Shown here in pieces: positions 1 to 54,368 of a stretch of DNA of 54,368 nucleotides (the first letter of the stretch is position 1; every line of letters begins with the position of its first letter). Source of the DNA: Spirochaetaceae bacterium (lineage in GTDB: Bacteria; Spirochaetota; Spirochaetia; B11-G9). A program made the translations under genes and the position numbers. The stretch lies in assembly GCA_015493635.1 (NCBI GenBank), contig WGCU01000055.1, forward strand, positions 1-54,368. The letters run 5' to 3'. The notes beneath the pieces were generated by a model that worked only from the letters and a program-made list of their open reading frames with translations, did no database searches and was not told the origin of the DNA.

Positions 1-387
1 GCATTTATCATTTCTTCTGGTGGAAATGAGATAAGAAAGTCGGGAGGGGATCCGGCGACCACTAATAACAAAATGGAATTAACAGCAGTTATAAACTCTC
101 TGGAAAAGATTTCTGACTCCGGCATTCCATCAGACAGAATGATAGAAATATATACCGATTCAAAGTATGTAAAGAACGGTATAACATCATGGATCCATAA
201 CTGGGTAAAAAACGGATGGAAAACAGCTTCAAAGCAGCCGGTAAAGAATAAGGAACTCTGGATGCGTTTAAAGGAACTTTCTGATCCCCTTCCTATTACC
301 TGGAAGTGGGTAAAAGGGCATGCAGGAGATCCTCTGAATGAAGCATGTGATGCCATGGTTAAAGAGGAAATGAATAAAAACCGCTGA
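1..387 (+). CDS. rnhA: Ribonuclease HI, 3' part (5' end outside window)
   Basis: The reading frame is open from the first base to the TGA at 385-387, so the start lies upstream of the window. About 128 C-terminal residues are visible. RNase HI cleaves the RNA strand of RNA-DNA hybrids in the cytoplasm. Visible family motifs are TTNNKMELTAV (the Glu of the DEDD metal site), YTDSKYVKNGI (the following Asp), the basic HNWVKNGWK segment (the basic protrusion region) and WVKGHAGDPLNEACD, which holds the conserved His and last Asp. The second to last acidic sites are therefore intact; the first Asp is outside. It lies on the same strand as the yifB-htrA-uvrB run, 62 bp upstream. Identification is firm; only completeness is unknown. 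Confidence 0.93.
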   Translation, partial: AFIISSGGNEIRKSGGDPATTNNKMELTAVINSLEKISDSGIPSDRMIEIYTDSKYVKNGITSWIHNWVKNGWKTASKQPVKNKELWMRLKELSDPLPITWKWVKGHAGDPLNEACDAMVKEEMNKNR

Positions 388-449
388 TACGTAGTTATTT
401 TTAAATCACTGCCGCTGTTCTCCCCGTAGTAGTAAGGCAGGGGGAAGAA

Positions 450-1991
450 ATGGATATTGCAGGATTTGTAAGTCATGGTTTCGACGGAGATATTGTTCAT
501 GTAGAGGTTGACCTGAGAAGAGGTATCCCCGGTGTCGACATTGTAGGACTTCCTGACAGTGCTGTCAGGGAAGCTAAAGAACGGGTCAGGGTATCAATAC
601 GTAATTCGGGGTTTCTTTTTCCACGGGAGAGAGTCCTTATCAATCTTGCTCCTGCGGGAGTTAAGAAAGAGGGGGCTTCCTTTGATCTGTCCCTTGCCGC
701 CGCAATTCTTTTTCAGTCGGGACAGTTATCGTGTTCATCTTCAAAAAAAATAATGTTTTTGGGAGAGCTTGAACTTTCAGGTCGTATCCGGGGTGTCCCG
801 GGGGTACTTTCCGCAGTTTCCAAAGGAAGAGAAGAGGGGATAAACCCGATTATTGTCCCCATGCAGAATATTGCAGAAGCTGCATGTGTCTATAAAGAGG
901 GTGTTCTGGGTCTTGAATCCCTCTCGGATATTCAGAATCTTTTCAGCGGCAATCTGAAAGATAAACAGGGCCATCTCGATTTTACCGCATCTGATCCGGC
1001 AGCGGCCCCTGAATCATCCGGTGACGTAGATTTCAAGGATATAATGGGACATGCATTTTTAAGGCGTGGTCTTGAAGTGGCGGCAGCGGGGGGGCACCAT
1101 GTTTTCCTGTTCGGACCTCCGGGAAGCGGTAAAACAATGGCTGCTTTCAGAATGCCTACCATTCTACCTGATCTCTCTCTTGATGAAGCAATTGAGGTTA
1201 CACGGATACATTCTCTCGGCGGGAACCTTGACAGTACAACAGGACTAATAACGAGGCCGCCCCTTCGGATGCCGCATCATACCGCTTCCCGTGAAGGGAT
1301 TATCGGCGGAGGGAGAGATCAACTGCCCGGTGAGATCTCTCTTGCCCACAGGGGGATCTTGTTTTTAGATGAAGCACCGGAATTCAGTTCTTCTCTGCTG
1401 CAGTCTCTCAGAGAGCCTATGGAAAGGGGCAGAATAGATATAGCAAGGTCGGATATTCATTACTGGTACCCTGCACGGTTTCAACTGATTATGGCGGCTA
1501 ATCCATGTCCCTGCGGGAATCTTGGTAAAAAGAACAACAGTTGTTTCTGCAGCATGATGGAGATTCAGAAATACTGGAAAAAGGTGGGAGGCGCACTGAT
1601 GGACAGAATTGATGTACGTATACCTGTCCGTTCGGTAGAAGCTGCTACTCTTATAAACGGGACGGGAGAGTCAAGTTCCGTTATCCGGAAAAGGGTTGAA
1701 CAAACCGCCGGAATACAGAAAATGAGATTTCAGGGGCATGAATTTTCCAGAAATGCTGAAATACCGGCTTCAAGCCTTTTAAAGTATTGTGTACTGTCTG
1801 ATAAGGGTAAGGAAGCCTTTACACGGGCATCGGAGAAGCTCGGTCTTTCCTCCCGTGCCTGTCATGCGGTTCTGCGGGTTGGACGGACTATTGCGGATAT
1901 GGAGGGCAAAACACTTATAGAAAAGGAACATATCTATGAAGCTGTTCAGCACCGGAGATATGGTGACGGAGATTACTTCTGGAAACGGTGA
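450..1991 (+). CDS. YifB/ComM-family magnesium chelatase-related AAA+ ATPase
   Basis: A 513-residue protein of normal length for the YifB/ComM family. The N-terminal ChlI-like/Lon-C fold domain is seen in DIAGFVSHGFDGDIV, VDIVGLPDSAVREAKERV and INLAPAGVKKEGASFDL. It is followed by a Mg-chelatase AAA+ module with Walker A GPPGSGKT and Walker B ILFLDEAPEF, a Cys cluster around NPCPCGNLG and CFC, and a C-terminal helical domain. ComM proteins act as ring helicases in branch migration during natural transformation recombination; whether this one does is inference from family only. The ATG at 450 has an upstream GGGGGAAG. It starts a same-strand run with htrA and uvrB. Confidence 0.9.
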   Translation: MDIAGFVSHGFDGDIVHVEVDLRRGIPGVDIVGLPDSAVREAKERVRVSIRNSGFLFPRERVLINLAPAGVKKEGASFDLSLAAAILFQSGQLSCSSSKKIMFLGELELSGRIRGVPGVLSAVSKGREEGINPIIVPMQNIAEAACVYKEGVLGLESLSDIQNLFSGNLKDKQGHLDFTASDPAAAPESSGDVDFKDIMGHAFLRRGLEVAAAGGHHVFLFGPPGSGKTMAAFRMPTILPDLSLDEAIEVTRIHSLGGNLDSTTGLITRPPLRMPHHTASREGIIGGGRDQLPGEISLAHRGILFLDEAPEFSSSLLQSLREPMERGRIDIARSDIHYWYPARFQLIMAANPCPCGNLGKKNNSCFCSMMEIQKYWKKVGGALMDRIDVRIPVRSVEAATLINGTGESSSVIRKRVEQTAGIQKMRFQGHEFSRNAEIPASSLLKYCVLSDKGKEAFTRASEKLGLSSRACHAVLRVGRTIADMEGKTLIEKEHIYEAVQHRRYGDGDYFWKR

Positions 1992-2048
1992 CTGCCTTGG
2001 CAAAACATTACCGAGAAGGTATAGTACCGTTAAGGAGATACAAAAAAT

Positions 2049-3269
2049 ATGAAACTCTACAGCAAAGGTCAGGTTATATTTTTTTCGACAGCTTCAGCTC
2101 TCCTCGTCTTTTTCCTTCTTTTGGGATTTGGCATTATCAGGGGACATTCTGAGAAAACAGAAAAGATTGTCTCCGGCGGTTCACAGCTTTCTCTGCAGAC
2201 CAATGAGCTGAAACAGGATGCTGTCTCTCCTGTCAGTACTGACAGTCCTCTGGAGTACACTACGGAAGAGCGTGAAAATATCAGGATCTATGAAGCTCTA
2301 AACAAAGGTGTTGTTAATATAACTACCGAGACTCTTCGATATAACTGGTTCCTTGAGCCGGTCCCCTCAGAGGGAGGAACCGGTTCTGGATCAATAATTG
2401 ACAAAAGAGGATATATCCTTACAAACTACCATGTGGTTAAAGATGCCTATAAACTCTACGTCAATCTGTATGACGGAAGCCAGTTTATTGGTAAAGTTAT
2501 TGGAAAAGACCGGGAAAATGATTTGGCCGTTGTTAAATTTGACCCAAAAGGTAAAGAACTTATAACCGTTCCTTTCGGAGATTCCAAACATCTGAAAGTT
2601 GGACAGAAAGTTTTGGCTATTGGCAACCCTTTCGGATATGACCGGACGCTGACAACGGGAATTGTTTCAGGGCTTGGCCGTCCGGTGCGTACATCGGGAA
2701 GTTTGATTATTCAGGGGATGATACAAACCGATGCATCCATCAATCCCGGAAATTCAGGCGGCCCTCTCATAGATTCCTTAGGCAGAATGATCGGTATAAA
2801 TACCATGATTTATTCCCCCTCCGGAGGATCTGTCGGTATTGGATTCGCGATACCTATCAATACAGCCAGGCGTATTGTTCCTGATTTGATAAAATACGGC
2901 CACGTGAACCGGGGATGGATAAATTTTTATCCTGTTCAGATTGATCAGAATATTGTCAGATACGGGAAATTACCTGTCAGCAAGGGAATTCTTGTTTCAA
3001 AAGTGGAGAAAAACAGCAATGCTGCAAAAGCCGGAATAAGAGGGGGAGATATAAACAATCCTGTTCAGTACGGGAAATCAATTATCTATTTCGGTGGTGA
3101 TATAATTATAGAAATAGACGGTGTAAAAACAGAAACCCTGGCTGATTTGTTCAGCGCACTGGAAGACAATAAACCTGGAGATACCGTAGCTGTTGTGCTC
3201 ATGCGGGGAAAACGAAAGATGACTGTGCATGTTGTTCTTTCAAAAAGGCCCGATGACCTTCAGATGTAG
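2049..3269 (+). CDS. HtrA/DegP-family periplasmic serine protease, membrane anchored
   Basis: 406 residues. One N-terminal hydrophobic segment (about residues 8-28) without a lipobox suggests a signal anchor. The trypsin-like domain has its triad in LTNYHVVKDA (His), ENDLAVVKF (Asp) and NPGNSGGPL (Ser), so it should be catalytically active. One C-terminal PDZ domain follows, beginning near GILVSKVEKNSNAAKAGI and holding an inserted loop before GDIIIEIDGVKTETL. HtrA proteases degrade or refold damaged envelope proteins. A single PDZ domain resembles DegS or DegQ-short forms rather than two-PDZ DegP. The ATG follows AAGGAG at good spacing. The stop is immediately followed by the uvrB start, which indicates cotranscription. 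Confidence 0.92.
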   Translation: MKLYSKGQVIFFSTASALLVFFLLLGFGIIRGHSEKTEKIVSGGSQLSLQTNELKQDAVSPVSTDSPLEYTTEERENIRIYEALNKGVVNITTETLRYNWFLEPVPSEGGTGSGSIIDKRGYILTNYHVVKDAYKLYVNLYDGSQFIGKVIGKDRENDLAVVKFDPKGKELITVPFGDSKHLKVGQKVLAIGNPFGYDRTLTTGIVSGLGRPVRTSGSLIIQGMIQTDASINPGNSGGPLIDSLGRMIGINTMIYSPSGGSVGIGFAIPINTARRIVPDLIKYGHVNRGWINFYPVQIDQNIVRYGKLPVSKGILVSKVEKNSNAAKAGIRGGDINNPVQYGKSIIYFGGDIIIEIDGVKTETLADLFSALEDNKPGDTVAVVLMRGKRKMTVHVVLSKRPDDLQM

Positions 3270-3272
3270 GTG

Positions 3273-5261
3273 ATGAAATCATTTAAGGTCATTTCTGATT
3301 TTGAGCCGGCTGGTGATCAGGCAGGGGCAATTGATGCTCTTGTTGAAGGGTATAAAAACGGGATAGCGGCTGAAACCCTGAAAGGTGTTACCGGGTCTGG
3401 TAAAACCTTTACTATGGCAAAGGTAATAGAGAAACTTCAGCGTCCGACCCTTGTTATCTCTCATAATAAAACCCTTGCCGCTCAATTGTACCGGGAGTTC
3501 CAGTCTTTTTTCCCGGAGAATGCTGTTGAGTATTTTGTTTCCTACTACGATTACTATCAGCCGGAAGCTTACGTACCCTCCCGTGATCTCTATATCGAGA
3601 AAGATGCATCAATTAATGATGAAATTGACCGGATGCGTCTGGCTGCCACCTCCTCGCTGATGGAAAGGGAGGATGTTATTGTTGTTTCAACTGTTTCCTG
3701 TATCTACGGTCTGGGAAATCCGACCAACTTTAAGGATATGAGTTTAAAACTGGAAGCAGGTGATATCGTTGATATTTCACATTTAAGCCGTAATCTCATC
3801 AGTCTTCAGTATGATAGAAATGACAGTATCCTTAAGCGGGGGGGGCTTCGAATCAGGGGGGATGTGATGGATATATATCCTGCCTATCTGAAAGAGGCCT
3901 TTAGAATTGAGTTTGAGTGGGATGAGATTCAGCGTATTACGCGAATCAACCCTGTAACAGGAAGTACCATCGAGACAATGGATTCATGTATAGTGTATCC
4001 GGCTAAACATTTTGTAATGCCTGAAGACCGGCTGGAAGCAGCTGTTGCTGTCATAAAGAAAGAACTTGATTCACGGGTGGAAGAACTTTTAGGAGAAAAC
4101 AAGATTGTCGAGGCACAGAGACTTAAAACAAAAACCGAGTATGATATCGAGATGATGGAAGAGATGGGATACTGTTCGGGTATAGAAAATTATTCAGCCC
4201 CCTTAAGCGGTAGAAAAAAGGGAGAACGTCCGGCAGTACTTATAGATTATTTTCCAAAGGACTTTTTTACCATTATAGATGAATCCCATGTTACGCTTCC
4301 CCAGATAGGTGCAATGTATGAAGGAGACCGTTCCCGGAAAACAAATCTGGTTAATCATGGGTTCAGGCTTCCCTCGGCTCTTGATAACCGGCCGCTCTAC
4401 TTTGCCGAGTTTGAAGAACTGCTTGATAAGGTCCTCTATGTATCCGCTACTCCGGGAAAACACGAGAAGCGCAGATGCAGCACCTTTATTGAACAGGTAA
4501 TTCGGCCTACCGGACTGCTAGATCCTGAGATCGAAGTCCGTCCCGTAGAAGGTCAAATAGAGGATCTGTATGCAGAGATAAGAAAAAGGATCAAAAGCAA
4601 TGAGAGGATTCTTATTACAACACTGACGAAAAAGATGTCTGAAGATCTTACCGATTACCTTCTTAATCTCGGTTTAAAAGTCCGGTATCTGCATTCTGAA
4701 ATTGAAACTATCGAGCGGGTGGAAATCTTGAGGGATCTACGGCTTGGGACTATTGATGTACTCGTAGGTATTAACCTCTTAAGGGAGGGGCTTGACCTGC
4801 CCGAGGTATCACTTATTGCCATCCTTGATGCAGATAAAATAGGATTTCTCCGTTCTTCGACAGCTCTCATTCAAACTATTGGACGGGCTGCCAGGAATGT
4901 GAACGGCAGGGTTCTTATGTATGCCGACAAGGTATCTCCTGCAATGGAAGAGGCTATTAAGGAAACCCGAAGACGGAGAGAAATCCAAAGTGCCTACAAC
5001 AGAAAGAACGGAATAACGCCGACAACGATAAAAAAAGCTGTTCAGGATATTCTGGTCCGAAAAAAAGAAGAGGTAAAAAACAGCGAAAAAGTTACGATAA
5101 ATATTATTAGGAACAGTTACAATATTCTTATACCCGGAGAACGCAGAAAAATGATTAAGGCTCTTGAAAAAATTATGCTTGAACATGCAAAAAATCTTGA
5201 ATTTGAGCAGGCTGCTGTGGTAAGGGATGAAATAGAAACGATAAAGAAACAGTTTGTCTAG
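3273..5261 (+). CDS. uvrB: UvrABC nucleotide excision repair subunit B
   Basis: 662 residues, the usual UvrB length. UvrB is the damage-verifying helicase of bacterial excision repair, loaded by UvrA and recruiting UvrC. Walker A is seen in GVTGSGKTFTMAK. The beta-hairpin region that clamps DNA is in YYDYYQPEAYVPSRDLYIEK. Motif II is IDESHVTLPQ, motif III is VLYVSATPG, and motifs V-VI are in GINLLREGLDLPEV and QTIGRAARN. The C-terminal UVR domain (LEFEQAAVVRDEI) binds UvrC. The previous gene's TAG is directly followed by GTG then ATG; I chose the ATG at 3273, although GTG at 3270 is also possible. The coding sequence ends 1 bp before the next gene's ATG. Confidence 0.97.
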   Translation: MKSFKVISDFEPAGDQAGAIDALVEGYKNGIAAETLKGVTGSGKTFTMAKVIEKLQRPTLVISHNKTLAAQLYREFQSFFPENAVEYFVSYYDYYQPEAYVPSRDLYIEKDASINDEIDRMRLAATSSLMEREDVIVVSTVSCIYGLGNPTNFKDMSLKLEAGDIVDISHLSRNLISLQYDRNDSILKRGGLRIRGDVMDIYPAYLKEAFRIEFEWDEIQRITRINPVTGSTIETMDSCIVYPAKHFVMPEDRLEAAVAVIKKELDSRVEELLGENKIVEAQRLKTKTEYDIEMMEEMGYCSGIENYSAPLSGRKKGERPAVLIDYFPKDFFTIIDESHVTLPQIGAMYEGDRSRKTNLVNHGFRLPSALDNRPLYFAEFEELLDKVLYVSATPGKHEKRRCSTFIEQVIRPTGLLDPEIEVRPVEGQIEDLYAEIRKRIKSNERILITTLTKKMSEDLTDYLLNLGLKVRYLHSEIETIERVEILRDLRLGTIDVLVGINLLREGLDLPEVSLIAILDADKIGFLRSSTALIQTIGRAARNVNGRVLMYADKVSPAMEEAIKETRRRREIQSAYNRKNGITPTTIKKAVQDILVRKKEEVKNSEKVTINIIRNSYNILIPGERRKMIKALEKIMLEHAKNLEFEQAAVVRDEIETIKKQFV

Positions 5262-5262
5262 T

Positions 5263-5655
5263 ATGAAAAGGTTAATAAACGTGAAAACAGTGCTCTTCAT
5301 TTTAGTAATTTCCCTGAGTTTCTTTTCATGTAAAAAAGAAGAAACGTTTACCGATATAAAGCTTCCAGAAACACCAATCCTTTCGATGACTTCGAGGTGG
5401 GGAGTTATTACTTCCGCATATCTGCGGATGAGAAGCAACCCGGACAGCACGAGTAAACCAGTGGCAACCTTGTGGAAGGGATACATTCTGGAGATCATTT
5501 CAAGGAATCCTGAAAAAAAGACTGTTGATGACTTTGATGGTTACTGGTATCAGGTAACGTACAGAGGCCTTCAGGGATGGGTTTTCAGTGCTTATCTGAA
5601 GTTTTTCGATACCCGGGAGGAAGCTGAGCGTAATTCCAGGGAATTGAGACGATGA
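5263..5655 (+). CDS. Putative lipoprotein with a bacterial SH3 domain
   Basis: 130 residues. The N-terminus MKRLINVKTVLF plus a hydrophobic stretch ending in SFFSC is a type II signal with a spirochaete-style loose lipobox. A single SH3b domain follows (about residues 45-115): WGVITSAYLRMRSNPD, then VATLWKGYILEII and GYWYQVTYRGLQGWVFSAYL. SH3b domains commonly bind cell-wall peptides, so a periplasmic or envelope location is likely; ligand and role are unknown. I chose the ATG at 5263, 1 bp after the uvrB stop; an in-frame TTG at 5254 would overlap uvrB. Its TGA overlaps the next ATG (ATGA), so the two should be translationally coupled. Confidence 0.75.
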   Translation: MKRLINVKTVLFILVISLSFFSCKKEETFTDIKLPETPILSMTSRWGVITSAYLRMRSNPDSTSKPVATLWKGYILEIISRNPEKKTVDDFDGYWYQVTYRGLQGWVFSAYLKFFDTREEAERNSRELRR

Positions 5656-7247
5656 AAAGTATCTTTCTTTCGTATCTTCCCTGGATACTTCCGCCGCTTA
5701 TCGGTGCTGCAATCGGGTACATTACTAACGCCATTGCTATTGCCATGCTCTTTAGACCCTATACGCAGAAAAGACTTCTCGGATTAAAAATTCCCATGAC
5801 ACCGGGAATCATTCCCCGGCAGCGGTATGAACTTTCCGGAAGTATAGGCCGGCTTGTTTCACGCGAACTACTTACAGAGGATGCGCTTCGGGGACAGATT
5901 GGATCTGAATCTTTTTCCAGTGAAATGGAAAAAGCGGTTCATTCTTTTGTTATGACACTTTCAACGACTCCTCTCCGGGAAATTAAGGAAGTCCTTTCGT
6001 TAAAAAAAATGGTACCGGTGGAGAATAAATCTGTTACCCTCTCTGTAATCATGGAGATTATTAACAGCTTCCTTTCTTCTGAAGGACTTTTTGCAGTTAT
6101 TGATAAATTCCTTGACAAGGGGATAACCTATGCAGGAGGGAAAACACTCAATGATCTTGCCAGGAGTTTCCCCGGGTTGTTAGAGAATGGAGCAGCTCTC
6201 ATTTTTTCCGAGGGGAGTAAAAAAAATGCTGCTTCCTTTTTACGCAGGTTGGTTGAAGAGGGAATTTACAACAATGTTAAACTTTCATCGTTCATTCGTC
6301 CGGACAATACGGAAAAAATAATATCTTTTATTTTTAAACTGTATGACTTGGGTTTCCCGAAATTTATCGAGTGGCTGCGGGAGCCGAATATAAAAAAAGA
6401 ACTTGAGTTGAGAGGGCGGTTTATTCTTGAAGACATTCTTGAGAAATTAAACAAGGTCCAGCGTTTTTTTCTTTCGGTAGGACAGTACGATAAAACCCTG
6501 GAAGAAAATATGGGTGCCATTATTAATGATGTGATAGAACAATTCAAGAATGCAGGAACAGACTCCAGGAATAAAGAAAAATTACATGCTGTTATTTTAT
6601 CATTTCTCGAACGTATCAGCCTGTTGTCTCTGGGAGAAGTTGCAGCCGCATGGGAAGGTAATTTCACCGAAGATGTTGAAGCAGCAGCAGGTTATGTTTC
6701 ATCGCTTATTTTTACATCCGGAATGCGGACCAGATTTGTCAGGAACATAAAATTATTCATCGAACGAAAAGGCTCCTATACTCTTGAATATATACTTAAC
6801 TCCTGGACTGGTATTACACTGAATACCGTGAAAGAGAAGATATCTGTATTTTTACAAAGCACCTTACCAGGCCGGAAAGAGACAGCCTTAAAAGAAAGTT
6901 ATGTTATAAAAACACTGTTACCTGAAATTTTTAATGCACTGACAGATGACGGGAAGGGCTCTTTACAAGAAATTCTCAATCTTGACAATGAACTCCTGGA
7001 GAAAATAAGCAAAAGTACTTCAGTTATACTTCTTGACCTTATAGATAGTAAAATACCTGAAATTCTTACCAGTGTTGATATTCGCACTCTCGTTGTTAAA
7101 AAGATAGACAGTCTGGAAATTGAAAAGGTTGAAGAATTGATTCTCGAAGTAGTAAAAAAACAGCTGAGATGGATAAATCTTTTTGGGGCTCTTTTAGGTT
7201 CACTTATTGGCGGGGCACAGATTATCCTTAACCTATATGCGCGGTAG
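5652..7247 (+). CDS. DUF445 family membrane protein
   Basis: 531 residues. The N-terminal DUF445 signature is clear: PLIGAAIGYITNAIAIAMLF, followed by the RPYTQKRLLGLKIPMTPGIIPRQ segment, with a transmembrane helix at about residues 8-30. A long, mostly helical region (about 60-500) with no catalytic motifs follows. It ends in a second membrane segment, LFGALLGSLIGGAQIILN. The terminal membrane helices sharing a glycine-rich pattern and a large soluble middle are the family layout. Function is unknown for the family. It overlaps the SH3 lipoprotein by 4 bp and ends only 7 bp from the convergent thiQ stop, with no terminator hairpin between them. Confidence 0.85.
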   Translation: MKSIFLSYLPWILPPLIGAAIGYITNAIAIAMLFRPYTQKRLLGLKIPMTPGIIPRQRYELSGSIGRLVSRELLTEDALRGQIGSESFSSEMEKAVHSFVMTLSTTPLREIKEVLSLKKMVPVENKSVTLSVIMEIINSFLSSEGLFAVIDKFLDKGITYAGGKTLNDLARSFPGLLENGAALIFSEGSKKNAASFLRRLVEEGIYNNVKLSSFIRPDNTEKIISFIFKLYDLGFPKFIEWLREPNIKKELELRGRFILEDILEKLNKVQRFFLSVGQYDKTLEENMGAIINDVIEQFKNAGTDSRNKEKLHAVILSFLERISLLSLGEVAAAWEGNFTEDVEAAAGYVSSLIFTSGMRTRFVRNIKLFIERKGSYTLEYILNSWTGITLNTVKEKISVFLQSTLPGRKETALKESYVIKTLLPEIFNALTDDGKGSLQEILNLDNELLEKISKSTSVILLDLIDSKIPEILTSVDIRTLVVKKIDSLEIEKVEELILEVVKKQLRWINLFGALLGSLIGGAQIILNLYAR

Positions 7248-7254
7248 AAACCGG

Positions 7255-8325
7255 TTATCTTTTAATCAGGTAGCAATGCTCAGGGGCGATCCGTATACAT
7301 ACTTTTTTATTGTTTCCAAACCGTATGTGGAAGGTTTTTTCAACCGGCTGTTCGGCCAGAATAGTGATTCCTGCGGCATCTAGTTCATACAAATTGTACG
7401 TCCCGTAGTATTCTTTACACGTAACAGTTCCTGAAAAGCAGTTGCTGCCGGATAAATCTTTCGGGACGAGATGTGTGTACCGTGATCTGAAAAAAACCCA
7501 CACAGGATCACCCGCTGCTGTATTTTCCTGAAAGGGAACATGCATGAAGATATCCGGTTTACTGCATTTTACCGTTATACCTTCTGTATCTGATGCAGCG
7601 GTAACAATCCCGGGAAGCAGATTGGAAGAACCGAGAAAATCAGCAGTAAATTTTGTCGCTGGGTTATTGTATATTCGCTCGGGAGTTCCTGCCTGTTCGA
7701 TGTTTCCGTTGTTCATGATAACAACTTTATCACTTATGGTAAGGGCTTCCTCTTGATCGTGGGTAACGTAGATAGTTGTTATGGAAAGCTGCTGCTGTAT
7801 TCTGCGGATTTCCCGGCGCAGTTTTTTGCGGAGACCGGTATCAAGAGCACTTAACGGTTCATCAAGGAGCAGCAGTCTCGGGGATGGAGCCAGGGCTCTG
7901 GCCAGGGCGACCCGCTGCTGTTCACCTCCGGACAGTGATTCAATAGTTCTGTTTTCGTATCCCTTAAGCCGTACAAGATTAAGGTAATGATGCACCGAAT
8001 CCTCGATTTCATCTCTGGTCATCTTTTTGAACTGCAATCCATACTTTATATTTTTAAAAACGTTCATATGGGGGAAGAGAGCATAATCCTGAAAGACAAT
8101 ACCAATGTTGCGCTTCCATGGTACAATATTTGATATATCGTTTCCATGCAGGTAAATACTTCCTTTGTCTGGTTTTAGAATACCTGCTATGAGCTGCAGC
8201 GTTGTTGTTTTTCCGCATCCTGATGGACCAAGAAGTGTTACGAGCTTTCCATCATCAGCCTGCAAATTAGTTGTAACGCTGAAATCTTTAAATGTTCTTG
8301 AAAGGTTTGTGCACTGTAATCCCAT
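7255..8325 (-). CDS. thiQ: Thiamine ABC transporter, ATP-binding protein (ThiQ-like)
   Basis: 356 residues. ATPase motifs are all intact: Walker A GPSGCGKTTT, Q-loop VFQDYALFPHM, signature LSGGEQQRVALARAL, Walker B LLLLDEPLSALD and H-loop YVTHDQEEAL. A C-terminal extension of about 120 residues looks like a TOBE domain, as in FbpC/PotA, and makes it longer than E. coli ThiQ (about 230). The true start is the ATG at 8325 with GGAGG 10 nt upstream. A longer open frame to 8490 would run far into the permease and is not supported. It begins 1 bp after the permease stop. Thiamine is assigned as substrate from the TPP riboswitch at the operon head and the ThiB-like binding protein. Confidence 0.88.
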   Translation of the reverse strand: MGLQCTNLSRTFKDFSVTTNLQADDGKLVTLLGPSGCGKTTTLQLIAGILKPDKGSIYLHGNDISNIVPWKRNIGIVFQDYALFPHMNVFKNIKYGLQFKKMTRDEIEDSVHHYLNLVRLKGYENRTIESLSGGEQQRVALARALAPSPRLLLLDEPLSALDTGLRKKLRREIRRIQQQLSITTIYVTHDQEEALTISDKVVIMNNGNIEQAGTPERIYNNPATKFTADFLGSSNLLPGIVTAASDTEGITVKCSKPDIFMHVPFQENTAAGDPVWVFFRSRYTHLVPKDLSGSNCFSGTVTCKEYYGTYNLYELDAAGITILAEQPVEKTFHIRFGNNKKVCIRIAPEHCYLIKR

Positions 8326-8326
8326 A

Positions 8327-10015
8327 TTATGGTATCCTCCTTCTATCAGAGCCGAGTTTTTCCATAGCAACAAAAGCGGCAAAGGTAAGTATAATAAGAA
8401 TAGTTCCCAGAGCACAGGCACGATAGAAATGATATGATCCGATAAAACGGTAGAGAGCAAGAGGAATGGTAACGGTTTTGCCCCGGGCAAGAAGAATTGT
8501 TGCGTTAAGTTCGCCTATGGACAGCGCGAAAGCAAACGCTGCTCCAGTCATTACCGCTCCTTTCAGCAGAGGAATCTCTATAGTGGTAAATACACGGAAA
8601 GGGGAGGCCCCAAGACTCATGGCTGCATGGGACAACGATGGTTTTATTTTTTCTAAAATCCCTGTTATTGATCGTACAACAAAAGGGTAGGCAATTATTG
8701 TATGAGCAAGAATAATGAGAAGTTGTCCGTTCCCACCGTCGGAAGGAAGTACCTTTCTTATAAACATATATCCGAGCCCTATAATAACGGAAGACACGAT
8801 CATGGGAAGCATGACAAGGGTATCAATAAATCTTGTTATAATGGTAGTTCTGATCCATTTCTTTACGGAAAAATAACTGAGAATTGTTCCTGCCGGGATA
8901 GAAAGGAGAACAGTAGCAAAGGCAAAAAAGAGAGAATTCTTTATTGCTGTAAGGGTAAAAGATGAAAATGTTCCTTCATCTGACTGGAATAACCCTGCGT
9001 AACTGCGCAGGGAAAGAAAATCTTTACCTGCTCTGCTTACAGGATAATGAAAGGATTTAATAATGACAGAGATAAGGGGACCGGCAACAAGTACCAGAAT
9101 GATAAAAAGGTAAATAACAACAAAAAGATTTATGTGTTTATTTCCCGGAATGGTATTTTTAGTCTTGAGAGGAGGCAGAATGAAGTCTTCGGGTTGTGAG
9201 ACCTTTGATTGAAAGTGCAGTGTTATGTACATAAGCAAAAAAGAAAAGAAGATTCCTATTGCAGCGAGGCTGCCGGCACTTTCAGGGTTGAAAGATACTT
9301 TTGCCAGCCGGTAAATCTCTACTTCAATAGTGGTATATTTAGGTCCACCGCCGAGGACAAGAATGATGGCGAAACTTGAAAAACAAAAAAGGAATATAAT
9401 TGAAGCTGCAGACAGTACCGCTGGCATAAGCTGTGGAAGAGTTATGGTAAAAAATGATCTGAACCTGCCTGCTCCGAGAGAATGAGCTGCATGGGACTGA
9501 TGGACGCTGAGTCTTTCCCACAGAGCTGTAATTATTCTCATGGCAATGGGAAAATTATAAAAAGTGTGTGCAAGTATAATTGCTTTCATTGAGTAAAGAA
9601 TCTTAAAAGGTGGATCCTTTAATAGAAAGAGTCCCATGAAAAGTCGATTTATATACCCATTATTACCAAAAAAGATAACAAATCCAAGGACAGCAAGAAT
9701 TGACGGTAGGACGAAAGGTACTGCTGCGGCTGCTTTCAGTACCTGTTTCCCCGGAAAATTCTTTCTGGCAAGAAGGTAAGCTCCAGGGAATCCGAGGAGA
9801 AGGGCAAACAAGGTGCTTAATGCGGATTGTTCGATGGTAAACAGAATAATCTTCCGGTAGTAAGGGGAGATAATGATGGTTTTAAGATTGATAAGGGTAA
9901 ACGCTCCTGTTGAAGAAAGAAAAGCTTTCTTAAGTACAGAAAAAACAGGAACGTAAAAGAATAGAGTAAGAAAAAGAAGTACAACAGACAGGGAGAGAAG
10001 CCTCCCTGCTTTCAT
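8327..10015 (-). CDS. thiP: Thiamine ABC transporter, fused permease (ThiP-like)
   Basis: 562 residues with about 12 hydrophobic helices in two homologous halves, each carrying an EAA-type coupling loop: AAHSLGAGRFRSFFTITLPQ in the first and AAMSLGASPFRVFTTIEIPL in the second. A fused two-domain permease is the ThiP/FbpB arrangement and would form the whole membrane channel in one chain. I chose the ATG at 10015, preceded by AGGAG at 4 nt; longer versions would overlap thiB. The gene begins 7 bp after the thiB stop and ends 1 bp before thiQ, so the three form one operon under the riboswitch. Confidence 0.9.
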   Translation of the reverse strand: MKAGRLLSLSVVLLFLTLFFYVPVFSVLKKAFLSSTGAFTLINLKTIIISPYYRKIILFTIEQSALSTLFALLLGFPGAYLLARKNFPGKQVLKAAAAVPFVLPSILAVLGFVIFFGNNGYINRLFMGLFLLKDPPFKILYSMKAIILAHTFYNFPIAMRIITALWERLSVHQSHAAHSLGAGRFRSFFTITLPQLMPAVLSAASIIFLFCFSSFAIILVLGGGPKYTTIEVEIYRLAKVSFNPESAGSLAAIGIFFSFLLMYITLHFQSKVSQPEDFILPPLKTKNTIPGNKHINLFVVIYLFIILVLVAGPLISVIIKSFHYPVSRAGKDFLSLRSYAGLFQSDEGTFSSFTLTAIKNSLFFAFATVLLSIPAGTILSYFSVKKWIRTTIITRFIDTLVMLPMIVSSVIIGLGYMFIRKVLPSDGGNGQLLIILAHTIIAYPFVVRSITGILEKIKPSLSHAAMSLGASPFRVFTTIEIPLLKGAVMTGAAFAFALSIGELNATILLARGKTVTIPLALYRFIGSYHFYRACALGTILIILTFAAFVAMEKLGSDRRRIP

Positions 10016-10022
10016 TTGGCTC

Positions 10023-11060
10023 CTATTTTGAAGCTGCATTAGTCCACTGGGTAAGCCAGGTATCCAGATGTTCACTCACCATCCGGGCAGGGAGAAGCAG
10101 ATTTTTTTCCGGAATGGGTGCATAGGCATAGGATTTTGGCAGGTTTACTTCCTCCGAAACCGGGTACATCCAGTTTGTAAGAGGAATTTTACTTTGAAAA
10201 TCTTTAGAAAGTGCAAACTCGATAAATTTTTCAGCAGCTTTCCTGTGGGGAGCGTTTTTAACAATGCCAAGGCCCTCTATCTGCATATAGTGGCCGCTGC
10301 TGAACAGAGCCGCCTGGTACCGTTTTGTATGTTCGTTTTCTACATGGTATGCAGGACTTGTGGTGTAGCTGAGGACCATCGGGGCTTCCCCGCTGGTGAA
10401 AAGACCGTATCCTGAATCCCAGCCCTCTGTAATGGTTAGAATGGAGGGTTTTAATCTTTCCCAGTATGCCGGGAAAGCATCTCCGTATGCTGCAATTGTC
10501 CAGAGAAGAAATCCAAGTCCGGGACTTGATGTCCGGGGATCCATCAGGATCAGAGATTTTTTAAATCGGCTGTCACAGAGATCTTCCAACGATTTAGGAG
10601 GAGAGGAAATTTTATCAGAATCATATATCACGGCAAAAAAACCGTAATCAAAGGGGATTACCCGGTATGAAGGATCAAAAATTAACGACTTCGGTACGTT
10701 TTTAATCCCTTCAGGCTTGTAAGGCGTAAAGATATCTTCACTGACAGCTTTTGAGAGAAGGTTATTATCTATACCGATCAATATATCAGCTTCAGGATGA
10801 TCCTTCTCCATAATTGCTTTCTGCAGAACCTGTCCCGCGTCACCTGCTGACTGAACGGTAACCTTGATTCCGTATTTTTTTTCAAAAAGCGGGATTACTT
10901 TTGGACCTGTCCCCCATTCTGAAACGAAAGAGTCGTACGCATATAGGACAAGCTTGTCCTGAGGTGTTATTTTTGTTGTTTGTTCCTTTGTCCCGCCGGC
11001 AGATATATCTGTAACCAGAAAAATGCACAGAACAGCGAAAAGGATTGTTGATTTTTTCAT
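10023..11060 (-). CDS. thiB: Thiamine (or thiamine phosphate) ABC transporter, periplasmic binding protein (ThiB/TbpA-like)
   Basis: 345 residues. A Sec signal peptide (KKSTILFAVLCIFLVTDISAG) is followed by a class-II-type solute-binding fold. LVLYAYDSFVSEWGTGPKV near the start, the PEADILIGIDNNLL segment and the SYTTSPAYHVENE region match the thiamine-binding TbpA/ThiB group. It captures thiamine in the periplasm and delivers it to the ThiP-ThiQ complex. Two ATGs are adjacent (11063 and 11060); GGAG at 11070-11067 is better spaced for 11060. The TPP riboswitch about 50 bp upstream makes thiamine the best substrate assignment, although a precursor such as a hydroxymethylpyrimidine cannot be excluded. 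Confidence 0.9.
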   Translation of the reverse strand: MKKSTILFAVLCIFLVTDISAGGTKEQTTKITPQDKLVLYAYDSFVSEWGTGPKVIPLFEKKYGIKVTVQSAGDAGQVLQKAIMEKDHPEADILIGIDNNLLSKAVSEDIFTPYKPEGIKNVPKSLIFDPSYRVIPFDYGFFAVIYDSDKISSPPKSLEDLCDSRFKKSLILMDPRTSSPGLGFLLWTIAAYGDAFPAYWERLKPSILTITEGWDSGYGLFTSGEAPMVLSYTTSPAYHVENEHTKRYQAALFSSGHYMQIEGLGIVKNAPHRKAAEKFIEFALSKDFQSKIPLTNWMYPVSEEVNLPKSYAYAPIPEKNLLLPARMVSEHLDTWLTQWTNAASK

Positions 11061-11106
11061 CATTTTCTCCTATAAAAACTATCATTTGTTCTGTGGGTTT
11101 TGAAAA

Positions 11107-11190
11107 TGTCACGCTCCCTTCGCTGGCATTATCCAGATCAGGTTCAACGGGTATTCTCTCAGACTGCCATTCAGCAGCCACCCCACGACA
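11107..11190 (-). ncRNA. TPP (THI-box) riboswitch upstream of thiB
   Basis: Reading the minus strand, the conserved thi-box elements occur in order: GGGGTG near the 5' end, GTCTGAGAGAATACCC (the CUGAGA pyrimidine-sensor loop with ACCC closing P2), then GAACCTGATCTGGATAATGC and CAGCGAAGGGA (the pyrophosphate helix). The outer P1 helix can pair TGTCGT (11190-11185) with GTGACA (11112-11107), including wobble pairs. TPP binding normally lowers expression in cis. About 45 bp separate it from thiB; I see no clear intrinsic terminator there, so control of translation initiation at the GGAG by the thiB start is more likely. Confidence 0.95.
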
Positions 11191-11195
11191 TAACA

Positions 11196-11224
11196 ACTGT
11201 AAACTTCACATAAAAATATGTCAA
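11196..11224 (-). promoter_or_regulatory. Sigma-70 promoter of the thiBPQ operon
   Basis: On the minus strand TTGACA (11224-11219), a 17-bp spacer and TACAGT (11201-11196). The predicted start near 11189 coincides with the first bases of the riboswitch P1 helix, so the riboswitch would form the very 5' end of the mRNA. Confidence 0.8.
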
Positions 11225-11298
11225 TTACTTCATAAACTAAATTTACTTTTCCGGGATTGTGTTATATGTTGAAAATAACGGTACATAAGGAGTGTAAA

Positions 11299-12876
11299 TT
11301 GGAGTTAAATGATAAAGTAGAGAAAGAACTCTTTGCTATTTTTTCTGAATTTTCCCGGTTGCAGGAAGAGCTGATTAGCAGTGTCTGGGATCTTATTACT
11401 GTTTCAGATCTTAACAGTTCCTACGTTAAAGAAATGGTTGCTTCTACCCGGGAAAGCGATTCTCATGTTTCCAGCATACATATACAGCTGGAAAATATAA
11501 AAAAATCATCTTCAGAGGTTGTACAGACCCTCCAGGGGTTTACCGGTACACTTCAGGAAGGTACCCGTTCTTTCGAGAAGACAATACAGGTTATGGAAGA
11601 TTTTGTTGTCGGCCTTGCAGAAATGGGAAAACAGTTTGCTGATTTTAAACTTCTTTTTCAGAAAGTAGAAGATTCAACGAAAAAAATAACTGACGCGGTC
11701 CGGGCTATTGAGGATATTTCTGAACTGACAAATTTACTCTCAATTAACGCGGCCATAGAAGCAGCGAGAGCGGGAGAACATGGGAAAGGTTTTAAAGTTG
11801 TCGCTTCTGAAGTAAAAAAACTTGCGGAACAGAGTACCGGGTTAACACGGAATATATCCGGGCTTTTAGAAGAGCTTGAAAACAGTATTTCATCGTCAAA
11901 TTCCCGGCTGGTGGAGTATGATCGGATCAGCCTCTCTTTAAACCATAGGATAGAAATAACGCAGGATGATCTCAATCACACAAAAACTTCTCTGAATGAG
12001 ATAGACAGCAATATGCATACCGTTGTTGATTCTGCCGATAGACAGTCTGAAAATATAGATCTCGTCTATAAATATGTAGAAGATTTAAGCAGATCAACCA
12101 TGCTCCTTAACGCGACTTCAAAGCATATAATAAATAATCTTGGATATCAGGATACCATTATTAACGGTATGAAAGAGAGAAGTGGTCTTACCGCTTCTAT
12201 TGCACACAGACAGGAACTCCTGAGAGACAGCCTTACGGAGACCGGCAGTTCGGAGCGTATTATCCGCGTGGGACACGATGTTGCCTATCCGCCGTGGGTT
12301 TTCATAGAGGATGGGAAATCAGCAGGTCTCAGTATCGATATAATTGAAAAAATATCTGTAAAACTCGGGTATGTAGTAAAATACATTCCAGAACAATTTG
12401 AAGTTGTAGTGAAAAAACTTATCAGCAAAGAAGCGGATATTATTCTCAATATTGGATGGCCGAACGAATATTTCAGCAAGATGCCGGTTATTTCTTCTCA
12501 GCCTTATGCTGTCTTTGAACCGGTAGCCTTCATTCATCAGACAAGCAGTGATAAACCGGTTAACTATGGGAATGATTTTATACAGGGGAAACGTGTCGCC
12601 GTTCAGACCGGTTCTTATGTTACCGAAGCCATTTCCCGGTATAACTGTGATATCGTTGACGTTAAAAACGATATTGAAGGAATGGCTAAGCTGATATGGA
12701 AAGAAGTTGATGCCATTATAACCGAACGGGAGGTTGGAAGGTATCTGTCGCATAAATTTTTTCAGGATGAAATTATTCCGGTAACGGATCCGTATAAAAA
12801 GCTTGATGTTGTCATGGTTTTTCACGAATCAGATCAGGAGCTGCGGGATAAGATAAATGAAGCCATTATGCATTAA
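11299..12876 (+). CDS. Soluble methyl-accepting chemotaxis-type protein fused to a C-terminal solute-binding (SBP_bac_3) domain
   Basis: 525 residues with no signal peptide and no transmembrane helix. Residues about 20-315 are a long coiled coil with the chemoreceptor hairpin tip [20 protein letters not shown] and EVKKLAEQS. The C-terminal 200 residues resemble family 3 amino-acid-type binding proteins: [46 protein letters not shown]-like [12 protein letters not shown] and EVDAIITE. Such domains are normally periplasmic; here the binding domain follows the kinase-control domain and should be cytoplasmic. The start is TTG at 11299, six bases after AAGGAG; in-frame ATGs at 11257 and 11266 lack a ribosome site. 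It is divergent from thiBPQ. Ligand unknown. Confidence 0.85.
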
Positions 12877-12931
12877 AAAAGATTATGGCATCAATAGAAA
12901 AGTTTAATTAGCCTCTGCTGCAGTCCGCCTT

Positions 12932-12937
12932 TATAAT
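12932..12937 (+). promoter_or_regulatory. Possible -10 box for the lipoprotein gene at 12976
   Basis: A perfect TATAAT lies 38 bp upstream of the ATG in an otherwise A+T-rich stretch. The -35 side is weak (TTAGCC at 18 bp), so this is tentative. Confidence 0.35.
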
Positions 12938-12975
12938 AAGATAGGTGATATATTTTTATATTATAAGGAGTGGTT

Positions 12976-13905
12976 ATGAAAAAGTTATGGTATGTATTGT
13001 TTCTCCTACCGGTAGCTCTGTTGTTTCTCGGCAGCTGTGCAACAACGGGAGGAAGTCTTGTAGAAAAAAATGTAAAAACATTTTCGCATCTGGACAAGGT
13101 GAATTCAGCAGAGTATAAATTTCTGCTTGATCCTGCTCTTTTTGCGAAAAGCAGAAAAGCGGGGTATGAAAAGGTCTGGACGTTTGTAAAAGCACTGGCC
13201 GAAAAGAATGGATACGCGGTTGCCGACAGTGAAGATCCCTATAAGGAAAAGTTTGCTACCAAGGAATACTTTGACACAAAGGATTATGATCTCAGGAACC
13301 TTGGGTTCATAATAAGAAAAAAGAGCTACTACAAAAACGGTAAACCTACCGGAAAAATTAAATACACTGGAAAGTTTGCAAGTAAAAGTATTGATAAGGT
13401 TGTTGCTGAAAATTTTACCGCCGCCCCCGGGGTAAAGGCCTCCATGGATATTGAGGAAAATGTGTCTCTTGATAAGTATGACCACTTGAAGGAATATACC
13501 GATGTTTCCCAGAAGATAAAAACCAAAGAAAATTATCCCAACGTATTAAGTTCATATACCGCACTCTATCCCAAGCTGGCTGATTCAGGTCTGCCGGGGA
13601 ATACTCCGTTGATCGGTTATAAGGCATACAGCCACACGGTTGTTGTCGGCACAATGGATATCAATGGACAGAAGGTTGAGATGGATATGGCTACATGGGC
13701 CCATGGACAGGATGATGCCCCCTTTGTCGGTGAAATATCCTATACCCTGGAAATCGACAATTATCTTGCTTCTGTCGACCAGATTAAACGTGCAGAAGAT
13801 TTTCTTGTCCTTCTCGGAAAGAACGGTAAAGATCTTGTATTCCCTAATTTCTCAAAATACAACGGTTCAAAAGTACGGGTACTGATGAATCTGCCGGTAA
13901 AATAA
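12976..13905 (+). CDS. Lipoprotein with CYTH-like signature, function unknown
   Basis: 309 residues. A hydrophobic leader ends in FLGSC, a good lipobox, followed by ATTGG. The body contains KEYFDTKDYDLRNLGFIIRKK, the strand pattern of CYTH/triphosphate tunnel proteins (YFDTxxxxLxxxGxxLRxR), and later KIKYTGKF and GEISYTLEID, which could be further tunnel strands. This is pattern-based; I cannot confirm the fold. Extracytoplasmic CYTH-like lipoproteins would be unusual because known members act on cytosolic triphosphates or polyphosphate. The ATG at 12976 has AAGGAG 5 nt upstream; a GTG at 12970 lies inside that site. A strong terminator follows, so it is likely monocistronic. Confidence 0.7.
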   Translation: MKKLWYVLFLLPVALLFLGSCATTGGSLVEKNVKTFSHLDKVNSAEYKFLLDPALFAKSRKAGYEKVWTFVKALAEKNGYAVADSEDPYKEKFATKEYFDTKDYDLRNLGFIIRKKSYYKNGKPTGKIKYTGKFASKSIDKVVAENFTAAPGVKASMDIEENVSLDKYDHLKEYTDVSQKIKTKENYPNVLSSYTALYPKLADSGLPGNTPLIGYKAYSHTVVVGTMDINGQKVEMDMATWAHGQDDAPFVGEISYTLEIDNYLASVDQIKRAEDFLVLLGKNGKDLVFPNFSKYNGSKVRVLMNLPVK

Positions 13906-13931
13906 AAATTACGCTCATCTTTCTACTATCG

Positions 13932-13964
13932 GCTGCTGCCGGATTTCCGGCGGCAGCTTTTTTT
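13932..13964 (+). terminator. Rho-independent terminator
   Basis: An 11-bp stem, GCTGCTGCCGG (13932-13942) pairing with CCGGCGGCAGC (13947-13957) with one wobble, an ATTT loop and then seven T residues. It ends the lipoprotein transcript and insulates the cimA operon. Confidence 0.95.
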
Positions 13965-13985
13965 CTCTAACATTGCTGCGATTAC

Positions 13986-14014
13986 TTGTTTCTCTTCCTT
14001 CTATTTGGTAGAGT
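13986..14014 (+). promoter_or_regulatory. Promoter of the cimA-murG operon
   Basis: TTGTTT (13986-13991), a 17-bp spacer and TAGAGT (14009-14014). Only eight bases (AACAAACT) separate the -10 box from the cimA ATG and none form a ribosome site, so transcription should begin within about 2 nt of the start codon. Confidence 0.6.
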
Positions 14015-14022
14015 AACAAACT

Positions 14023-15594
14023 ATGAAGAGAATAGATATTTTCGATACGACACTGCGGGATGGTACCCAGGGAACGGGTATAAACTTTACTTTAAAAGAC
14101 AAGCTGGATATTACCGTACAGCTGGATAGTATAGGTGTGGATTATATTGAAGGCGGTTTCCCTCTTGCTTCAAAGAGAGAGGCGGCTTATTTCAGGGAAG
14201 TTCCAGACCTTAACCTTTCCCATGCAAAAGTTACCGCCTTCGGTTCTACCCGGAAAGCAGGTGTCCGGGTGGAAGAGGATAAGTATATCGATGCGATTTT
14301 GAGAGCGGAAACACCCGCTGTCGTTGTTGTTGGAAAAAGCTGGACCCGGCATGTTACTGAGGTCCTCAAGACAGACCTGGAAGAAAATCTTGCCATGATA
14401 TTTGAATCGATAGAGTATCTAAAAAGTCACGGCAGGGAAGTAATTCTTGACCCTGAACATTTTTTTGACGGTTACAAAGACGATCCGGAATATGCACTGA
14501 AGGTGCTTCAAACTGGTACTGAAGCCGGAGTGGATGTGCTTACCCTCTGTGATACGAATGGAGGTACACTTCCTTCTGAAATTGTTCGAATTATCAATGC
14601 CCTCCCGCAGAAAACTTTGGCTCCTCTGGGAATTCATTGTCATAATGACACGGGAAATGCAGTGGCAAATTCTCTTCTTGCTGTTGAAGCCGGGGTTATT
14701 CATGTTCAGGGAACCATCAACGGCTGGGGAGAGCGCTGCGGTAACGCAAATCTCTGTACTATAGTTCCAAACCTTTCATTAAAGATGGATTATGAAACTT
14801 CCCTTGATAATAATCTCCGTCAGTTAACGGAACTTTCACGTTTTGTATCAGAGAAAGCAAATATTATTCCCGACAAGCGGCAGCCCTATGTTGGTACTGC
14901 CGCATTCAGTCATAAAGCGGGACAGCATGCAGATGTTATAGAAAAGAATCCTGAGCTCATGGAACACATTGACAGCAGCCTGGTTGGAAACTCCAGAAAA
15001 ATCCTTCTTTCTGAGCTTGCCGGGCGTTCAACTGTTGTAAAAAAGCTGAAGAAGTATGGAAATTTTGATAAAAAATCTGAGGTTGTTACTAATCTTATAG
15101 GTATTTTGAAAAAGAAAGAGATGAACGGCTATGAATACGAATATGCGGAGGCCTCTTTTGATCTCTTAATGAGAAAAGTCCTTGGGAAATATACTCAACT
15201 CTTTGAACTGCAGAATTATCATCTTGAATCTTTTAAAACTCGTACAGAAATATCAAAGACAGTAGGAAGAATCTTTCTGAAAAGTAACAGTGTAGAGCAC
15301 ATGGGAGCTGGAGTAGGGGAAGGACCTGTGGATACGCTTGACAGGGCAGTACGGCATGCGTTATCGCAATCATGTCCGTTCCTTGATGCTATTCATCTCA
15401 TTGACTACCGGGTCAGGGTTCTCAATCCTGAAAAAGCAACTGCTGCACGGGTAAGGGTCTTTATTTCCTCCGCGGCACAGAATACAAACTGGGATACTGT
15501 CGGTGTTTCCGAAAATATCATTGAGGCATCCTGGGAGGCACTTGTTGACAGTATAGAATATTATTACAATAATTTTGTAAAAGATGAGCCGTAA
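14023..15594 (+). CDS. cimA: (R)-citramalate synthase
   Basis: 523 residues. It condenses pyruvate and acetyl-CoA to citramalate, the first step of the threonine-independent isoleucine route. The catalytic TIM barrel begins IFDTTLRDGTQGTGINFT and contains LCDTNGGTLPSE and GIHCHNDTGNAVANSL (metal-binding His pair) plus INGWGERCGNANL. A LeuA-type C-terminal regulatory domain follows (about 400-515). The GTGINFT and YIEGGFPLASKRE segments and the length favour the CimA subfamily over isopropylmalate or homocitrate synthase. No Shine-Dalgarno precedes the ATG, and the promoter sits 8 bp upstream. The 3' end overlaps murG by 11 bp, so an amino-acid gene heads a cell-wall/replication/signalling operon. 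Confidence 0.93.
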   Translation: MKRIDIFDTTLRDGTQGTGINFTLKDKLDITVQLDSIGVDYIEGGFPLASKREAAYFREVPDLNLSHAKVTAFGSTRKAGVRVEEDKYIDAILRAETPAVVVVGKSWTRHVTEVLKTDLEENLAMIFESIEYLKSHGREVILDPEHFFDGYKDDPEYALKVLQTGTEAGVDVLTLCDTNGGTLPSEIVRIINALPQKTLAPLGIHCHNDTGNAVANSLLAVEAGVIHVQGTINGWGERCGNANLCTIVPNLSLKMDYETSLDNNLRQLTELSRFVSEKANIIPDKRQPYVGTAAFSHKAGQHADVIEKNPELMEHIDSSLVGNSRKILLSELAGRSTVVKKLKKYGNFDKKSEVVTNLIGILKKKEMNGYEYEYAEASFDLLMRKVLGKYTQLFELQNYHLESFKTRTEISKTVGRIFLKSNSVEHMGAGVGEGPVDTLDRAVRHALSQSCPFLDAIHLIDYRVRVLNPEKATAARVRVFISSAAQNTNWDTVGVSENIIEASWEALVDSIEYYYNNFVKDEP

Positions 15595-16660
15595 AATAAT
15601 CGCTTTTACCGGAGGCGGTACCGGGGGGCATGTTTTCCCCGGACTGGCGGTGGCGGAACAGATTCTAAAAACAAACAGGGATGTTGATATTCATTGGATA
15701 GGATCCTCAAAAGGAATGGAAAAGGAAATTGTAGAACGGTATCAACTCCCTTTTCACGCAATTCCCGCGGGTAAACTACGCAGATATTTTTCTCTTCTTA
15801 ATTTTGTGGATGTTTTTAAGATTATAGGCGGATTTTTTGCTTCTCTCTACATTCTGAAACACTTACATATTCGAGTTCTCTTTTCAAAAGGTGGTTTTGT
15901 CACTGTTCCGCCGGCAGCGGCCGCACGGGTTTTGGGTATTCCGGTTATTACCCATGATTCAGATCTTGATCCTGGTCTGGCAACGAGAATCAATGCAAAA
16001 TTTGCCCGGATTATTCTAGTCCCCTACCGGGAATCCATGGAAAATTTTGCCCGTAAAGAGCGGGTTATCGTTACCGGGAATCCTGTCCGTAGTGAAATTC
16101 TGCAGGGAGATCCTGAAAAAGCACGACTTTTTTTTAAAATTCCTCAGGGAAAGAAAATAGTTCTTGTTCTCGGCGGGAGCCAGGGAGCACGGAAAATAAA
16201 TGATATTATGGCATCAGTCGTCTCCCGGCTGGTGCCTGAAGTATATATTATTCACCAGATGGGTAAACGGAATTTTGTGGAATCAACGGTAGAGGGATAT
16301 TACACGACTCCTTTTTTTACAGATATGCTGCCGCATGTTCTTGCGGCTGCGGATATTGTTGTCAGCAGGGCGGGTGCCGGAACACTGTGGGAAAGTGGTG
16401 TTATGGGGAAAGCATCTCTCTTAATTCCCCTTGGTATGGAAAGTTCCAGGGGGGATCAAATACTAAACGCGGAATATTTTGCGGATCATCATGCGGCAGT
16501 TGTGCTTGGAAGCAGTCCGTCTCCTGATATGCTGTACAATGCTGTTCATACACTGCTGGAGGATGATAAAAAAATAAAATTATTGGGAGATGCGGCTTTA
16601 CGGTTATGTAATCGGGACGCATCTGATAAAATAGCGTTGATCATTCAGCAGAATAGCTAA
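15584..16660 (+). CDS. murG: UDP-GlcNAc:lipid I N-acetylglucosaminyltransferase MurG
   Basis: 358 residues, normal for MurG. It transfers GlcNAc to lipid I on the inner face of the cytoplasmic membrane to make lipid II. The N-terminal glycine loop GGGTGGHVFPGLAVAE is typical, with the second glycine-rich motif GGSQGARKIND and the donor-binding region SRAGAGTLWES. The usual HEQN segment reads HDSDLDPGLATRIN, a variant I associate with spirochaete MurG. The ATG lies inside the 3' end of cimA (11-bp overlap), so translation is probably coupled. cvpA follows after a GGAGGAG site. Confidence 0.95.
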   Translation: MSRKIIAFTGGGTGGHVFPGLAVAEQILKTNRDVDIHWIGSSKGMEKEIVERYQLPFHAIPAGKLRRYFSLLNFVDVFKIIGGFFASLYILKHLHIRVLFSKGGFVTVPPAAAARVLGIPVITHDSDLDPGLATRINAKFARIILVPYRESMENFARKERVIVTGNPVRSEILQGDPEKARLFFKIPQGKKIVLVLGGSQGARKINDIMASVVSRLVPEVYIIHQMGKRNFVESTVEGYYTTPFFTDMLPHVLAAADIVVSRAGAGTLWESGVMGKASLLIPLGMESSRGDQILNAEYFADHHAAVVLGSSPSPDMLYNAVHTLLEDDKKIKLLGDAALRLCNRDASDKIALIIQQNS

Positions 16661-16672
16661 GGAGGAGTCTGT

Positions 16673-17164
16673 ATGCATATCGCAGCGTTTGATATTGTCA
16701 GCATTGTCATTATTTTAATACTAGCGGTCCGGGCAACATTTAGGGGTTTTATTGACGAATTTCTTTCCATTGCTTCAATATTTTTTGGTCTTGTTATAGC
16801 TGTCCTTTTTACCGGAAAAGCAGCGGTACTCGTTGATAAGTACGTTCACAATACGTTCTGGAGTCCCATTATTGCCTTTCTCATCCTTTTTCTTGTTGTA
16901 TATATTATCGTAAAACTATTAGAAAATGCGTTAAATTCTCTGACTGAAAAAGTTCATCTGGAAAAACTTGATCAGTCTCTTGGTTTTTTCTTCGGAATTC
17001 TCGAAGGAGGAGTCGTTGTTATACTTCTCGTTTTTATTCTTGAAATACAACCCCTTTTTGATACAACATCTCTTTTTAATAACAGTATTGCCTACCAAGT
17101 CGCTGATAAAGTTATCCCTCTGGGAAAAGAATTATTCGAAAAAAATACAATGATAAGCGGCTGA
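16673..17164 (+). CDS. cvpA: CvpA family membrane protein
   Basis: 163 residues with four predicted membrane helices, starting with FDIVSIVIILILAVRATFRG, the conserved first helix and RG turn of the CvpA/colicin V production family. CvpA proteins are inner-membrane proteins linked to colicin V export and envelope integrity; the molecular activity is not established. The ATG is preceded by GGAGGAG. It ends 2 bp before the holB start and is part of the cimA operon. Confidence 0.85.
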   Translation: MHIAAFDIVSIVIILILAVRATFRGFIDEFLSIASIFFGLVIAVLFTGKAAVLVDKYVHNTFWSPIIAFLILFLVVYIIVKLLENALNSLTEKVHLEKLDQSLGFFFGILEGGVVVILLVFILEIQPLFDTTSLFNNSIAYQVADKVIPLGKELFEKNTMISG

Positions 17165-17166
17165 CT

Positions 17167-18366
17167 TTGTTTGAGAACATAATAGGCCATCAAAATACCA
17201 TTACACAGCTCAAAAAAGATATTGATCAGGAGATGCTTCCTCCTTCACTCCTTTTTACCGGTGAACCCTTTACCGGTAAAATGACAACAGCACTGGAACT
17301 TGCACGGGTTCTTTCTTGCAGGAAGAATGGAGCCTGGGGATGCAGCTGTTCATCTTGTACTAAACATCGTCTTCTTGAAAGCGGAAACACGGTTATACTC
17401 ACAACGAGAAGTTTCCTTCGGGAAATTAAAGTTTGCGGAGATACCCTCATGCGTACCATGAGTATACCGGCACGATTCATGTATATCCGTGCTGTACGGA
17501 AATTAATACATAAATTTGATGACGTCCTCTGGAGGAATGAAGATCAGAAAATAAAAAAGCTCAATCCTTCTCTTGAAAAACTTGAGGATACACTTGAACC
17601 GGTTTTTACCAATGAAAAACTGCCAGAGAAGGATAAGCTTGAAAAAATACTTTCCTCAGTTGAAAAAATTGTTGAGGGTATTGAAAATACAGTTAAAAGT
17701 GATGGAATACCGGTACATCAGATACGTAATGTGACATACTGGGTACATACAACGAACAATGAAAACAGTAAAATTGTTATTCTTGATAATGTTGACAGAC
17801 TTGGTGAAGGTTCTCGGAACGCTCTTTTAAAAGTTCTTGAGGAAACACCTCCTTCGGTATATTTTATTCTTCTCAGTTCGCGAAGAGAAGGGATTATACC
17901 TACCATTCTTTCCCGTGTGAGGACATACTCTTTCGCGTCAAGGAGCCAAGCGGTTGAGAGTGAGGTTATCAAAAGAATTTTCAGGGAAAAAGAAGATTTT
18001 ACCGGAAATCTGGAACGTTATTTCCTCTATAAGAATAATGTTAATGAAGAACTGCTTCATGAGTATGCTGTTCAAGTGATTTCTTCCGTGGTAAGAACAC
18101 GGGCAGGTGATACTGCCCGTCTTGAAACGGTGATAGCATCTGTGGTGAAGGATAACCTTTTTATCCCGTTTCTTCATGAGATTGTACGCGTTTTACAGAA
18201 CATACTTTATGAAGAGATGGACCCTGCTACGAATGTATCCGTGGCTACTTTAGCTGCCTGGTATGCTGCTCTTAATGAAGTACTTAAAAACAGGGAATCG
18301 TATAATCAGAATCCTTCATTGCTTTTATCGTCCTTATTTACTACCATGAGAGAAAACGCGCGATGA
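17167..18366 (+). CDS. holB: DNA polymerase III delta-prime-like clamp loader subunit
   Basis: 399 residues. A RuvB-like AAA+ clamp-loader fold: NIIGHQNTITQLKKDI at the N-terminus, GEPFTGKMTTALELA as an atypical Walker A, a four-Cys zinc module CRKNGAWGCSCSSC, Walker B-like KIVILDNVDRL, and ALLKVLEETPPSVYFIL with LSRVRT in the SRC-motif position. An extra helical stretch (about 95-190) separates the zinc module from Walker B, making it longer than E. coli HolB (334). Walker A departs from GKT/S (GKM), as expected for a non-hydrolysing delta-prime rather than DnaX. The start is TTG at 17167, 2 bp after the cvpA stop; the 3' end overlaps the kinase gene by 4 bp. Confidence 0.85.
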   Translation: MFENIIGHQNTITQLKKDIDQEMLPPSLLFTGEPFTGKMTTALELARVLSCRKNGAWGCSCSSCTKHRLLESGNTVILTTRSFLREIKVCGDTLMRTMSIPARFMYIRAVRKLIHKFDDVLWRNEDQKIKKLNPSLEKLEDTLEPVFTNEKLPEKDKLEKILSSVEKIVEGIENTVKSDGIPVHQIRNVTYWVHTTNNENSKIVILDNVDRLGEGSRNALLKVLEETPPSVYFILLSSRREGIIPTILSRVRTYSFASRSQAVESEVIKRIFREKEDFTGNLERYFLYKNNVNEELLHEYAVQVISSVVRTRAGDTARLETVIASVVKDNLFIPFLHEIVRVLQNILYEEMDPATNVSVATLAAWYAALNEVLKNRESYNQNPSLLLSSLFTTMRENAR

Positions 18367-19535
18367 GAAATTTTATCCAAAAAGCATTAAATAAATTATC
18401 AAAACTTGATAAAGAACAAATTCGTACACTGCTCTTTGACCTTGCATCAGAAAATGAACTTATGGAAGTAGTGCTTGATTCCCTCGTCGACGGTATTCTC
18501 GTTGTGGATTTGGACAATAAGCTCATAACTTTTAACAGAACTGCGGATAAGCTAATCTGTTTTAAGGTGAATGATCCTTCTGACTGTATTATCTGGGATG
18601 CGGTAGAGGACCGTGATATTGCGGAATTTATAAAGAATGTATTAAAAAATGGTGAACGGGTAACTGAAGAGGAGTTTACGCTGAATTATTCCGGTACTAT
18701 CCGGACTATATGTTTTGATATTATGCCGCTGGTTAAAAAAGGGAGCATTCAGGGGAGCGTTATTATTGTCTCGGATATTACGGAACGTAAGAGGAAAGAA
18801 GCACGGCTGCGGCGGGCGGAAAGTCTTGCATCGCTTACTACCCTGGCAGCAGGAGTAGCGCATGAAATAAAGAATCCCCTTGGTTCTATAGGAATACATA
18901 TTCAGCTTATGCAGAAATCGTTGAAAATGAATAAATCACTGACAGAGGAAACTGCGGGAAAGTATCTTGACATCATTAATGAAGAGATCGAACGATTAAA
19001 TGAAATAATTGTTGATTTTCTTTTTGCTGTACGGCCAATGAACACAAATTTAAAACTGTCACATATAAATTCTGTTGTCTCTGATCTGCTTGATTTTGTA
19101 AAATATGAATTAAAAAACAGTAATATTAACATACATACAGACCTTGATCCGAATATTTCTAAAATATATATGGATGAAAAATTTGTAAAACAAGCTATTT
19201 TGAATATAATAAAGAATGCAGAAGCAGCTATGCCTCAGGGGGGGACATTAACAGTAAAAACATCAGAAGGAGACGGCTTGGTTCATCTTGAAATCAAAGA
19301 TACCGGCATCGGTATTTCAGAAGAGAATATGGGAAAGATATTCGAACCTTACTTTACAACAAAGCAGTTTGGATCAGGCTTGGGTTTGACCGTAGTCTAT
19401 AAAATAATTAAAGAACATAGTGGAGAGATTCTTCTGGAATCAAAAGAAGGCGAGGGCACAACATTTACTATTAATTTTCCCCTTCCTCAGAGAGATAAAA
19501 AACTATTGGATTGGCAGGCAGAAAATGAAGTTTAA
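18363..19535 (+). CDS. PAS-domain sensor histidine kinase, NtrB-like
   Basis: 390 residues with no membrane segment, so cytosolic. A PAS domain lies at about 33-145, ending in IVSDITERKRKE. The dimerisation/phosphoacceptor box is LAAGVAHEIKNPLGS with His167. The ATPase part shows the N box NIIKNAEAAM, G1 IKDTGIGIS, F box FEPYFTTK and G2 GSGLGLTVV. It should phosphorylate the NtrC-type regulator encoded next, whose ATG lies within its own last 11 bp. The start overlaps the holB stop in an ATGA. The same pair next to murG and cvpA is something I recall from treponemes (not checked). Confidence 0.92.
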   Translation: MRNFIQKALNKLSKLDKEQIRTLLFDLASENELMEVVLDSLVDGILVVDLDNKLITFNRTADKLICFKVNDPSDCIIWDAVEDRDIAEFIKNVLKNGERVTEEEFTLNYSGTIRTICFDIMPLVKKGSIQGSVIIVSDITERKRKEARLRRAESLASLTTLAAGVAHEIKNPLGSIGIHIQLMQKSLKMNKSLTEETAGKYLDIINEEIERLNEIIVDFLFAVRPMNTNLKLSHINSVVSDLLDFVKYELKNSNINIHTDLDPNISKIYMDEKFVKQAILNIIKNAEAAMPQGGTLTVKTSEGDGLVHLEIKDTGIGISEENMGKIFEPYFTTKQFGSGLGLTVVYKIIKEHSGEILLESKEGEGTTFTINFPLPQRDKKLLDWQAENEV

Positions 19536-20898
19536 TATTCTCATTGTTGATGATGAAAAAAATATAAGAGAAGGTCTTGGCGCATCTCTCGAAATGGATG
19601 GATATAAAATATTTTTGGCCGAAAACGGGAAAAAAGGGTTGGATGCAGTAAACAGAGAAGACATTGACCTTGTTATTACCGATCTCAAAATGCCTGAGTT
19701 ATCCGGTGAAGAACTGTTGAAAAAGATAACATCCGCAAATCCTAATATTCCTGTCATTATCCTTACCGGACATGGATCCATTGAAACAGCTGTTACAGCC
19801 ATGAGAAACGGTGCTTTTGACTTTCTTACGAAACCGGTAAATCTTGACCGTCTTTCTCTCTTGGTAAAACGGGCACTGTCAAACAGGCAGCTTGTTTTAA
19901 AGCACCGGGAGCTGGAAGATGAAGTAGAACGGTTAAGCAAGCGTCAAAAGTTCAGTGCCATTATCGGGAAAAGCGCCCAGATGAGAAAAGTACTGGAAGT
20001 TGTTGAACAGGTTGCAGATACAAAAGCTTCTGTTCTCATTACCGGAGAAAGCGGTGTAGGGAAAGAACTTATTGCTGATGCCATACACAACCTTTCTTCC
20101 CGGAAAAACCAGCGGTTTATCAAGGTTCATTGTGCTGCACTGTCTGAGAATCTGCTGGAAAGTGAATTGTTCGGACATGAAAAGGGCTCCTTTACCGGTG
20201 CTATCGCACGAAAGCGGGGGCGGTTTGAACTAGCTGATAAAGGTACGATCTTTCTTGATGAGATAGGAGAAATAAATCAGAGTGTACAGATAAAGATTTT
20301 GAGAGTACTCCAGGAAAAGAAATTTGAAAGGGTTGGAGGGGAAGAAACTCTGGAAGTTGATGTAAGAATCCTTTCAGCTACAAACAAAGATCTAAAAAAT
20401 GAAATTGGAAAAGGTACATTCCGTGAAGATCTATTTTACAGACTTAACGTTGTCAATATCCATGTTCCTCCTTTAAGGGAAAGAAAAGAGGATATTTCAC
20501 TTCTTTCAGCTGCTTTTTTAAATGAATTTGCCCGGGATAACGGGAAAAAAATTGACGGGATAGATCCGAAGGCCTATCGTGCTCTGTATAATTATGACTG
20601 GCCGGGGAATATCAGGGAACTTCGTAACTGTATTGAAAGTTCAGTTGTTATGTGCAGGGGGAATATTATTACGCTGAATGATATGCCTCCTTCAGTAGCG
20701 GCTGGAAGGGATGATGAATATATAAGAATTAGTCCGGGGATGAGTCTTGAAGAAGCTGAAAAAGAAATTATACGTATGACCCTTATACATGCGAAGGGGA
20801 ACAAGACAAAAACAGCAGAGATCCTCGGTATCGGCCGTAAAACTCTCCACCGGAAAATAAAAGAGTTCAATCTGGAAGGTGAGAAGAACACAGAATAG
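19525..20898 (+). CDS. NtrC-family sigma-54-dependent response regulator
   Basis: 457 residues. The receiver domain (1-120) has Asp53 in [11 protein letters not shown] and Lys in LTKPVNL. The AAA+ activator domain has Walker A GESGVGKE, the sigma-54 contact loop GSFTGA, Walker [10 protein letters not shown] and an R-finger region. The Fis-type HTH is [20 protein letters not shown]. It should activate sigma-54 promoters on phosphorylation by the adjacent kinase. I chose the ATG at 19525, where the receiver fold begins; the frame extends upstream inside the kinase gene but lacks homology. The sigma-54-type promoter at 25546 is a candidate target. Confidence 0.94.
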
Positions 20899-20910
20899 TG
20901 ATTTTTATGT

Positions 20911-21282
20911 CTACTTCCCCGTTTTTGCTGATTCCCATGCTTTTATTCTTTGAAAAGAAATATTTACCGCTTTTATTTTCTCATTCGCATCTGATTGTTG
21001 TTTTTTAGGGGCTTGGGTTAAGCGGTCAGGATGGTATTTCTTTACAAGGTGAATGTACCTTCTTTTTACAACAGAGAAGGGAGCTCCGAAATGAATATCA
21101 AGTGTTTCATAATCCTGCCGAAGTATTTCAGGAACCTGCTGTGGCGGCGTTTCTTCTTTTAAGAAATTATTGAGTTCTTCCCACGCTTCTGAAAAATATG
21201 AATTGTCATATTCGTTGGTCTGTTCTGTTTCTGTATGAGCAGAACGCAACAGACGGTAAAAACGGTCAAGTATCTGGTTCAT
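20911..21282 (-). CDS. J-domain (DnaJ-like) protein
   Basis: 123 residues. The J domain is C-terminal (about 58-115): YETLDIHFGAPFSVVKRRYI, then the hallmark HPD at 84-86 in LVKKYHPDRL, and KIKAVNISFQRIKAWE. The first 55 residues are not recognisable. J proteins stimulate DnaK ATPase; this one lacks the Gly/Phe and zinc regions, so it is a type III partner and its client is unknown. Its start overlaps the end of the upstream DapF-like gene by 17 bp, so the two are coupled. It ends 12 bp from the convergent response regulator. Confidence 0.8.
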   Translation of the reverse strand: MNQILDRFYRLLRSAHTETEQTNEYDNSYFSEAWEELNNFLKEETPPQQVPEILRQDYETLDIHFGAPFSVVKRRYIHLVKKYHPDRLTQAPKKQQSDANEKIKAVNISFQRIKAWESAKTGK

Positions 21283-22069
21283 CGTAGTAGTATGTCCCTC
21301 TATAAACGTATTCGGGTTTACCGGTCAGGTATACTTTTTCTCCTTTACCCTTCCATTGAAAAAAAAGTTTGCCGCCTTTACAGTTTACAAGAAGTTCATT
21401 ATCACAGTAATTATTAGTAACGGATGCTGTCCCTGCAACTGCTGCGGCAAAAATCATGTCTTTTACACTCCTTTTAATAAAAGGTTCAATTTCAATTTCC
21501 TCATTGCTGTATACTGAAGTAAAAACAGTCCGTATACTTTCTTCGGGAGTAATTCCCGAATTCAAGGTATCAGCTATATCTTTCTTTTCTCCTCTTTCCA
21601 TGTTAAGAAAGAAAAAAGAAGCACCGGGAACAGTAAAATAAACAGGGGTGTAGGAGTATAGCTTTTCATTGATACGAAGCTTTTCTTCCGGACGGAGAAA
21701 AGGAACTCCTGTAGAAATTCTAAATGTTCTGCTGTCAATGGATTCAACAGAAACAGAAAGGCCGCCTGTCTTAAAAGTAAGAATACTGCTGCCCTGTAAC
21801 CCGTAGTCAAAGATGAATTTAGCGGTACAAATACAGGCATCGTAAGACATCTGTTCATTTCCTGCATAATTTAAATGCTGCATTCTCACATTTTTTTCAT
21901 GATCCTTGGAAAGAAATATAACACCGTTGGAGCCTGCACCGCTCCCCCTTTTAGAAATACGTTTTGCAATATCTGCTGATTGTTCTGAAGAAAGCAGTGC
22001 TTTATTTAAAAAATTAAAAAGGATGAAATCATTTCCGCAGATATGCAGTTTATAAAAATCAAGTTCCAT
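21266..22069 (-). CDS. Diaminopimelate epimerase-like protein lacking catalytic cysteines
   Basis: 267 residues, the DapF length. Fold markers are YKLHICGNDFILF (canonical GNDF), KRGSGAGSNGVIFL (GIGADGV position) and RMQHLNYAGNEQM (NADGSEAEMCGNG region). The first catalytic Cys motif (CGNG) reads SYDA at about 75-78. The second (ACGTGA) reads VAGTAS at about 211-216. Both thiols that epimerise diaminopimelate are therefore absent, and racemase activity is unlikely. It could be a non-catalytic paralogue or have a new role. The ATG has no Shine-Dalgarno and follows a -10 box at 8 bp. It is coupled to the J-domain gene downstream. Confidence 0.8.
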   Translation of the reverse strand: MELDFYKLHICGNDFILFNFLNKALLSSEQSADIAKRISKRGSGAGSNGVIFLSKDHEKNVRMQHLNYAGNEQMSYDACICTAKFIFDYGLQGSSILTFKTGGLSVSVESIDSRTFRISTGVPFLRPEEKLRINEKLYSYTPVYFTVPGASFFFLNMERGEKKDIADTLNSGITPEESIRTVFTSVYSNEEIEIEPFIKRSVKDMIFAAAVAGTASVTNNYCDNELLVNCKGGKLFFQWKGKGEKVYLTGKPEYVYRGTYYYDEPDT

Positions 22070-22077
22070 TAAGTGAA

Positions 22078-22106
22078 ATAGTACTGAAGAAAATAAAAAA
22101 TATCTA
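22078..22106 (-). promoter_or_regulatory. Promoter of the DapF-like gene
   Basis: On the minus strand TAGATA (22106-22101), a 17-bp spacer and TACTAT (22083-22078), only 8 bp before the ATG. It predicts a nearly leaderless transcript and lies back to back with the dinG promoter. Confidence 0.5.
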
Positions 22107-22125
22107 TATAAAACATGAGAAAAAC

Positions 22126-22153
22126 TTGATTATTTCACTTTTCTGTGTATTCC
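22126..22153 (+). promoter_or_regulatory. Promoter of the JAB-DinG gene
   Basis: TTGATT (22126-22131), a 16-bp spacer and TATTCC (22148-22153). The in-frame GTG and ATG start codons come 8 and 11 bp later, and no ribosome site is present. Confidence 0.45.
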
Positions 22154-22164
22154 TCTTTGTAGTG

Positions 22165-24627
22165 ATGAAGAGTAGTGAAAAGTTACACCACAATGTAATT
22201 CTTAAAATGAGGGAAGCTATACGTGATGCTGAAGGGCAGGAAGTTCTTTTTGTCATAAAGACAGATGAAACCGGTATGGGTATGGATGTTGTAACAGCAG
22301 CCCGCGGAAACGACACGGCTGCTCCTTTTATCTATCCAGCAGCGGAAAAAGGGGATGCTGTTATTCATAATCATCCTTCGGGAGTTTTAAAACCAAGTTC
22401 CAATGATCTTACCATTGCCGCCAAACTGGGAAATGAGGGAATCGGATTCTACATTGTGAATAATCTTGTTAGTAAAATTTACTGTGTCAGCGAAGCTGTT
22501 CCCGGTAGAAGGATAACTCTTCTTGATAAGGAAAGCCTGTGTTCCATTCTTCTTCCCGGCGGGCTTTTAAGTAAAGAGTTTGAATATTATGAAGTGCGGG
22601 ATTCTCAGGTAGAAATGCTTGAAAAAGTTATTGACGCTTTTAATAACAATGAGATTAATGTAATCGAAGCCGGTACCGGGGTAGGGAAATCATTCGCTTA
22701 TCTTATCCCGGCTCTTCAATGGGCACGTCAAAATAAAGAGAGGGTTGTTGTCTCAACAGCAACAATAAATTTACAGCAGCAGCTTATTGATAAAGACATT
22801 CCGCTTTTACAGAGAATAACAGGGACAAGACTCAAAGGTGTTCTTGTTAAGGGAAGGGGAAATTATATATGCTTACGGAAGTTGGAAGAAGCCATTCAGG
22901 AGCAGTCTCTTTTTAATGAGGAAAATGATGAATTAAATGTCCTGAACCGTTGGGCGAGAGTGACAAAAGACGGCAGTAAATCTGACCTTGCGTTCATGCC
23001 CGACAGGACGTTATGGAATAAAGTATGTTCAGAGTCCGATGCCTGTATGGGAATGAAATGTCCAAAGCGTGAAAAATGTTTCGTTATGAAAGCTCGTAAA
23101 GAAACAGCTTCTGCACAAATTCTTGTTGTAAATCATCATCTTCTTTTTTCCGATCTTGGAATGCGTATTCACGGTGCCGGTTTTGAAGGGACGGCTGTTC
23201 TACCTCCTTACAGTAGAGTTATCTTTGATGAGGCCCATACTATTGAAAAGAGTGCGACAAGTTTCTTCTCTGAAAATTACAATAAATTTTTACTTCTTAA
23301 GAGCCTGAATGCTTTATACGGGAGGAAGAAAAGGGTTGTCTATGGCGTATTTGAGAAAATTAAACTTCTTGTTAATGCCCCTGATGAACTTGATTCTGTC
23401 CCATCCCTTATTTCAAAGATAAGAGAGTTAGTAGATCTTGTAGAGCAGTTTTCACTGACATTTATTGGAGAAGACACGACAAAGCGGCTTCTTCCTTCAG
23501 ACAGTTCTGTGCTGCTTGAGAATCTTGTCAATGCGTTTTACAATCTTCATAGAGCGACGGCGAAACTGATTCAGGTGCTGCATGATGGAGCCGGCGATTT
23601 ATTATTGGAGGCAGATGATAATACCGATGTGTTTAATTTGAGAATTATTCTGCAGCGGCTGCAGAAAGTTTGCAGTGTGCTTGATGCTCTGCAGCATTAT
23701 GGTGAAAATGATGAGAAAATAGTTTGGATGGAGAAGAAACGGACGGGGAAGAATGATACTTTTTCTTCATTTTTCATCACCCCCCTTGACATTTCCGGTA
23801 TGATGAAAGCTGCTGTATATGAACCCCAGTCTACTGCTGTTTTTACTTCTGCAACCTTAACCGTACAAAAAAATTTCAATTTCTGGAAAGAACGGATAGG
23901 GCTTAATCTTGCAGACAGCGGTACAGACCGGACGGTAACGTACGTACGGTTGAAATCACCTTTCGAATACAGGAAACAGGTTCTTCTCAGCATCCCTCAA
24001 GATGCTCCGGATCCTGGAAGTGAAGCATTTCAGGGATTTATGTCTCAGACTATCATGGATATACTGGAACTGTCAGAGGGGAAAGGTCTTGTTCTTTTTA
24101 CTTCCTACAGTATGCTTAGAAAAACCTATGCAGAAACCCGTTCATTTCTGGAACAACGGGGAATTACCGTAATGAAGCAGGGCGATGCCGACCGGTCGAA
24201 ACTTCTTGTAACCTTCAATACAGATATTTCAAGTGTCCTTTTTGCAACTGATTCTTTCTGGGAAGGTGTTGATGTTCCCGGAGAATCGCTTAAAGTGGTT
24301 ATCATATGCAAGCTCCCTTTCCGTGTCCCGACAGATCCTATTGTAAAAGCACGTATGGAGAGAATTGAAGCCCGGGGAGGGAATCCATTTTTTGATCTAT
24401 CCCTTCCTGAAGCTGCCATGCGGTTAAAACAGGGGTTTGGAAGACTTATGCGACGGAAAAACGACCATGGTATCGTTGCTATTCTCGACCCGAGGATTAT
24501 TCGTAAAGGGTACGGAAAAGCTCTGCTGGATTCGTTACCGGAAACGGCCGTCAGTATTACATCGAAAGAGAATATGCTGCTGGATATTGAGGATTTTCTC
24601 TATGCAAAAAAAAAGCAGCTCCTGTGA
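22165..24627 (+). CDS. dinG: DinG-type XPD-family DNA helicase with N-terminal JAB/RadC-like domain
   Basis: 820 residues. Residues 1-125 form a JAB/MPN-type domain with the metalloprotease motif HxHx7SxxD intact in IHNHPSGVLKPSSNDL and a candidate Glu upstream (KTDETG). After a linker comes an XPD/DinG helicase: Walker A EAGTGVGKS, an iron-sulfur Cys set (CSESDACMGMKCPKREKC), VNHHLLF, DEAH in VIFDEAHTIEKS, SATLTVQ, and motifs V-VI ATDSFWEGVDVPG and QGFGRLMRR. DinG unwinds 5'-3' and resolves R-loops and damaged forks. E. coli DinG has no such N-terminal domain. The start is uncertain (GTG 22162 or ATG 22165); a TTG at 22126 would overlap the promoter. Confidence 0.88.
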   Translation: MKSSEKLHHNVILKMREAIRDAEGQEVLFVIKTDETGMGMDVVTAARGNDTAAPFIYPAAEKGDAVIHNHPSGVLKPSSNDLTIAAKLGNEGIGFYIVNNLVSKIYCVSEAVPGRRITLLDKESLCSILLPGGLLSKEFEYYEVRDSQVEMLEKVIDAFNNNEINVIEAGTGVGKSFAYLIPALQWARQNKERVVVSTATINLQQQLIDKDIPLLQRITGTRLKGVLVKGRGNYICLRKLEEAIQEQSLFNEENDELNVLNRWARVTKDGSKSDLAFMPDRTLWNKVCSESDACMGMKCPKREKCFVMKARKETASAQILVVNHHLLFSDLGMRIHGAGFEGTAVLPPYSRVIFDEAHTIEKSATSFFSENYNKFLLLKSLNALYGRKKRVVYGVFEKIKLLVNAPDELDSVPSLISKIRELVDLVEQFSLTFIGEDTTKRLLPSDSSVLLENLVNAFYNLHRATAKLIQVLHDGAGDLLLEADDNTDVFNLRIILQRLQKVCSVLDALQHYGENDEKIVWMEKKRTGKNDTFSSFFITPLDISGMMKAAVYEPQSTAVFTSATLTVQKNFNFWKERIGLNLADSGTDRTVTYVRLKSPFEYRKQVLLSIPQDAPDPGSEAFQGFMSQTIMDILELSEGKGLVLFTSYSMLRKTYAETRSFLEQRGITVMKQGDADRSKLLVTFNTDISSVLFATDSFWEGVDVPGESLKVVIICKLPFRVPTDPIVKARMERIEARGGNPFFDLSLPEAAMRLKQGFGRLMRRKNDHGIVAILDPRIIRKGYGKALLDSLPETAVSITSKENMLLDIEDFLYAKKKQLL

Positions 24628-24637
24628 GCTGCTTTTT
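24606..24637. terminator. Bidirectional intrinsic terminator between dinG and groES
   Basis: A stem GCAGCTC (24615-24621)/GAGCTGC (24626-24632) with a CTGT loop, flanked by nine A and five T, works in both directions. The dinG TGA at 24625-24627 lies inside the loop and right arm. Confidence 0.85.
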
Positions 24638-24642
24638 AAAAA

Positions 24643-24909
24643 TTAATCGATTATTGCCAGTACATCGGACATGTGTAAAAGGAGGTGATCTTCTCCATCA
24701 ATAGTTACTGCAGTTCCTGCGTATTTATCGTACATAACTTTCTGCCCTGGTTTGACTTTGATCATTTCTTTATCATCACCAATTTCAATAACAACGCCGG
24801 TCTGGGTCTTTTCCTGTGCCGTTTGAGGTATAAAAAGTCCTCCTGCTGTTTTTTCTTCCATGACTTCTGTTTTGATTAATACACGGTCACTAAGGGGTTT
24901 CACCTTCAT
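24643..24909 (-). CDS. groES: Co-chaperonin GroES
   Basis: 88 residues. KVKPLSDRVLIKTEVMEEKTAGGLF carries the conserved N-terminal strand and part of the mobile loop, and IEIGDDKEMIKVKPGQKVMYDKYAG the core barrel. It caps the GroEL ring in protein folding. The ATG is preceded by GGAGGAAAG. groEL is not adjacent, so the usual groESL operon is split here. No CIRCE inverted repeat is visible upstream. Confidence 0.96.
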   Translation of the reverse strand: MKVKPLSDRVLIKTEVMEEKTAGGLFIPQTAQEKTQTGVVIEIGDDKEMIKVKPGQKVMYDKYAGTAVTIDGEDHLLLHMSDVLAIID

Positions 24910-24966
24910 ACTTTCCTCCTGATTATTTTAAGGTTCATTCTAAGCTCTATACTTGCTTCAAAAGAA

Positions 24967-24995
24967 ATATACGCATGAAAAAAATAATCGTCAAG
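24967..24995 (-). promoter_or_regulatory. Sigma-70-type promoter of groES
   Basis: On the minus strand TTGACG (24995-24990), a 17-bp spacer and TATATT (24972-24967), leaving a leader of about 50 nt before the groES ATG. Confidence 0.7.
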
Positions 24996-25021
24996 AGGAT
25001 TTCAAAAACATGCAAAAAAAC

Positions 25022-25050
25022 TTGTCATTTCCGGATTTGCTTTGTATCTT
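25022..25050 (+). promoter_or_regulatory. Promoter with -10 box 6 bp from the start codon
   Basis: TTGTCA (25022-25027), a 17-bp spacer and TATCTT (25045-25050). The ATG of the small gene begins at 25057, exactly where transcription should start. Confidence 0.55.
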
Positions 25051-25056
25051 TATTAC

Positions 25057-25365
25057 ATGAGTTCAACGTATAACACCAGAGGATTAAGCCTCTATAATCC
25101 TGATACATACAAACAACTTTCGGTTGAGGACAGAAAGCTTTTTTTTACCGTACAGATGTCTCTATATCTTCATTATAAGAAGAGGGGGATTCGATCATCC
25201 GCTGAGAAAGATATGCTGGAAGATCTGCTCTCTGTATATTGGGATGAAATTGAGAAATCAGGTATTCTTGACGGGAAATCTATCGATGAGAAGCTGTGTA
25301 TCTGCAGTGAGTTCAAGATTTATTTTCCCTACACTGAAGTCCCTGCATATCTACGTCAAAAATAA
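25057..25365 (+). CDS. Small conserved-looking protein, function unknown
   Basis: 102 residues, rich in Tyr, Lys, Glu and Ser, with no signal peptide, membrane helix or motif I recognise. It looks alpha-helical (LSVEDRKLFFTVQMSLYLHY, then AEKDMLEDLLSVYWDEIEKS). The ATG at 25057 is chosen because an in-frame TTG at 25042 would lie upstream of the predicted transcription start. It has no ribosome site; the promoter sits 6 bp away, suggesting a leaderless mRNA. It stands alone between groES (divergent) and the sigma-factor gene. Confidence 0.6.
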   Translation: MSSTYNTRGLSLYNPDTYKQLSVEDRKLFFTVQMSLYLHYKKRGIRSSAEKDMLEDLLSVYWDEIEKSGILDGKSIDEKLCICSEFKIYFPYTEVPAYLRQK

Positions 25366-25425
25366 TTATTCGTATATAAAATAATGCCTCCTTTTGCCCC
25401 ATTTTTAGGCTTAAAAAACAGTTTT

Positions 25426-25440
25426 GGGTTATTCTGACCC
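25426..25440. promoter_or_regulatory. Possible enhancer site for a sigma-54 activator (GGGT-N7-ACCC dyad)
   Basis: The dyad lies about 105 bp upstream of the sigma-54 promoter, the usual distance for an NtrC-type enhancer. The motif ATTTTTAGG occurs on both sides, at 25401-25409 and 25459-25467. The assignment rests on position and symmetry only. Confidence 0.3.
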
Positions 25441-25545
25441 TATTACATAGTTTTTGCTATTTTTAGGGGATGACAAAATTATATTAAAAATTTGTAAGTA
25501 TATATATAATAAGTAATTATAAAAAAGTTGGAAAAAACAAAATGT

Positions 25546-25560
25546 TGGCATGCCCTTTGC
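25546..25560 (+). promoter_or_regulatory. Sigma-54 (RpoN) promoter of the sigma-factor gene
   Basis: TGGCATG-CCCT-TTGC matches the consensus TGGCACG-N4-TTGC at every position but one, with the invariant GG (25547-25548) and GC (25559-25560) exactly 10 bp apart. The start would be near 25572, just ahead of the GGAGG ribosome site (25573-25577) and 11 nt before the ATG. Confidence 0.8.
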
Positions 25561-25582
25561 TTGTATAGAGGTGGAGGCAGAT

Positions 25583-26455
25583 ATGACTGATAAAAAGATG
25601 ATTAAAACAAAGACTTCTCCCTATGACGATGAAAATGTTCTCTCCATATATATGAAGGAAATAAATAAAATTCCGCTTCTTACTAGAGAGGAGGAAGACC
25701 GTTATGCTCGCAGCGCGGCAGCCGGTGATCCGGAAGCCAGGGAAAAACTTGTACGGGCGAACCTTCGTTTTGTTGTTAACGTTGCAAAAAAATATCAGAA
25801 TCAGGGTCTGTCCCTCTCTGATCTTATCAACGAAGGTAATATTGGTTTAATGAATGCCATAGAACGGTACGATGTGGATAAAGGGTATCATTTTATTTCC
25901 TATGCGGTGTGGTGGATCAGGCAGGCAGTGTTAAAAGCTATTTGTGAAAAATCACGGATGATTCGTCTTCCTCTTAACCGGGCAAACGAGCTTGTTCAGA
26001 TAAAGAAAGCGGAAAAATCGCTTCAGAGTGAAAAAGGTGATGATTACGAGATAAAAGATATCGCGGAAGCGACAAATTTGAAAGACGATCATGTAATGAA
26101 TTTGCTTTCCATCTCAAAAGACATTGTTTCTTTGGAAACTCCTGTCTTTATGGAAAAAGGCTCGAGCGAGCTTGGGGATTTTATTCAGGATGAGGAGTAC
26201 CAGACTCCCGATGAGCAGGCAATTGAGAACTCTTTACGGGATGATATAAATGCAGTTCTTGATACTCTTACAGAGAAGGAATCAAGTATTATTCAGTATC
26301 GGTATGGTCTGAACGGACATTCTCCCATGTCTTTAAAAGATATAGGAGACCGGTACAACCTTACAAAAGAGCGGATCCGTCAGATTGAGAAGAAAGCAAT
26401 TAAACGCCTTCAGCATCCCTCAAGAAGTCAGTATCTTGAAGCATATATAGCATAA
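25583..26455 (+). CDS. RNA polymerase sigma-70 family factor, group 2 (RpoS/RpoD-like)
   Basis: 290 residues. Region 1.2 is VLSIYMKEINKIPLLTREEE. Region 2 has LVRANLRFVVNVAKKYQNQG, LSDLINEGNIGLMNAIERYD (2.2 core-binding) and FISYAVWWIRQAVLKAI (2.3-2.4). Region 3 follows, then region 4 with LTEKESSIIQYRYGL and the HTH SLKDIGDRYNLTKERIRQIE. It lacks the long region 1.1 and the non-conserved insert of housekeeping RpoD, so it is an alternative group 2 factor, in the size range of RpoS. The ATG has GGTGGAGG upstream. A sigma-54 promoter in front suggests RpoN control. Whether it is an RpoS orthologue cannot be settled by eye. Confidence 0.9.
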   Translation: MTDKKMIKTKTSPYDDENVLSIYMKEINKIPLLTREEEDRYARSAAAGDPEAREKLVRANLRFVVNVAKKYQNQGLSLSDLINEGNIGLMNAIERYDVDKGYHFISYAVWWIRQAVLKAICEKSRMIRLPLNRANELVQIKKAEKSLQSEKGDDYEIKDIAEATNLKDDHVMNLLSISKDIVSLETPVFMEKGSSELGDFIQDEEYQTPDEQAIENSLRDDINAVLDTLTEKESSIIQYRYGLNGHSPMSLKDIGDRYNLTKERIRQIEKKAIKRLQHPSRSQYLEAYIA

Positions 26456-26478
26456 CGTTTTACAGGTTATTCTTTTCT

Positions 26479-26516
26479 ACCCCCGGTTTGCCATTGACAT
26501 ACCGGGGGTTTTCTAT
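26479..26516 (+). terminator. Rho-independent terminator after the sigma-factor gene
   Basis: A 9-bp stem ACCCCCGGT (26479-26487)/ACCGGGGGT (26501-26509), a 13-nt loop, then TTTTCTATT. The loop also contains TTGACA of the next promoter. Confidence 0.8.
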
Positions 26517-26522
26517 TAATTT
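26494..26522 (+). promoter_or_regulatory. Candidate ppdK promoter overlapping the terminator
   Basis: TTGACA (26494-26499), a 17-bp spacer and TAATTT (26517-26522). The -35 box is perfect and the -10 weak. It starts inside the terminator loop. Confidence 0.4.
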
Positions 26523-26580
26523 AGCCTAAAAGATTTTATTTTTTTGTCTTAAAAGAAGATATGTGGAGGAAATACAGATT

Positions 26581-29247
26581 ATGGCTACTAAGCTGATTTA
26601 TTTTTTTGGGAACGGCAGTGCTGAGGGGAAATCTGCAATGAAGGATCTTCTCGGAGGGAAGGGAGCTAATCTCGCAGAGATGACAAATCTTGGAGTACCT
26701 GTTCCCCCGGGTTTTACTATTTCAACAGAGGTGTGCAAATCATTCTATGAAAATAACAGGAACTATCCTGAAGAACTTGAAGGGCAGATTAAAACGAACC
26801 TGAAGAAGCTGGAACAAATCATGGGGAAAAAGCTTGGTGATGCCAAAGATCCTCTCCTTGTATCGGTACGATCCGGAGCCGCGGTTTCCATGCCCGGTAT
26901 GATGGACACTATTCTTAATCTGGGAATGAATGACAAGGCTGTTATCGGCCTTGCTGAAGTTACTCAAAATGAACGCTTTGCCTGGGATGCGTACAGACGG
27001 TTTATTCAGATGTTTGGTAATGTGGCCATGGGACTGGATATCAATGTTTTTGAGAATATCCTTGCAGATATGAAAAAGAGTAAAAAGGTTGAGCTTGATA
27101 CGGATCTGGATGCTGGAGATTTACAACAGCTTGTTGATAAATATAAAAAAGCATACAAAGCTAAATTAAAAAAAGCATTTCCTCAAGACCCCATTGAGCA
27201 GCTCCATGCGGCTATCGATGCTGTCTTCGGATCGTGGAATAATGAGAAAGCAATTAAATACCGGAAACTAAACAATATTACAGGGCTTCTCGGTACGGCG
27301 GTTAACGTGCAGTCCATGGTTTTTGGAAACTTTGGTGATGACTCAGGTACCGGTGTTTGTTTTTCCAGAGATCCGTCCACCGGGAAAAAGGTATTTTACG
27401 GTGAATTTCTTATGAATGCCCAGGGTGAGGATGTTGTCGCCGGTATCAGAACACCTGAGACTATAACTTCCTTAAAAAAGAAAAATGCAAAAGCTTACAA
27501 GCAGCTTGTTGAAATTAAAGATAAACTTGAAAATCATTATCATGACATGCAGGATATGGAGTTCACCATACAGCAGGGAGAACTTTTTATTCTTCAGACA
27601 CGAAACGGAAAGAGAACGGGACCTGCTGCACTGAAATGTGCTGTTGATATGGTTAAAGAAAAACTTATTACAAAAGAAGAAGCAATTTTCCGGGTTACTC
27701 CAGGTCAGCTTGATCAGCTTTTCCATCCCATGATAAATCCCAAAACAAAAAGTTCTTTGAACGTTATTGCGAAAGGACTTAACGCTTCTCCGGGAGCTGC
27801 GGCAGGCCAGATTGTTTTTACTGCTGAAGACGCAGAGGATTGGGCAAAAGATGGTAAAAAGGTATTGCTGGTACGGCAGGAAACATCGCCTGAAGATATC
27901 GGGGGAATGGATGCTGCGCAGGGTATACTGACCTCAACGGGAGGTATGACGAGCCATGCGGCAGTTGTAGCCCGGGGGATGGGGACTCCATGTGTTGCCG
28001 GTTGTAAAGAGGTTGTTGTTTCCGGAAAATCCATGAAAGTGGGTGCAAAGAAATACAAAGAAGGAGACCTCATAACCATCGATGGAACGACTGGAGAAGT
28101 CTTTGAAGGTGAAGTAGAATTAATCAATCCTGTTGTAACCAGGGATCTTGCAACATTCCTGGGCTGGGCTGATGAAATTCGCCATAAAGCTGTCCGTGAT
28201 GGAATTAAAGGGAAGGGTTTCTTTGTCCGAACAAACGCAGATCAGCCTGCTGATGCGAAAGTAGCACGAAACTTCGGAGCTGAGGGGATTGGCCTCTGCC
28301 GGACGGAACATATGTTTTTTGATGCAGGGAAACTTGAGATTTTTCAGGAAATGATTGTAGCAAATGATCTTGATGCCCGGAAAAAGGCATTGAAAAAACT
28401 GCTGCCCCTTCAGAAAAAAGATTTCAAGGGAATATTCAAAGCCATGAACGGACTGCCTGTAACAGTACGGCTTCTTGATCCTCCGCTTCATGAGTTTATT
28501 CCCAAGACAAACGCCGAGATTAAAGAGCTTGCAGGAAAGCTTGGTATTAAACCGGCTGATCTTAAAAAGAAAGCGGAAAGTCTTCATGAATTAAATCCTA
28601 TGCTTGGACATAGAGGCTGCCGGCTTGGTATTACCTATCCTGAGATATATGACATGCAGGTTGAAGCTATCATGACTGCAGCTTGTGAAATTGCAAAAGC
28701 AAAAGGTAAAGTTGAACCTGAAATAATGATACCTCTTGTCGGAACAAAAAAAGAACTGGAACTTCTTCGAAAGAATGCTGAGGGAGTTATCAAGCAGGTA
28801 TTTAAAAAGAAGGGAATGAAAGTAAAGTATAAAATCGGAACAATGATTGAAATACCCCGGGCAGCACTGACGGCGGAAACAATTGCTGAAGAAGCTGATT
28901 TTTTCTCATTCGGAACAAACGATCTAACTCAGATGACGTTTGGATATTCACGGGATGATATCGGCAGCTTTATTGGTGATTATCTAGACCAGAATGTTCT
29001 TGAAAGAGATCCTTTTCAAACTCTCGATACCGTTGGTGTCGGTTCTCTAGTGGACATGGCTGTTAAGAAGGGACGGAGTGTAAAGGAAAATATGAAGATG
29101 GGGATCTGCGGAGAACACGGCGGAGATCCTGATTCTATAAAATTTTGTTATAAGACAGGATTAAACTATGTTTCGTGTTCGCCTTACCGTGTGCCTATTG
29201 CCCGGCTGGCGGCGGCACAGTCTGTTCTGGAAGATTCAGGTAAATAG
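26581..29247 (+). CDS. ppdK: Pyruvate, phosphate dikinase
   Basis: 888 residues, full length. It interconverts pyruvate, ATP and phosphate with phosphoenolpyruvate, AMP and pyrophosphate, an energy-saving link in glycolysis of many anaerobes. The N-terminal ATP-grasp part has GGKGANLAEMTNLGVPVPPGF and VRSGAAVSMPGMMDT. The swivelling domain has its phosphohistidine in GGMTSHAAVVARGMG. The C-terminal TIM barrel has AEGIGLCRTEHMFF, a Glu/Asp metal site in TMIEIPRAAL and FFSFGTNDLTQMTFG, and the Cys of GICGEHGGDP. The ATG at 26581 follows GGAGG at 11 nt; the in-frame GTG at 26563 is less likely. A terminator follows directly. Confidence 0.97.
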   Translation: MATKLIYFFGNGSAEGKSAMKDLLGGKGANLAEMTNLGVPVPPGFTISTEVCKSFYENNRNYPEELEGQIKTNLKKLEQIMGKKLGDAKDPLLVSVRSGAAVSMPGMMDTILNLGMNDKAVIGLAEVTQNERFAWDAYRRFIQMFGNVAMGLDINVFENILADMKKSKKVELDTDLDAGDLQQLVDKYKKAYKAKLKKAFPQDPIEQLHAAIDAVFGSWNNEKAIKYRKLNNITGLLGTAVNVQSMVFGNFGDDSGTGVCFSRDPSTGKKVFYGEFLMNAQGEDVVAGIRTPETITSLKKKNAKAYKQLVEIKDKLENHYHDMQDMEFTIQQGELFILQTRNGKRTGPAALKCAVDMVKEKLITKEEAIFRVTPGQLDQLFHPMINPKTKSSLNVIAKGLNASPGAAAGQIVFTAEDAEDWAKDGKKVLLVRQETSPEDIGGMDAAQGILTSTGGMTSHAAVVARGMGTPCVAGCKEVVVSGKSMKVGAKKYKEGDLITIDGTTGEVFEGEVELINPVVTRDLATFLGWADEIRHKAVRDGIKGKGFFVRTNADQPADAKVARNFGAEGIGLCRTEHMFFDAGKLEIFQEMIVANDLDARKKALKKLLPLQKKDFKGIFKAMNGLPVTVRLLDPPLHEFIPKTNAEIKELAGKLGIKPADLKKKAESLHELNPMLGHRGCRLGITYPEIYDMQVEAIMTAACEIAKAKGKVEPEIMIPLVGTKKELELLRKNAEGVIKQVFKKKGMKVKYKIGTMIEIPRAALTAETIAEEADFFSFGTNDLTQMTFGYSRDDIGSFIGDYLDQNVLERDPFQTLDTVGVGSLVDMAVKKGRSVKENMKMGICGEHGGDPDSIKFCYKTGLNYVSCSPYRVPIARLAAAQSVLEDSGK

Positions 29248-29276
29248 CGGAATCGGGAAAAAGATAACGATACAGG

Positions 29277-29304
29277 CTGCCCGGATTCACCGGGCAGTTT
29301 TTTT
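29277..29304 (+). terminator. Rho-independent terminator after ppdK
   Basis: Stem CTGCCCGG (29277-29284)/CCGGGCAG (29290-29297), loop ATTCA, then seven T. The ABC-F gene starts 18 bp later. Confidence 0.93.
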
Positions 29305-29321
29305 CATAAGGCGGTAGATAC

Positions 29322-30956
29322 GTGATTAGTGCTCAGAATATAACCCTTGCCTTTGGCGAAAGGGTTTTGTTTAAAGATGTCAATATAAAGTTTACTCCCG
29401 GAAACTGTTATGGAGTAATAGGGGCGAATGGTGCCGGGAAATCTACATTTTTAAAAATATTATCAGGTGAACTTGACCAGGATTCAGGTGAAGTGTTTAT
29501 AACGCCGGGAGAACGGCTTGCAATGCTGCAGCAGGATCATTTTGCGTTTGATGAATACTCAGTGATGCATACGGTTATCATGGGTTACAGGAAGCTGTAT
29601 GACATTATGATGGAGCGGGAACAAATTTACGCGAAAGAAGATTTTTCCGAGGAAGATGGTCTGAGAGCTGCTGAACTTGAAGGTGAGTTTTCCGACCTAA
29701 ACGGATGGGAAGCTGAAGCGGAAGCTGCCCAGATTCTTGACGGTCTAGGCATCGGAGTCGATTTACATGATAAAACCATGAAAGAGCTTGAAGGCGGACA
29801 GAAAGTCAGGGTTCTCCTTGCTCAGGCTCTTTTTGGGAATCCTGATATTCTGCTTCTTGATGAACCGACAAACCATCTTGACCTTGAATCTATATCCTGG
29901 CTGGAAGAGTTTCTTTACAAGTTTCAGAATACGGTTATTGTCGTTTCACATGACCGGCACTTTCTTAACAAGGTCTGTACACATGTCGCGGATATTGATT
30001 TTGGGAAGATACAGCTTTTTGTCGGTAACTATGATTTCTGGTATATGACAAGCAAACTTGCTAACAAACAGCGGAAAGACGATAAAAAGAAACGGGAAGA
30101 AAAAATTGCTGAGCTGAAGTCATTTATTCAGCGGTTCAGCGCGAATGCTGCTAAATCAAAACAGGCGACAAGCAGGAAGAAATTAATTGACAAGTTAACG
30201 CTGGATGATATAAAGCCCTCTTCCCGCAGGTTTCCCTATATAAATTTTAAAGCTGAACGGGAATGCGGTAAGAACATTCTGGAGATAAAAGAACTCGGCT
30301 GCAGTATTGACGGGCAGAAAGTTTTTGAGGGTTTTAATTTAACGGTGAACAAAGGGGATAAAATTGCCTTTGTCGGGCCTGATCACCTTGCAAAAACAAC
30401 ACTTTTTCAGATTATTACCGGCGAGATAGATACGTACGAAGGAAGTTATGAATGGGGTCAGACGATTTCCCCTTCTTATTATCCCAAAGATAATTCGGCT
30501 TACTTTGATACTCGTTACAATCTTACAGAATGGCTGAGCCAGTATACCCAGGTTGATGATGAATCGTACGTCAGAGGCTTCTTGGGGAGAATGCTCTTTT
30601 CCGGAGAAGAGGGGCTAAAACAGGCATCAGTTCTTTCAGGTGGAGAGAAAGTACGCTGTATGCTTGCAAAGATGATGCAGGAGGGGGGGAACGTTCTAAT
30701 CTTTGATGAACCGACAAATCATCTTGATCTTGAAGCAATTACCTCATTAAACAACGGTCTCATAGATTTCTCTGAAGTAATCCTGTTAACAAGCCATGAT
30801 CATCAGTTTATTGATTCCATTGCGAATAGAATTATTGAGTTTGCTCCCGGAGGAATTATTGACCGGTATATGAAATTTGATGACTATCTTTCCAGTGAAG
30901 AGGTGAAAGCTCTCAGGGATAAGTTGTACATCCACCATACACGGCTGACTATTTAA
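29322..30956 (+). CDS. ABC-F family ATPase (YkpA/YbiT-type)
   Basis: 544 residues, two ABC modules and no membrane part. Module 1 has Walker A GANGAGKST, signature ELEGGQKVRVLLAQAL and Walker B ILLLDEPTNHLDLES. A charged linker (about 240-290) follows. Module 2 has GPDHLAKTT at Walker A, signature LSGGEKVRCMLAKMM and IFDEPTNHLDLEA. The altered second Walker A and the YYPKDNSAYF segment are, from memory, normal for the YkpA/YbiT subfamily. ABC-F proteins act on the ribosome E site in translation control or antibiotic protection. The start is GTG at 29322 with GGCGGT upstream. Confidence 0.9.
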   Translation: MISAQNITLAFGERVLFKDVNIKFTPGNCYGVIGANGAGKSTFLKILSGELDQDSGEVFITPGERLAMLQQDHFAFDEYSVMHTVIMGYRKLYDIMMEREQIYAKEDFSEEDGLRAAELEGEFSDLNGWEAEAEAAQILDGLGIGVDLHDKTMKELEGGQKVRVLLAQALFGNPDILLLDEPTNHLDLESISWLEEFLYKFQNTVIVVSHDRHFLNKVCTHVADIDFGKIQLFVGNYDFWYMTSKLANKQRKDDKKKREEKIAELKSFIQRFSANAAKSKQATSRKKLIDKLTLDDIKPSSRRFPYINFKAERECGKNILEIKELGCSIDGQKVFEGFNLTVNKGDKIAFVGPDHLAKTTLFQIITGEIDTYEGSYEWGQTISPSYYPKDNSAYFDTRYNLTEWLSQYTQVDDESYVRGFLGRMLFSGEEGLKQASVLSGGEKVRCMLAKMMQEGGNVLIFDEPTNHLDLEAITSLNNGLIDFSEVILLTSHDHQFIDSIANRIIEFAPGGIIDRYMKFDDYLSSEEVKALRDKLYIHHTRLTI

Positions 30957-30973
30957 TGTAAAAAGAGTATACT
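30945..30973 (+). promoter_or_regulatory. Promoter upstream of the beta-propeller gene
   Basis: CTGACT (30945-30950), a 17-bp spacer and TATACT (30968-30973), overlapping the end of the ABC-F gene. The start would be near 30980. Confidence 0.5.
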
Positions 30974-30991
30974 GTAACAAGCCGGATGTGT

Positions 30992-32689
30992 ATGAAACGT
31001 ACTGTTGCAGTTCTTTTTTTTCTTTTTCTCAATGTTTCCATAACACTTTTTGCAGAACCGCGGATAACTCTGCAGTATCCAACGGGAGGACGGATTATTG
31101 CCACCGCTTATGATTCCGCTCTGCATGTACTCTATGCGGTGTCAGAAGATAGATTCCTGTATGCACTGTCCGACAGCGGAAATAAGATCTGGCGTTATGC
31201 TATCGGAAATTCTGGAACTGCAACGCTCACCGTTGGACAGGATCATACTATCTATACAGGAACAAAAGCTCATCATCTTGTAGCAATTAATCCTTACGGC
31301 AAAAAGATATGGAGTATTCAGCTTGACGGCTCCATTCGTGGAAATGTTGTTTCCGCTGAAGATGGTACAGTGTATGCCGTTACCGTTTCAGGTTCTCTGT
31401 ATGGGATAAGTCATCGTGGAATGATACGGTACAGAATTTCACTGCCTTCCCCGCCTGCATTGGCACCCCTCCTCAATAATTCCTTCCTGTTTGTTCCCGG
31501 TTCTGACAACCGGCTTTACGCGTTTGATGTTTGGGGAAAGCTGAAGTGGATTTTCCTATTTTCGGGACGGATCTTATCTGCTGTATGTACCGATAAGGTT
31601 CTTTACGGCGGTACTTCAAGCGGTACGGTAGCCGCCGTCAGCATGGGGGGGAAAAAGTTTTGGAGTTCAGTACTGCATGCTCCTGTTACGGCCATAATTC
31701 TATCAGATTCCGGAATGCTGTACTGTACTGCAGGGAAAAATCTTGCTGCATTGAATACTGCTGGAGTCAGATTATGGGAATTCTCCGGGAGGAGAACTCT
31801 TGATTCATTGGGAGTTCTCGGAGAGTGGATTGTAACAGATGACAGCGGCGGCAATCTTTCCTTTCATTCATTCAGTGGAAAACAGATTGGATCGGTAAAA
31901 GCAGGAAAACCTTCTGTTCCTTTTTTATATACTTCAAAAGGAGATATTGTTGTTGGATCAAAGGACTGGAATATTTTTTATGCAGGATATCCTGATACTG
32001 TTATTGCGCAGTTTGAAAACACCTGGCCTCTCGTCAACGGCCGCAGTGAAGGTAACAGACGTATTCAAGATCTTAGTATTAGGCCATCTTTTGAAAACCT
32101 CCATAATTTTTCAAATGATTTTATATATTTAAAGGTCCTTTCTGATTCATACAATAGTGTTTCACTGTCCCATGTTCTTGATACTATTCAGGCTAGGATT
32201 GAAAACGAACATTATGACAGCGGAAAAATGTTTTTCCTTCAGATGCTTGAGTACCTTGCTTCGGATTGTATTACCCGTCCGTATCGCAGAAATACTATTC
32301 TTGTCAATAATTTTGCGGTAATTCGAAGCAGAGCTGACGCATTGCTGGGGGTTGCAGGAGATTTTAAAACTCAGGAGATACTGATAAATCTTTTGAACTA
32401 TGAATGGGATCCTCATGCAATTAGAGAAATTATAAAATCCATAGGAATTCTCGGATATAATCAGGAAAATAAAACAATAAAAGCACTCTTTGATTATTAT
32501 AAAGCTACGAGAAGCGTTTATGGTGATGGGTATCGGATGGTTATTCTTGAAGCAGTAAAGAATATATATCATTACACGGGAATACTTAAGAATGAGGGAG
32601 TGCAGCTGGTTCTGCAAGTTTTTAGGGACAGCAGTTCAAAGCAGGTAAGAGAAGATGCCCTTACGCTGCTGCATTTAATGAAAAAGTAA
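30992..32689 (+). CDS. Exported PQQ-type beta-propeller protein with a C-terminal HEAT-like region
   Basis: 565 residues. A Sec signal (KRTVAVLFFLFLNVSITLFAEP) is followed by repeated propeller blades (about 30-340) of the PQQ/BamB-like pattern, with LYALSDSGNKIWRYAI, LVAINPYGKKIWSIQL, LYAFDVWGKLKWIF, VAAVSMGGKKFWSSV and LAALNTAGVRLWEF. The last 170 residues are helical and HEAT-like (QEILINLLNYEWDPHAIREI). There are no catalytic motifs. By analogy, a periplasmic scaffold is plausible, but this is inference. Two ATGs compete, 30986 and 30992; I chose the second because GGA lies 5 nt upstream. P83/100 follows 47 bp downstream with a possible promoter of its own. Confidence 0.75.
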   Translation: MKRTVAVLFFLFLNVSITLFAEPRITLQYPTGGRIIATAYDSALHVLYAVSEDRFLYALSDSGNKIWRYAIGNSGTATLTVGQDHTIYTGTKAHHLVAINPYGKKIWSIQLDGSIRGNVVSAEDGTVYAVTVSGSLYGISHRGMIRYRISLPSPPALAPLLNNSFLFVPGSDNRLYAFDVWGKLKWIFLFSGRILSAVCTDKVLYGGTSSGTVAAVSMGGKKFWSSVLHAPVTAIILSDSGMLYCTAGKNLAALNTAGVRLWEFSGRRTLDSLGVLGEWIVTDDSGGNLSFHSFSGKQIGSVKAGKPSVPFLYTSKGDIVVGSKDWNIFYAGYPDTVIAQFENTWPLVNGRSEGNRRIQDLSIRPSFENLHNFSNDFIYLKVLSDSYNSVSLSHVLDTIQARIENEHYDSGKMFFLQMLEYLASDCITRPYRRNTILVNNFAVIRSRADALLGVAGDFKTQEILINLLNYEWDPHAIREIIKSIGILGYNQENKTIKALFDYYKATRSVYGDGYRMVILEAVKNIYHYTGILKNEGVQLVLQVFRDSSSKQVREDALTLLHLMKK

Positions 32690-32712
32690 CTGGAAAAAAT
32701 CTTAAAGAGTAT

Positions 32713-32718
32713 TATACT
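32713..32718 (+). promoter_or_regulatory. Possible -10 box for the P83/100 gene
   Basis: TATACT 18 bp before the ATG, within TATTATACTAAAGG. The same TATTATACTAAA string occurs before the plsC-like gene at 50113. The -35 side is weak. Confidence 0.35.
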
Positions 32719-32736
32719 AAAGGTAAGGGAAAAATT

Positions 32737-34212
32737 ATGAAACGAATATTTATGTGTGTGGTATTTTTTACTTCACTTATAGCTCTTACAGCTGAAAGTG
32801 TCGATAAAACAGAATTATTTAAGGTTAAGAAAGATTCCGTAGAATTCTTAAATTATGAAGGACCTCATACAAAATTTGAAACTGCTGCACAAATCAGGGG
32901 AATTGGCGGAAGTCTTGGAAAAGAACTTAAAAACGGCAATGAAGATGTCCGTTATTTTAATAAATACAGTATAATGCATATTATAGATAAAAAGGGGAAT
33001 GGTCTGCTTAATGCCGATATATTTTCCATAGAAAAGAATGCAGTTGTGGATCATATAGATAATATACGTAGAATCCTCAGCGGTTATCTTGAAACATTTT
33101 ACAAGTATCCTTCAGAAGATGCAAAAGTGATTGCTGAGTTTATTACATATTATAACGCGTATTACAGAAGAAATATTGATTACTTTAAAACGGTATATGC
33201 GGGGAAGGTGATAGCTGCTCTTGACCCAGATAAGGCTGGAATATCAACACGATACATGAATTGGCCGGGTAAAACCCAGATACTTATACCGTTATTACCG
33301 GAAAGCGGGAAGAAGGTTAATATTGATACGGTAAGCAGCAAGGAAGTTATTCAGGATCTACGTACAAAGCAAGATAAGGGTATAGAACCCCGTAAGGGAA
33401 TGGTAGAGGTAAAAGAGAAAGAGATTTCTGCTGAACAGAAGAAAATCGAAGAAGCAAAGAAAGCCCTCGAAGAGGAAAAAAAGTCTGTTGTAGAACAAAA
33501 GCAAGCAGCAGAAAAAGCAGCGGGGACTCCCGCCGGAGAAAAGACACTTGCTGAAACAACCCGGAAAGAAGCAGAAATAAAGCAGAAAGAGCAGAATATA
33601 AAAGCCCGGGAAACTGAGAATAATAACCGCCAGGCCTCTGTTCAGCAGGAGCGTGAACAGATTGCAAAGGATGAGAAACAGCTTCTGGAAAAGAAAAAAA
33701 CAACTGCTAAAAGTGGAACTGCCGTAGGCGAAACGGTAATTCCCTTTCTTCTTGTAAATGACAACGATCCTGATTTGATGGGCCGTTTTGTTCTTGCCAA
33801 TGATAAAACGGGAATAATAACGAAAAAATCTTCATTAAATACTGTCCGGGGAAGAACGTTTCTTTTAATTGATAGCTCTCTCTTCTTTATAGCAGGAATT
33901 GACAAGCCGCCAAAGGCGATCCGTTTGATGCGTATGAATAAAGATACGCTTGAAATAGAGCAGGAGGGGAGTGATGACATCTATGGTGAGTCAGTACTTA
34001 CTCTTAAGAATGGTTCACTTTACGCGGTAACCCGGAAAGAAGGAAAATGGTATGTGGGGCGTTTTAATACCGAACTTGAGTTACAGAGCCGGTCAAAAAC
34101 AGAAGTCCTTCCTGTTACTCCGTTGCCGTTTGATGGCGGAAAAGTATACGTGGAGTCAAAATTTGGCAGGATAAAGCCGCTAAAAGATGATACTCTGCAG
34201 CCTCTACCGTAG
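32737..34212 (+). CDS. P83/100 family exported protein
   Basis: 491 residues. A signal peptide (MKRIFMCVVFFTSLIALTAES) precedes an N-terminal domain with NADIFSIEKNAVVDHIDNIR, ILSGYLETFYKYP and FITYYNAYYRRN, which match the Borrelia P83/100 antigen family. Residues about 215-325 are a highly charged coiled coil rich in Lys, Glu, Gln and Ala. A C-terminal domain (about 330-491) looks like beta strands (FVLANDKTGIITKK). Members are known as abundant protoplasmic-cylinder-associated spirochaete antigens of unclear function. Its 3' end overlaps the convergent ParB-domain gene by 9 bp. This gene is the best taxonomic marker in the window. Confidence 0.88.
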   Translation: MKRIFMCVVFFTSLIALTAESVDKTELFKVKKDSVEFLNYEGPHTKFETAAQIRGIGGSLGKELKNGNEDVRYFNKYSIMHIIDKKGNGLLNADIFSIEKNAVVDHIDNIRRILSGYLETFYKYPSEDAKVIAEFITYYNAYYRRNIDYFKTVYAGKVIAALDPDKAGISTRYMNWPGKTQILIPLLPESGKKVNIDTVSSKEVIQDLRTKQDKGIEPRKGMVEVKEKEISAEQKKIEEAKKALEEEKKSVVEQKQAAEKAAGTPAGEKTLAETTRKEAEIKQKEQNIKARETENNNRQASVQQEREQIAKDEKQLLEKKKTTAKSGTAVGETVIPFLLVNDNDPDLMGRFVLANDKTGIITKKSSLNTVRGRTFLLIDSSLFFIAGIDKPPKAIRLMRMNKDTLEIEQEGSDDIYGESVLTLKNGSLYAVTRKEGKWYVGRFNTELELQSRSKTEVLPVTPLPFDGGKVYVESKFGRIKPLKDDTLQPLP

Positions 34213-34596
34213 TTTTTTCGATATCCTCGAGAAAAAGTTTCTGAGGGCAGAGATTACTTTACGTAAAAATCCAGGGTTTTTGAGCTTTTCAAGACGGTGG
34301 AAAGCTTCAACTATCTCATCAGAAGTAAAATCCTTTCTATAAAGGTTTTCATCAATTTCCATTTCAAAACGTTCTCTTTCGGTTAAATCTGGGAGTATTC
34401 GTGATTCGATTGTTTTCCAGCCAAGTTTTTTAGCAGCAGTAACCCGCCGATGCCCTGAAATGAGAATTTTTTCCTCTGTGAGGATAATGGGATTCAAGAG
34501 CCCGTGGTTTTTCATGCTTTTAGCCAGTTCGTTGATATCCCCAAGATCATGGCGGGCTCGTTTTTTTATCTGTATTTCTGCTATACGTACAATCAT
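34204..34596 (-). CDS. Orphan ParB/sulfiredoxin-type N-domain protein
   Basis: 130 residues. IVRIAEIQIKKRARHDLGD is followed by INELAKSMKNHGLLNPIIL and ILISGHRRVTAAKKLGW, the ParB-N (ParB/Srx) fold with the GHRR nucleotide-binding box. The HTH and dimerisation domains of a chromosome-partition ParB are missing, and no parA or parS is nearby. The C-terminal 40 residues are basic (FLRKVISALRNFFSRISKKLR). ParB-N domains bind or hydrolyse CTP; the role here is unknown. I chose the ATG at 34596, 4 bp after the PBP1A stop, so translation is probably coupled. A longer frame would overlap PBP1A with unlikely sequence. Confidence 0.7.
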   Translation of the reverse strand: MIVRIAEIQIKKRARHDLGDINELAKSMKNHGLLNPIILTEEKILISGHRRVTAAKKLGWKTIESRILPDLTERERFEMEIDENLYRKDFTSDEIVEAFHRLEKLKNPGFLRKVISALRNFFSRISKKLR

Positions 34597-34600
34597 ACTG

Positions 34601-37111
34601 CTATTCAAGGAGCGGATTGGAATTGCTGCTGCTGTTCTGATTTGTATTATCAAGAGTAGGAATAACCGGAGTTGAATCCGTGTTCGGTACCGAGTTATAC
34701 GTGTCAATCCCAAAGTTTTGAATAGTAAGTGTATCCTGCAGCCTGTTAATCAGTTCAGTCTCCCTGTTTTTTCTGAATGTGTGTATTTTACAGAATTCTT
34801 TTGGTTCTGTTCCAGCAAGAAAAATTTCATCCAGCAGTCCGTCATCACAGTATTTTGTAGGAAGCTTTCCCGACACAGCACATACTTTCTGTTCGACGAG
34901 TCCTGTTTCCGGTTTGTCAAAAGGAATTCTTGGTAAACCCCTGTGAATTTCTTTCATATATTCCGCCCAATAGGGTCCTGCTGCCGTTGCACCTGTCAAT
35001 TCCCGTCCTAATGAATTCCCCGGAGTATCAAAACCAAACCAGACAGCGGTTGTATAGTACGGAGAGAAACCAACCGTCCAGGCATCACCCCAGTTTTGGG
35101 TCGTCCCGGTTTTTCCAGCCATAGGCATACCGTCGAATCCTCCTATATTTATTCTGCGCCATTTCAGCGTACCATATTCAACAGTACTTTGAAGCATGCT
35201 TACCATTATGTAAGCAACCTGAGGAGACATGATTTGATCATTCTTCTTTTGCCGCTGGCTTTCCCGTAACCGTTCCTTTTCAGGATCAAGAATTATGTTT
35301 CCGGATCTGTCCATCACGGATGTAATTGCATTGGGTACAACTGCCTTTCCATGATTTGGAAAAGTAGCAAAGGCTCTGACCATATCTATGGGAGCTACCG
35401 AAGTGATACCCAGTCCAAGAGGGAAGCTTCGCGGGAAAAGCTTTCTATTCTCGCGTTGATCATATTTTCCGAGAAGACGTGATGCCCTGTCTATCGCAGC
35501 TTCAAAGCCTACCTTCTGTAGGACTTGAAGAGATGGAACGTTCATGGAATGGGCAAGTGCATAACGAAGGAGAACAGACCCCTCCCAGCTGCCGAGATAG
35601 TTTGTCGGTGTGTACGCTTTCCCCGTATCATCATAAAATATAATCGGACCGTCATACAGCCGTGTTGCAGTCGTTACCTTCCTTGAAGATATTGCTGCGG
35701 AATAGTAAAGCGGTTTAAAACTAGAACCGGGCTGAACATGGGCATCAACCGCTCTGTTGTACTTTTTTGTTTCAAAATCACTGCCTCCGACCATTGCCAG
35801 AATTTGACCGGTATGGTCATCAATTGTAATAAGTGCACCTTCTACGGTTGTTTTTTTTGCTGACTGTTGGTCTTTCGTATAGGCTATCTTGGTAATGGTA
35901 TTTATATCTTTGATCCCGAACATCATGGACACAACACTCAATGCAGGAGTAACATTGTTGTAAAAGAACGTACGGGCAGATTTTTTCTGTCTGGCTCCGG
36001 AAACCTGTATATCTCTCAGGTTAAAGGTAAGCCCAAGCATATCTATAATCGGTACATAGCTGTTGTCAGCAATATTCAACCGTTTATCAGACTTGTTTTT
36101 ATACCGTTCGTTAATACTGTGAAAAGCTTTGTCCATCACCTTGTCAGCGATTTTTTGATATCCCAGATCAAGGGTTGTATGAACAATATAGCCATCCTTA
36201 TTTATGTTTACAGCACCGTACAACATATCATTTAACTTAATCCGGACATACTCACTGAAATAAGGCGCTTTACTGTTATTGTCAAAATACGCACTTGCTA
36301 TATTGGAACGTGTGTAGTTATAATTATCCCAATACTGCTGTAGGGACAGATCTGCCTGTTCTTTTGTTGCGTATCCGAGGTTGACCATCTGATTCAAAAC
36401 ATCAATTTGACGCGCTTTAGCTCTAGCAGGGTGATTTATAGGAGAATAAAGTGCAGGGCTTGCCAACTGTATGACAAGAATTGCAGCTTCTGCAAGGGTG
36501 ATATCTTTCGCCGGATGACCAAAATAAAACTGGGATGCAGCTTCGACACCGTATGCGTTATGACCGAAATACATTTCATTCATATAAAGCTGAAGAATTT
36601 CATCTTTAGACATGGTGCGTTCAAACTGGAAAGAATACCATAATTCTTTTAATTTTCTTTTAATTGAAATATCTTTCCTGTTGGCATAATGTGTGCCTGC
36701 AACCTGCTGGGTAAGGGTACTTCCGCCTGAAGAATATCCCCGGGGAGAACCCAATTTACTTAAGAGTATATTCCATGCTGCCCTGAAAGTGCCTCTAAAA
36801 CTGAAGCCGTAATGTTTGAAGAAATTTTCATCCTCACGGCTAATAAGTGCATATATAAGTATTTTGGGAATATCCTGAATAGGAACAATATCCCTTTTTT
36901 CATCAGAAAAGATTTCCGTGATAAGTTCACCGTTTCTATCAAGAATTTGGGTTGGAAGCGCGGGTTTGTATTCGCTCAAGTCTCCCCGTACATCTGTATC
37001 AGCGGATGTTGAGAGAAAATAGCCCAAACCGGTTCCGATAAAGAGGGCGGATAAAAATATAAAAAATAATATAAAAATAACAAATAATTTGTGCTTGCCT
37101 GAAAAAACCAT
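34601..37111 (-). CDS. Penicillin-binding protein 1A, bifunctional transglycosylase/transpeptidase
   Basis: 836 residues. An N-terminal signal anchor is followed by a GT51 transglycosylase domain with REDENFFKHYGFSFRG, GGSTLTQQVAGTHYANR and ERTMSKDEILQLYMNEMYFG. The transpeptidase domain has SxxK in GSSFKPLYY, SxN in SMNVPS and KTGTT in MAGKTGTTQNWGDAW. A low-complexity Asn/Ser/Thr/Pro tail ends the protein. It polymerises and crosslinks peptidoglycan in the periplasm. The ATG has no Shine-Dalgarno and lies 9 bp after a good -10 box. Confidence 0.95.
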   Translation of the reverse strand: MVFSGKHKLFVIFILFFIFLSALFIGTGLGYFLSTSADTDVRGDLSEYKPALPTQILDRNGELITEIFSDEKRDIVPIQDIPKILIYALISREDENFFKHYGFSFRGTFRAAWNILLSKLGSPRGYSSGGSTLTQQVAGTHYANRKDISIKRKLKELWYSFQFERTMSKDEILQLYMNEMYFGHNAYGVEAASQFYFGHPAKDITLAEAAILVIQLASPALYSPINHPARAKARQIDVLNQMVNLGYATKEQADLSLQQYWDNYNYTRSNIASAYFDNNSKAPYFSEYVRIKLNDMLYGAVNINKDGYIVHTTLDLGYQKIADKVMDKAFHSINERYKNKSDKRLNIADNSYVPIIDMLGLTFNLRDIQVSGARQKKSARTFFYNNVTPALSVVSMMFGIKDINTITKIAYTKDQQSAKKTTVEGALITIDDHTGQILAMVGGSDFETKKYNRAVDAHVQPGSSFKPLYYSAAISSRKVTTATRLYDGPIIFYDDTGKAYTPTNYLGSWEGSVLLRYALAHSMNVPSLQVLQKVGFEAAIDRASRLLGKYDQRENRKLFPRSFPLGLGITSVAPIDMVRAFATFPNHGKAVVPNAITSVMDRSGNIILDPEKERLRESQRQKKNDQIMSPQVAYIMVSMLQSTVEYGTLKWRRINIGGFDGMPMAGKTGTTQNWGDAWTVGFSPYYTTAVWFGFDTPGNSLGRELTGATAAGPYWAEYMKEIHRGLPRIPFDKPETGLVEQKVCAVSGKLPTKYCDDGLLDEIFLAGTEPKEFCKIHTFRKNRETELINRLQDTLTIQNFGIDTYNSVPNTDSTPVIPTLDNTNQNSSSNSNPLLE

Positions 37112-37120
37112 AATGAACCT

Positions 37121-37149
37121 AGATTATGTTCAGGCGGAAGTTTTGTCAA
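37121..37149 (-). promoter_or_regulatory. Strong promoter of the PBP1A gene
   Basis: On the minus strand a perfect TTGACA (37149-37144), a 17-bp spacer and TAATCT (37126-37121). Nine bases separate it from the ATG, so the 5' leader would be about 3 nt. Confidence 0.75.
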
Positions 37150-37157
37150 TAGGAAAT

Positions 37158-37186
37158 AACAAAGGCCGATTCAAAAAGAATCGGCC
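37158..37186 (-). terminator. Terminator of the mlaE-to-PEGA operon
   Basis: A perfect 9-bp stem GGCCGATTC (37186-37178)/GAATCGGCC (37172-37164) with a five-base loop. On the minus strand it is followed by TTTGTTATTT, an imperfect U tract. It separates the operon from the PBP1A promoter just downstream. Confidence 0.65.
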
Positions 37187-37275
37187 TGAAATCGCCGGTG
37201 TAGTATATAGTAAACTGGGAGGGGAACTATATCGCTACCCCCGACATTCTTAATATCGGAATCTTTATAAAAAAG

Positions 37276-38241
37276 TTAATTCTCTTTGACAAAAATATCA
37301 AGGAAAAGTGATAATTTGTAGTTTTTTTCTTTCAAAACCGTAAATTTCTTACTTAAAGTGTAATCCCCCAGGGAAATTCGGATAACATGTTCCCCCGGAT
37401 TTATCGGCTGCTTTTCCCCGGGAATGACAGAAATCTTCTTCCCATCAATGTACAGTATTGAGTTTTTAGGGAAATCAAATTGAACAGTGGGATGGTAAGG
37501 CTGAAGGGTGATGTCCATTGTTGTATTCTGCCCTGGTTTAACAGCAAAATTCGAAGTGTACTCTTCAAAGAAATCAGAGCTTATTTTTAGCTGGTGAATA
37601 CCGGAAGAGATGATATTTTCGTGTGCGTGGGGATCAATGGGTTTTTTGTCAATAGTTACGGTATAGTTCTTGTCTGCTTTACCTGTATCAATGTTAAGCG
37701 TAACTGAACCTTTCTGAATTATACTGCTGGAAATTTTTAGTTTAAAATGTTCAGAGAGAAGTGAAGAAGGGATCCCTTTCATAACCGGTTCTATTTTTAA
37801 AACAAGAGGAAAATGCTGTAAAGTAACCATTTTCTTCAGTACATACGTTTCTGTTGATGATGTTTGGGAAAATAATTTTGTGACGGGAATATCTATGTAC
37901 AGTTTTTTTGCAGTAGGCAGTACTCCGAAAAATATTTTTTTCCCTCTGTAGCTGGTATTTGAGAGAGAAGGTTCAGGAGTTATATCAGAGTATACGGTAA
38001 CAGCAAAACTGTCCCTGAAACGTGTAAAAGCAGCAGGGAGAGTGAGGTTTAATTCCATACCTTCAATATACGGGCCATCCTTAATGGAAACCGAAACAAG
38101 ATCATTGAGTTTAAAGGATACTTCATCTGAAGGCTGTACTCCTGCTGTAACAAGAAAAATATTTCCTCCACGGATAGAAATAGCAAAAAGGTTAGCAGAT
38201 ATGAGGATGATACCTATGTACATAAAATATATTTTTTTCAT
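37276..38241 (-). CDS. Exported PEGA-domain protein
   Basis: 321 residues with a Sec signal (KKIYFMYIGIILISANLFA). The C-terminal 120 residues hold at least two PEGA-like units: YTVTIDKKPIDP with ISSGIHQLKISSDFFEEYT, and SILYIDGKKISVIPGEKQPINPGEHVIRIS. PEGA domains are surface or periplasmic beta modules of uncertain binding function. The N-terminal half is beta-rich and unrecognised. Its ATG overlaps the M23 peptidase stop (TAATG). It is the last gene of the mla operon, so an envelope role is likely. Confidence 0.7.
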   Translation of the reverse strand: MKKIYFMYIGIILISANLFAISIRGGNIFLVTAGVQPSDEVSFKLNDLVSVSIKDGPYIEGMELNLTLPAAFTRFRDSFAVTVYSDITPEPSLSNTSYRGKKIFFGVLPTAKKLYIDIPVTKLFSQTSSTETYVLKKMVTLQHFPLVLKIEPVMKGIPSSLLSEHFKLKISSSIIQKGSVTLNIDTGKADKNYTVTIDKKPIDPHAHENIISSGIHQLKISSDFFEEYTSNFAVKPGQNTTMDITLQPYHPTVQFDFPKNSILYIDGKKISVIPGEKQPINPGEHVIRISLGDYTLSKKFTVLKEKNYKLSLFLDIFVKEN

Positions 38242-39149
38242 TATTTTATCGGCAGCATAAGCATAGGATCTCTTGCTTTCCCCCTTTCTCTGATCTCAAA
38301 ATGAAGATGCGGCCCCGTAGACATCCCCGTTGTACCGACTTCTCCTATTATCATACCTGATCTTACCGTCTGATGCAACGAAACAAAAATTTTTTTTAGG
38401 TGACAATACTTGGTTTCATACCCGGATTCATGTATAAGCAGTATATAATTTCCACAAATACTATCTTTACCTTCTTTTTCAACATTCCCCCCACGGGAAG
38501 CAAGAATCGGAGTTCCTTCGGGAGCTGCGATGTCTATACCTTCATGGAATTCTTTTTTCCCGGTAAATGGCTGCATTCTTGGGCCAAAGTAGGAGGTAAT
38601 GGTTCCTTTTGGGAGGGGAAAACGAAACATTACACCAAGGAAAAATGATAGTTCTACCTTGTGAAACTTTTCACCGGGAAGAAAAAAGAAATTTGTCTTC
38701 CTGGGATATGTAATGGTTATTTCTTGAGCTTTTTCAGGCTTTTTACGCCATGATGCAATAAGAAACTCTAAATCTGTCCGTGGGTTTTCATTTACAAAAA
38801 TACCGGGAAGATTAGGAAGCAGGATAATTTTTCCTACAGGAAAATTATCAGGCCTGTCTAGTTCATTCAGGGTTACAATTGCTTCGTAAGAGATATTTAA
38901 ACTTGCAGCAACAGTAAAAATAGAGTCATCTTTTTTAGTTTTATAACGGTAAATAAGGAGCCCGGGAATCTTTTCTCTTTTCTCCTTATCGATATAATAG
39001 TGATCTATATCCCGGGTTATTTGTTTGTAAAAAACATCACTATTATTTAAAGCTTTGATAAGAGGAAACTGCTCACCCCCCTGTACCCTCTGTAACAGGA
39101 GGGTTGTGAGAGTAAGAAGAAGGAGTATTTTTGTTGTTCCGGAAGTCAT
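38241..39149 (-). CDS. LysM/M23 peptidoglycan endopeptidase
   Basis: 302 residues. An N-terminal hydrophobic export signal is followed by a LysM-like stretch (about 65-112: YRYKTKKDDSIFTVAASLNI with LNELDRPDNFPVGKIILLPN). The M23 zinc peptidase domain has HxxxD in FHEGIDIA (His202, Asp206) and HxH in GPHLHFE (His281, His283), plus His250. All metal ligands are present, so it should be active on peptidoglycan cross-links. It overlaps both neighbours by 1 bp (TGATG and TAATG). A wall hydrolase inside an mla operon is unusual and may help the lipid carrier pass the wall. Confidence 0.88.
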   Translation of the reverse strand: MTSGTTKILLLLTLTTLLLQRVQGGEQFPLIKALNNSDVFYKQITRDIDHYYIDKEKREKIPGLLIYRYKTKKDDSIFTVAASLNISYEAIVTLNELDRPDNFPVGKIILLPNLPGIFVNENPRTDLEFLIASWRKKPEKAQEITITYPRKTNFFFLPGEKFHKVELSFFLGVMFRFPLPKGTITSYFGPRMQPFTGKKEFHEGIDIAAPEGTPILASRGGNVEKEGKDSICGNYILLIHESGYETKYCHLKKIFVSLHQTVRSGMIIGEVGTTGMSTGPHLHFEIRERGKARDPMLMLPIK

Positions 39150-39592
39150 CAGCTATTTTTCTTGGAAAAGAACAGATATCCTGCAGCACATAAATAAACG
39201 ACAAGAGTACCCGCGGCAACTCCGTATTGATGCTTATATATAAAAAGTGCAAAAAGATAGAAATAAGCTATTGATAGAGTGATTTTTATAGTCAGGAGTA
39301 CTGGTTGTTTTAAGAAAAAAAAGGGCGGACGGTCCAATTGTCTATCTTTTAAAATATTTTTTTGTATTTTTTTAAACATGAGAAATAATCCTCCAAGAAT
39401 GAGGATGCCCGCTACGGTATAGGAATAAATCTGTGTATAATGAAGAGCACCGTACCATATGGGGTACACAATGAGAAAAGTGGCTCCCAGAATCAGTCCT
39501 GTAATTACAAAAACTTTCAAAAAATAAAAAAATATCTTCTTATAACCGTTTACAATCGTAATAAATATATTATTTTTCCGGGTTTGCCCCAT
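39149..39592 (-). CDS. Small integral membrane protein, function unknown
   Basis: 147 residues, four predicted membrane helices in two pairs (VFVITGLILGATFLIVYPIW, YTVAGILILGGLFLMF, then TIKITLSIAYFYLFALFIY and AAGTLVVYLCAAGYLFF) joined by a basic cytoplasmic loop (KKIQKNILKDRQLDRP). No family is recognised. It overlaps the TPR lipoprotein by 23 bp and the peptidase by 1 bp, so it is a cotranslated part of the mla operon. Confidence 0.65.
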   Translation of the reverse strand: MGQTRKNNIFITIVNGYKKIFFYFLKVFVITGLILGATFLIVYPIWYGALHYTQIYSYTVAGILILGGLFLMFKKIQKNILKDRQLDRPPFFFLKQPVLLTIKITLSIAYFYLFALFIYKHQYGVAAGTLVVYLCAAGYLFFSKKNS

Positions 39593-40532
39593 TTTTCTTC
39601 TCCAGGTTCTTTTTCGTTTTCTGCCAGACGGCTAAATCATCGGGATAAGATAATTCGTTTGCAAGAGCCTCAAGTTTTTCCAGGCAGTTTAACAGTTCAG
39701 TGGGTAAAGCGAGAGATTCAAAAATAAGTGCATCTCTTTTAAAGGTATAATAGGCTTCTTCCAGAGCTCCTGTTTTCTGCTGTATGATCCCCTTTGCATA
39801 GAGATCCTGGGCAATACCGAAACTGTTTTCAATGAGTTTGTCAAGGTCAATCGCTTTATTTATATACTTTAACGCCTCGGGATACAGTGATTCCTTTGAA
39901 AAAAGTGATGCGAGAATATATGTATCGAGGGCTGCTTCCTTTATTTTATTTTTATTCTCATTTATTTTAAGAGCTTTGAGAAGACTTGTTTCTGCTTCTG
40001 AATAATTTCCAAGCCGTTTTTGTGCTACACCGATATTATGCAGCAGAACAGCAGCATCTTCACTCTTTTCAGGATCTTTAACGGATGTATATGCTTCGTT
40101 AAAAAGTGACAGAGCGGAAGCAAATTCTTTCCTGGCAAGAAATATCTCACCAGCATTATTTTTGCATCGAATAAGTAGATGAGGATCATCAAATACAACA
40201 GCAATTTCCATGGCTTTGTTATAATACTTTTCAGCGGAATCTATCTTCCCTGCTGCCAGATATGTTTTTCCGATTGAATTGTATGATTCAATAATCCCCT
40301 TGTCATTATCAACAAGAATGTTTTGTTTCAATGCCAGAAAAAAGAAATCCAGAGCCTGATTGTACTGGGCTTCGTCGTAATACCGGGAACCGAACGAAGC
40401 ATACTCGGCAGCTCTGTTTTTCTTTTCAACCCGTTCTCCCGGTTGTAACTTTGCAGTGGTGGAACAACCTGAAAGGAAGATAATGCTTGCCAGAATGATG
40501 AGAAAGAAAGGAAAAATTTTAGGTGTAATCAT
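39570..40532 (-). CDS. TPR-repeat lipoprotein
   Basis: 320 residues. The signal peptide ends in the lipobox FLSGC followed by STTAKLQPG. Residues about 40-285 are TPR units: AAEYASFGSRYYDEAQYNQA, IIESYNSIGKTYLAAGKIDS, NNAGEIFLARKEFASALSLF, LHNIGVAQKRLGNYSEAETS and SLYPEALKYINKAIDL. TPRs are protein-interaction scaffolds. It starts at the mlaD stop (TAATG), so it may be an accessory factor of the MCE system. Confidence 0.82.
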   Translation of the reverse strand: MITPKIFPFFLIILASIIFLSGCSTTAKLQPGERVEKKNRAAEYASFGSRYYDEAQYNQALDFFFLALKQNILVDNDKGIIESYNSIGKTYLAAGKIDSAEKYYNKAMEIAVVFDDPHLLIRCKNNAGEIFLARKEFASALSLFNEAYTSVKDPEKSEDAAVLLHNIGVAQKRLGNYSEAETSLLKALKINENKNKIKEAALDTYILASLFSKESLYPEALKYINKAIDLDKLIENSFGIAQDLYAKGIIQQKTGALEEAYYTFKRDALIFESLALPTELLNCLEKLEALANELSYPDDLAVWQKTKKNLEKKNGANPEK

Positions 40533-41587
40533 TAAAAATCCTCCTCTCTGTATCCTCTGAATGTTGTCGGCTGCTGTGCCTGTTCTGAAACACCACCTTT
40601 CAAGAGGGGGTTATTACGCAGGGCTTCAAGGACATCCTTCCCTTTTTGGAGCGCTTCTCTGCTTCCCTCAAGGAGTTCGGATATCTGCGGTCTGCTGTTA
40701 TTTATGTATCCTGTAAATGTTTTCAGTTCATCGGTAGTCATCTGTACACCGGAAAGGATCCCCGTTATCTGGTTATAAAGTTCGAAATTATCATTGAGAA
40801 GTTTTGAAATAGAACCTTTCGGATCCAATAGTTTTGTTACCAGTCCTTTTGTATCAGTCAGTCCTTCGGAAGTTGTTTTGAGATTTGCGGTTATACCCGA
40901 TGTGTTCCCGAGTATGGTGTCAATCTTTCCTGTTGCGTCGGCTAGAAGCGTATTAAATTGCCCTGTTAGTTTATTAATTTTGTCAACGATATCTCCAACA
41001 GGTCCTGTTGATGTTCCGTTAAATGTTTTATTAACCGTTACGAGGAGTTCGTTCAGTGATACAACAGCATCGTTGATATTGGTAAGAAGCGGTCCAATTT
41101 CGTTTACAATGTTCAGTATGGTATCGTTTGACGGCGGTTTATCTACCATTCCCCGTTTTACGAGATCTTTACCTCTTGTAAAATCCAGGGAAGGGATGAA
41201 AGACATGTCCGGTATAAGCTCTTTGGATACTCCCGGGTAGAAAAGCAATCCGCTTCCCCCTATCCCAATTGGGCTGACAGATAATTCAAGGACTGAATTC
41301 TTTCTTACTTTACTGTAATAAGTATCAAATATATGGAAATTAACTTCAACGGTATTGTCATCATTCAATTCTATTTTATCAACACTTCCTATTTTAAAAC
41401 CTTTCAGTTTCAGCGGCATACCCACACTTAATCCGGTACCGGAAAGAAAGCGGCTTGTAAAATGATAGTCCTTTGAAAACCATCGCTGGTTAATCCCCAT
41501 GAAAATGATGATAACGAGAATCATCAAAAGCGCGATGAGGATAAAAAAACCGACTATCTGCTCAGCAAAGCGTATATGAAACTTCAT
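40532..41587 (-). CDS. mlaD: MlaD-like MCE-domain lipid-transport protein
   Basis: 351 residues. An N-terminal membrane anchor (VGFFILIALLMILVIIIFMGI) leads into one MCE domain (about 38-120): FLSGTGLSVGMPLKLKGFKIGSVDKIEL and SVSPIGIGGSGLLFYPG. The rest (about 150-340) is helical and heptad-like, with NDAVVSLNELLVTVN and ITANLKTTSEGL, longer than E. coli MlaD (183) and closer to tube- or needle-forming MCE proteins. MlaD collects phospholipid between the inner-membrane MlaFE and the periplasm. It lies 34 bp after mlaF. Confidence 0.88.
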   Translation of the reverse strand: MKFHIRFAEQIVGFFILIALLMILVIIIFMGINQRWFSKDYHFTSRFLSGTGLSVGMPLKLKGFKIGSVDKIELNDDNTVEVNFHIFDTYYSKVRKNSVLELSVSPIGIGGSGLLFYPGVSKELIPDMSFIPSLDFTRGKDLVKRGMVDKPPSNDTILNIVNEIGPLLTNINDAVVSLNELLVTVNKTFNGTSTGPVGDIVDKINKLTGQFNTLLADATGKIDTILGNTSGITANLKTTSEGLTDTKGLVTKLLDPKGSISKLLNDNFELYNQITGILSGVQMTTDELKTFTGYINNSRPQISELLEGSREALQKGKDVLEALRNNPLLKGGVSEQAQQPTTFRGYREEDF

Positions 41588-41621
41588 GTTATCCTTATCC
41601 TATTTCATGTTTTTTATGCTG

Positions 41622-42377
41622 TCAAACAGAATTACTGTAATCCCGTGTAATTATGTCCTCAATTATTTTTACTGCCTCCGGTTCTTTACAGGTTAAAACA
41701 TCACTCATACTGCCTGTAAAGATTACTCGTCCGTCTTTCATAACTGCAGCAAAGTCAGTCAGCCGTTTTGTCAGAGAGATACTGGAAAAGTTTGCTATAA
41801 CGGTTTCACTGCTCTTATACATTGCTATTATCAGTTTCTGCATTTTAGCCAGAACTGAAGGATCCACAAGAATCAGCGGGTTGTCAAGGTAGATGAGATG
41901 CGGTGTTGTTACAAGAGCTCTTGCCAATGATACCATTTTACGTTCACCGTTAGACAGCTGTGCCGGCCGAAGATGTATACTGTCAGTGTAGCCGACTTCT
42001 TTCAGTATGGAAAGTATTTTCCTGTCTCGTTCATCCCTGGTTATATCGGGGTTATGTATTTGAAGCGGAAGGCTTAAATTTTCATATACGGATTTATTAG
42101 CCCATAGAGCAGCATCCTGAAAGACAAAGCTGCTTACCATCCGGAAATTCTGCAGCTGTCTTTTCGACATGGTAAGGAGATTTTTTCCATCAATGAGGAC
42201 TTTACCACTTGTAGGAGGAAAAAGGCCTGCTGCAACCTTTAAGAGAGTACTTTTACCGCATCCAGAGGGGCCAATAATAACTGACGTTTTACCTGCAGGA
42301 AAACTGATGGTTATATCGTTAAGTATTTTCCTGTTGTTCCGTATAAATGTTACATGCTCCAGCTGAACAGTATGCAT
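41622..42377 (-). CDS. mlaF: MlaF-like ABC ATPase with degenerate catalytic motifs
   Basis: 251 residues. Walker A GPSGCGKST (36-44) and Q-loop FVFQDAALWANKSVYEN are canonical, but several other motifs are not. The signature reads LSNGERKM (141-148). Walker B reads LIYLDNPLILVD, so the catalytic Glu is Asn166. The H-loop position reads VIANFSSIS with no His. It should bind ATP but hydrolyse it poorly, if at all. It sits between mlaE (9 bp away) and mlaD, so its family place is clear. A second, catalytic ATPase elsewhere, or an altered energising mode, is possible. Confidence 0.88.
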   Translation of the reverse strand: MHTVQLEHVTFIRNNRKILNDITISFPAGKTSVIIGPSGCGKSTLLKVAAGLFPPTSGKVLIDGKNLLTMSKRQLQNFRMVSSFVFQDAALWANKSVYENLSLPLQIHNPDITRDERDRKILSILKEVGYTDSIHLRPAQLSNGERKMVSLARALVTTPHLIYLDNPLILVDPSVLAKMQKLIIAMYKSSETVIANFSSISLTKRLTDFAAVMKDGRVIFTGSMSDVLTCKEPEAVKIIEDIITRDYSNSV

Positions 42378-42386
42378 CTTTCCTCC

Positions 42387-43166
42387 CTACCGGGTATAGT
42401 AAATCAATGTAATAACAGCATCCACCAGGATACAGTAAACGAATGATGCACCAACTGCCTTTATCACCATTTGGGGAACTTCAGTGGAGGATTGTTCCAC
42501 CTTGAAACCGTAGTATGTTGCTGAGAGAGATATAATGATACCGAATGCAAGGCTTTTAAGTGTTGAAGAGAGAATATCTTCCGGCCTTAAATAAGAAAGC
42601 AGTTTTCTGAAATAGTCAGAAGCCTGAACCGGTTCTATAAATTGAGTGATGAAAAAGGAACCTATAAGACCGAAGAAATTAAAATAAATATTAAGGAGCA
42701 GCAGCGAAACGGTAACACCGATAAAACGGGGGACGGCAAGGTAGGTTAACGGATCGATACCGCTGGCAATGTAGGCTTCTATCTCGTGGCTGACCACATT
42801 GTGTCCTATCTCTGTTGCTATTGCTGTTCCTGACCGAGCAATTATGATAAAGGCGCAGAGCATTGGTCCCAGTTCCCGTGTAATAATTGTTATGAGGATG
42901 GGAAACGTAAGCTCTCTTTGACCGAACTGCGGGAGAAGGCTTACTCCCTGGATAATGATTACGGCTCCCAGAGCCATGGCTATAAGAGCTATAATATTCA
43001 ACGTTTCAAAACCGGTAAATAAAATCTGCATGGTAAGCACTTTTTTGCCTGCCTGTTTCCCTTTAAAAAAGTGAATGGTTGCTTTAAATACCTTGAAAAA
43101 GAAGCCAAGTGCATACAGTTGACCCTTTATATAATCAATAAACCATCTGCCTAGTGTTCCCAGCAT
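42387..43166 (-). CDS. mlaE: MlaE-like lipid ABC transporter permease
   Basis: 259 residues with about five membrane helices. The MlaE family core is clear: ITRELGPMLCAFIIIARSGTAIATEIG, EIEAYIASGIDPLTYLAVPR, and GFKVEQSSTEVPQMVIKAVGASFVY near the C-terminus. It forms the inner-membrane dimer of the MCE complex. It heads a seven-gene minus-strand operon. The ATG follows AGAAGGA. Confidence 0.93.
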   Translation of the reverse strand: MLGTLGRWFIDYIKGQLYALGFFFKVFKATIHFFKGKQAGKKVLTMQILFTGFETLNIIALIAMALGAVIIIQGVSLLPQFGQRELTFPILITIITRELGPMLCAFIIIARSGTAIATEIGHNVVSHEIEAYIASGIDPLTYLAVPRFIGVTVSLLLLNIYFNFFGLIGSFFITQFIEPVQASDYFRKLLSYLRPEDILSSTLKSLAFGIIISLSATYYGFKVEQSSTEVPQMVIKAVGASFVYCILVDAVITLIYYTR

Positions 43167-43187
43167 TATTTTATCCTTCTCCGGCTA

Positions 43188-43216
43188 ATAATACAGTAAG
43201 TGGGTACCCAACGCAA
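43188..43216 (-). promoter_or_regulatory. Promoter of the mlaE operon
   Basis: On the minus strand TTGCGT (43216-43211), a 17-bp spacer and TATTAT (43193-43188), with a short leader containing AGAAGGA. It is back to back with the promoter of the sphingolipid genes (43225-43253). Confidence 0.6.
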
Positions 43217-43224
43217 CAATAATC

Positions 43225-43253
43225 TTGTTTTAATCAGACAAGTAGGTTAGAAT
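43225..43253 (+). promoter_or_regulatory. Promoter of the GNAT-KDSR-SPT operon
   Basis: TTGTTT (43225-43230), a 17-bp spacer and TAGAAT (43248-43253). The predicted start is near 43260, 19 nt before the start codon, with AAGGAG in between. Confidence 0.55.
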
Positions 43254-43278
43254 AGACGTTGAAAAAATAAGGAGCGTG

Positions 43279-44403
43279 GTGTTGAGTATCGAACTGAAAG
43301 AGGTAAAAACCCGCAAAGATTTAAAAAAGTTTGTTAAATTTCCGTTTACACTCTATAAAAACAATCAATATTGGGCTCCCCCCCTTATAAAGGATGAACT
43401 GAAGAACTTTGACTCACGGAAAAATCCTGCTTTTGAACATTGCAGGGCAAAATACTGGCTGGCGTATAAAGACGGGAAAATTGCCGGCCGCATTGCCGGG
43501 ATTATCAATACAAAAATTATTGAAAAATGGAAGGTTAAAAAAGCACGGTTCGGATGGATTGACTTTATTGATGATTTTGAGGTCTCCCGGGCTCTTGTAA
43601 ACGTTGTTGAGCAATGGGCAAAAGAACAGGGTATGGAATCCCTGGAGGGGCCCATGGGTTTTACTGATCTTGATGAAGAAGGGATGCTCATCGAGGGGTT
43701 TGAAGAGCAGGGTACCTATCCCATGATATATAATTATTCCTATTACCCCGTGCATATGGATAAACTCGGGTTTGTGAAAGAGGTTGACTGGCTGGAGTTT
43801 GAAGTAAAAGTCCCTGAAAAGATACCAGAAAAGGTTGTCCGGGTAAACAATCTTATTTTGAAGCGTTCCGGGTTGAGGCTCCTTGAAGCGAAAGGTGCAA
43901 AGGATTATAAACCCTACATCGAAGGTTTCTGGAAGTTAATTGATGAAGCATACGAAAATTTATTTGGAACTGTTCCTCTTACTCAAGCCCAGAAGGATTT
44001 CTATACAGACCAGTATTTTGATTTTATTGTCCCTGATTATTCAAAATTTATTATTGATGAAAAAAATGAGCTTGTAGCTGCCGGGATTGCTTTACCTTCG
44101 TTTACTGAAGCGCTGAGGAAAGCAAACGGAAGACTTTTCCCCTTCGGTTTTTTTTATATGCTTCATGCATTAAAACATCCACGGAAACTTGATTTTTATC
44201 TTATCGGTATTAAAAAGGAATACAGGGGAAGGGGGGTTATTTCCATCATGATGAATGATATCAATATAAATGCCATAAAAAATGGTATTGTAAGCTGTGA
44301 GACTTCCGGTGAGCTAGAAGAGAATAAAGCTGTCCAGGATATGTGGCGGCACTATGAGCACCGGCAGCATAAAAGGAGGAGATGTTTTATAAAAACATTG
44401 TAG
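43279..44403 (+). CDS. GNAT-type acyltransferase, candidate sphingoid-base N-acyltransferase
   Basis: 374 residues, no signal peptide. The N-terminal part (KTRKDLKKFVKFPFTLYKNN) and the C-terminal GNAT-like KLDFYLIGIKKEYRGRGVIS, with the acetyl-CoA-type RGRG loop, place it in a large GNAT group that I recall as common in Bacteroidetes, sometimes beside serine palmitoyltransferase (unchecked). Its position directly ahead of KDSR and SPT genes suggests that it N-acylates the long-chain base, i.e. a ceramide-synthase role. That is inference from context. GTGs at 43276 and 43279 and a TTG at 43282 are all in frame after AAGGAG; I use 43279. Confidence 0.75.
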   Translation: MLSIELKEVKTRKDLKKFVKFPFTLYKNNQYWAPPLIKDELKNFDSRKNPAFEHCRAKYWLAYKDGKIAGRIAGIINTKIIEKWKVKKARFGWIDFIDDFEVSRALVNVVEQWAKEQGMESLEGPMGFTDLDEEGMLIEGFEEQGTYPMIYNYSYYPVHMDKLGFVKEVDWLEFEVKVPEKIPEKVVRVNNLILKRSGLRLLEAKGAKDYKPYIEGFWKLIDEAYENLFGTVPLTQAQKDFYTDQYFDFIVPDYSKFIIDEKNELVAAGIALPSFTEALRKANGRLFPFGFFYMLHALKHPRKLDFYLIGIKKEYRGRGVISIMMNDININAIKNGIVSCETSGELEENKAVQDMWRHYEHRQHKRRRCFIKTL

Positions 44404-44404
44404 T

Positions 44405-45238
44405 ATGAATACATATAAAGGAAAACTTGTTTATATAACCGGAGGGTCCAGCGGTATCGGTTTTGCGATAGCTGAAGAGTTTTTGGCAAAAGGGGCGTCG
44501 GTGCTTATTATTGCCCGGAATACAGAGAAACTTCAAACCGCACAGAAGAAATTGGCAGAAAAGTTATCTTCCTACGAAAAAGGAAGGATCGAAATATGTT
44601 CTGTTGATATATCAAAGTTTGATGATGTATCATCAGTTCTCAAAGATAAACTCGAATCTGTCGGGATACCTGATATTCTCGTAAACGGTGCCGGAATGGC
44701 TTACCCCAACTATTTTGATCAAATTCCACATGATATATTTGTAAAAACCATTGAGATAAATCTTATCGGTACCTGGAATGTCATTTCGACAGTTGTTCCG
44801 GCAATGAAAACCAGGGGAGGGCATCTTGTTAATATATCTTCCATGGCCGGATTTGTCGGTACCTTCGGTTATGCTGCGTACAGTGCTTCGAAATTTGGAA
44901 TTATTGGGTTTTCCGAAGTACTGAAAGGAGAGTTAAAACCCTTCGGAATAAAGGTTTCAATTTTATGCCCTCCGGATACTGATACACCGCAGCTTGAAGA
45001 GGAAGACCGGACTAAACCGCCTGAAACAAGGGCTATTTCGGGCAATGTCAAGTTAATGAAACCTGAAAAAGTCGCTAAAATCCTTTTGAAGGATATGCAG
45101 AAGGGTAAATTTATGATATTACCGGGGTTGATGAATAAAATCACTTATGTACTCAAACGGCTTTTACCGGGGCTTGTTTTTATGATAATAGATAGTGATA
45201 TTAAAAAAGTACAAAAAAAGCTTAAGGAGCGAAAATGA
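44405..45238 (+). CDS. 3-ketodihydrosphingosine reductase (KDSR-like SDR)
   Basis: 277 residues, short-chain dehydrogenase. NADP-binding TGGSSGIG (12-19), NGAGM and the catalytic set Ser145/146, Tyr159 and Lys163 in YAAYSASKFG are all present. The C-terminal CPPDTDTP (189-196), EEEDRTKPPETRAIS and a hydrophobic tail closely follow eukaryotic KDSR/TSC10 (from memory, CPPNTDTP and KPLETR). It should reduce 3-ketodihydrosphingosine to sphinganine, the second step of eukaryotic-type sphingolipid synthesis. The ATG overlaps the stop of an 8-codon upstream ORF (ATGA). It overlaps the SPT start by 4 bp, so the two are coupled. Confidence 0.85.
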   Translation: MNTYKGKLVYITGGSSGIGFAIAEEFLAKGASVLIIARNTEKLQTAQKKLAEKLSSYEKGRIEICSVDISKFDDVSSVLKDKLESVGIPDILVNGAGMAYPNYFDQIPHDIFVKTIEINLIGTWNVISTVVPAMKTRGGHLVNISSMAGFVGTFGYAAYSASKFGIIGFSEVLKGELKPFGIKVSILCPPDTDTPQLEEEDRTKPPETRAISGNVKLMKPEKVAKILLKDMQKGKFMILPGLMNKITYVLKRLLPGLVFMIIDSDIKKVQKKLKERK

Positions 45239-46446
45239 GCAGCAAAGAAGGAATATTTAAAAAATGCTACGATTTTACAGAAGCTGATACAGCCCGTAGT
45301 CAGGGGGTTTATCCATTTTTTAAACCAATTGGAAAAAATGCGGGGACGAAAGTTCTTATAGAAGGCAGAGAACTTATTATGGCGGGTTCAAACAACTATC
45401 TCGGGCTTGCCGGAGATAAACGGATGATAGAAGCGAGCATTGAAGCAACACGTGACTATGGTACCAGCTGTTCCGGATCCCGTTTTATGAACGGTACGCT
45501 GACACTTCATGAGGAACTGGAAGCAAAACTTGCCGATTTTGTCGGTAAGGATGACGCATTGTGTTTTACAACCGGATATCAGACAAATCTGGGCGCTATC
45601 TCTACCATGGCAGGCCGGGGTGATCACATTATAACTGACAAGTTTAATCACGCGTCAATAATGGATGGAATCTTTCTGACCTCCGGTATCAACAAATCTG
45701 TTGAAGTACACCGGTACCGTCATAACAACTTTGAAGATCTTGAAAAGATCCTTTCATCTCTTCCTCTGGAAGCATCCAAACTTATTGTAACAGATGGTGT
45801 TTTTAGTATGGAAGGGGATATTGTCGATCTGCCGGCTATGAAAAAACTTGCGGAAAAATACAACGCGGGGCTCTATCTGGATGAAGCACATGCCATAGGA
45901 GTACTGGGAGCTACCGGCCGCGGTACAACAGAGCATTATGGCAACACCGACTATGCAGATTTGATAATGTGCACCTTTTCAAAAGCTTTTGGATCCATCG
46001 GAGGGTTTGTAGCAGGAGATGCGAAGGTTATTGACTATATAAAGCATTTTGCGCGGCCTTTGATATTCAGTGCAAGTATGCCTCCGGCTAATGTCGCGGC
46101 AGTAATGACAGCTCTTGATATCATAAAAGAAGAACCTGAAAGAATTAAACGTCTTCAGGAAATCGGGCGGAAAATGGTTAAGGGATTTACTGAACTCGGT
46201 TTTGATACCGGTACGTCGGTAACACCCATCGTTCCTCTTGTTATTGGAGATAACGAAAAGACCTTTCTATTCTGGAAAAACCTGTTTGACCGGGGAGTGT
46301 ACGTCAATCCGGTTATCAGTCCGGCAGTTCCTCCCAACAGAGCCATGATACGTACGAGTTACATGGCTACACATACCGATGAGGAACTGGATCAGATTCT
46401 TGAAATATCAGGTGAAGAGGGACGGAAACTGGGAATTATAGATTAA
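45235..46446 (+). CDS. Serine palmitoyltransferase-like alpha-oxoamine synthase
   Basis: 403 residues, a PLP fold-type I enzyme. GSNNYLGLAG, GTSCSGSRFMNGT, His139 in FNHASIMDG, DEAHA (216-220) and the PLP Lys250 in CTFSKAFGSIGG are seen. The TFSK-F box is characteristic of serine palmitoyltransferase rather than KBL or BioF (which have TLGKA). GVYPFFKPIG at the N-terminus also matches bacterial SPT. It condenses L-serine with a fatty acyl-CoA or acyl-ACP to 3-ketosphinganine, the committing step of sphingolipid synthesis. It overlaps KDSR by 4 bp (ATGA) and its stop overlaps that of the convergent acyltransferase. Confidence 0.9.
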   Translation: MSSKEGIFKKCYDFTEADTARSQGVYPFFKPIGKNAGTKVLIEGRELIMAGSNNYLGLAGDKRMIEASIEATRDYGTSCSGSRFMNGTLTLHEELEAKLADFVGKDDALCFTTGYQTNLGAISTMAGRGDHIITDKFNHASIMDGIFLTSGINKSVEVHRYRHNNFEDLEKILSSLPLEASKLIVTDGVFSMEGDIVDLPAMKKLAEKYNAGLYLDEAHAIGVLGATGRGTTEHYGNTDYADLIMCTFSKAFGSIGGFVAGDAKVIDYIKHFARPLIFSASMPPANVAAVMTALDIIKEEPERIKRLQEIGRKMVKGFTELGFDTGTSVTPIVPLVIGDNEKTFLFWKNLFDRGVYVNPVISPAVPPNRAMIRTSYMATHTDEELDQILEISGEEGRKLGIID

Positions 46447-47729
46447 GTATCCCTTTTATAGATAACTTCATGTTTTATGTTAAGTTCAGTTAATGTTTCC
46501 GTTACTGCATTTTCGAGGCGGAGATCATTAACTGAACTGCCAATATTCATTTCAAGTTTTCCTTTATAGCTGAAAAGAGCTGTATTTCTTCCGGGTACAG
46601 GAGAATTGCATGGTAGAATATCGAAGCTTTTAATATGTTCTTCCATTGAAGGGGGTAATGATATGTTTCCAAGATTAGTTATTACTCCAGAAAATAAACT
46701 TCTTGCAAAGATATGATAAAAAAGTTTAAACAGTGATGTCTTTAGTGGCCGAGGTAGAATTTTAAAGAAAAAATTGTTTTCTGCTCTGAGATTTCGTGCT
46801 ATCTGATGTTCTATTGATTTGGTATGTCTTTCGTGGCGGATATCATCTGCAATTATATGAACAATTTCTTGAAAACTACGAGGGGTGCCTTTGATGTAAA
46901 AAACGGGAGAATAAAGATAAGAGAAATTGCGCATTGTAACAGTTGGATAGTATCGGCGAAGATTTACAGGAATTTGTATGCGTATTGGACGATTTGGATT
47001 GGCGATTTGATGTTTGATATCATCAAAAAAAAGTTTCTGAATAGCTGCTGTATAAATAGCTGCAATATAAACATTAAGTGTAACATTCATATTTCTTGCA
47101 AGGGTTCTTATTTGTTTAAGATCCATAATAATTCTGGTTGAATAGTATTTTTCAACTGATATCATCTCTCCTGATGGTATGTATGCCGGTTTTTGTAGTT
47201 TCTGCGGAGGCCCTTTTCCTGTAAATGTTTGCCTGAATCCGCATTTCCACTCTCCCTCAACAATTTCATCATCAGGGTATTTAATAAAAGGAGATTCCTC
47301 CACAGAGATACCATTGAGATGGAGATAGCGTGCAGTAAGAGATAGAAGAAAAACAAGAGTACCATATCCGTCAGAGATTACATGTGATAATTCGAGTGCG
47401 ATTGTTGATCCTTGTGTTTTTACTCTGAAAGGGAAATGACCTTTTTCAAAATCAACATATCTGTTTGTCCATTGTGTATCTTGTTCGACTTCAGGTTTAT
47501 CGTCTGTATGTTCAAACACATACTTAAAAAAACGTTTACGAAGATAAACCTGATAATAGGGGAAACGTTGCATTGTATCATTCAAGGCTTGCTGCAGTAT
47601 TCTCTTATCAATTTTTCTATCAAGAGTAAGTGCAATTCTTGACATTGTTGTTTCTTTAAATGAGTTGATTGCGACAAAAATCTGTGCTGCATTGTCAACT
47701 TCAAAGGTGTGAGGGACTTTAACAGCCAT
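46443..47729 (-). CDS. Condensation/AATase-superfamily acyltransferase (PapA-like)
   Basis: 428 residues. The CoA-dependent acyltransferase/condensation fold is shown by HxxxDG in ELSHVISDGYG (His116, Asp120, Gly121) and by MNVTLNVYIAAIYTAAIQKL and IRIQIPVNLRRYYPT, typical of PapA5 and alcohol acetyltransferases. It is predicted to esterify an alcohol group with an acyl chain in the cytoplasm. It begins exactly at the stop of the MMPL exporter (TAATG), so the two are cotranslated. PapA plus MMPL is the mycobacterial arrangement for surface lipids; here the partner may be a sphingolipid. The substrate is not deduced from sequence. Confidence 0.8.
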   Translation of the reverse strand: MAVKVPHTFEVDNAAQIFVAINSFKETTMSRIALTLDRKIDKRILQQALNDTMQRFPYYQVYLRKRFFKYVFEHTDDKPEVEQDTQWTNRYVDFEKGHFPFRVKTQGSTIALELSHVISDGYGTLVFLLSLTARYLHLNGISVEESPFIKYPDDEIVEGEWKCGFRQTFTGKGPPQKLQKPAYIPSGEMISVEKYYSTRIIMDLKQIRTLARNMNVTLNVYIAAIYTAAIQKLFFDDIKHQIANPNRPIRIQIPVNLRRYYPTVTMRNFSYLYSPVFYIKGTPRSFQEIVHIIADDIRHERHTKSIEHQIARNLRAENNFFFKILPRPLKTSLFKLFYHIFARSLFSGVITNLGNISLPPSMEEHIKSFDILPCNSPVPGRNTALFSYKGKLEMNIGSSVNDLRLENAVTETLTELNIKHEVIYKRDT

Positions 47730-50038
47730 TATAGTATCTCCTTCGTGGAACGATTATGCCTGAATGTCAGCAGCGGAGGCAGCAGAAAGAGTGTGGCCAG
47801 CATCGCTGTTGACAGCGTAAAGACAATAAGTAAACCGAAATACCGGATTGGCTGAAACTGTGCCAGGGAGAGGAAAAGCAGTCCTGCTACGATTGATAGA
47901 GTAGTGAGAATTATTGGCCTTCCCGTGTGTATCAGGGTTTCATAAACAGCCTTAACCGGATCGTCAGGATAGCGGACAGCATTTATATGATGCTGAAGTA
48001 GAAAGTGTATTGAATCATCGACTCCGACTCCAATGGAAATACATGATACCATAATGGTTGTCATATCAAGCGGGATTCGAAAAAGAGCCATAAAGATAAG
48101 ACTGGTGAGAATGCCGGTTAAAAGAGGAATAAGGGCCAGTAAACTTTGATAGATTGAGCGGAACGCAATGAAAGCAATGATACTGATAGCAAGGAGTGCA
48201 CCGAGGGTAGAAACAAGAAAGTCTCTCCGCATCTGATGAGACAGATTAAGGAAGGCGAGACTCATGGCATTGAGATCCCAATTCATATTTTTGTCAGTAT
48301 TTTCGGAAAGAATAGTCTGAATCTGATTTTTCAGTACGATAGTATCGTGTTCATCTATGGGTCTGTCTTTATGTTTGTTGTATACTTTTATCGTTGTCGT
48401 TACCCGCGTAAAATCTTTATTTATGTATATATCACTCTGATCCCCCATGGCTGTGTGAAAAAGCCTGGCAACAAGCATATTCAAGCCCCTTGAAGAAAAG
48501 AAACCGTTTTCCCCTTTCATTACCCTTCCTGCGTAATCAAGATAGGAAGGAAATGAAAACACAAATGAAACATTATCGATAGCTTTTAATTTAGACTCAA
48601 TAGTGCGGATGTTTTTTAATGCATCGGCATTCAGGAAAAATCCCTTCTGGTTTTTTTTGGGTGTAAATGTAATACTCATCTCTTCAATACCGCCGATCTT
48701 TGACAGGATTTGCGCATTTTCCTGAATTACAGAGGAGTTCTCAGGAAAATATTTGGATGGACTCGTATTAAAAGCAATGTGAGGGTATACAAGAACGAAC
48801 GCGATAATTATTACCGCAATAACAGAAAGAGCCGTATACTTCTTCCGTATCACCCGTGGACCAAGAAAAGCGATGATTCGTGAGAGAAGATCAGAGGAAA
48901 TATCTTTTAATTTTTTTTCAACCGGTACCCGCTGAAGTGACAGGAAAGCGGGAAGTAATGTCAGGGACAAAAGTGCAGTAAAAAATATTCCGAAAGAAGT
49001 AGCTATGGCAAATTCTCTCGTCTGCTGAATAGTGGCAAGGAGCAGACTTAATAGTCCGACAATAGTAGTGAGGGATGCGAGAATAACGGTACCGCTGATA
49101 TTCGTAACGGATCTAATAATTGCCTCTTTCTTATCAAGATTCTTGTTCTCTCTCAAAAGTGTATAGTATGCATTAAGAACATGAATACTGTATGAACTTC
49201 CTAACGTTAAGACAAGCGGCGGCGTTACAATACTAACCATTGTCAGTTTGAATCCTACAAGAGCCATTCCCCCGAGGGCGAAAATGGTACCGCTCAGTAT
49301 AAGGAGGATAGGTATGAAAACAGCTCTCCGTGACCGAAATCCGAGATAGTAGCTAATCAGGATGGTAATGATAACGAGTACAAGAAGTTTCGCAAAATCT
49401 CTTGTAAGGAACCGTTCTGTTTCGGCTGAGAACGGAATTGTTCCTGTAATAGTGACATGCAGTGATTTCTTTAGAGGCGCTGTAAGTGTATGAACCGTAT
49501 CCATCATCTTAATATAATCCATACCTTTGCGGATTAGAAAGAACGTGAGGAGGACATCTCTTTTGTGGGAACTGATAAATCCCTGAGCAAAAGGATCTTT
49601 ATGGAGCCGTTCCTTGAAAATTTTAACTTCTTCCGGTGTCGCAGGAGCTTTCCCTCCGGGTGAAAGCGGTACGGGCATTAAGCGTGAACCTGTTTTGATG
49701 AGTATCGTTTGTGAAAAAGGGTTCACAAGTTTTCCTGTTGGTAGGGCTTTATCAATTTTGTTGAAGGTTTTTTGAAATAACTGAAGACCTCCTACCGTGA
49801 AAAGGTTCTTTCCGCTTACCATAATTGCAAGCCTGTCGTAGTCTGGAGATTGACCAGGATTAACACCTTTTAATTCAGACTGTACTGACGCCGGCAGCAG
49901 ACTCATAACATCGGCCTCAATTTTGAGATTCCGCATGGGATAAAGGAGTAAAAGGGTTATGGTTAAAGAAAGAAAGATAACAATCCGCGGATGCTCGGTA
50001 CTGAATTCAACAAGATGTTTTAGATGTATTTGCTTCAT
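47729..50038 (-). CDS. MMPL/RND-family lipid exporter
   Basis: 769 residues, about 12 membrane helices in two halves, each preceded by a periplasmic porter domain (about 40-220 and 415-590). GSSYSIHVLNAYYTLLRE and IGVGVDDSIHFLLQHH are the paired helix-4 motifs (G-x-DDSIH) of the RND superfamily. The single-chain MMPL/HpnN layout, without an adaptor gene nearby, suggests export of a hydrophobic lipid. The ATG follows AGGGA. It shares a stop-start overlap with the PapA-like gene and is divergent from plsC. Confidence 0.88.
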   Translation of the reverse strand: MKQIHLKHLVEFSTEHPRIVIFLSLTITLLLLYPMRNLKIEADVMSLLPASVQSELKGVNPGQSPDYDRLAIMVSGKNLFTVGGLQLFQKTFNKIDKALPTGKLVNPFSQTILIKTGSRLMPVPLSPGGKAPATPEEVKIFKERLHKDPFAQGFISSHKRDVLLTFFLIRKGMDYIKMMDTVHTLTAPLKKSLHVTITGTIPFSAETERFLTRDFAKLLVLVIITILISYYLGFRSRRAVFIPILLILSGTIFALGGMALVGFKLTMVSIVTPPLVLTLGSSYSIHVLNAYYTLLRENKNLDKKEAIIRSVTNISGTVILASLTTIVGLLSLLLATIQQTREFAIATSFGIFFTALLSLTLLPAFLSLQRVPVEKKLKDISSDLLSRIIAFLGPRVIRKKYTALSVIAVIIIAFVLVYPHIAFNTSPSKYFPENSSVIQENAQILSKIGGIEEMSITFTPKKNQKGFFLNADALKNIRTIESKLKAIDNVSFVFSFPSYLDYAGRVMKGENGFFSSRGLNMLVARLFHTAMGDQSDIYINKDFTRVTTTIKVYNKHKDRPIDEHDTIVLKNQIQTILSENTDKNMNWDLNAMSLAFLNLSHQMRRDFLVSTLGALLAISIIAFIAFRSIYQSLLALIPLLTGILTSLIFMALFRIPLDMTTIMVSCISIGVGVDDSIHFLLQHHINAVRYPDDPVKAVYETLIHTGRPIILTTLSIVAGLLFLSLAQFQPIRYFGLLIVFTLSTAMLATLFLLPPLLTFRHNRSTKEIL

Positions 50039-50079
50039 GATGGTCCCTACATAATAATTTAAGTAAAATAACTAATGCT

Positions 50080-50107
50080 ATTGTATCATATCTATTTTAA
50101 AAGTAAA
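50080..50107 (-). promoter_or_regulatory. Candidate promoter of the MMPL-PapA operon
   Basis: On the minus strand TTTACT (50107-50102), a 16-bp spacer and TACAAT (50085-50080), giving a leader of about 35 nt that contains AGGGA before the ATG at 50038. Confidence 0.4.
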
Positions 50108-50115
50108 ATATCTAT

Positions 50116-50121
50116 TATACT
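50116..50121 (+). promoter_or_regulatory. Possible -10 box for plsC
   Basis: TATACT within TATTATACTAAA, 16 bp before the chosen GTG. The -35 region is weak. It overlaps the divergent MMPL promoter region. Confidence 0.35.
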
Positions 50122-50137
50122 AAAAGACAAAGGGGAG

Positions 50138-50893
50138 GTGAATCGTATCCGAACTTTTCTTTTTGCTATTGTTTTTTGGGGACTTCTCGTCATATCTCCC
50201 GTTTTTCTCGTTAAGTATCTGGTTTTAAAACTGATTGACAGGGAAAAAGCGTATCTCTATGTTAACAGGCTTGCATCCGCCTGGGGAAGACTTATTATCA
50301 AGGCCGGCGGCGGATCTGTAGAGGTTTCAGGACTGGAAAACTTACCGCAGAATAACAGGATATGTTTTATTTCAAATCATCAGAGTTATATTGATATTCC
50401 GGTTATACTCGGATGGATACCAAAACCCATGGGAGCAGTCGGAAAACACAGCCTGAAGTTTGTACCGTTTTTTAATCTGTGGTTAAAACCGCTTCGTGTT
50501 ATTCTTATAAACAGGAAAAGTTTGAAACAGTCAAAAACGGTTATCAGAAGGGGGATAGAGGAAATTCGTTCAGGACATCCGGTTATAATAGCTCCTGAAG
50601 GTACGAGGAGCAGAAGTAATAGAATGGGCCGGTTTAAACCGGGAAGTTTTAAGCTTGCGACTGAATCAGGAGCTTCAATAGTCCCTATAACTGTCGATGG
50701 AGCATACAGGGGGCTGGAAGAGAAAGGGCGAATTTCTCCTGTCCATATAAAATTAACGGTCCATCCATCTCTTCCTCCTGAAGCGGTTCAAAAAATGACG
50801 ACGAAAGAGCTTGCAGAAAAGACGTGGGAAATCATCAACAGCGGTCTTGAAAAACCGAATAAACCTATTGATATCCAGGCTAGAGACCGATAA
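50138..50893 (+). CDS. plsC: 1-acylglycerol-3-phosphate acyltransferase (PlsC-like)
   Basis: 251 residues. One or two N-terminal membrane segments (TFLFAIVFWGLLVISPVFLV) are followed by the HX4D box in ISNHQSYIDIP, APEGTRSRSNRMGRFKPGS (EGTRS block) and VPITVDGAY. It would transfer an acyl chain to lysophosphatidate or another lipid hydroxyl at the inner membrane. The GTG at 50138 directly follows AAGGGGAG. An upstream in-frame ATG at 50075 lies before the putative -10 box and adds an atypical N-terminus, so I rejected it. The context suggests phospholipid or sphingolipid acylation. Confidence 0.85.
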   Translation: MNRIRTFLFAIVFWGLLVISPVFLVKYLVLKLIDREKAYLYVNRLASAWGRLIIKAGGGSVEVSGLENLPQNNRICFISNHQSYIDIPVILGWIPKPMGAVGKHSLKFVPFFNLWLKPLRVILINRKSLKQSKTVIRRGIEEIRSGHPVIIAPEGTRSRSNRMGRFKPGSFKLATESGASIVPITVDGAYRGLEEKGRISPVHIKLTVHPSLPPEAVQKMTTKELAEKTWEIINSGLEKPNKPIDIQARDR

Positions 50894-50921
50894 TTATTAA
50901 AAATGAGTGTAGGAGATCAAG

Positions 50922-51893
50922 ATGCCTAAAGCAGTTAATTATAAGGCTAATTCAATTGTATATTTCAGGGGAGATACAAGTGAAAAAGTCTATATACTCA
51001 AATCCGGTAGAGTGAGCTTGAACTACAATGATATAGAAACAGGCCAGGAGATGCATGATCTCATTCAGACAGGAGAGTTCTTTGGAGTGAAGTCAGCCCT
51101 GGGGAAGTATCCCCGGGAAGAGACTGCTGTGGTGCTTACTGATGCAACCATGATTTCGTTTTCTGTTCCGGAATTTGAGCAGATAGCTCTACAGAATACC
51201 AGGATCATCATGAAAATGCTCAAGGTTTTTTCGAATCAGCTCAGGCGGATTCATAAGCAGGTAAGAAATCTCCTTATGAGCGGTGCACAGACGAATGATC
51301 CTGAGGCCGGATTATTTAAAATAGGACAGTACTATCTGAAAAGCCGGAAATTCAAGCAGGCTGTTTATGCCCTGCGCAGGTACCTGACGTACTATCCTGC
51401 CGGGAAATTCTCGTCTGAGGCTTCAAGTCTGCTGGAATCCGCAGAAAACGGCAGTACCGGCAATTTAAAGAATATTTCAAGGCCGGTACCTTCTAACAAG
51501 GGGAACCAACTTACTGAAGTAGCCAAGTCCTATTACAATGCAGTAAGCCTTTTCAGTCAGGAACATTACCTGGAAGCTTTGAAAGAATTTCAGAAAATAA
51601 TAAAAGAAAACGGTGGCGGGGAATATGAGGCCAAAGCCCAGTATGAAATTGGACGGTGTTACTTTAACTTAACCAAGTATGACCAGTGCATAAAACATTA
51701 CACACTGATGATTCAGAAATATCCAAAGCATCCTGATCTTGTTGACGCCCTTTACCATGTGGGAAACAGTTATGAAAGCATGGGGAACAAGGCAAAGGCA
51801 GTTGGTTTTTACAAAAAAATACTTTCCATGGCACGGGAAGATCTTCCCGTTTACAGGAAATCCAAAAAAGCATTAAAAAAGATAGAGGGGTAG
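50922..51893 (+). CDS. Cyclic-nucleotide-binding domain protein with C-terminal TPR repeats
   Basis: 323 residues. An N-terminal cNMP-binding barrel (about 5-110) has IVYFRGDTSEKVYILKSGRV and TGEFFGVKSALGKYPREETA, the phosphate-cassette region. It lacks a Crp-type HTH. TPR-like units follow, including QYYLKSRKFKQAVYALRRYL, LFSQEHYLEALKEFQKII and DALYHVGNSYESMGNKAKAV. A cAMP-responsive scaffold rather than a transcription factor is likely. The ATG follows AGGAGAT. It sits 3 bp upstream of a true Crp-like gene, which makes a paired cyclic-nucleotide module. Confidence 0.82.
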   Translation: MPKAVNYKANSIVYFRGDTSEKVYILKSGRVSLNYNDIETGQEMHDLIQTGEFFGVKSALGKYPREETAVVLTDATMISFSVPEFEQIALQNTRIIMKMLKVFSNQLRRIHKQVRNLLMSGAQTNDPEAGLFKIGQYYLKSRKFKQAVYALRRYLTYYPAGKFSSEASSLLESAENGSTGNLKNISRPVPSNKGNQLTEVAKSYYNAVSLFSQEHYLEALKEFQKIIKENGGGEYEAKAQYEIGRCYFNLTKYDQCIKHYTLMIQKYPKHPDLVDALYHVGNSYESMGNKAKAVGFYKKILSMAREDLPVYRKSKKALKKIEG

Positions 51894-51896
51894 AAA

Positions 51897-52547
51897 ATGT
51901 CACTTGACCTTTCCATGTTTGACCGGTTTGCAGTTACCTATCAACCGGAAGATATTATCTTTTGTGAACATGAACCGGGAGATACTTTTTATCTTATACA
52001 GTCCGGCAGGGTTCAAATTGTAAAAATTATAGATGATATTGAAAAAAATATTGACATCCTGCATCCCGGCGAGATCTTTGGAGAGATGGCGATTCTTGAA
52101 GAAGCACCTCGTTCTGCATCAGCTGTTGCTCTTGATCAAGTCCGTGCTCTCGAATTTAACCGGGAGAATTTTGAAATACTTATGAAAGGTACTCCCCAGA
52201 TAGCTTTAAAACTCCTCAAACTGTTTACCAAAAGGATCTATGATCAGAAACGGAGATTTCTTATTTTGACCCTCAATGATGAGCAGGCTAAAGTCGCGGA
52301 TGTTTTTCTTATGCTTTCTGAGACCCAGCATATTGAGGATCCTGATAAAGATGAAAGGGTTTTTAATATAGCGGTTGATGATATCGCTCACTGGGCCGGT
52401 ATGTCTCCTGAACGGAGCAGAGCAGTTCTCAATCATTTTGTCAGTCAAAGACGGGTTGAGATATTTCCTGATAAAATCGTCGTAAAAAATATCAATGATT
52501 TTGCCCGGTTTGTTAATTCCAAACGGCGGCAGCAGGTTACTGACTAG
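51897..52547 (+). CDS. Crp/Fnr-family transcriptional regulator
   Basis: 216 residues. The cNMP-binding domain has IIFCEHEPGDTFYLIQSGRV and HPGEIFGEMAILEEAPRSASA, with the GE-RSA phosphate-binding cassette intact. A long C-helix (LKLLKLFTKRIYDQK) follows, then a winged HTH near VDDIAHWAGMSPERSRAVLNHF and EIFPDKIVVKNI. cAMP or a related nucleotide should be the ligand. It starts 3 bp after the cNMP-TPR gene, with GAGGGG upstream. No Fnr-type N-terminal cysteines are present. Confidence 0.88.
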   Translation: MSLDLSMFDRFAVTYQPEDIIFCEHEPGDTFYLIQSGRVQIVKIIDDIEKNIDILHPGEIFGEMAILEEAPRSASAVALDQVRALEFNRENFEILMKGTPQIALKLLKLFTKRIYDQKRRFLILTLNDEQAKVADVFLMLSETQHIEDPDKDERVFNIAVDDIAHWAGMSPERSRAVLNHFVSQRRVEIFPDKIVVKNINDFARFVNSKRRQQVTD

Positions 52548-52774
52548 AAGTGACAAGGCTTGAAGAATTAATAATTCTTTTAAAACAGGCTCCTTATAAA
52601 GCGTTTATCCAGCCTCATAACGTCCCTGACCATTATGCCATAAATAGCTGAGTATTATTACTATTCCCGGAGTGAATGTTATTGTCGTCTATTCTTCCAG
52701 AGAAGGTCAAGATTCCATGGCGGGAGGTTTTCTTCCCATTAAAAATCTTGATAAGAATAAAAGTCTTCACACCT

Positions 52775-52792
52775 TTGTCCGGTTCCGGACAA
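52775..52792. promoter_or_regulatory. Perfect 18-bp palindrome, candidate operator
   Basis: TTGTCCGG-TT-CCGGACAA, 32 bp upstream of the -35 box of the LuxR-type gene. Two-fold symmetry and length fit a dimeric regulator site. It does not match the Crp consensus. The only DNA-binding proteins nearby are the Crp-like and LuxR-type proteins. Confidence 0.5.
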
Positions 52793-52823
52793 TAAGGTAC
52801 GTGGAACAGATCACCTTAACTTC

Positions 52824-52852
52824 TTGAAATTAGTCGGTATGTGGCATAGTAT
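52824..52852 (+). promoter_or_regulatory. Promoter of the LuxR-type gene
   Basis: TTGAAA (52824-52829), a 17-bp spacer and TAGTAT (52847-52852), only 6 bp before the ATG, with no ribosome site. A leaderless mRNA is predicted. Confidence 0.6.
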
Positions 52853-52858
52853 CTGAGC

Positions 52859-53800
52859 ATGGTTTACTTTATTTCTGAACTATTCCTATTTTTCCATTTT
52901 TCCATTATTTTCTCACTTACCGTCCTGTGTATTATCCTTTATATAAAAACAAAAGATACACTTATAAAAAACTTTCTTTTTGTTCTTTTGCCCCTTGTCC
53001 TTTATACCTTTATTGCTTTCCTTTATTATTTCGGTTCTGATGCGGGAATTCAACTATCGGTGCATGCTGAGTCTGCTCTTTTCCTTTATGCAGCACTTGT
53101 TGTCGTCCTTTCTATTGTATTTTTTGCACGAGGTGTTTCAAGATATCTCGTCGCTCTTCTTTCTCTGGAAATAAAGAGTAGAAAACTTGCGTATAATCTC
53201 ATAAATATGGGGAGTTTCCTTTTTTTTCTGTTCAGTATTTTTTTTATTTTCTTACAGACTTCTGCGAATTGGAAATATGCATTTTTTATAGCTTTAAACA
53301 GACTGTATGTTTATAGTTCTCTGGTACTTATTCTTCCGACAATTGTCGCATCCGTGTATCTTCAGCGGAGAGAGGGGAGTGTAAACTACCACCTTCTCTC
53401 AGAGATAATGATAGCTTTTTATCCCCTCCTGCTTTTTGCTCCCCTGGATGCTCTTTTCTTTATGAAAAGCCCGTTTAAACTTGTTGACATTTCTTACTCT
53501 CTTTTCTCCTTTTTTGTTTATTTTTTTGTTGCCCGTCATTATATCTATAATTATGAACCTGATACTAAAAACATGCAGACGGAAATTGATGCCTTTTATG
53601 AAAAGTATGACATCAGTAAAAGAGAGAAAGAAATAATCAGCCAGCTTCTGACCGGTAAAAGCAATAAAGAGATAGCTGCGGAATTATACATCTCCTATAA
53701 TACCGTAAAAACCCACGTTAAAAATATTTACAGGAAATTGGACGTCGTAAACAGAATACAGCTCATCCATAAAATAAAGATCACCCACCGGGGTGATTAA
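52859..53800 (+). CDS. Membrane-anchored LuxR-type transcriptional regulator
   Basis: 313 residues. Seven predicted membrane helices (about residues 5-230) are followed by a cytoplasmic LuxR HTH: DISKREKEIISQLLTGKSNKEIAAELYIS and NTVKTHVKNIYRKLDVVNR. There is no receiver or kinase domain, so it is a one-component membrane regulator that would bind DNA from the membrane. The signal sensed is unknown. A 7-bp inverted repeat overlaps its stop (ATCACCC 53780-53786/GGGTGAT 53791-53797) but lacks a T tract. The NAD-epimerase gene lies 100 bp downstream on the same strand. Confidence 0.85.
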   Translation: MVYFISELFLFFHFSIIFSLTVLCIILYIKTKDTLIKNFLFVLLPLVLYTFIAFLYYFGSDAGIQLSVHAESALFLYAALVVVLSIVFFARGVSRYLVALLSLEIKSRKLAYNLINMGSFLFFLFSIFFIFLQTSANWKYAFFIALNRLYVYSSLVLILPTIVASVYLQRREGSVNYHLLSEIMIAFYPLLLFAPLDALFFMKSPFKLVDISYSLFSFFVYFFVARHYIYNYEPDTKNMQTEIDAFYEKYDISKREKEIISQLLTGKSNKEIAAELYISYNTVKTHVKNIYRKLDVVNRIQLIHKIKITHRGD

Positions 53801-53900
53801 ATAATACTCCGTTGTATACCCATTAACTCATCCTTATAGTCGATTGTTTTTCGTTGTATTATCCCCGATGTTAGAATAAGTAAAGGTTTTGGAGAAAGCG

Positions 53901-54218
53901 ATGATAGAAAAAACAATACTTTTAACAGGTGCAGCTGGAAATATGGGATATGAAGGATTAAAGCTCCTCGTTAAGAATAATAAATTCGCCGTAAAAATAC
54001 TTGCTCTGCCGGATAAAACAAGTAAAAGAAAACTTGCCCCATTTGCTGAAAAAGATAATGTTGAAATTATCTGGGGAAACCTGACCAGATATGAGAATGT
54101 ATTACAGGCAGTTGAAGGATCTGACTATGTCCTTCATGTGGGGGCTCTTGTTTCGCCTGCTGCAGATTACTATCCCGTGCTTACCGAAAAGGTGAATTAC
54201 GGAGGGACTCTTAATATA
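53901..54218 (+). pseudogene. NAD-dependent epimerase/dehydratase, interrupted by an IS200-like element
   Basis: The ATG at 53901 follows GGAG at 6 nt. The first 106 residues are an extended-SDR Rossmann domain: TILLTGAAGNMGYEGLKLL, VEIIWGNLTRYENVLQAVEG, SDYVLHVGALVSPAADYYP and VNYGGTLNI. At the point where family members continue with the NYGGTLNILxA helix, the sequence changes abruptly into the end of an IS200/IS605 element (about 54219). The frame stays open into the element but encodes unrelated residues. The rest of the gene should lie beyond the element, outside the window. The closest functional guess is a lipid or sugar dehydratase; a bCerR-like ceramide reductase is possible but unproven. 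Confidence 0.8.
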
Positions 54219-54227
54219 AGTCAACAA

Positions 54228-54246
54228 CCACCCCCAGAGGAGGTGG
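54228..54246 (-). repeat. Subterminal hairpin of the IS200-like element
   Basis: On the minus strand an 8-bp stem, CCACCTCC (54246-54239) with GGGGGTGG (54235-54228), one T-G wobble and a three-base loop, followed by TTGTTGACT to the boundary. Confidence 0.75.
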
Positions 54247-54260
54247 CTTGCGGCGGGCCT

Positions 54261-54368
54261 CTAAAAGAGGCCAAATTCTCTCTGCTGACTCTCTTCGAGC
54301 CGCTCATTCTCTTCCTGATATTTAACATATCTCCTTATTTTATCTTCATCCAAGCCTATTGTACTTAC
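54261..54368 (-). CDS. tnpA: IS200-like Y1 transposase TnpA, C-terminal 35 residues (5' end outside window)
   Basis: The frame read from 54368 leftwards gives STIGLDEDKIRRYVKYQEEN and ends EFGLF with TAG at 54263-54261. The TxGLDExxIRRYxxxQE pattern near the C-terminus is that of IS200/IS605 single-strand transposases, which cut and paste a DNA strand through a tyrosine nucleophile at replication forks. The catalytic HUH and Tyr lie outside the window, so activity cannot be judged. Confidence 0.8.
   Translation of the reverse strand, partial: VSTIGLDEDKIRRYVKYQEENERLEESQQREFGLF

Follow-up and report, generated by a model that had tools for sequence, protein, structure and literature searches.

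A putative dihydroceramide operon with a eukaryote-like ketone reductase beside a convergent acyltransferase-transporter pair in a spirochaete

The window, a stretch of 54,368 nucleotides from a Spirochaetaceae bacterium, carries five adjoining genes whose reading frames are all intact and lie where an earlier note on this DNA had placed them. Three are on the forward strand, namely a GNAT protein (43276..44403, 375 aa, GTG start), candidate N-acyltransferase from a distant subclade of the bCerS/YghO/CC_1154 family; a KDSR-like SDR (44405..45238, 277 aa), candidate 3-ketosphinganine or keto-ceramide reductase; and a predicted serine palmitoyltransferase (SPT) of Bacteroidota type (45235..46446, 403 aa). 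Two are on the reverse strand, an HxxxDG-superfamily acyltransferase resembling AATase and wax-ester synthases (46443..47729, 428 aa), candidate O-acyltransferase, and an RND transporter of the MMPL/HAE3 family (47729..50038, 769 aa), candidate lipid exporter, the two genes having 1 nt in common. The stop ends of the SPT and acyltransferase genes overlap by 4 nt, so that the sphingolipid genes and the acyltransferase-MMPL genes do meet tail to tail as described earlier. The further statement that the sphingolipid genes are all coupled by overlaps holds for KDSR and SPT (4 nt) but not for GNAT and KDSR, which are 1 nt apart.

Divergent from the GNAT gene lie MlaD-MlaF-MlaE-type genes of an MCE lipid ABC transporter (40532..43166, reverse strand; PF02405, PF00005, PF02470), which adjoin the locus elsewhere in the nearest relative (G003) only and are also found in L033/L174. 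On the other side, divergent from the MMPL gene, a PlsC-type lysophospholipid acyltransferase is encoded (50075..50893, forward strand; PF01553, 8.6e-30). It was considered as a core member and dropped, as its position is not conserved and other members carry a phosphofructokinase-family gene there; it is probably accessory or unrelated to the locus. Scans for promoters and terminators yielded about as much as shuffled sequence.

The SPT assignment is supported by models, structures and phylogeny. SerpalmtaseCFB is the best NCBIfam model (511 bits; next model 382) and the Sphingobacterium SPT the best solved structure (404 bits; next 276), a margin of more than 120 bits over the next alpha-oxoamine synthase match in both cases. 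The 511 bits are short of the 640 bits set as curated cut-off for this model; as that threshold is defined for the Bacteroidota equivalog, the shortfall weakens the case for membership of the equivalog and not for function as an SPT. The motifs H139, DEAH, TFSK (K250) and R373 are present, and alignment shows that the residues used for catalysis in the Sphingobacterium SPT (H139, D216, H219, K250, R373) are conserved, as would be expected for a predicted reaction with L-serine and a long acyl thioester. In the tree the protein joins the SPTs of Bacteroidota/Sphingobacterium and is separated from BioF and KBL of E. coli (backbone support 0.75-0.92), in agreement with the identity that had been proposed from the TFSK box, and a paralogue in the same genome (contig C58) groups with KBL. 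Far outside the SPT group lies an SPT-like clade from Marinilabilia, which we take to be of the sulfonolipid type.

The SDR matches adh_short (E=2.7e-48), contains no hydrophobic segment (0) and carries the motifs TGGSSGIG and YSASK together with PPDTDTP (189) and KPPETR (204), the eukaryote-like blocks on which its identification as KDSR had been based. Pfam and NCBIfam matches included no KDSR model, and no KDSR chain was among the 60 PDB matches listed. Comparison with an approximate human KDSR sequence gives 43% identity, which serves as a lead only. The candidate assignment as a 3-ketosphinganine or keto-ceramide reductase draws on context as well, since the gene adjoins SPT across the class, and close KDSR relatives occur with SPT in 18 of 26 genomes against 4.1 expected (345 Spirochaetota genomes; Fisher, ignoring shared ancestry). 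In three sister genomes from two families (G001, G029, G401), a CerR-like epimerase stands in its place while the locus is otherwise unchanged, and this exchange within one conserved locus supports the two proteins performing the same step. Perfect exclusivity of the two reductases was considered and rejected: it is true in families f1 and f23 except for the window's own genome, which has two epimerase relatives of about 30% identity (contig C19).

The earlier note recognised the first gene as GNAT-like and overlooked its membership of the bCerS/YghO family. The protein aligns over its full length with E. coli YghO (28% over 381 aa, E=2e-43) and with a GNAT encoded in an SPT region of Sphingomonas (26%, E=3e-33), and its AlphaFold2 model has a tandem-GNAT fold (pLDDT 75). 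YghO is listed as the orthologue of CC_1154, which is needed for dihydroceramide synthesis in Caulobacter (PMC9386255). YghO-like GNATs are present in other spirochaetes, and the tree places the protein in a separate spirochaete subclade outside the clade of proven bCerS, from which it is distant (26-28%); it is thus a candidate ceramide synthase of this family. Close GNAT relatives and SPT co-occur in 17 of 19 spirochaete genomes where 3.0 are expected (same 345 genomes and same Fisher test, blind to shared ancestry). The genes are linked in f1 and f23 and mostly unlinked outside them; G140, from a class other than the window's, likewise has the order GNAT-KDSR-SPT. GNATs of the same superfamily adjoin SPT in Endomicrobiaceae, Ignavibacteriales, Acidobacteria and the spirochaete G060.

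The acyltransferase alone gave nothing usable against Pfam, NCBIfam or PDB and was placed only through its relatives and a profile. The active-site motif reads H116-V-I-S-D120-G121, with H116, D120 and G121 unchanged throughout 30 relatives. Searches with relatives gave AATase (4.5e-7) and acyl_WS_DGAT (3.5e-8), and the profile matches NRPS condensation domains (0.0013) and VibH (0.019); an AlphaFold2 model built from a two-sequence alignment reached a pLDDT of 33. The enzyme had been called a PapA-type HxxxDG acyltransferase, of which the HxxxDG part stands but the PapA part does not: no PapA match was obtained in Pfam, NCBIfam or PDB, and the DFGWG motif is absent. It appears nearer to wax-ester and alcohol acyltransferases. 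Across the whole phylum the family tracks SPT weakly (21 of 68 genomes, 10.6 expected; Fisher, shared ancestry again ignored).

A similar revision applies to the transporter, said to follow the mycobacterial pattern. It is an MMPL protein (PF03176, 9.7e-29), but its best family model is TIGR00921 HAE3 (8e-64; 216 bits, under the curated cut-off of 352), well ahead of ActII/MMPL (125 bits), HpnN (120) and MmpL3 (18). HpnN structures rank first in PDB, with MmpL4 far lower. With 12 hydrophobic segments, the protein fits an HAE3/HpnN-type RND transporter of 12-helix layout.

A neighbourhood search in Spirochaetota found the locus conserved in two families, f1 (G000, G003, G004, G006) and f23 (G414). 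In other genera the proteins retain 54-91% identity and the gene order is the same, with different flanks; this conservation is far beyond chance. In G001, the CerR-like epimerase directly abuts the MMPL-acyltransferase operon and forms part of that run, which ties the two halves of the locus together.

Ceramide-type lipids are known chiefly from animals and plants. The best explanation of the locus as a whole, to which we give a probability of roughly 0.7, is a dihydroceramide operon and a convergent acylation and export operon acting on its product. The two halves differ in strength. As the GNAT is a bCerS/YghO relative, the first three genes look like a complete operon, and 43276-46446 very probably is the dihydroceramide operon of this spirochaete. 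Ceramide-specific acylation and export by the second half is somewhat short of an even chance. While the enzyme families, operon structure, conservation and reductase exchange can be read from the DNA, we infer which substrates are used, in what order the reactions run, and all of the O-acylation and export. From a fatty acyl thioester and serine (or alanine), SPT would form a 3-keto long-chain base by condensation, the GNAT would add a second acyl chain to the amine, and the eukaryote-like KDSR would reduce the ketone before or after the GNAT step. The HxxxDG enzyme may then acylate a hydroxyl, either on the ceramide or on a different lipid alcohol, and the HAE3/MMPL protein may carry the lipid from the inner membrane in the direction of the outer one.

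The strongest competing explanation accepts the ceramide operon and lets the acyltransferase-MMPL pair serve another surface lipid, wax-ester-like or polyketide-like, to which it is merely adjacent. The pair forms its own convergent transcript; it occurs without SPT linkage in three f26 genomes (G464, G449, G434; SPT elsewhere or absent), the acyltransferase and MMPL genes lie apart in G452, and the acyltransferase family is common in spirochaetes that lack SPT. Since the pair also exists apart from SPT, ceramide O-acylation and export are put forward as plausible only. However, the linkage persists in two families despite changed flanks, the CerR-like reductase of G001 belongs to the MMPL-acyltransferase run, and in G448, where SPT is elsewhere in the genome, the GNAT gene is near an MMPL gene (34%). 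We regard this alternative as credible though not favoured.

A non-serine amino acid (alanine, cysteate or lysine) as substrate of the SPT-like enzyme, leading to a 1-deoxyceramide, a sulfonolipid or similar, appears improbable: the top structure is the serine enzyme at 404 bits, compared with 200 for a cysteate C-fatty acyltransferase, and the presumed sulfonolipid clade of Marinilabilia lies outside the SPT group. It draws some support from the sub-cut-off SPT score, from alanine being a known SPT substrate and from other amino acids having been proposed (PMC11334938). Very unlikely is a scheme in which the HxxxDG enzyme is the ceramide-making N-acyltransferase and the GNAT modifies something else, for although condensation-like enzymes can form amides, the profile matches VibH and NRPS condensation, and several SPT+KDSR spirochaetes (G014, G039, G057, G303) have an HxxxDG relative and no member of the GNAT family, the YghO/bCerS relative that co-occurs with SPT is the GNAT, and the association of HxxxDG relatives with SPT is weak, with no linkage outside f1/f23.

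The preferred reading, a dihydroceramide operon with its own acylation and export operon, shares with Caulobacter and E. coli a clustered SPT, a YghO/CC_1154-family GNAT and a ketone reductase (aasR, cerR, acpR, spt and cerS, CC_1165-1162 and CC_1154; yghO; PMC9386255, PMC11324152). It differs from Caulobacter in its reductase, a KDSR-like SDR and not a CerR of epimerase type, in the Bacteroidota-type SPT, in a cluster without dedicated ACP or acyl-ACP synthetase, and in its neighbours, an HxxxDG acyltransferase and an MMPL protein where Caulobacter has second LptC/F/G copies. The SPT subtype and SDR-type reduction recall Bacteroides thetaiotaomicron, whose 3-ketosphinganine reductase BT_0972 was among several 'partial homologs' of eukaryotic KDSR from a genome-wide search (PMC9278070), but in the window SDR the PPDTDTP and KPPETR blocks of eukaryotic KDSR are present, and its gene lies between those for ceramide synthase and SPT. 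Eukaryotic KDSR/TSC10 has the same blocks, whereas the window protein is bacterial, operon-encoded and without N-terminal membrane anchor. As in mycobacterial PapA-MmpL systems, an HxxxDG acyltransferase is encoded alongside an RND-superfamily lipid transporter, yet here the transporter is HAE3-like, PapA match and DFGWG are lacking, the host is outer-membraned and the substrate presumably a sphingolipid. HAE3/HpnN hopanoid transporters are the closest structural and family relatives, but the genes linked with the window transporter are those for SPT, KDSR and ceramide synthase and not hopanoid genes.

The locus thus appears to encode a new version of the bacterial route to sphingolipids, in which a bCerS-type GNAT works with a eukaryote-like KDSR instead of CerR. 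Non-homologous proteins have been suggested to replace bCerS and CerR in some phyla (PMC11334938), and the locus offers a concrete case of KDSR/CerR-like replacement, together with a candidate transporter and tailoring enzyme tied to ceramide synthesis. The route of bacterial sphingolipids from the inner to the outer membrane is not known (PMC11324152); if the exporter role is true, the transporter would be a first handle on how bacteria bring ceramide-type lipids to the cell surface. More tentatively, the five genes could constitute a new surface sphingolipid line, in which dihydroceramide from a bacterial-type ceramide synthase and the eukaryote-like KDSR is O-acylated by the HxxxDG enzyme and exported by a dedicated HAE3/MMPL protein, a role for which a second Lpt set has been proposed in Caulobacter. 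A search of main texts in an open-access collection found no paper on sphingolipid synthesis in Spirochaetota.

In G004/G005, an upstream fatty acyl-AMP ligase was considered as AasR-like, with a 97-aa ORF as ACP, and rejected: the 97-aa protein resembles a YhbY-type RNA-binding protein, and unrelated genes intervene. Elsewhere in the window, a homologue of Borrelia P83/100 is encoded at 32737-34212; like the 91% identity of the SPT in a 'Spirochaetes bacterium' MAG, it agrees with the spirochaete origin that the earlier note had surmised.

The five open reading frames reported at 43225-50038 in the earlier note are all intact and lie in the order described there, forming two transcripts that face each other. 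From left to right run a GNAT gene (43276-44403, +), a gene for an SDR resembling 3-ketosphinganine reductase (KDSR; 44405-45238, +) and a serine palmitoyltransferase (SPT) gene (45235-46446, +), separated by a 1-nt gap and then a 4-nt overlap. From right to left run an HxxxDG acyltransferase (46443-47729, -) and an MMPL transporter (47729-50038, -), which have 1 nt in common, and the stop codons of the two transcripts meet in a 4-nt overlap. Hydrophobicity gives the MMPL protein 12 membrane segments and the other four none. At the sequence level, the reading of the first transcript as a ceramide operon is strongly supported, and the best-supported guess is that its lipid would then be O-acylated and exported by the adjoining acyltransferase-MMPL pair.

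The window SPT scored highest against the Bacteroidota-type SPT model of NCBIfam (511 bits, followed by 382 for the next model and 378 for BioF), but as this does not reach the cut-off of the curated SPT model, 640 bits, it is not called a member of the narrow SPT equivalog. Among solved structures, it matched the Sphingobacterium SPT with 404 bits, Sphingomonas-type SPTs with at most 276, KBL-annotated enzymes with at most 270 and cysteate C-fatty acyltransferase with 200. In the structure alignment, H139 and R373 occupy the positions of the Sphingobacterium SPT residues His138 and Arg367, and D216, H219 and K250 are likewise conserved. A 98-protein tree places the window SPT with spirochaete and Bacteroidota/Sphingobacterium SPTs, whereas its paralogue from the same genome (contig C58) joins E. 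coli KBL with full support; the clustering with BioF/KBL that would have counted against the SPT assignment was not seen, and the assignment is upheld.

The GNAT protein is a candidate ceramide synthase. Pfam detects nothing beyond a weak GNAT domain, and the AlphaFold model is a tandem GNAT (pLDDT 75). E. coli YghO, from an SPT region in an E. coli plasmid record, matches it at 28% over 381 aa (E=2e-43), and a GNAT from a Sphingomonas SPT region does so with E=3e-33. The yghO gene is listed as an orthologue of CC_1154, which is needed for dihydroceramide synthesis (PMC9386255) and has been proposed to be the ceramide synthase CerS (PMC11324152). GNAT-superfamily relatives directly adjoin SPT in Endomicrobiaceae, Ignavibacteriales, Acidobacteria and one spirochaete (G060), and in genome G140 the order GNAT-KDSR-SPT is identical to that of the window. 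The window protein falls in its own subclade, and more YghO-like copies exist in other spirochaetes. In a set of 345 Spirochaetota genomes, a close GNAT occurs in 19, of which 17 also have an SPT orthologue (3.0 expected); p-values from these counts ignore ancestry. Seven spirochaete genomes (G014, G039, G057, G303, G320, G034 and G117) have an SPT orthologue and yielded no bCerS/YghO GNAT relative at E<=1e-5; several of these have KDSR adjoining SPT, and some are single-contig genomes.

The SDR carries the SDR motifs and two eukaryotic KDSR blocks, and such genes adjoin SPT across many families of the class; SPT is present in 18 of the 26 genomes with a close copy (4.1 expected). To an unverified human KDSR sequence, the window SDR is 43% identical across 234 aligned residues, whereas a second SDR encoded in this genome reaches 28%; the comparison serves as a lead only. 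KDSR-like SDRs with 24-31% identity to the window SDR also lie directly downstream of SPT in loci L182, L186, L188 and L194, from MAGs labelled Clostridia, Candidatus Woodwardibium, Bacillales and Izimaplasma, possibly representing sphingolipid genes in monoderm lineages.

The reductase appears to be exchangeable. Genome G001 (family f1) retains GNAT, SPT, acyltransferase and MMPL, and a search of the whole genome found no KDSR orthologue (best other SDR 35%); an NAD-dependent epimerase-type protein lies between its acyltransferase and SPT, with one base separating its start from the acyltransferase gene. At locus L036, a 4-nt overlap joins MMPL to the HxxxDG acyltransferase gene, and the CerR-like epimerase (9502-10497) begins one base past the latter. 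Since the G001 reductase stands in one tight run with MMPL and the acyltransferase, the MMPL-acyltransferase operon is tied to ceramide synthesis. An orthologue of the G001 epimerase (47-50%) precedes GNAT in G029 and G401 (family f23), where KDSR is absent from the locus and, in G029, from the whole genome; their congener G414, by contrast, carries KDSR at the locus and lacks the epimerase there. Distant relatives of the epimerase are the E. coli protein in the CerR position (28%, E=1e-38) and epimerases adjoining SPT in other phyla. On the most economical reading, KDSR and the CerR-like protein catalyse the same reduction.

The PapA-type label of the acyltransferase is not supported. Membership of the HxxxDG superfamily stands, as H116, D120 and G121 do not vary among 30 relatives. 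Pfam contains no dedicated model for the family; a profile of the 30 relatives matched structures of NRPS condensation domains (0.0013), VibH (0.019) and WSD (0.13), and single relatives matched Pfam AATase (4.5e-7) and WS_DGAT (4e-4) and NCBIfam acyl_WS_DGAT (3.5e-8), placing the enzyme nearer to alcohol/wax-ester acyltransferases than to PapA. Distant relatives are common in spirochaetes away from SPT. The family occurs in about one fifth of the spirochaete genomes sampled, with many members of about 25% identity in genus g92 and two relatives in tandem on G380 C7 and G359 C200 (loci L061, L062 and L224).

The transporter is HAE3-like, and its nearest structures are HpnN hopanoid transporters. 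The pair is coupled in families f1, f23 and part of f26; in f26 it does not adjoin SPT, and no SPT orthologue was found in the f26 genomes G449 (79% complete) and G434 (90% complete). On G448 C77 (L282, 1830-5939), a GNAT relative (51%) is found close to a gene for a PlsC-type acyltransferase and to an MMPL (34%) not readable as a single long ORF, SPT being located elsewhere in the genome; this closeness hints independently at a link between ceramide and transporter.

The neighbourhood recurs in several genomes. Contiguous five-gene copies are found in G000, G003 (public MAG QNBL01000063.1, 'Spirochaetes bacterium B11_G9'), G004 and G414; a further copy in G006 has its GNAT cut by a contig end, and the locus is split between contigs in G005 and G007. 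Epimerase variants occur in G001, G401 and G029, the last with its acyltransferase split by contig ends. As the flanking genes vary among copies, the cluster is kept together by selection or repeated transfer and not by general synteny. In the window, MlaE/MlaF/MlaD-type lipid transporter genes (40532-43166) are divergent from the ceramide operon, which they adjoin elsewhere only in G003, the nearest relative. A homologue of Borrelia P83/100 at 32737-34212 (PF05262, 318 bits) supports the spirochaete origin.
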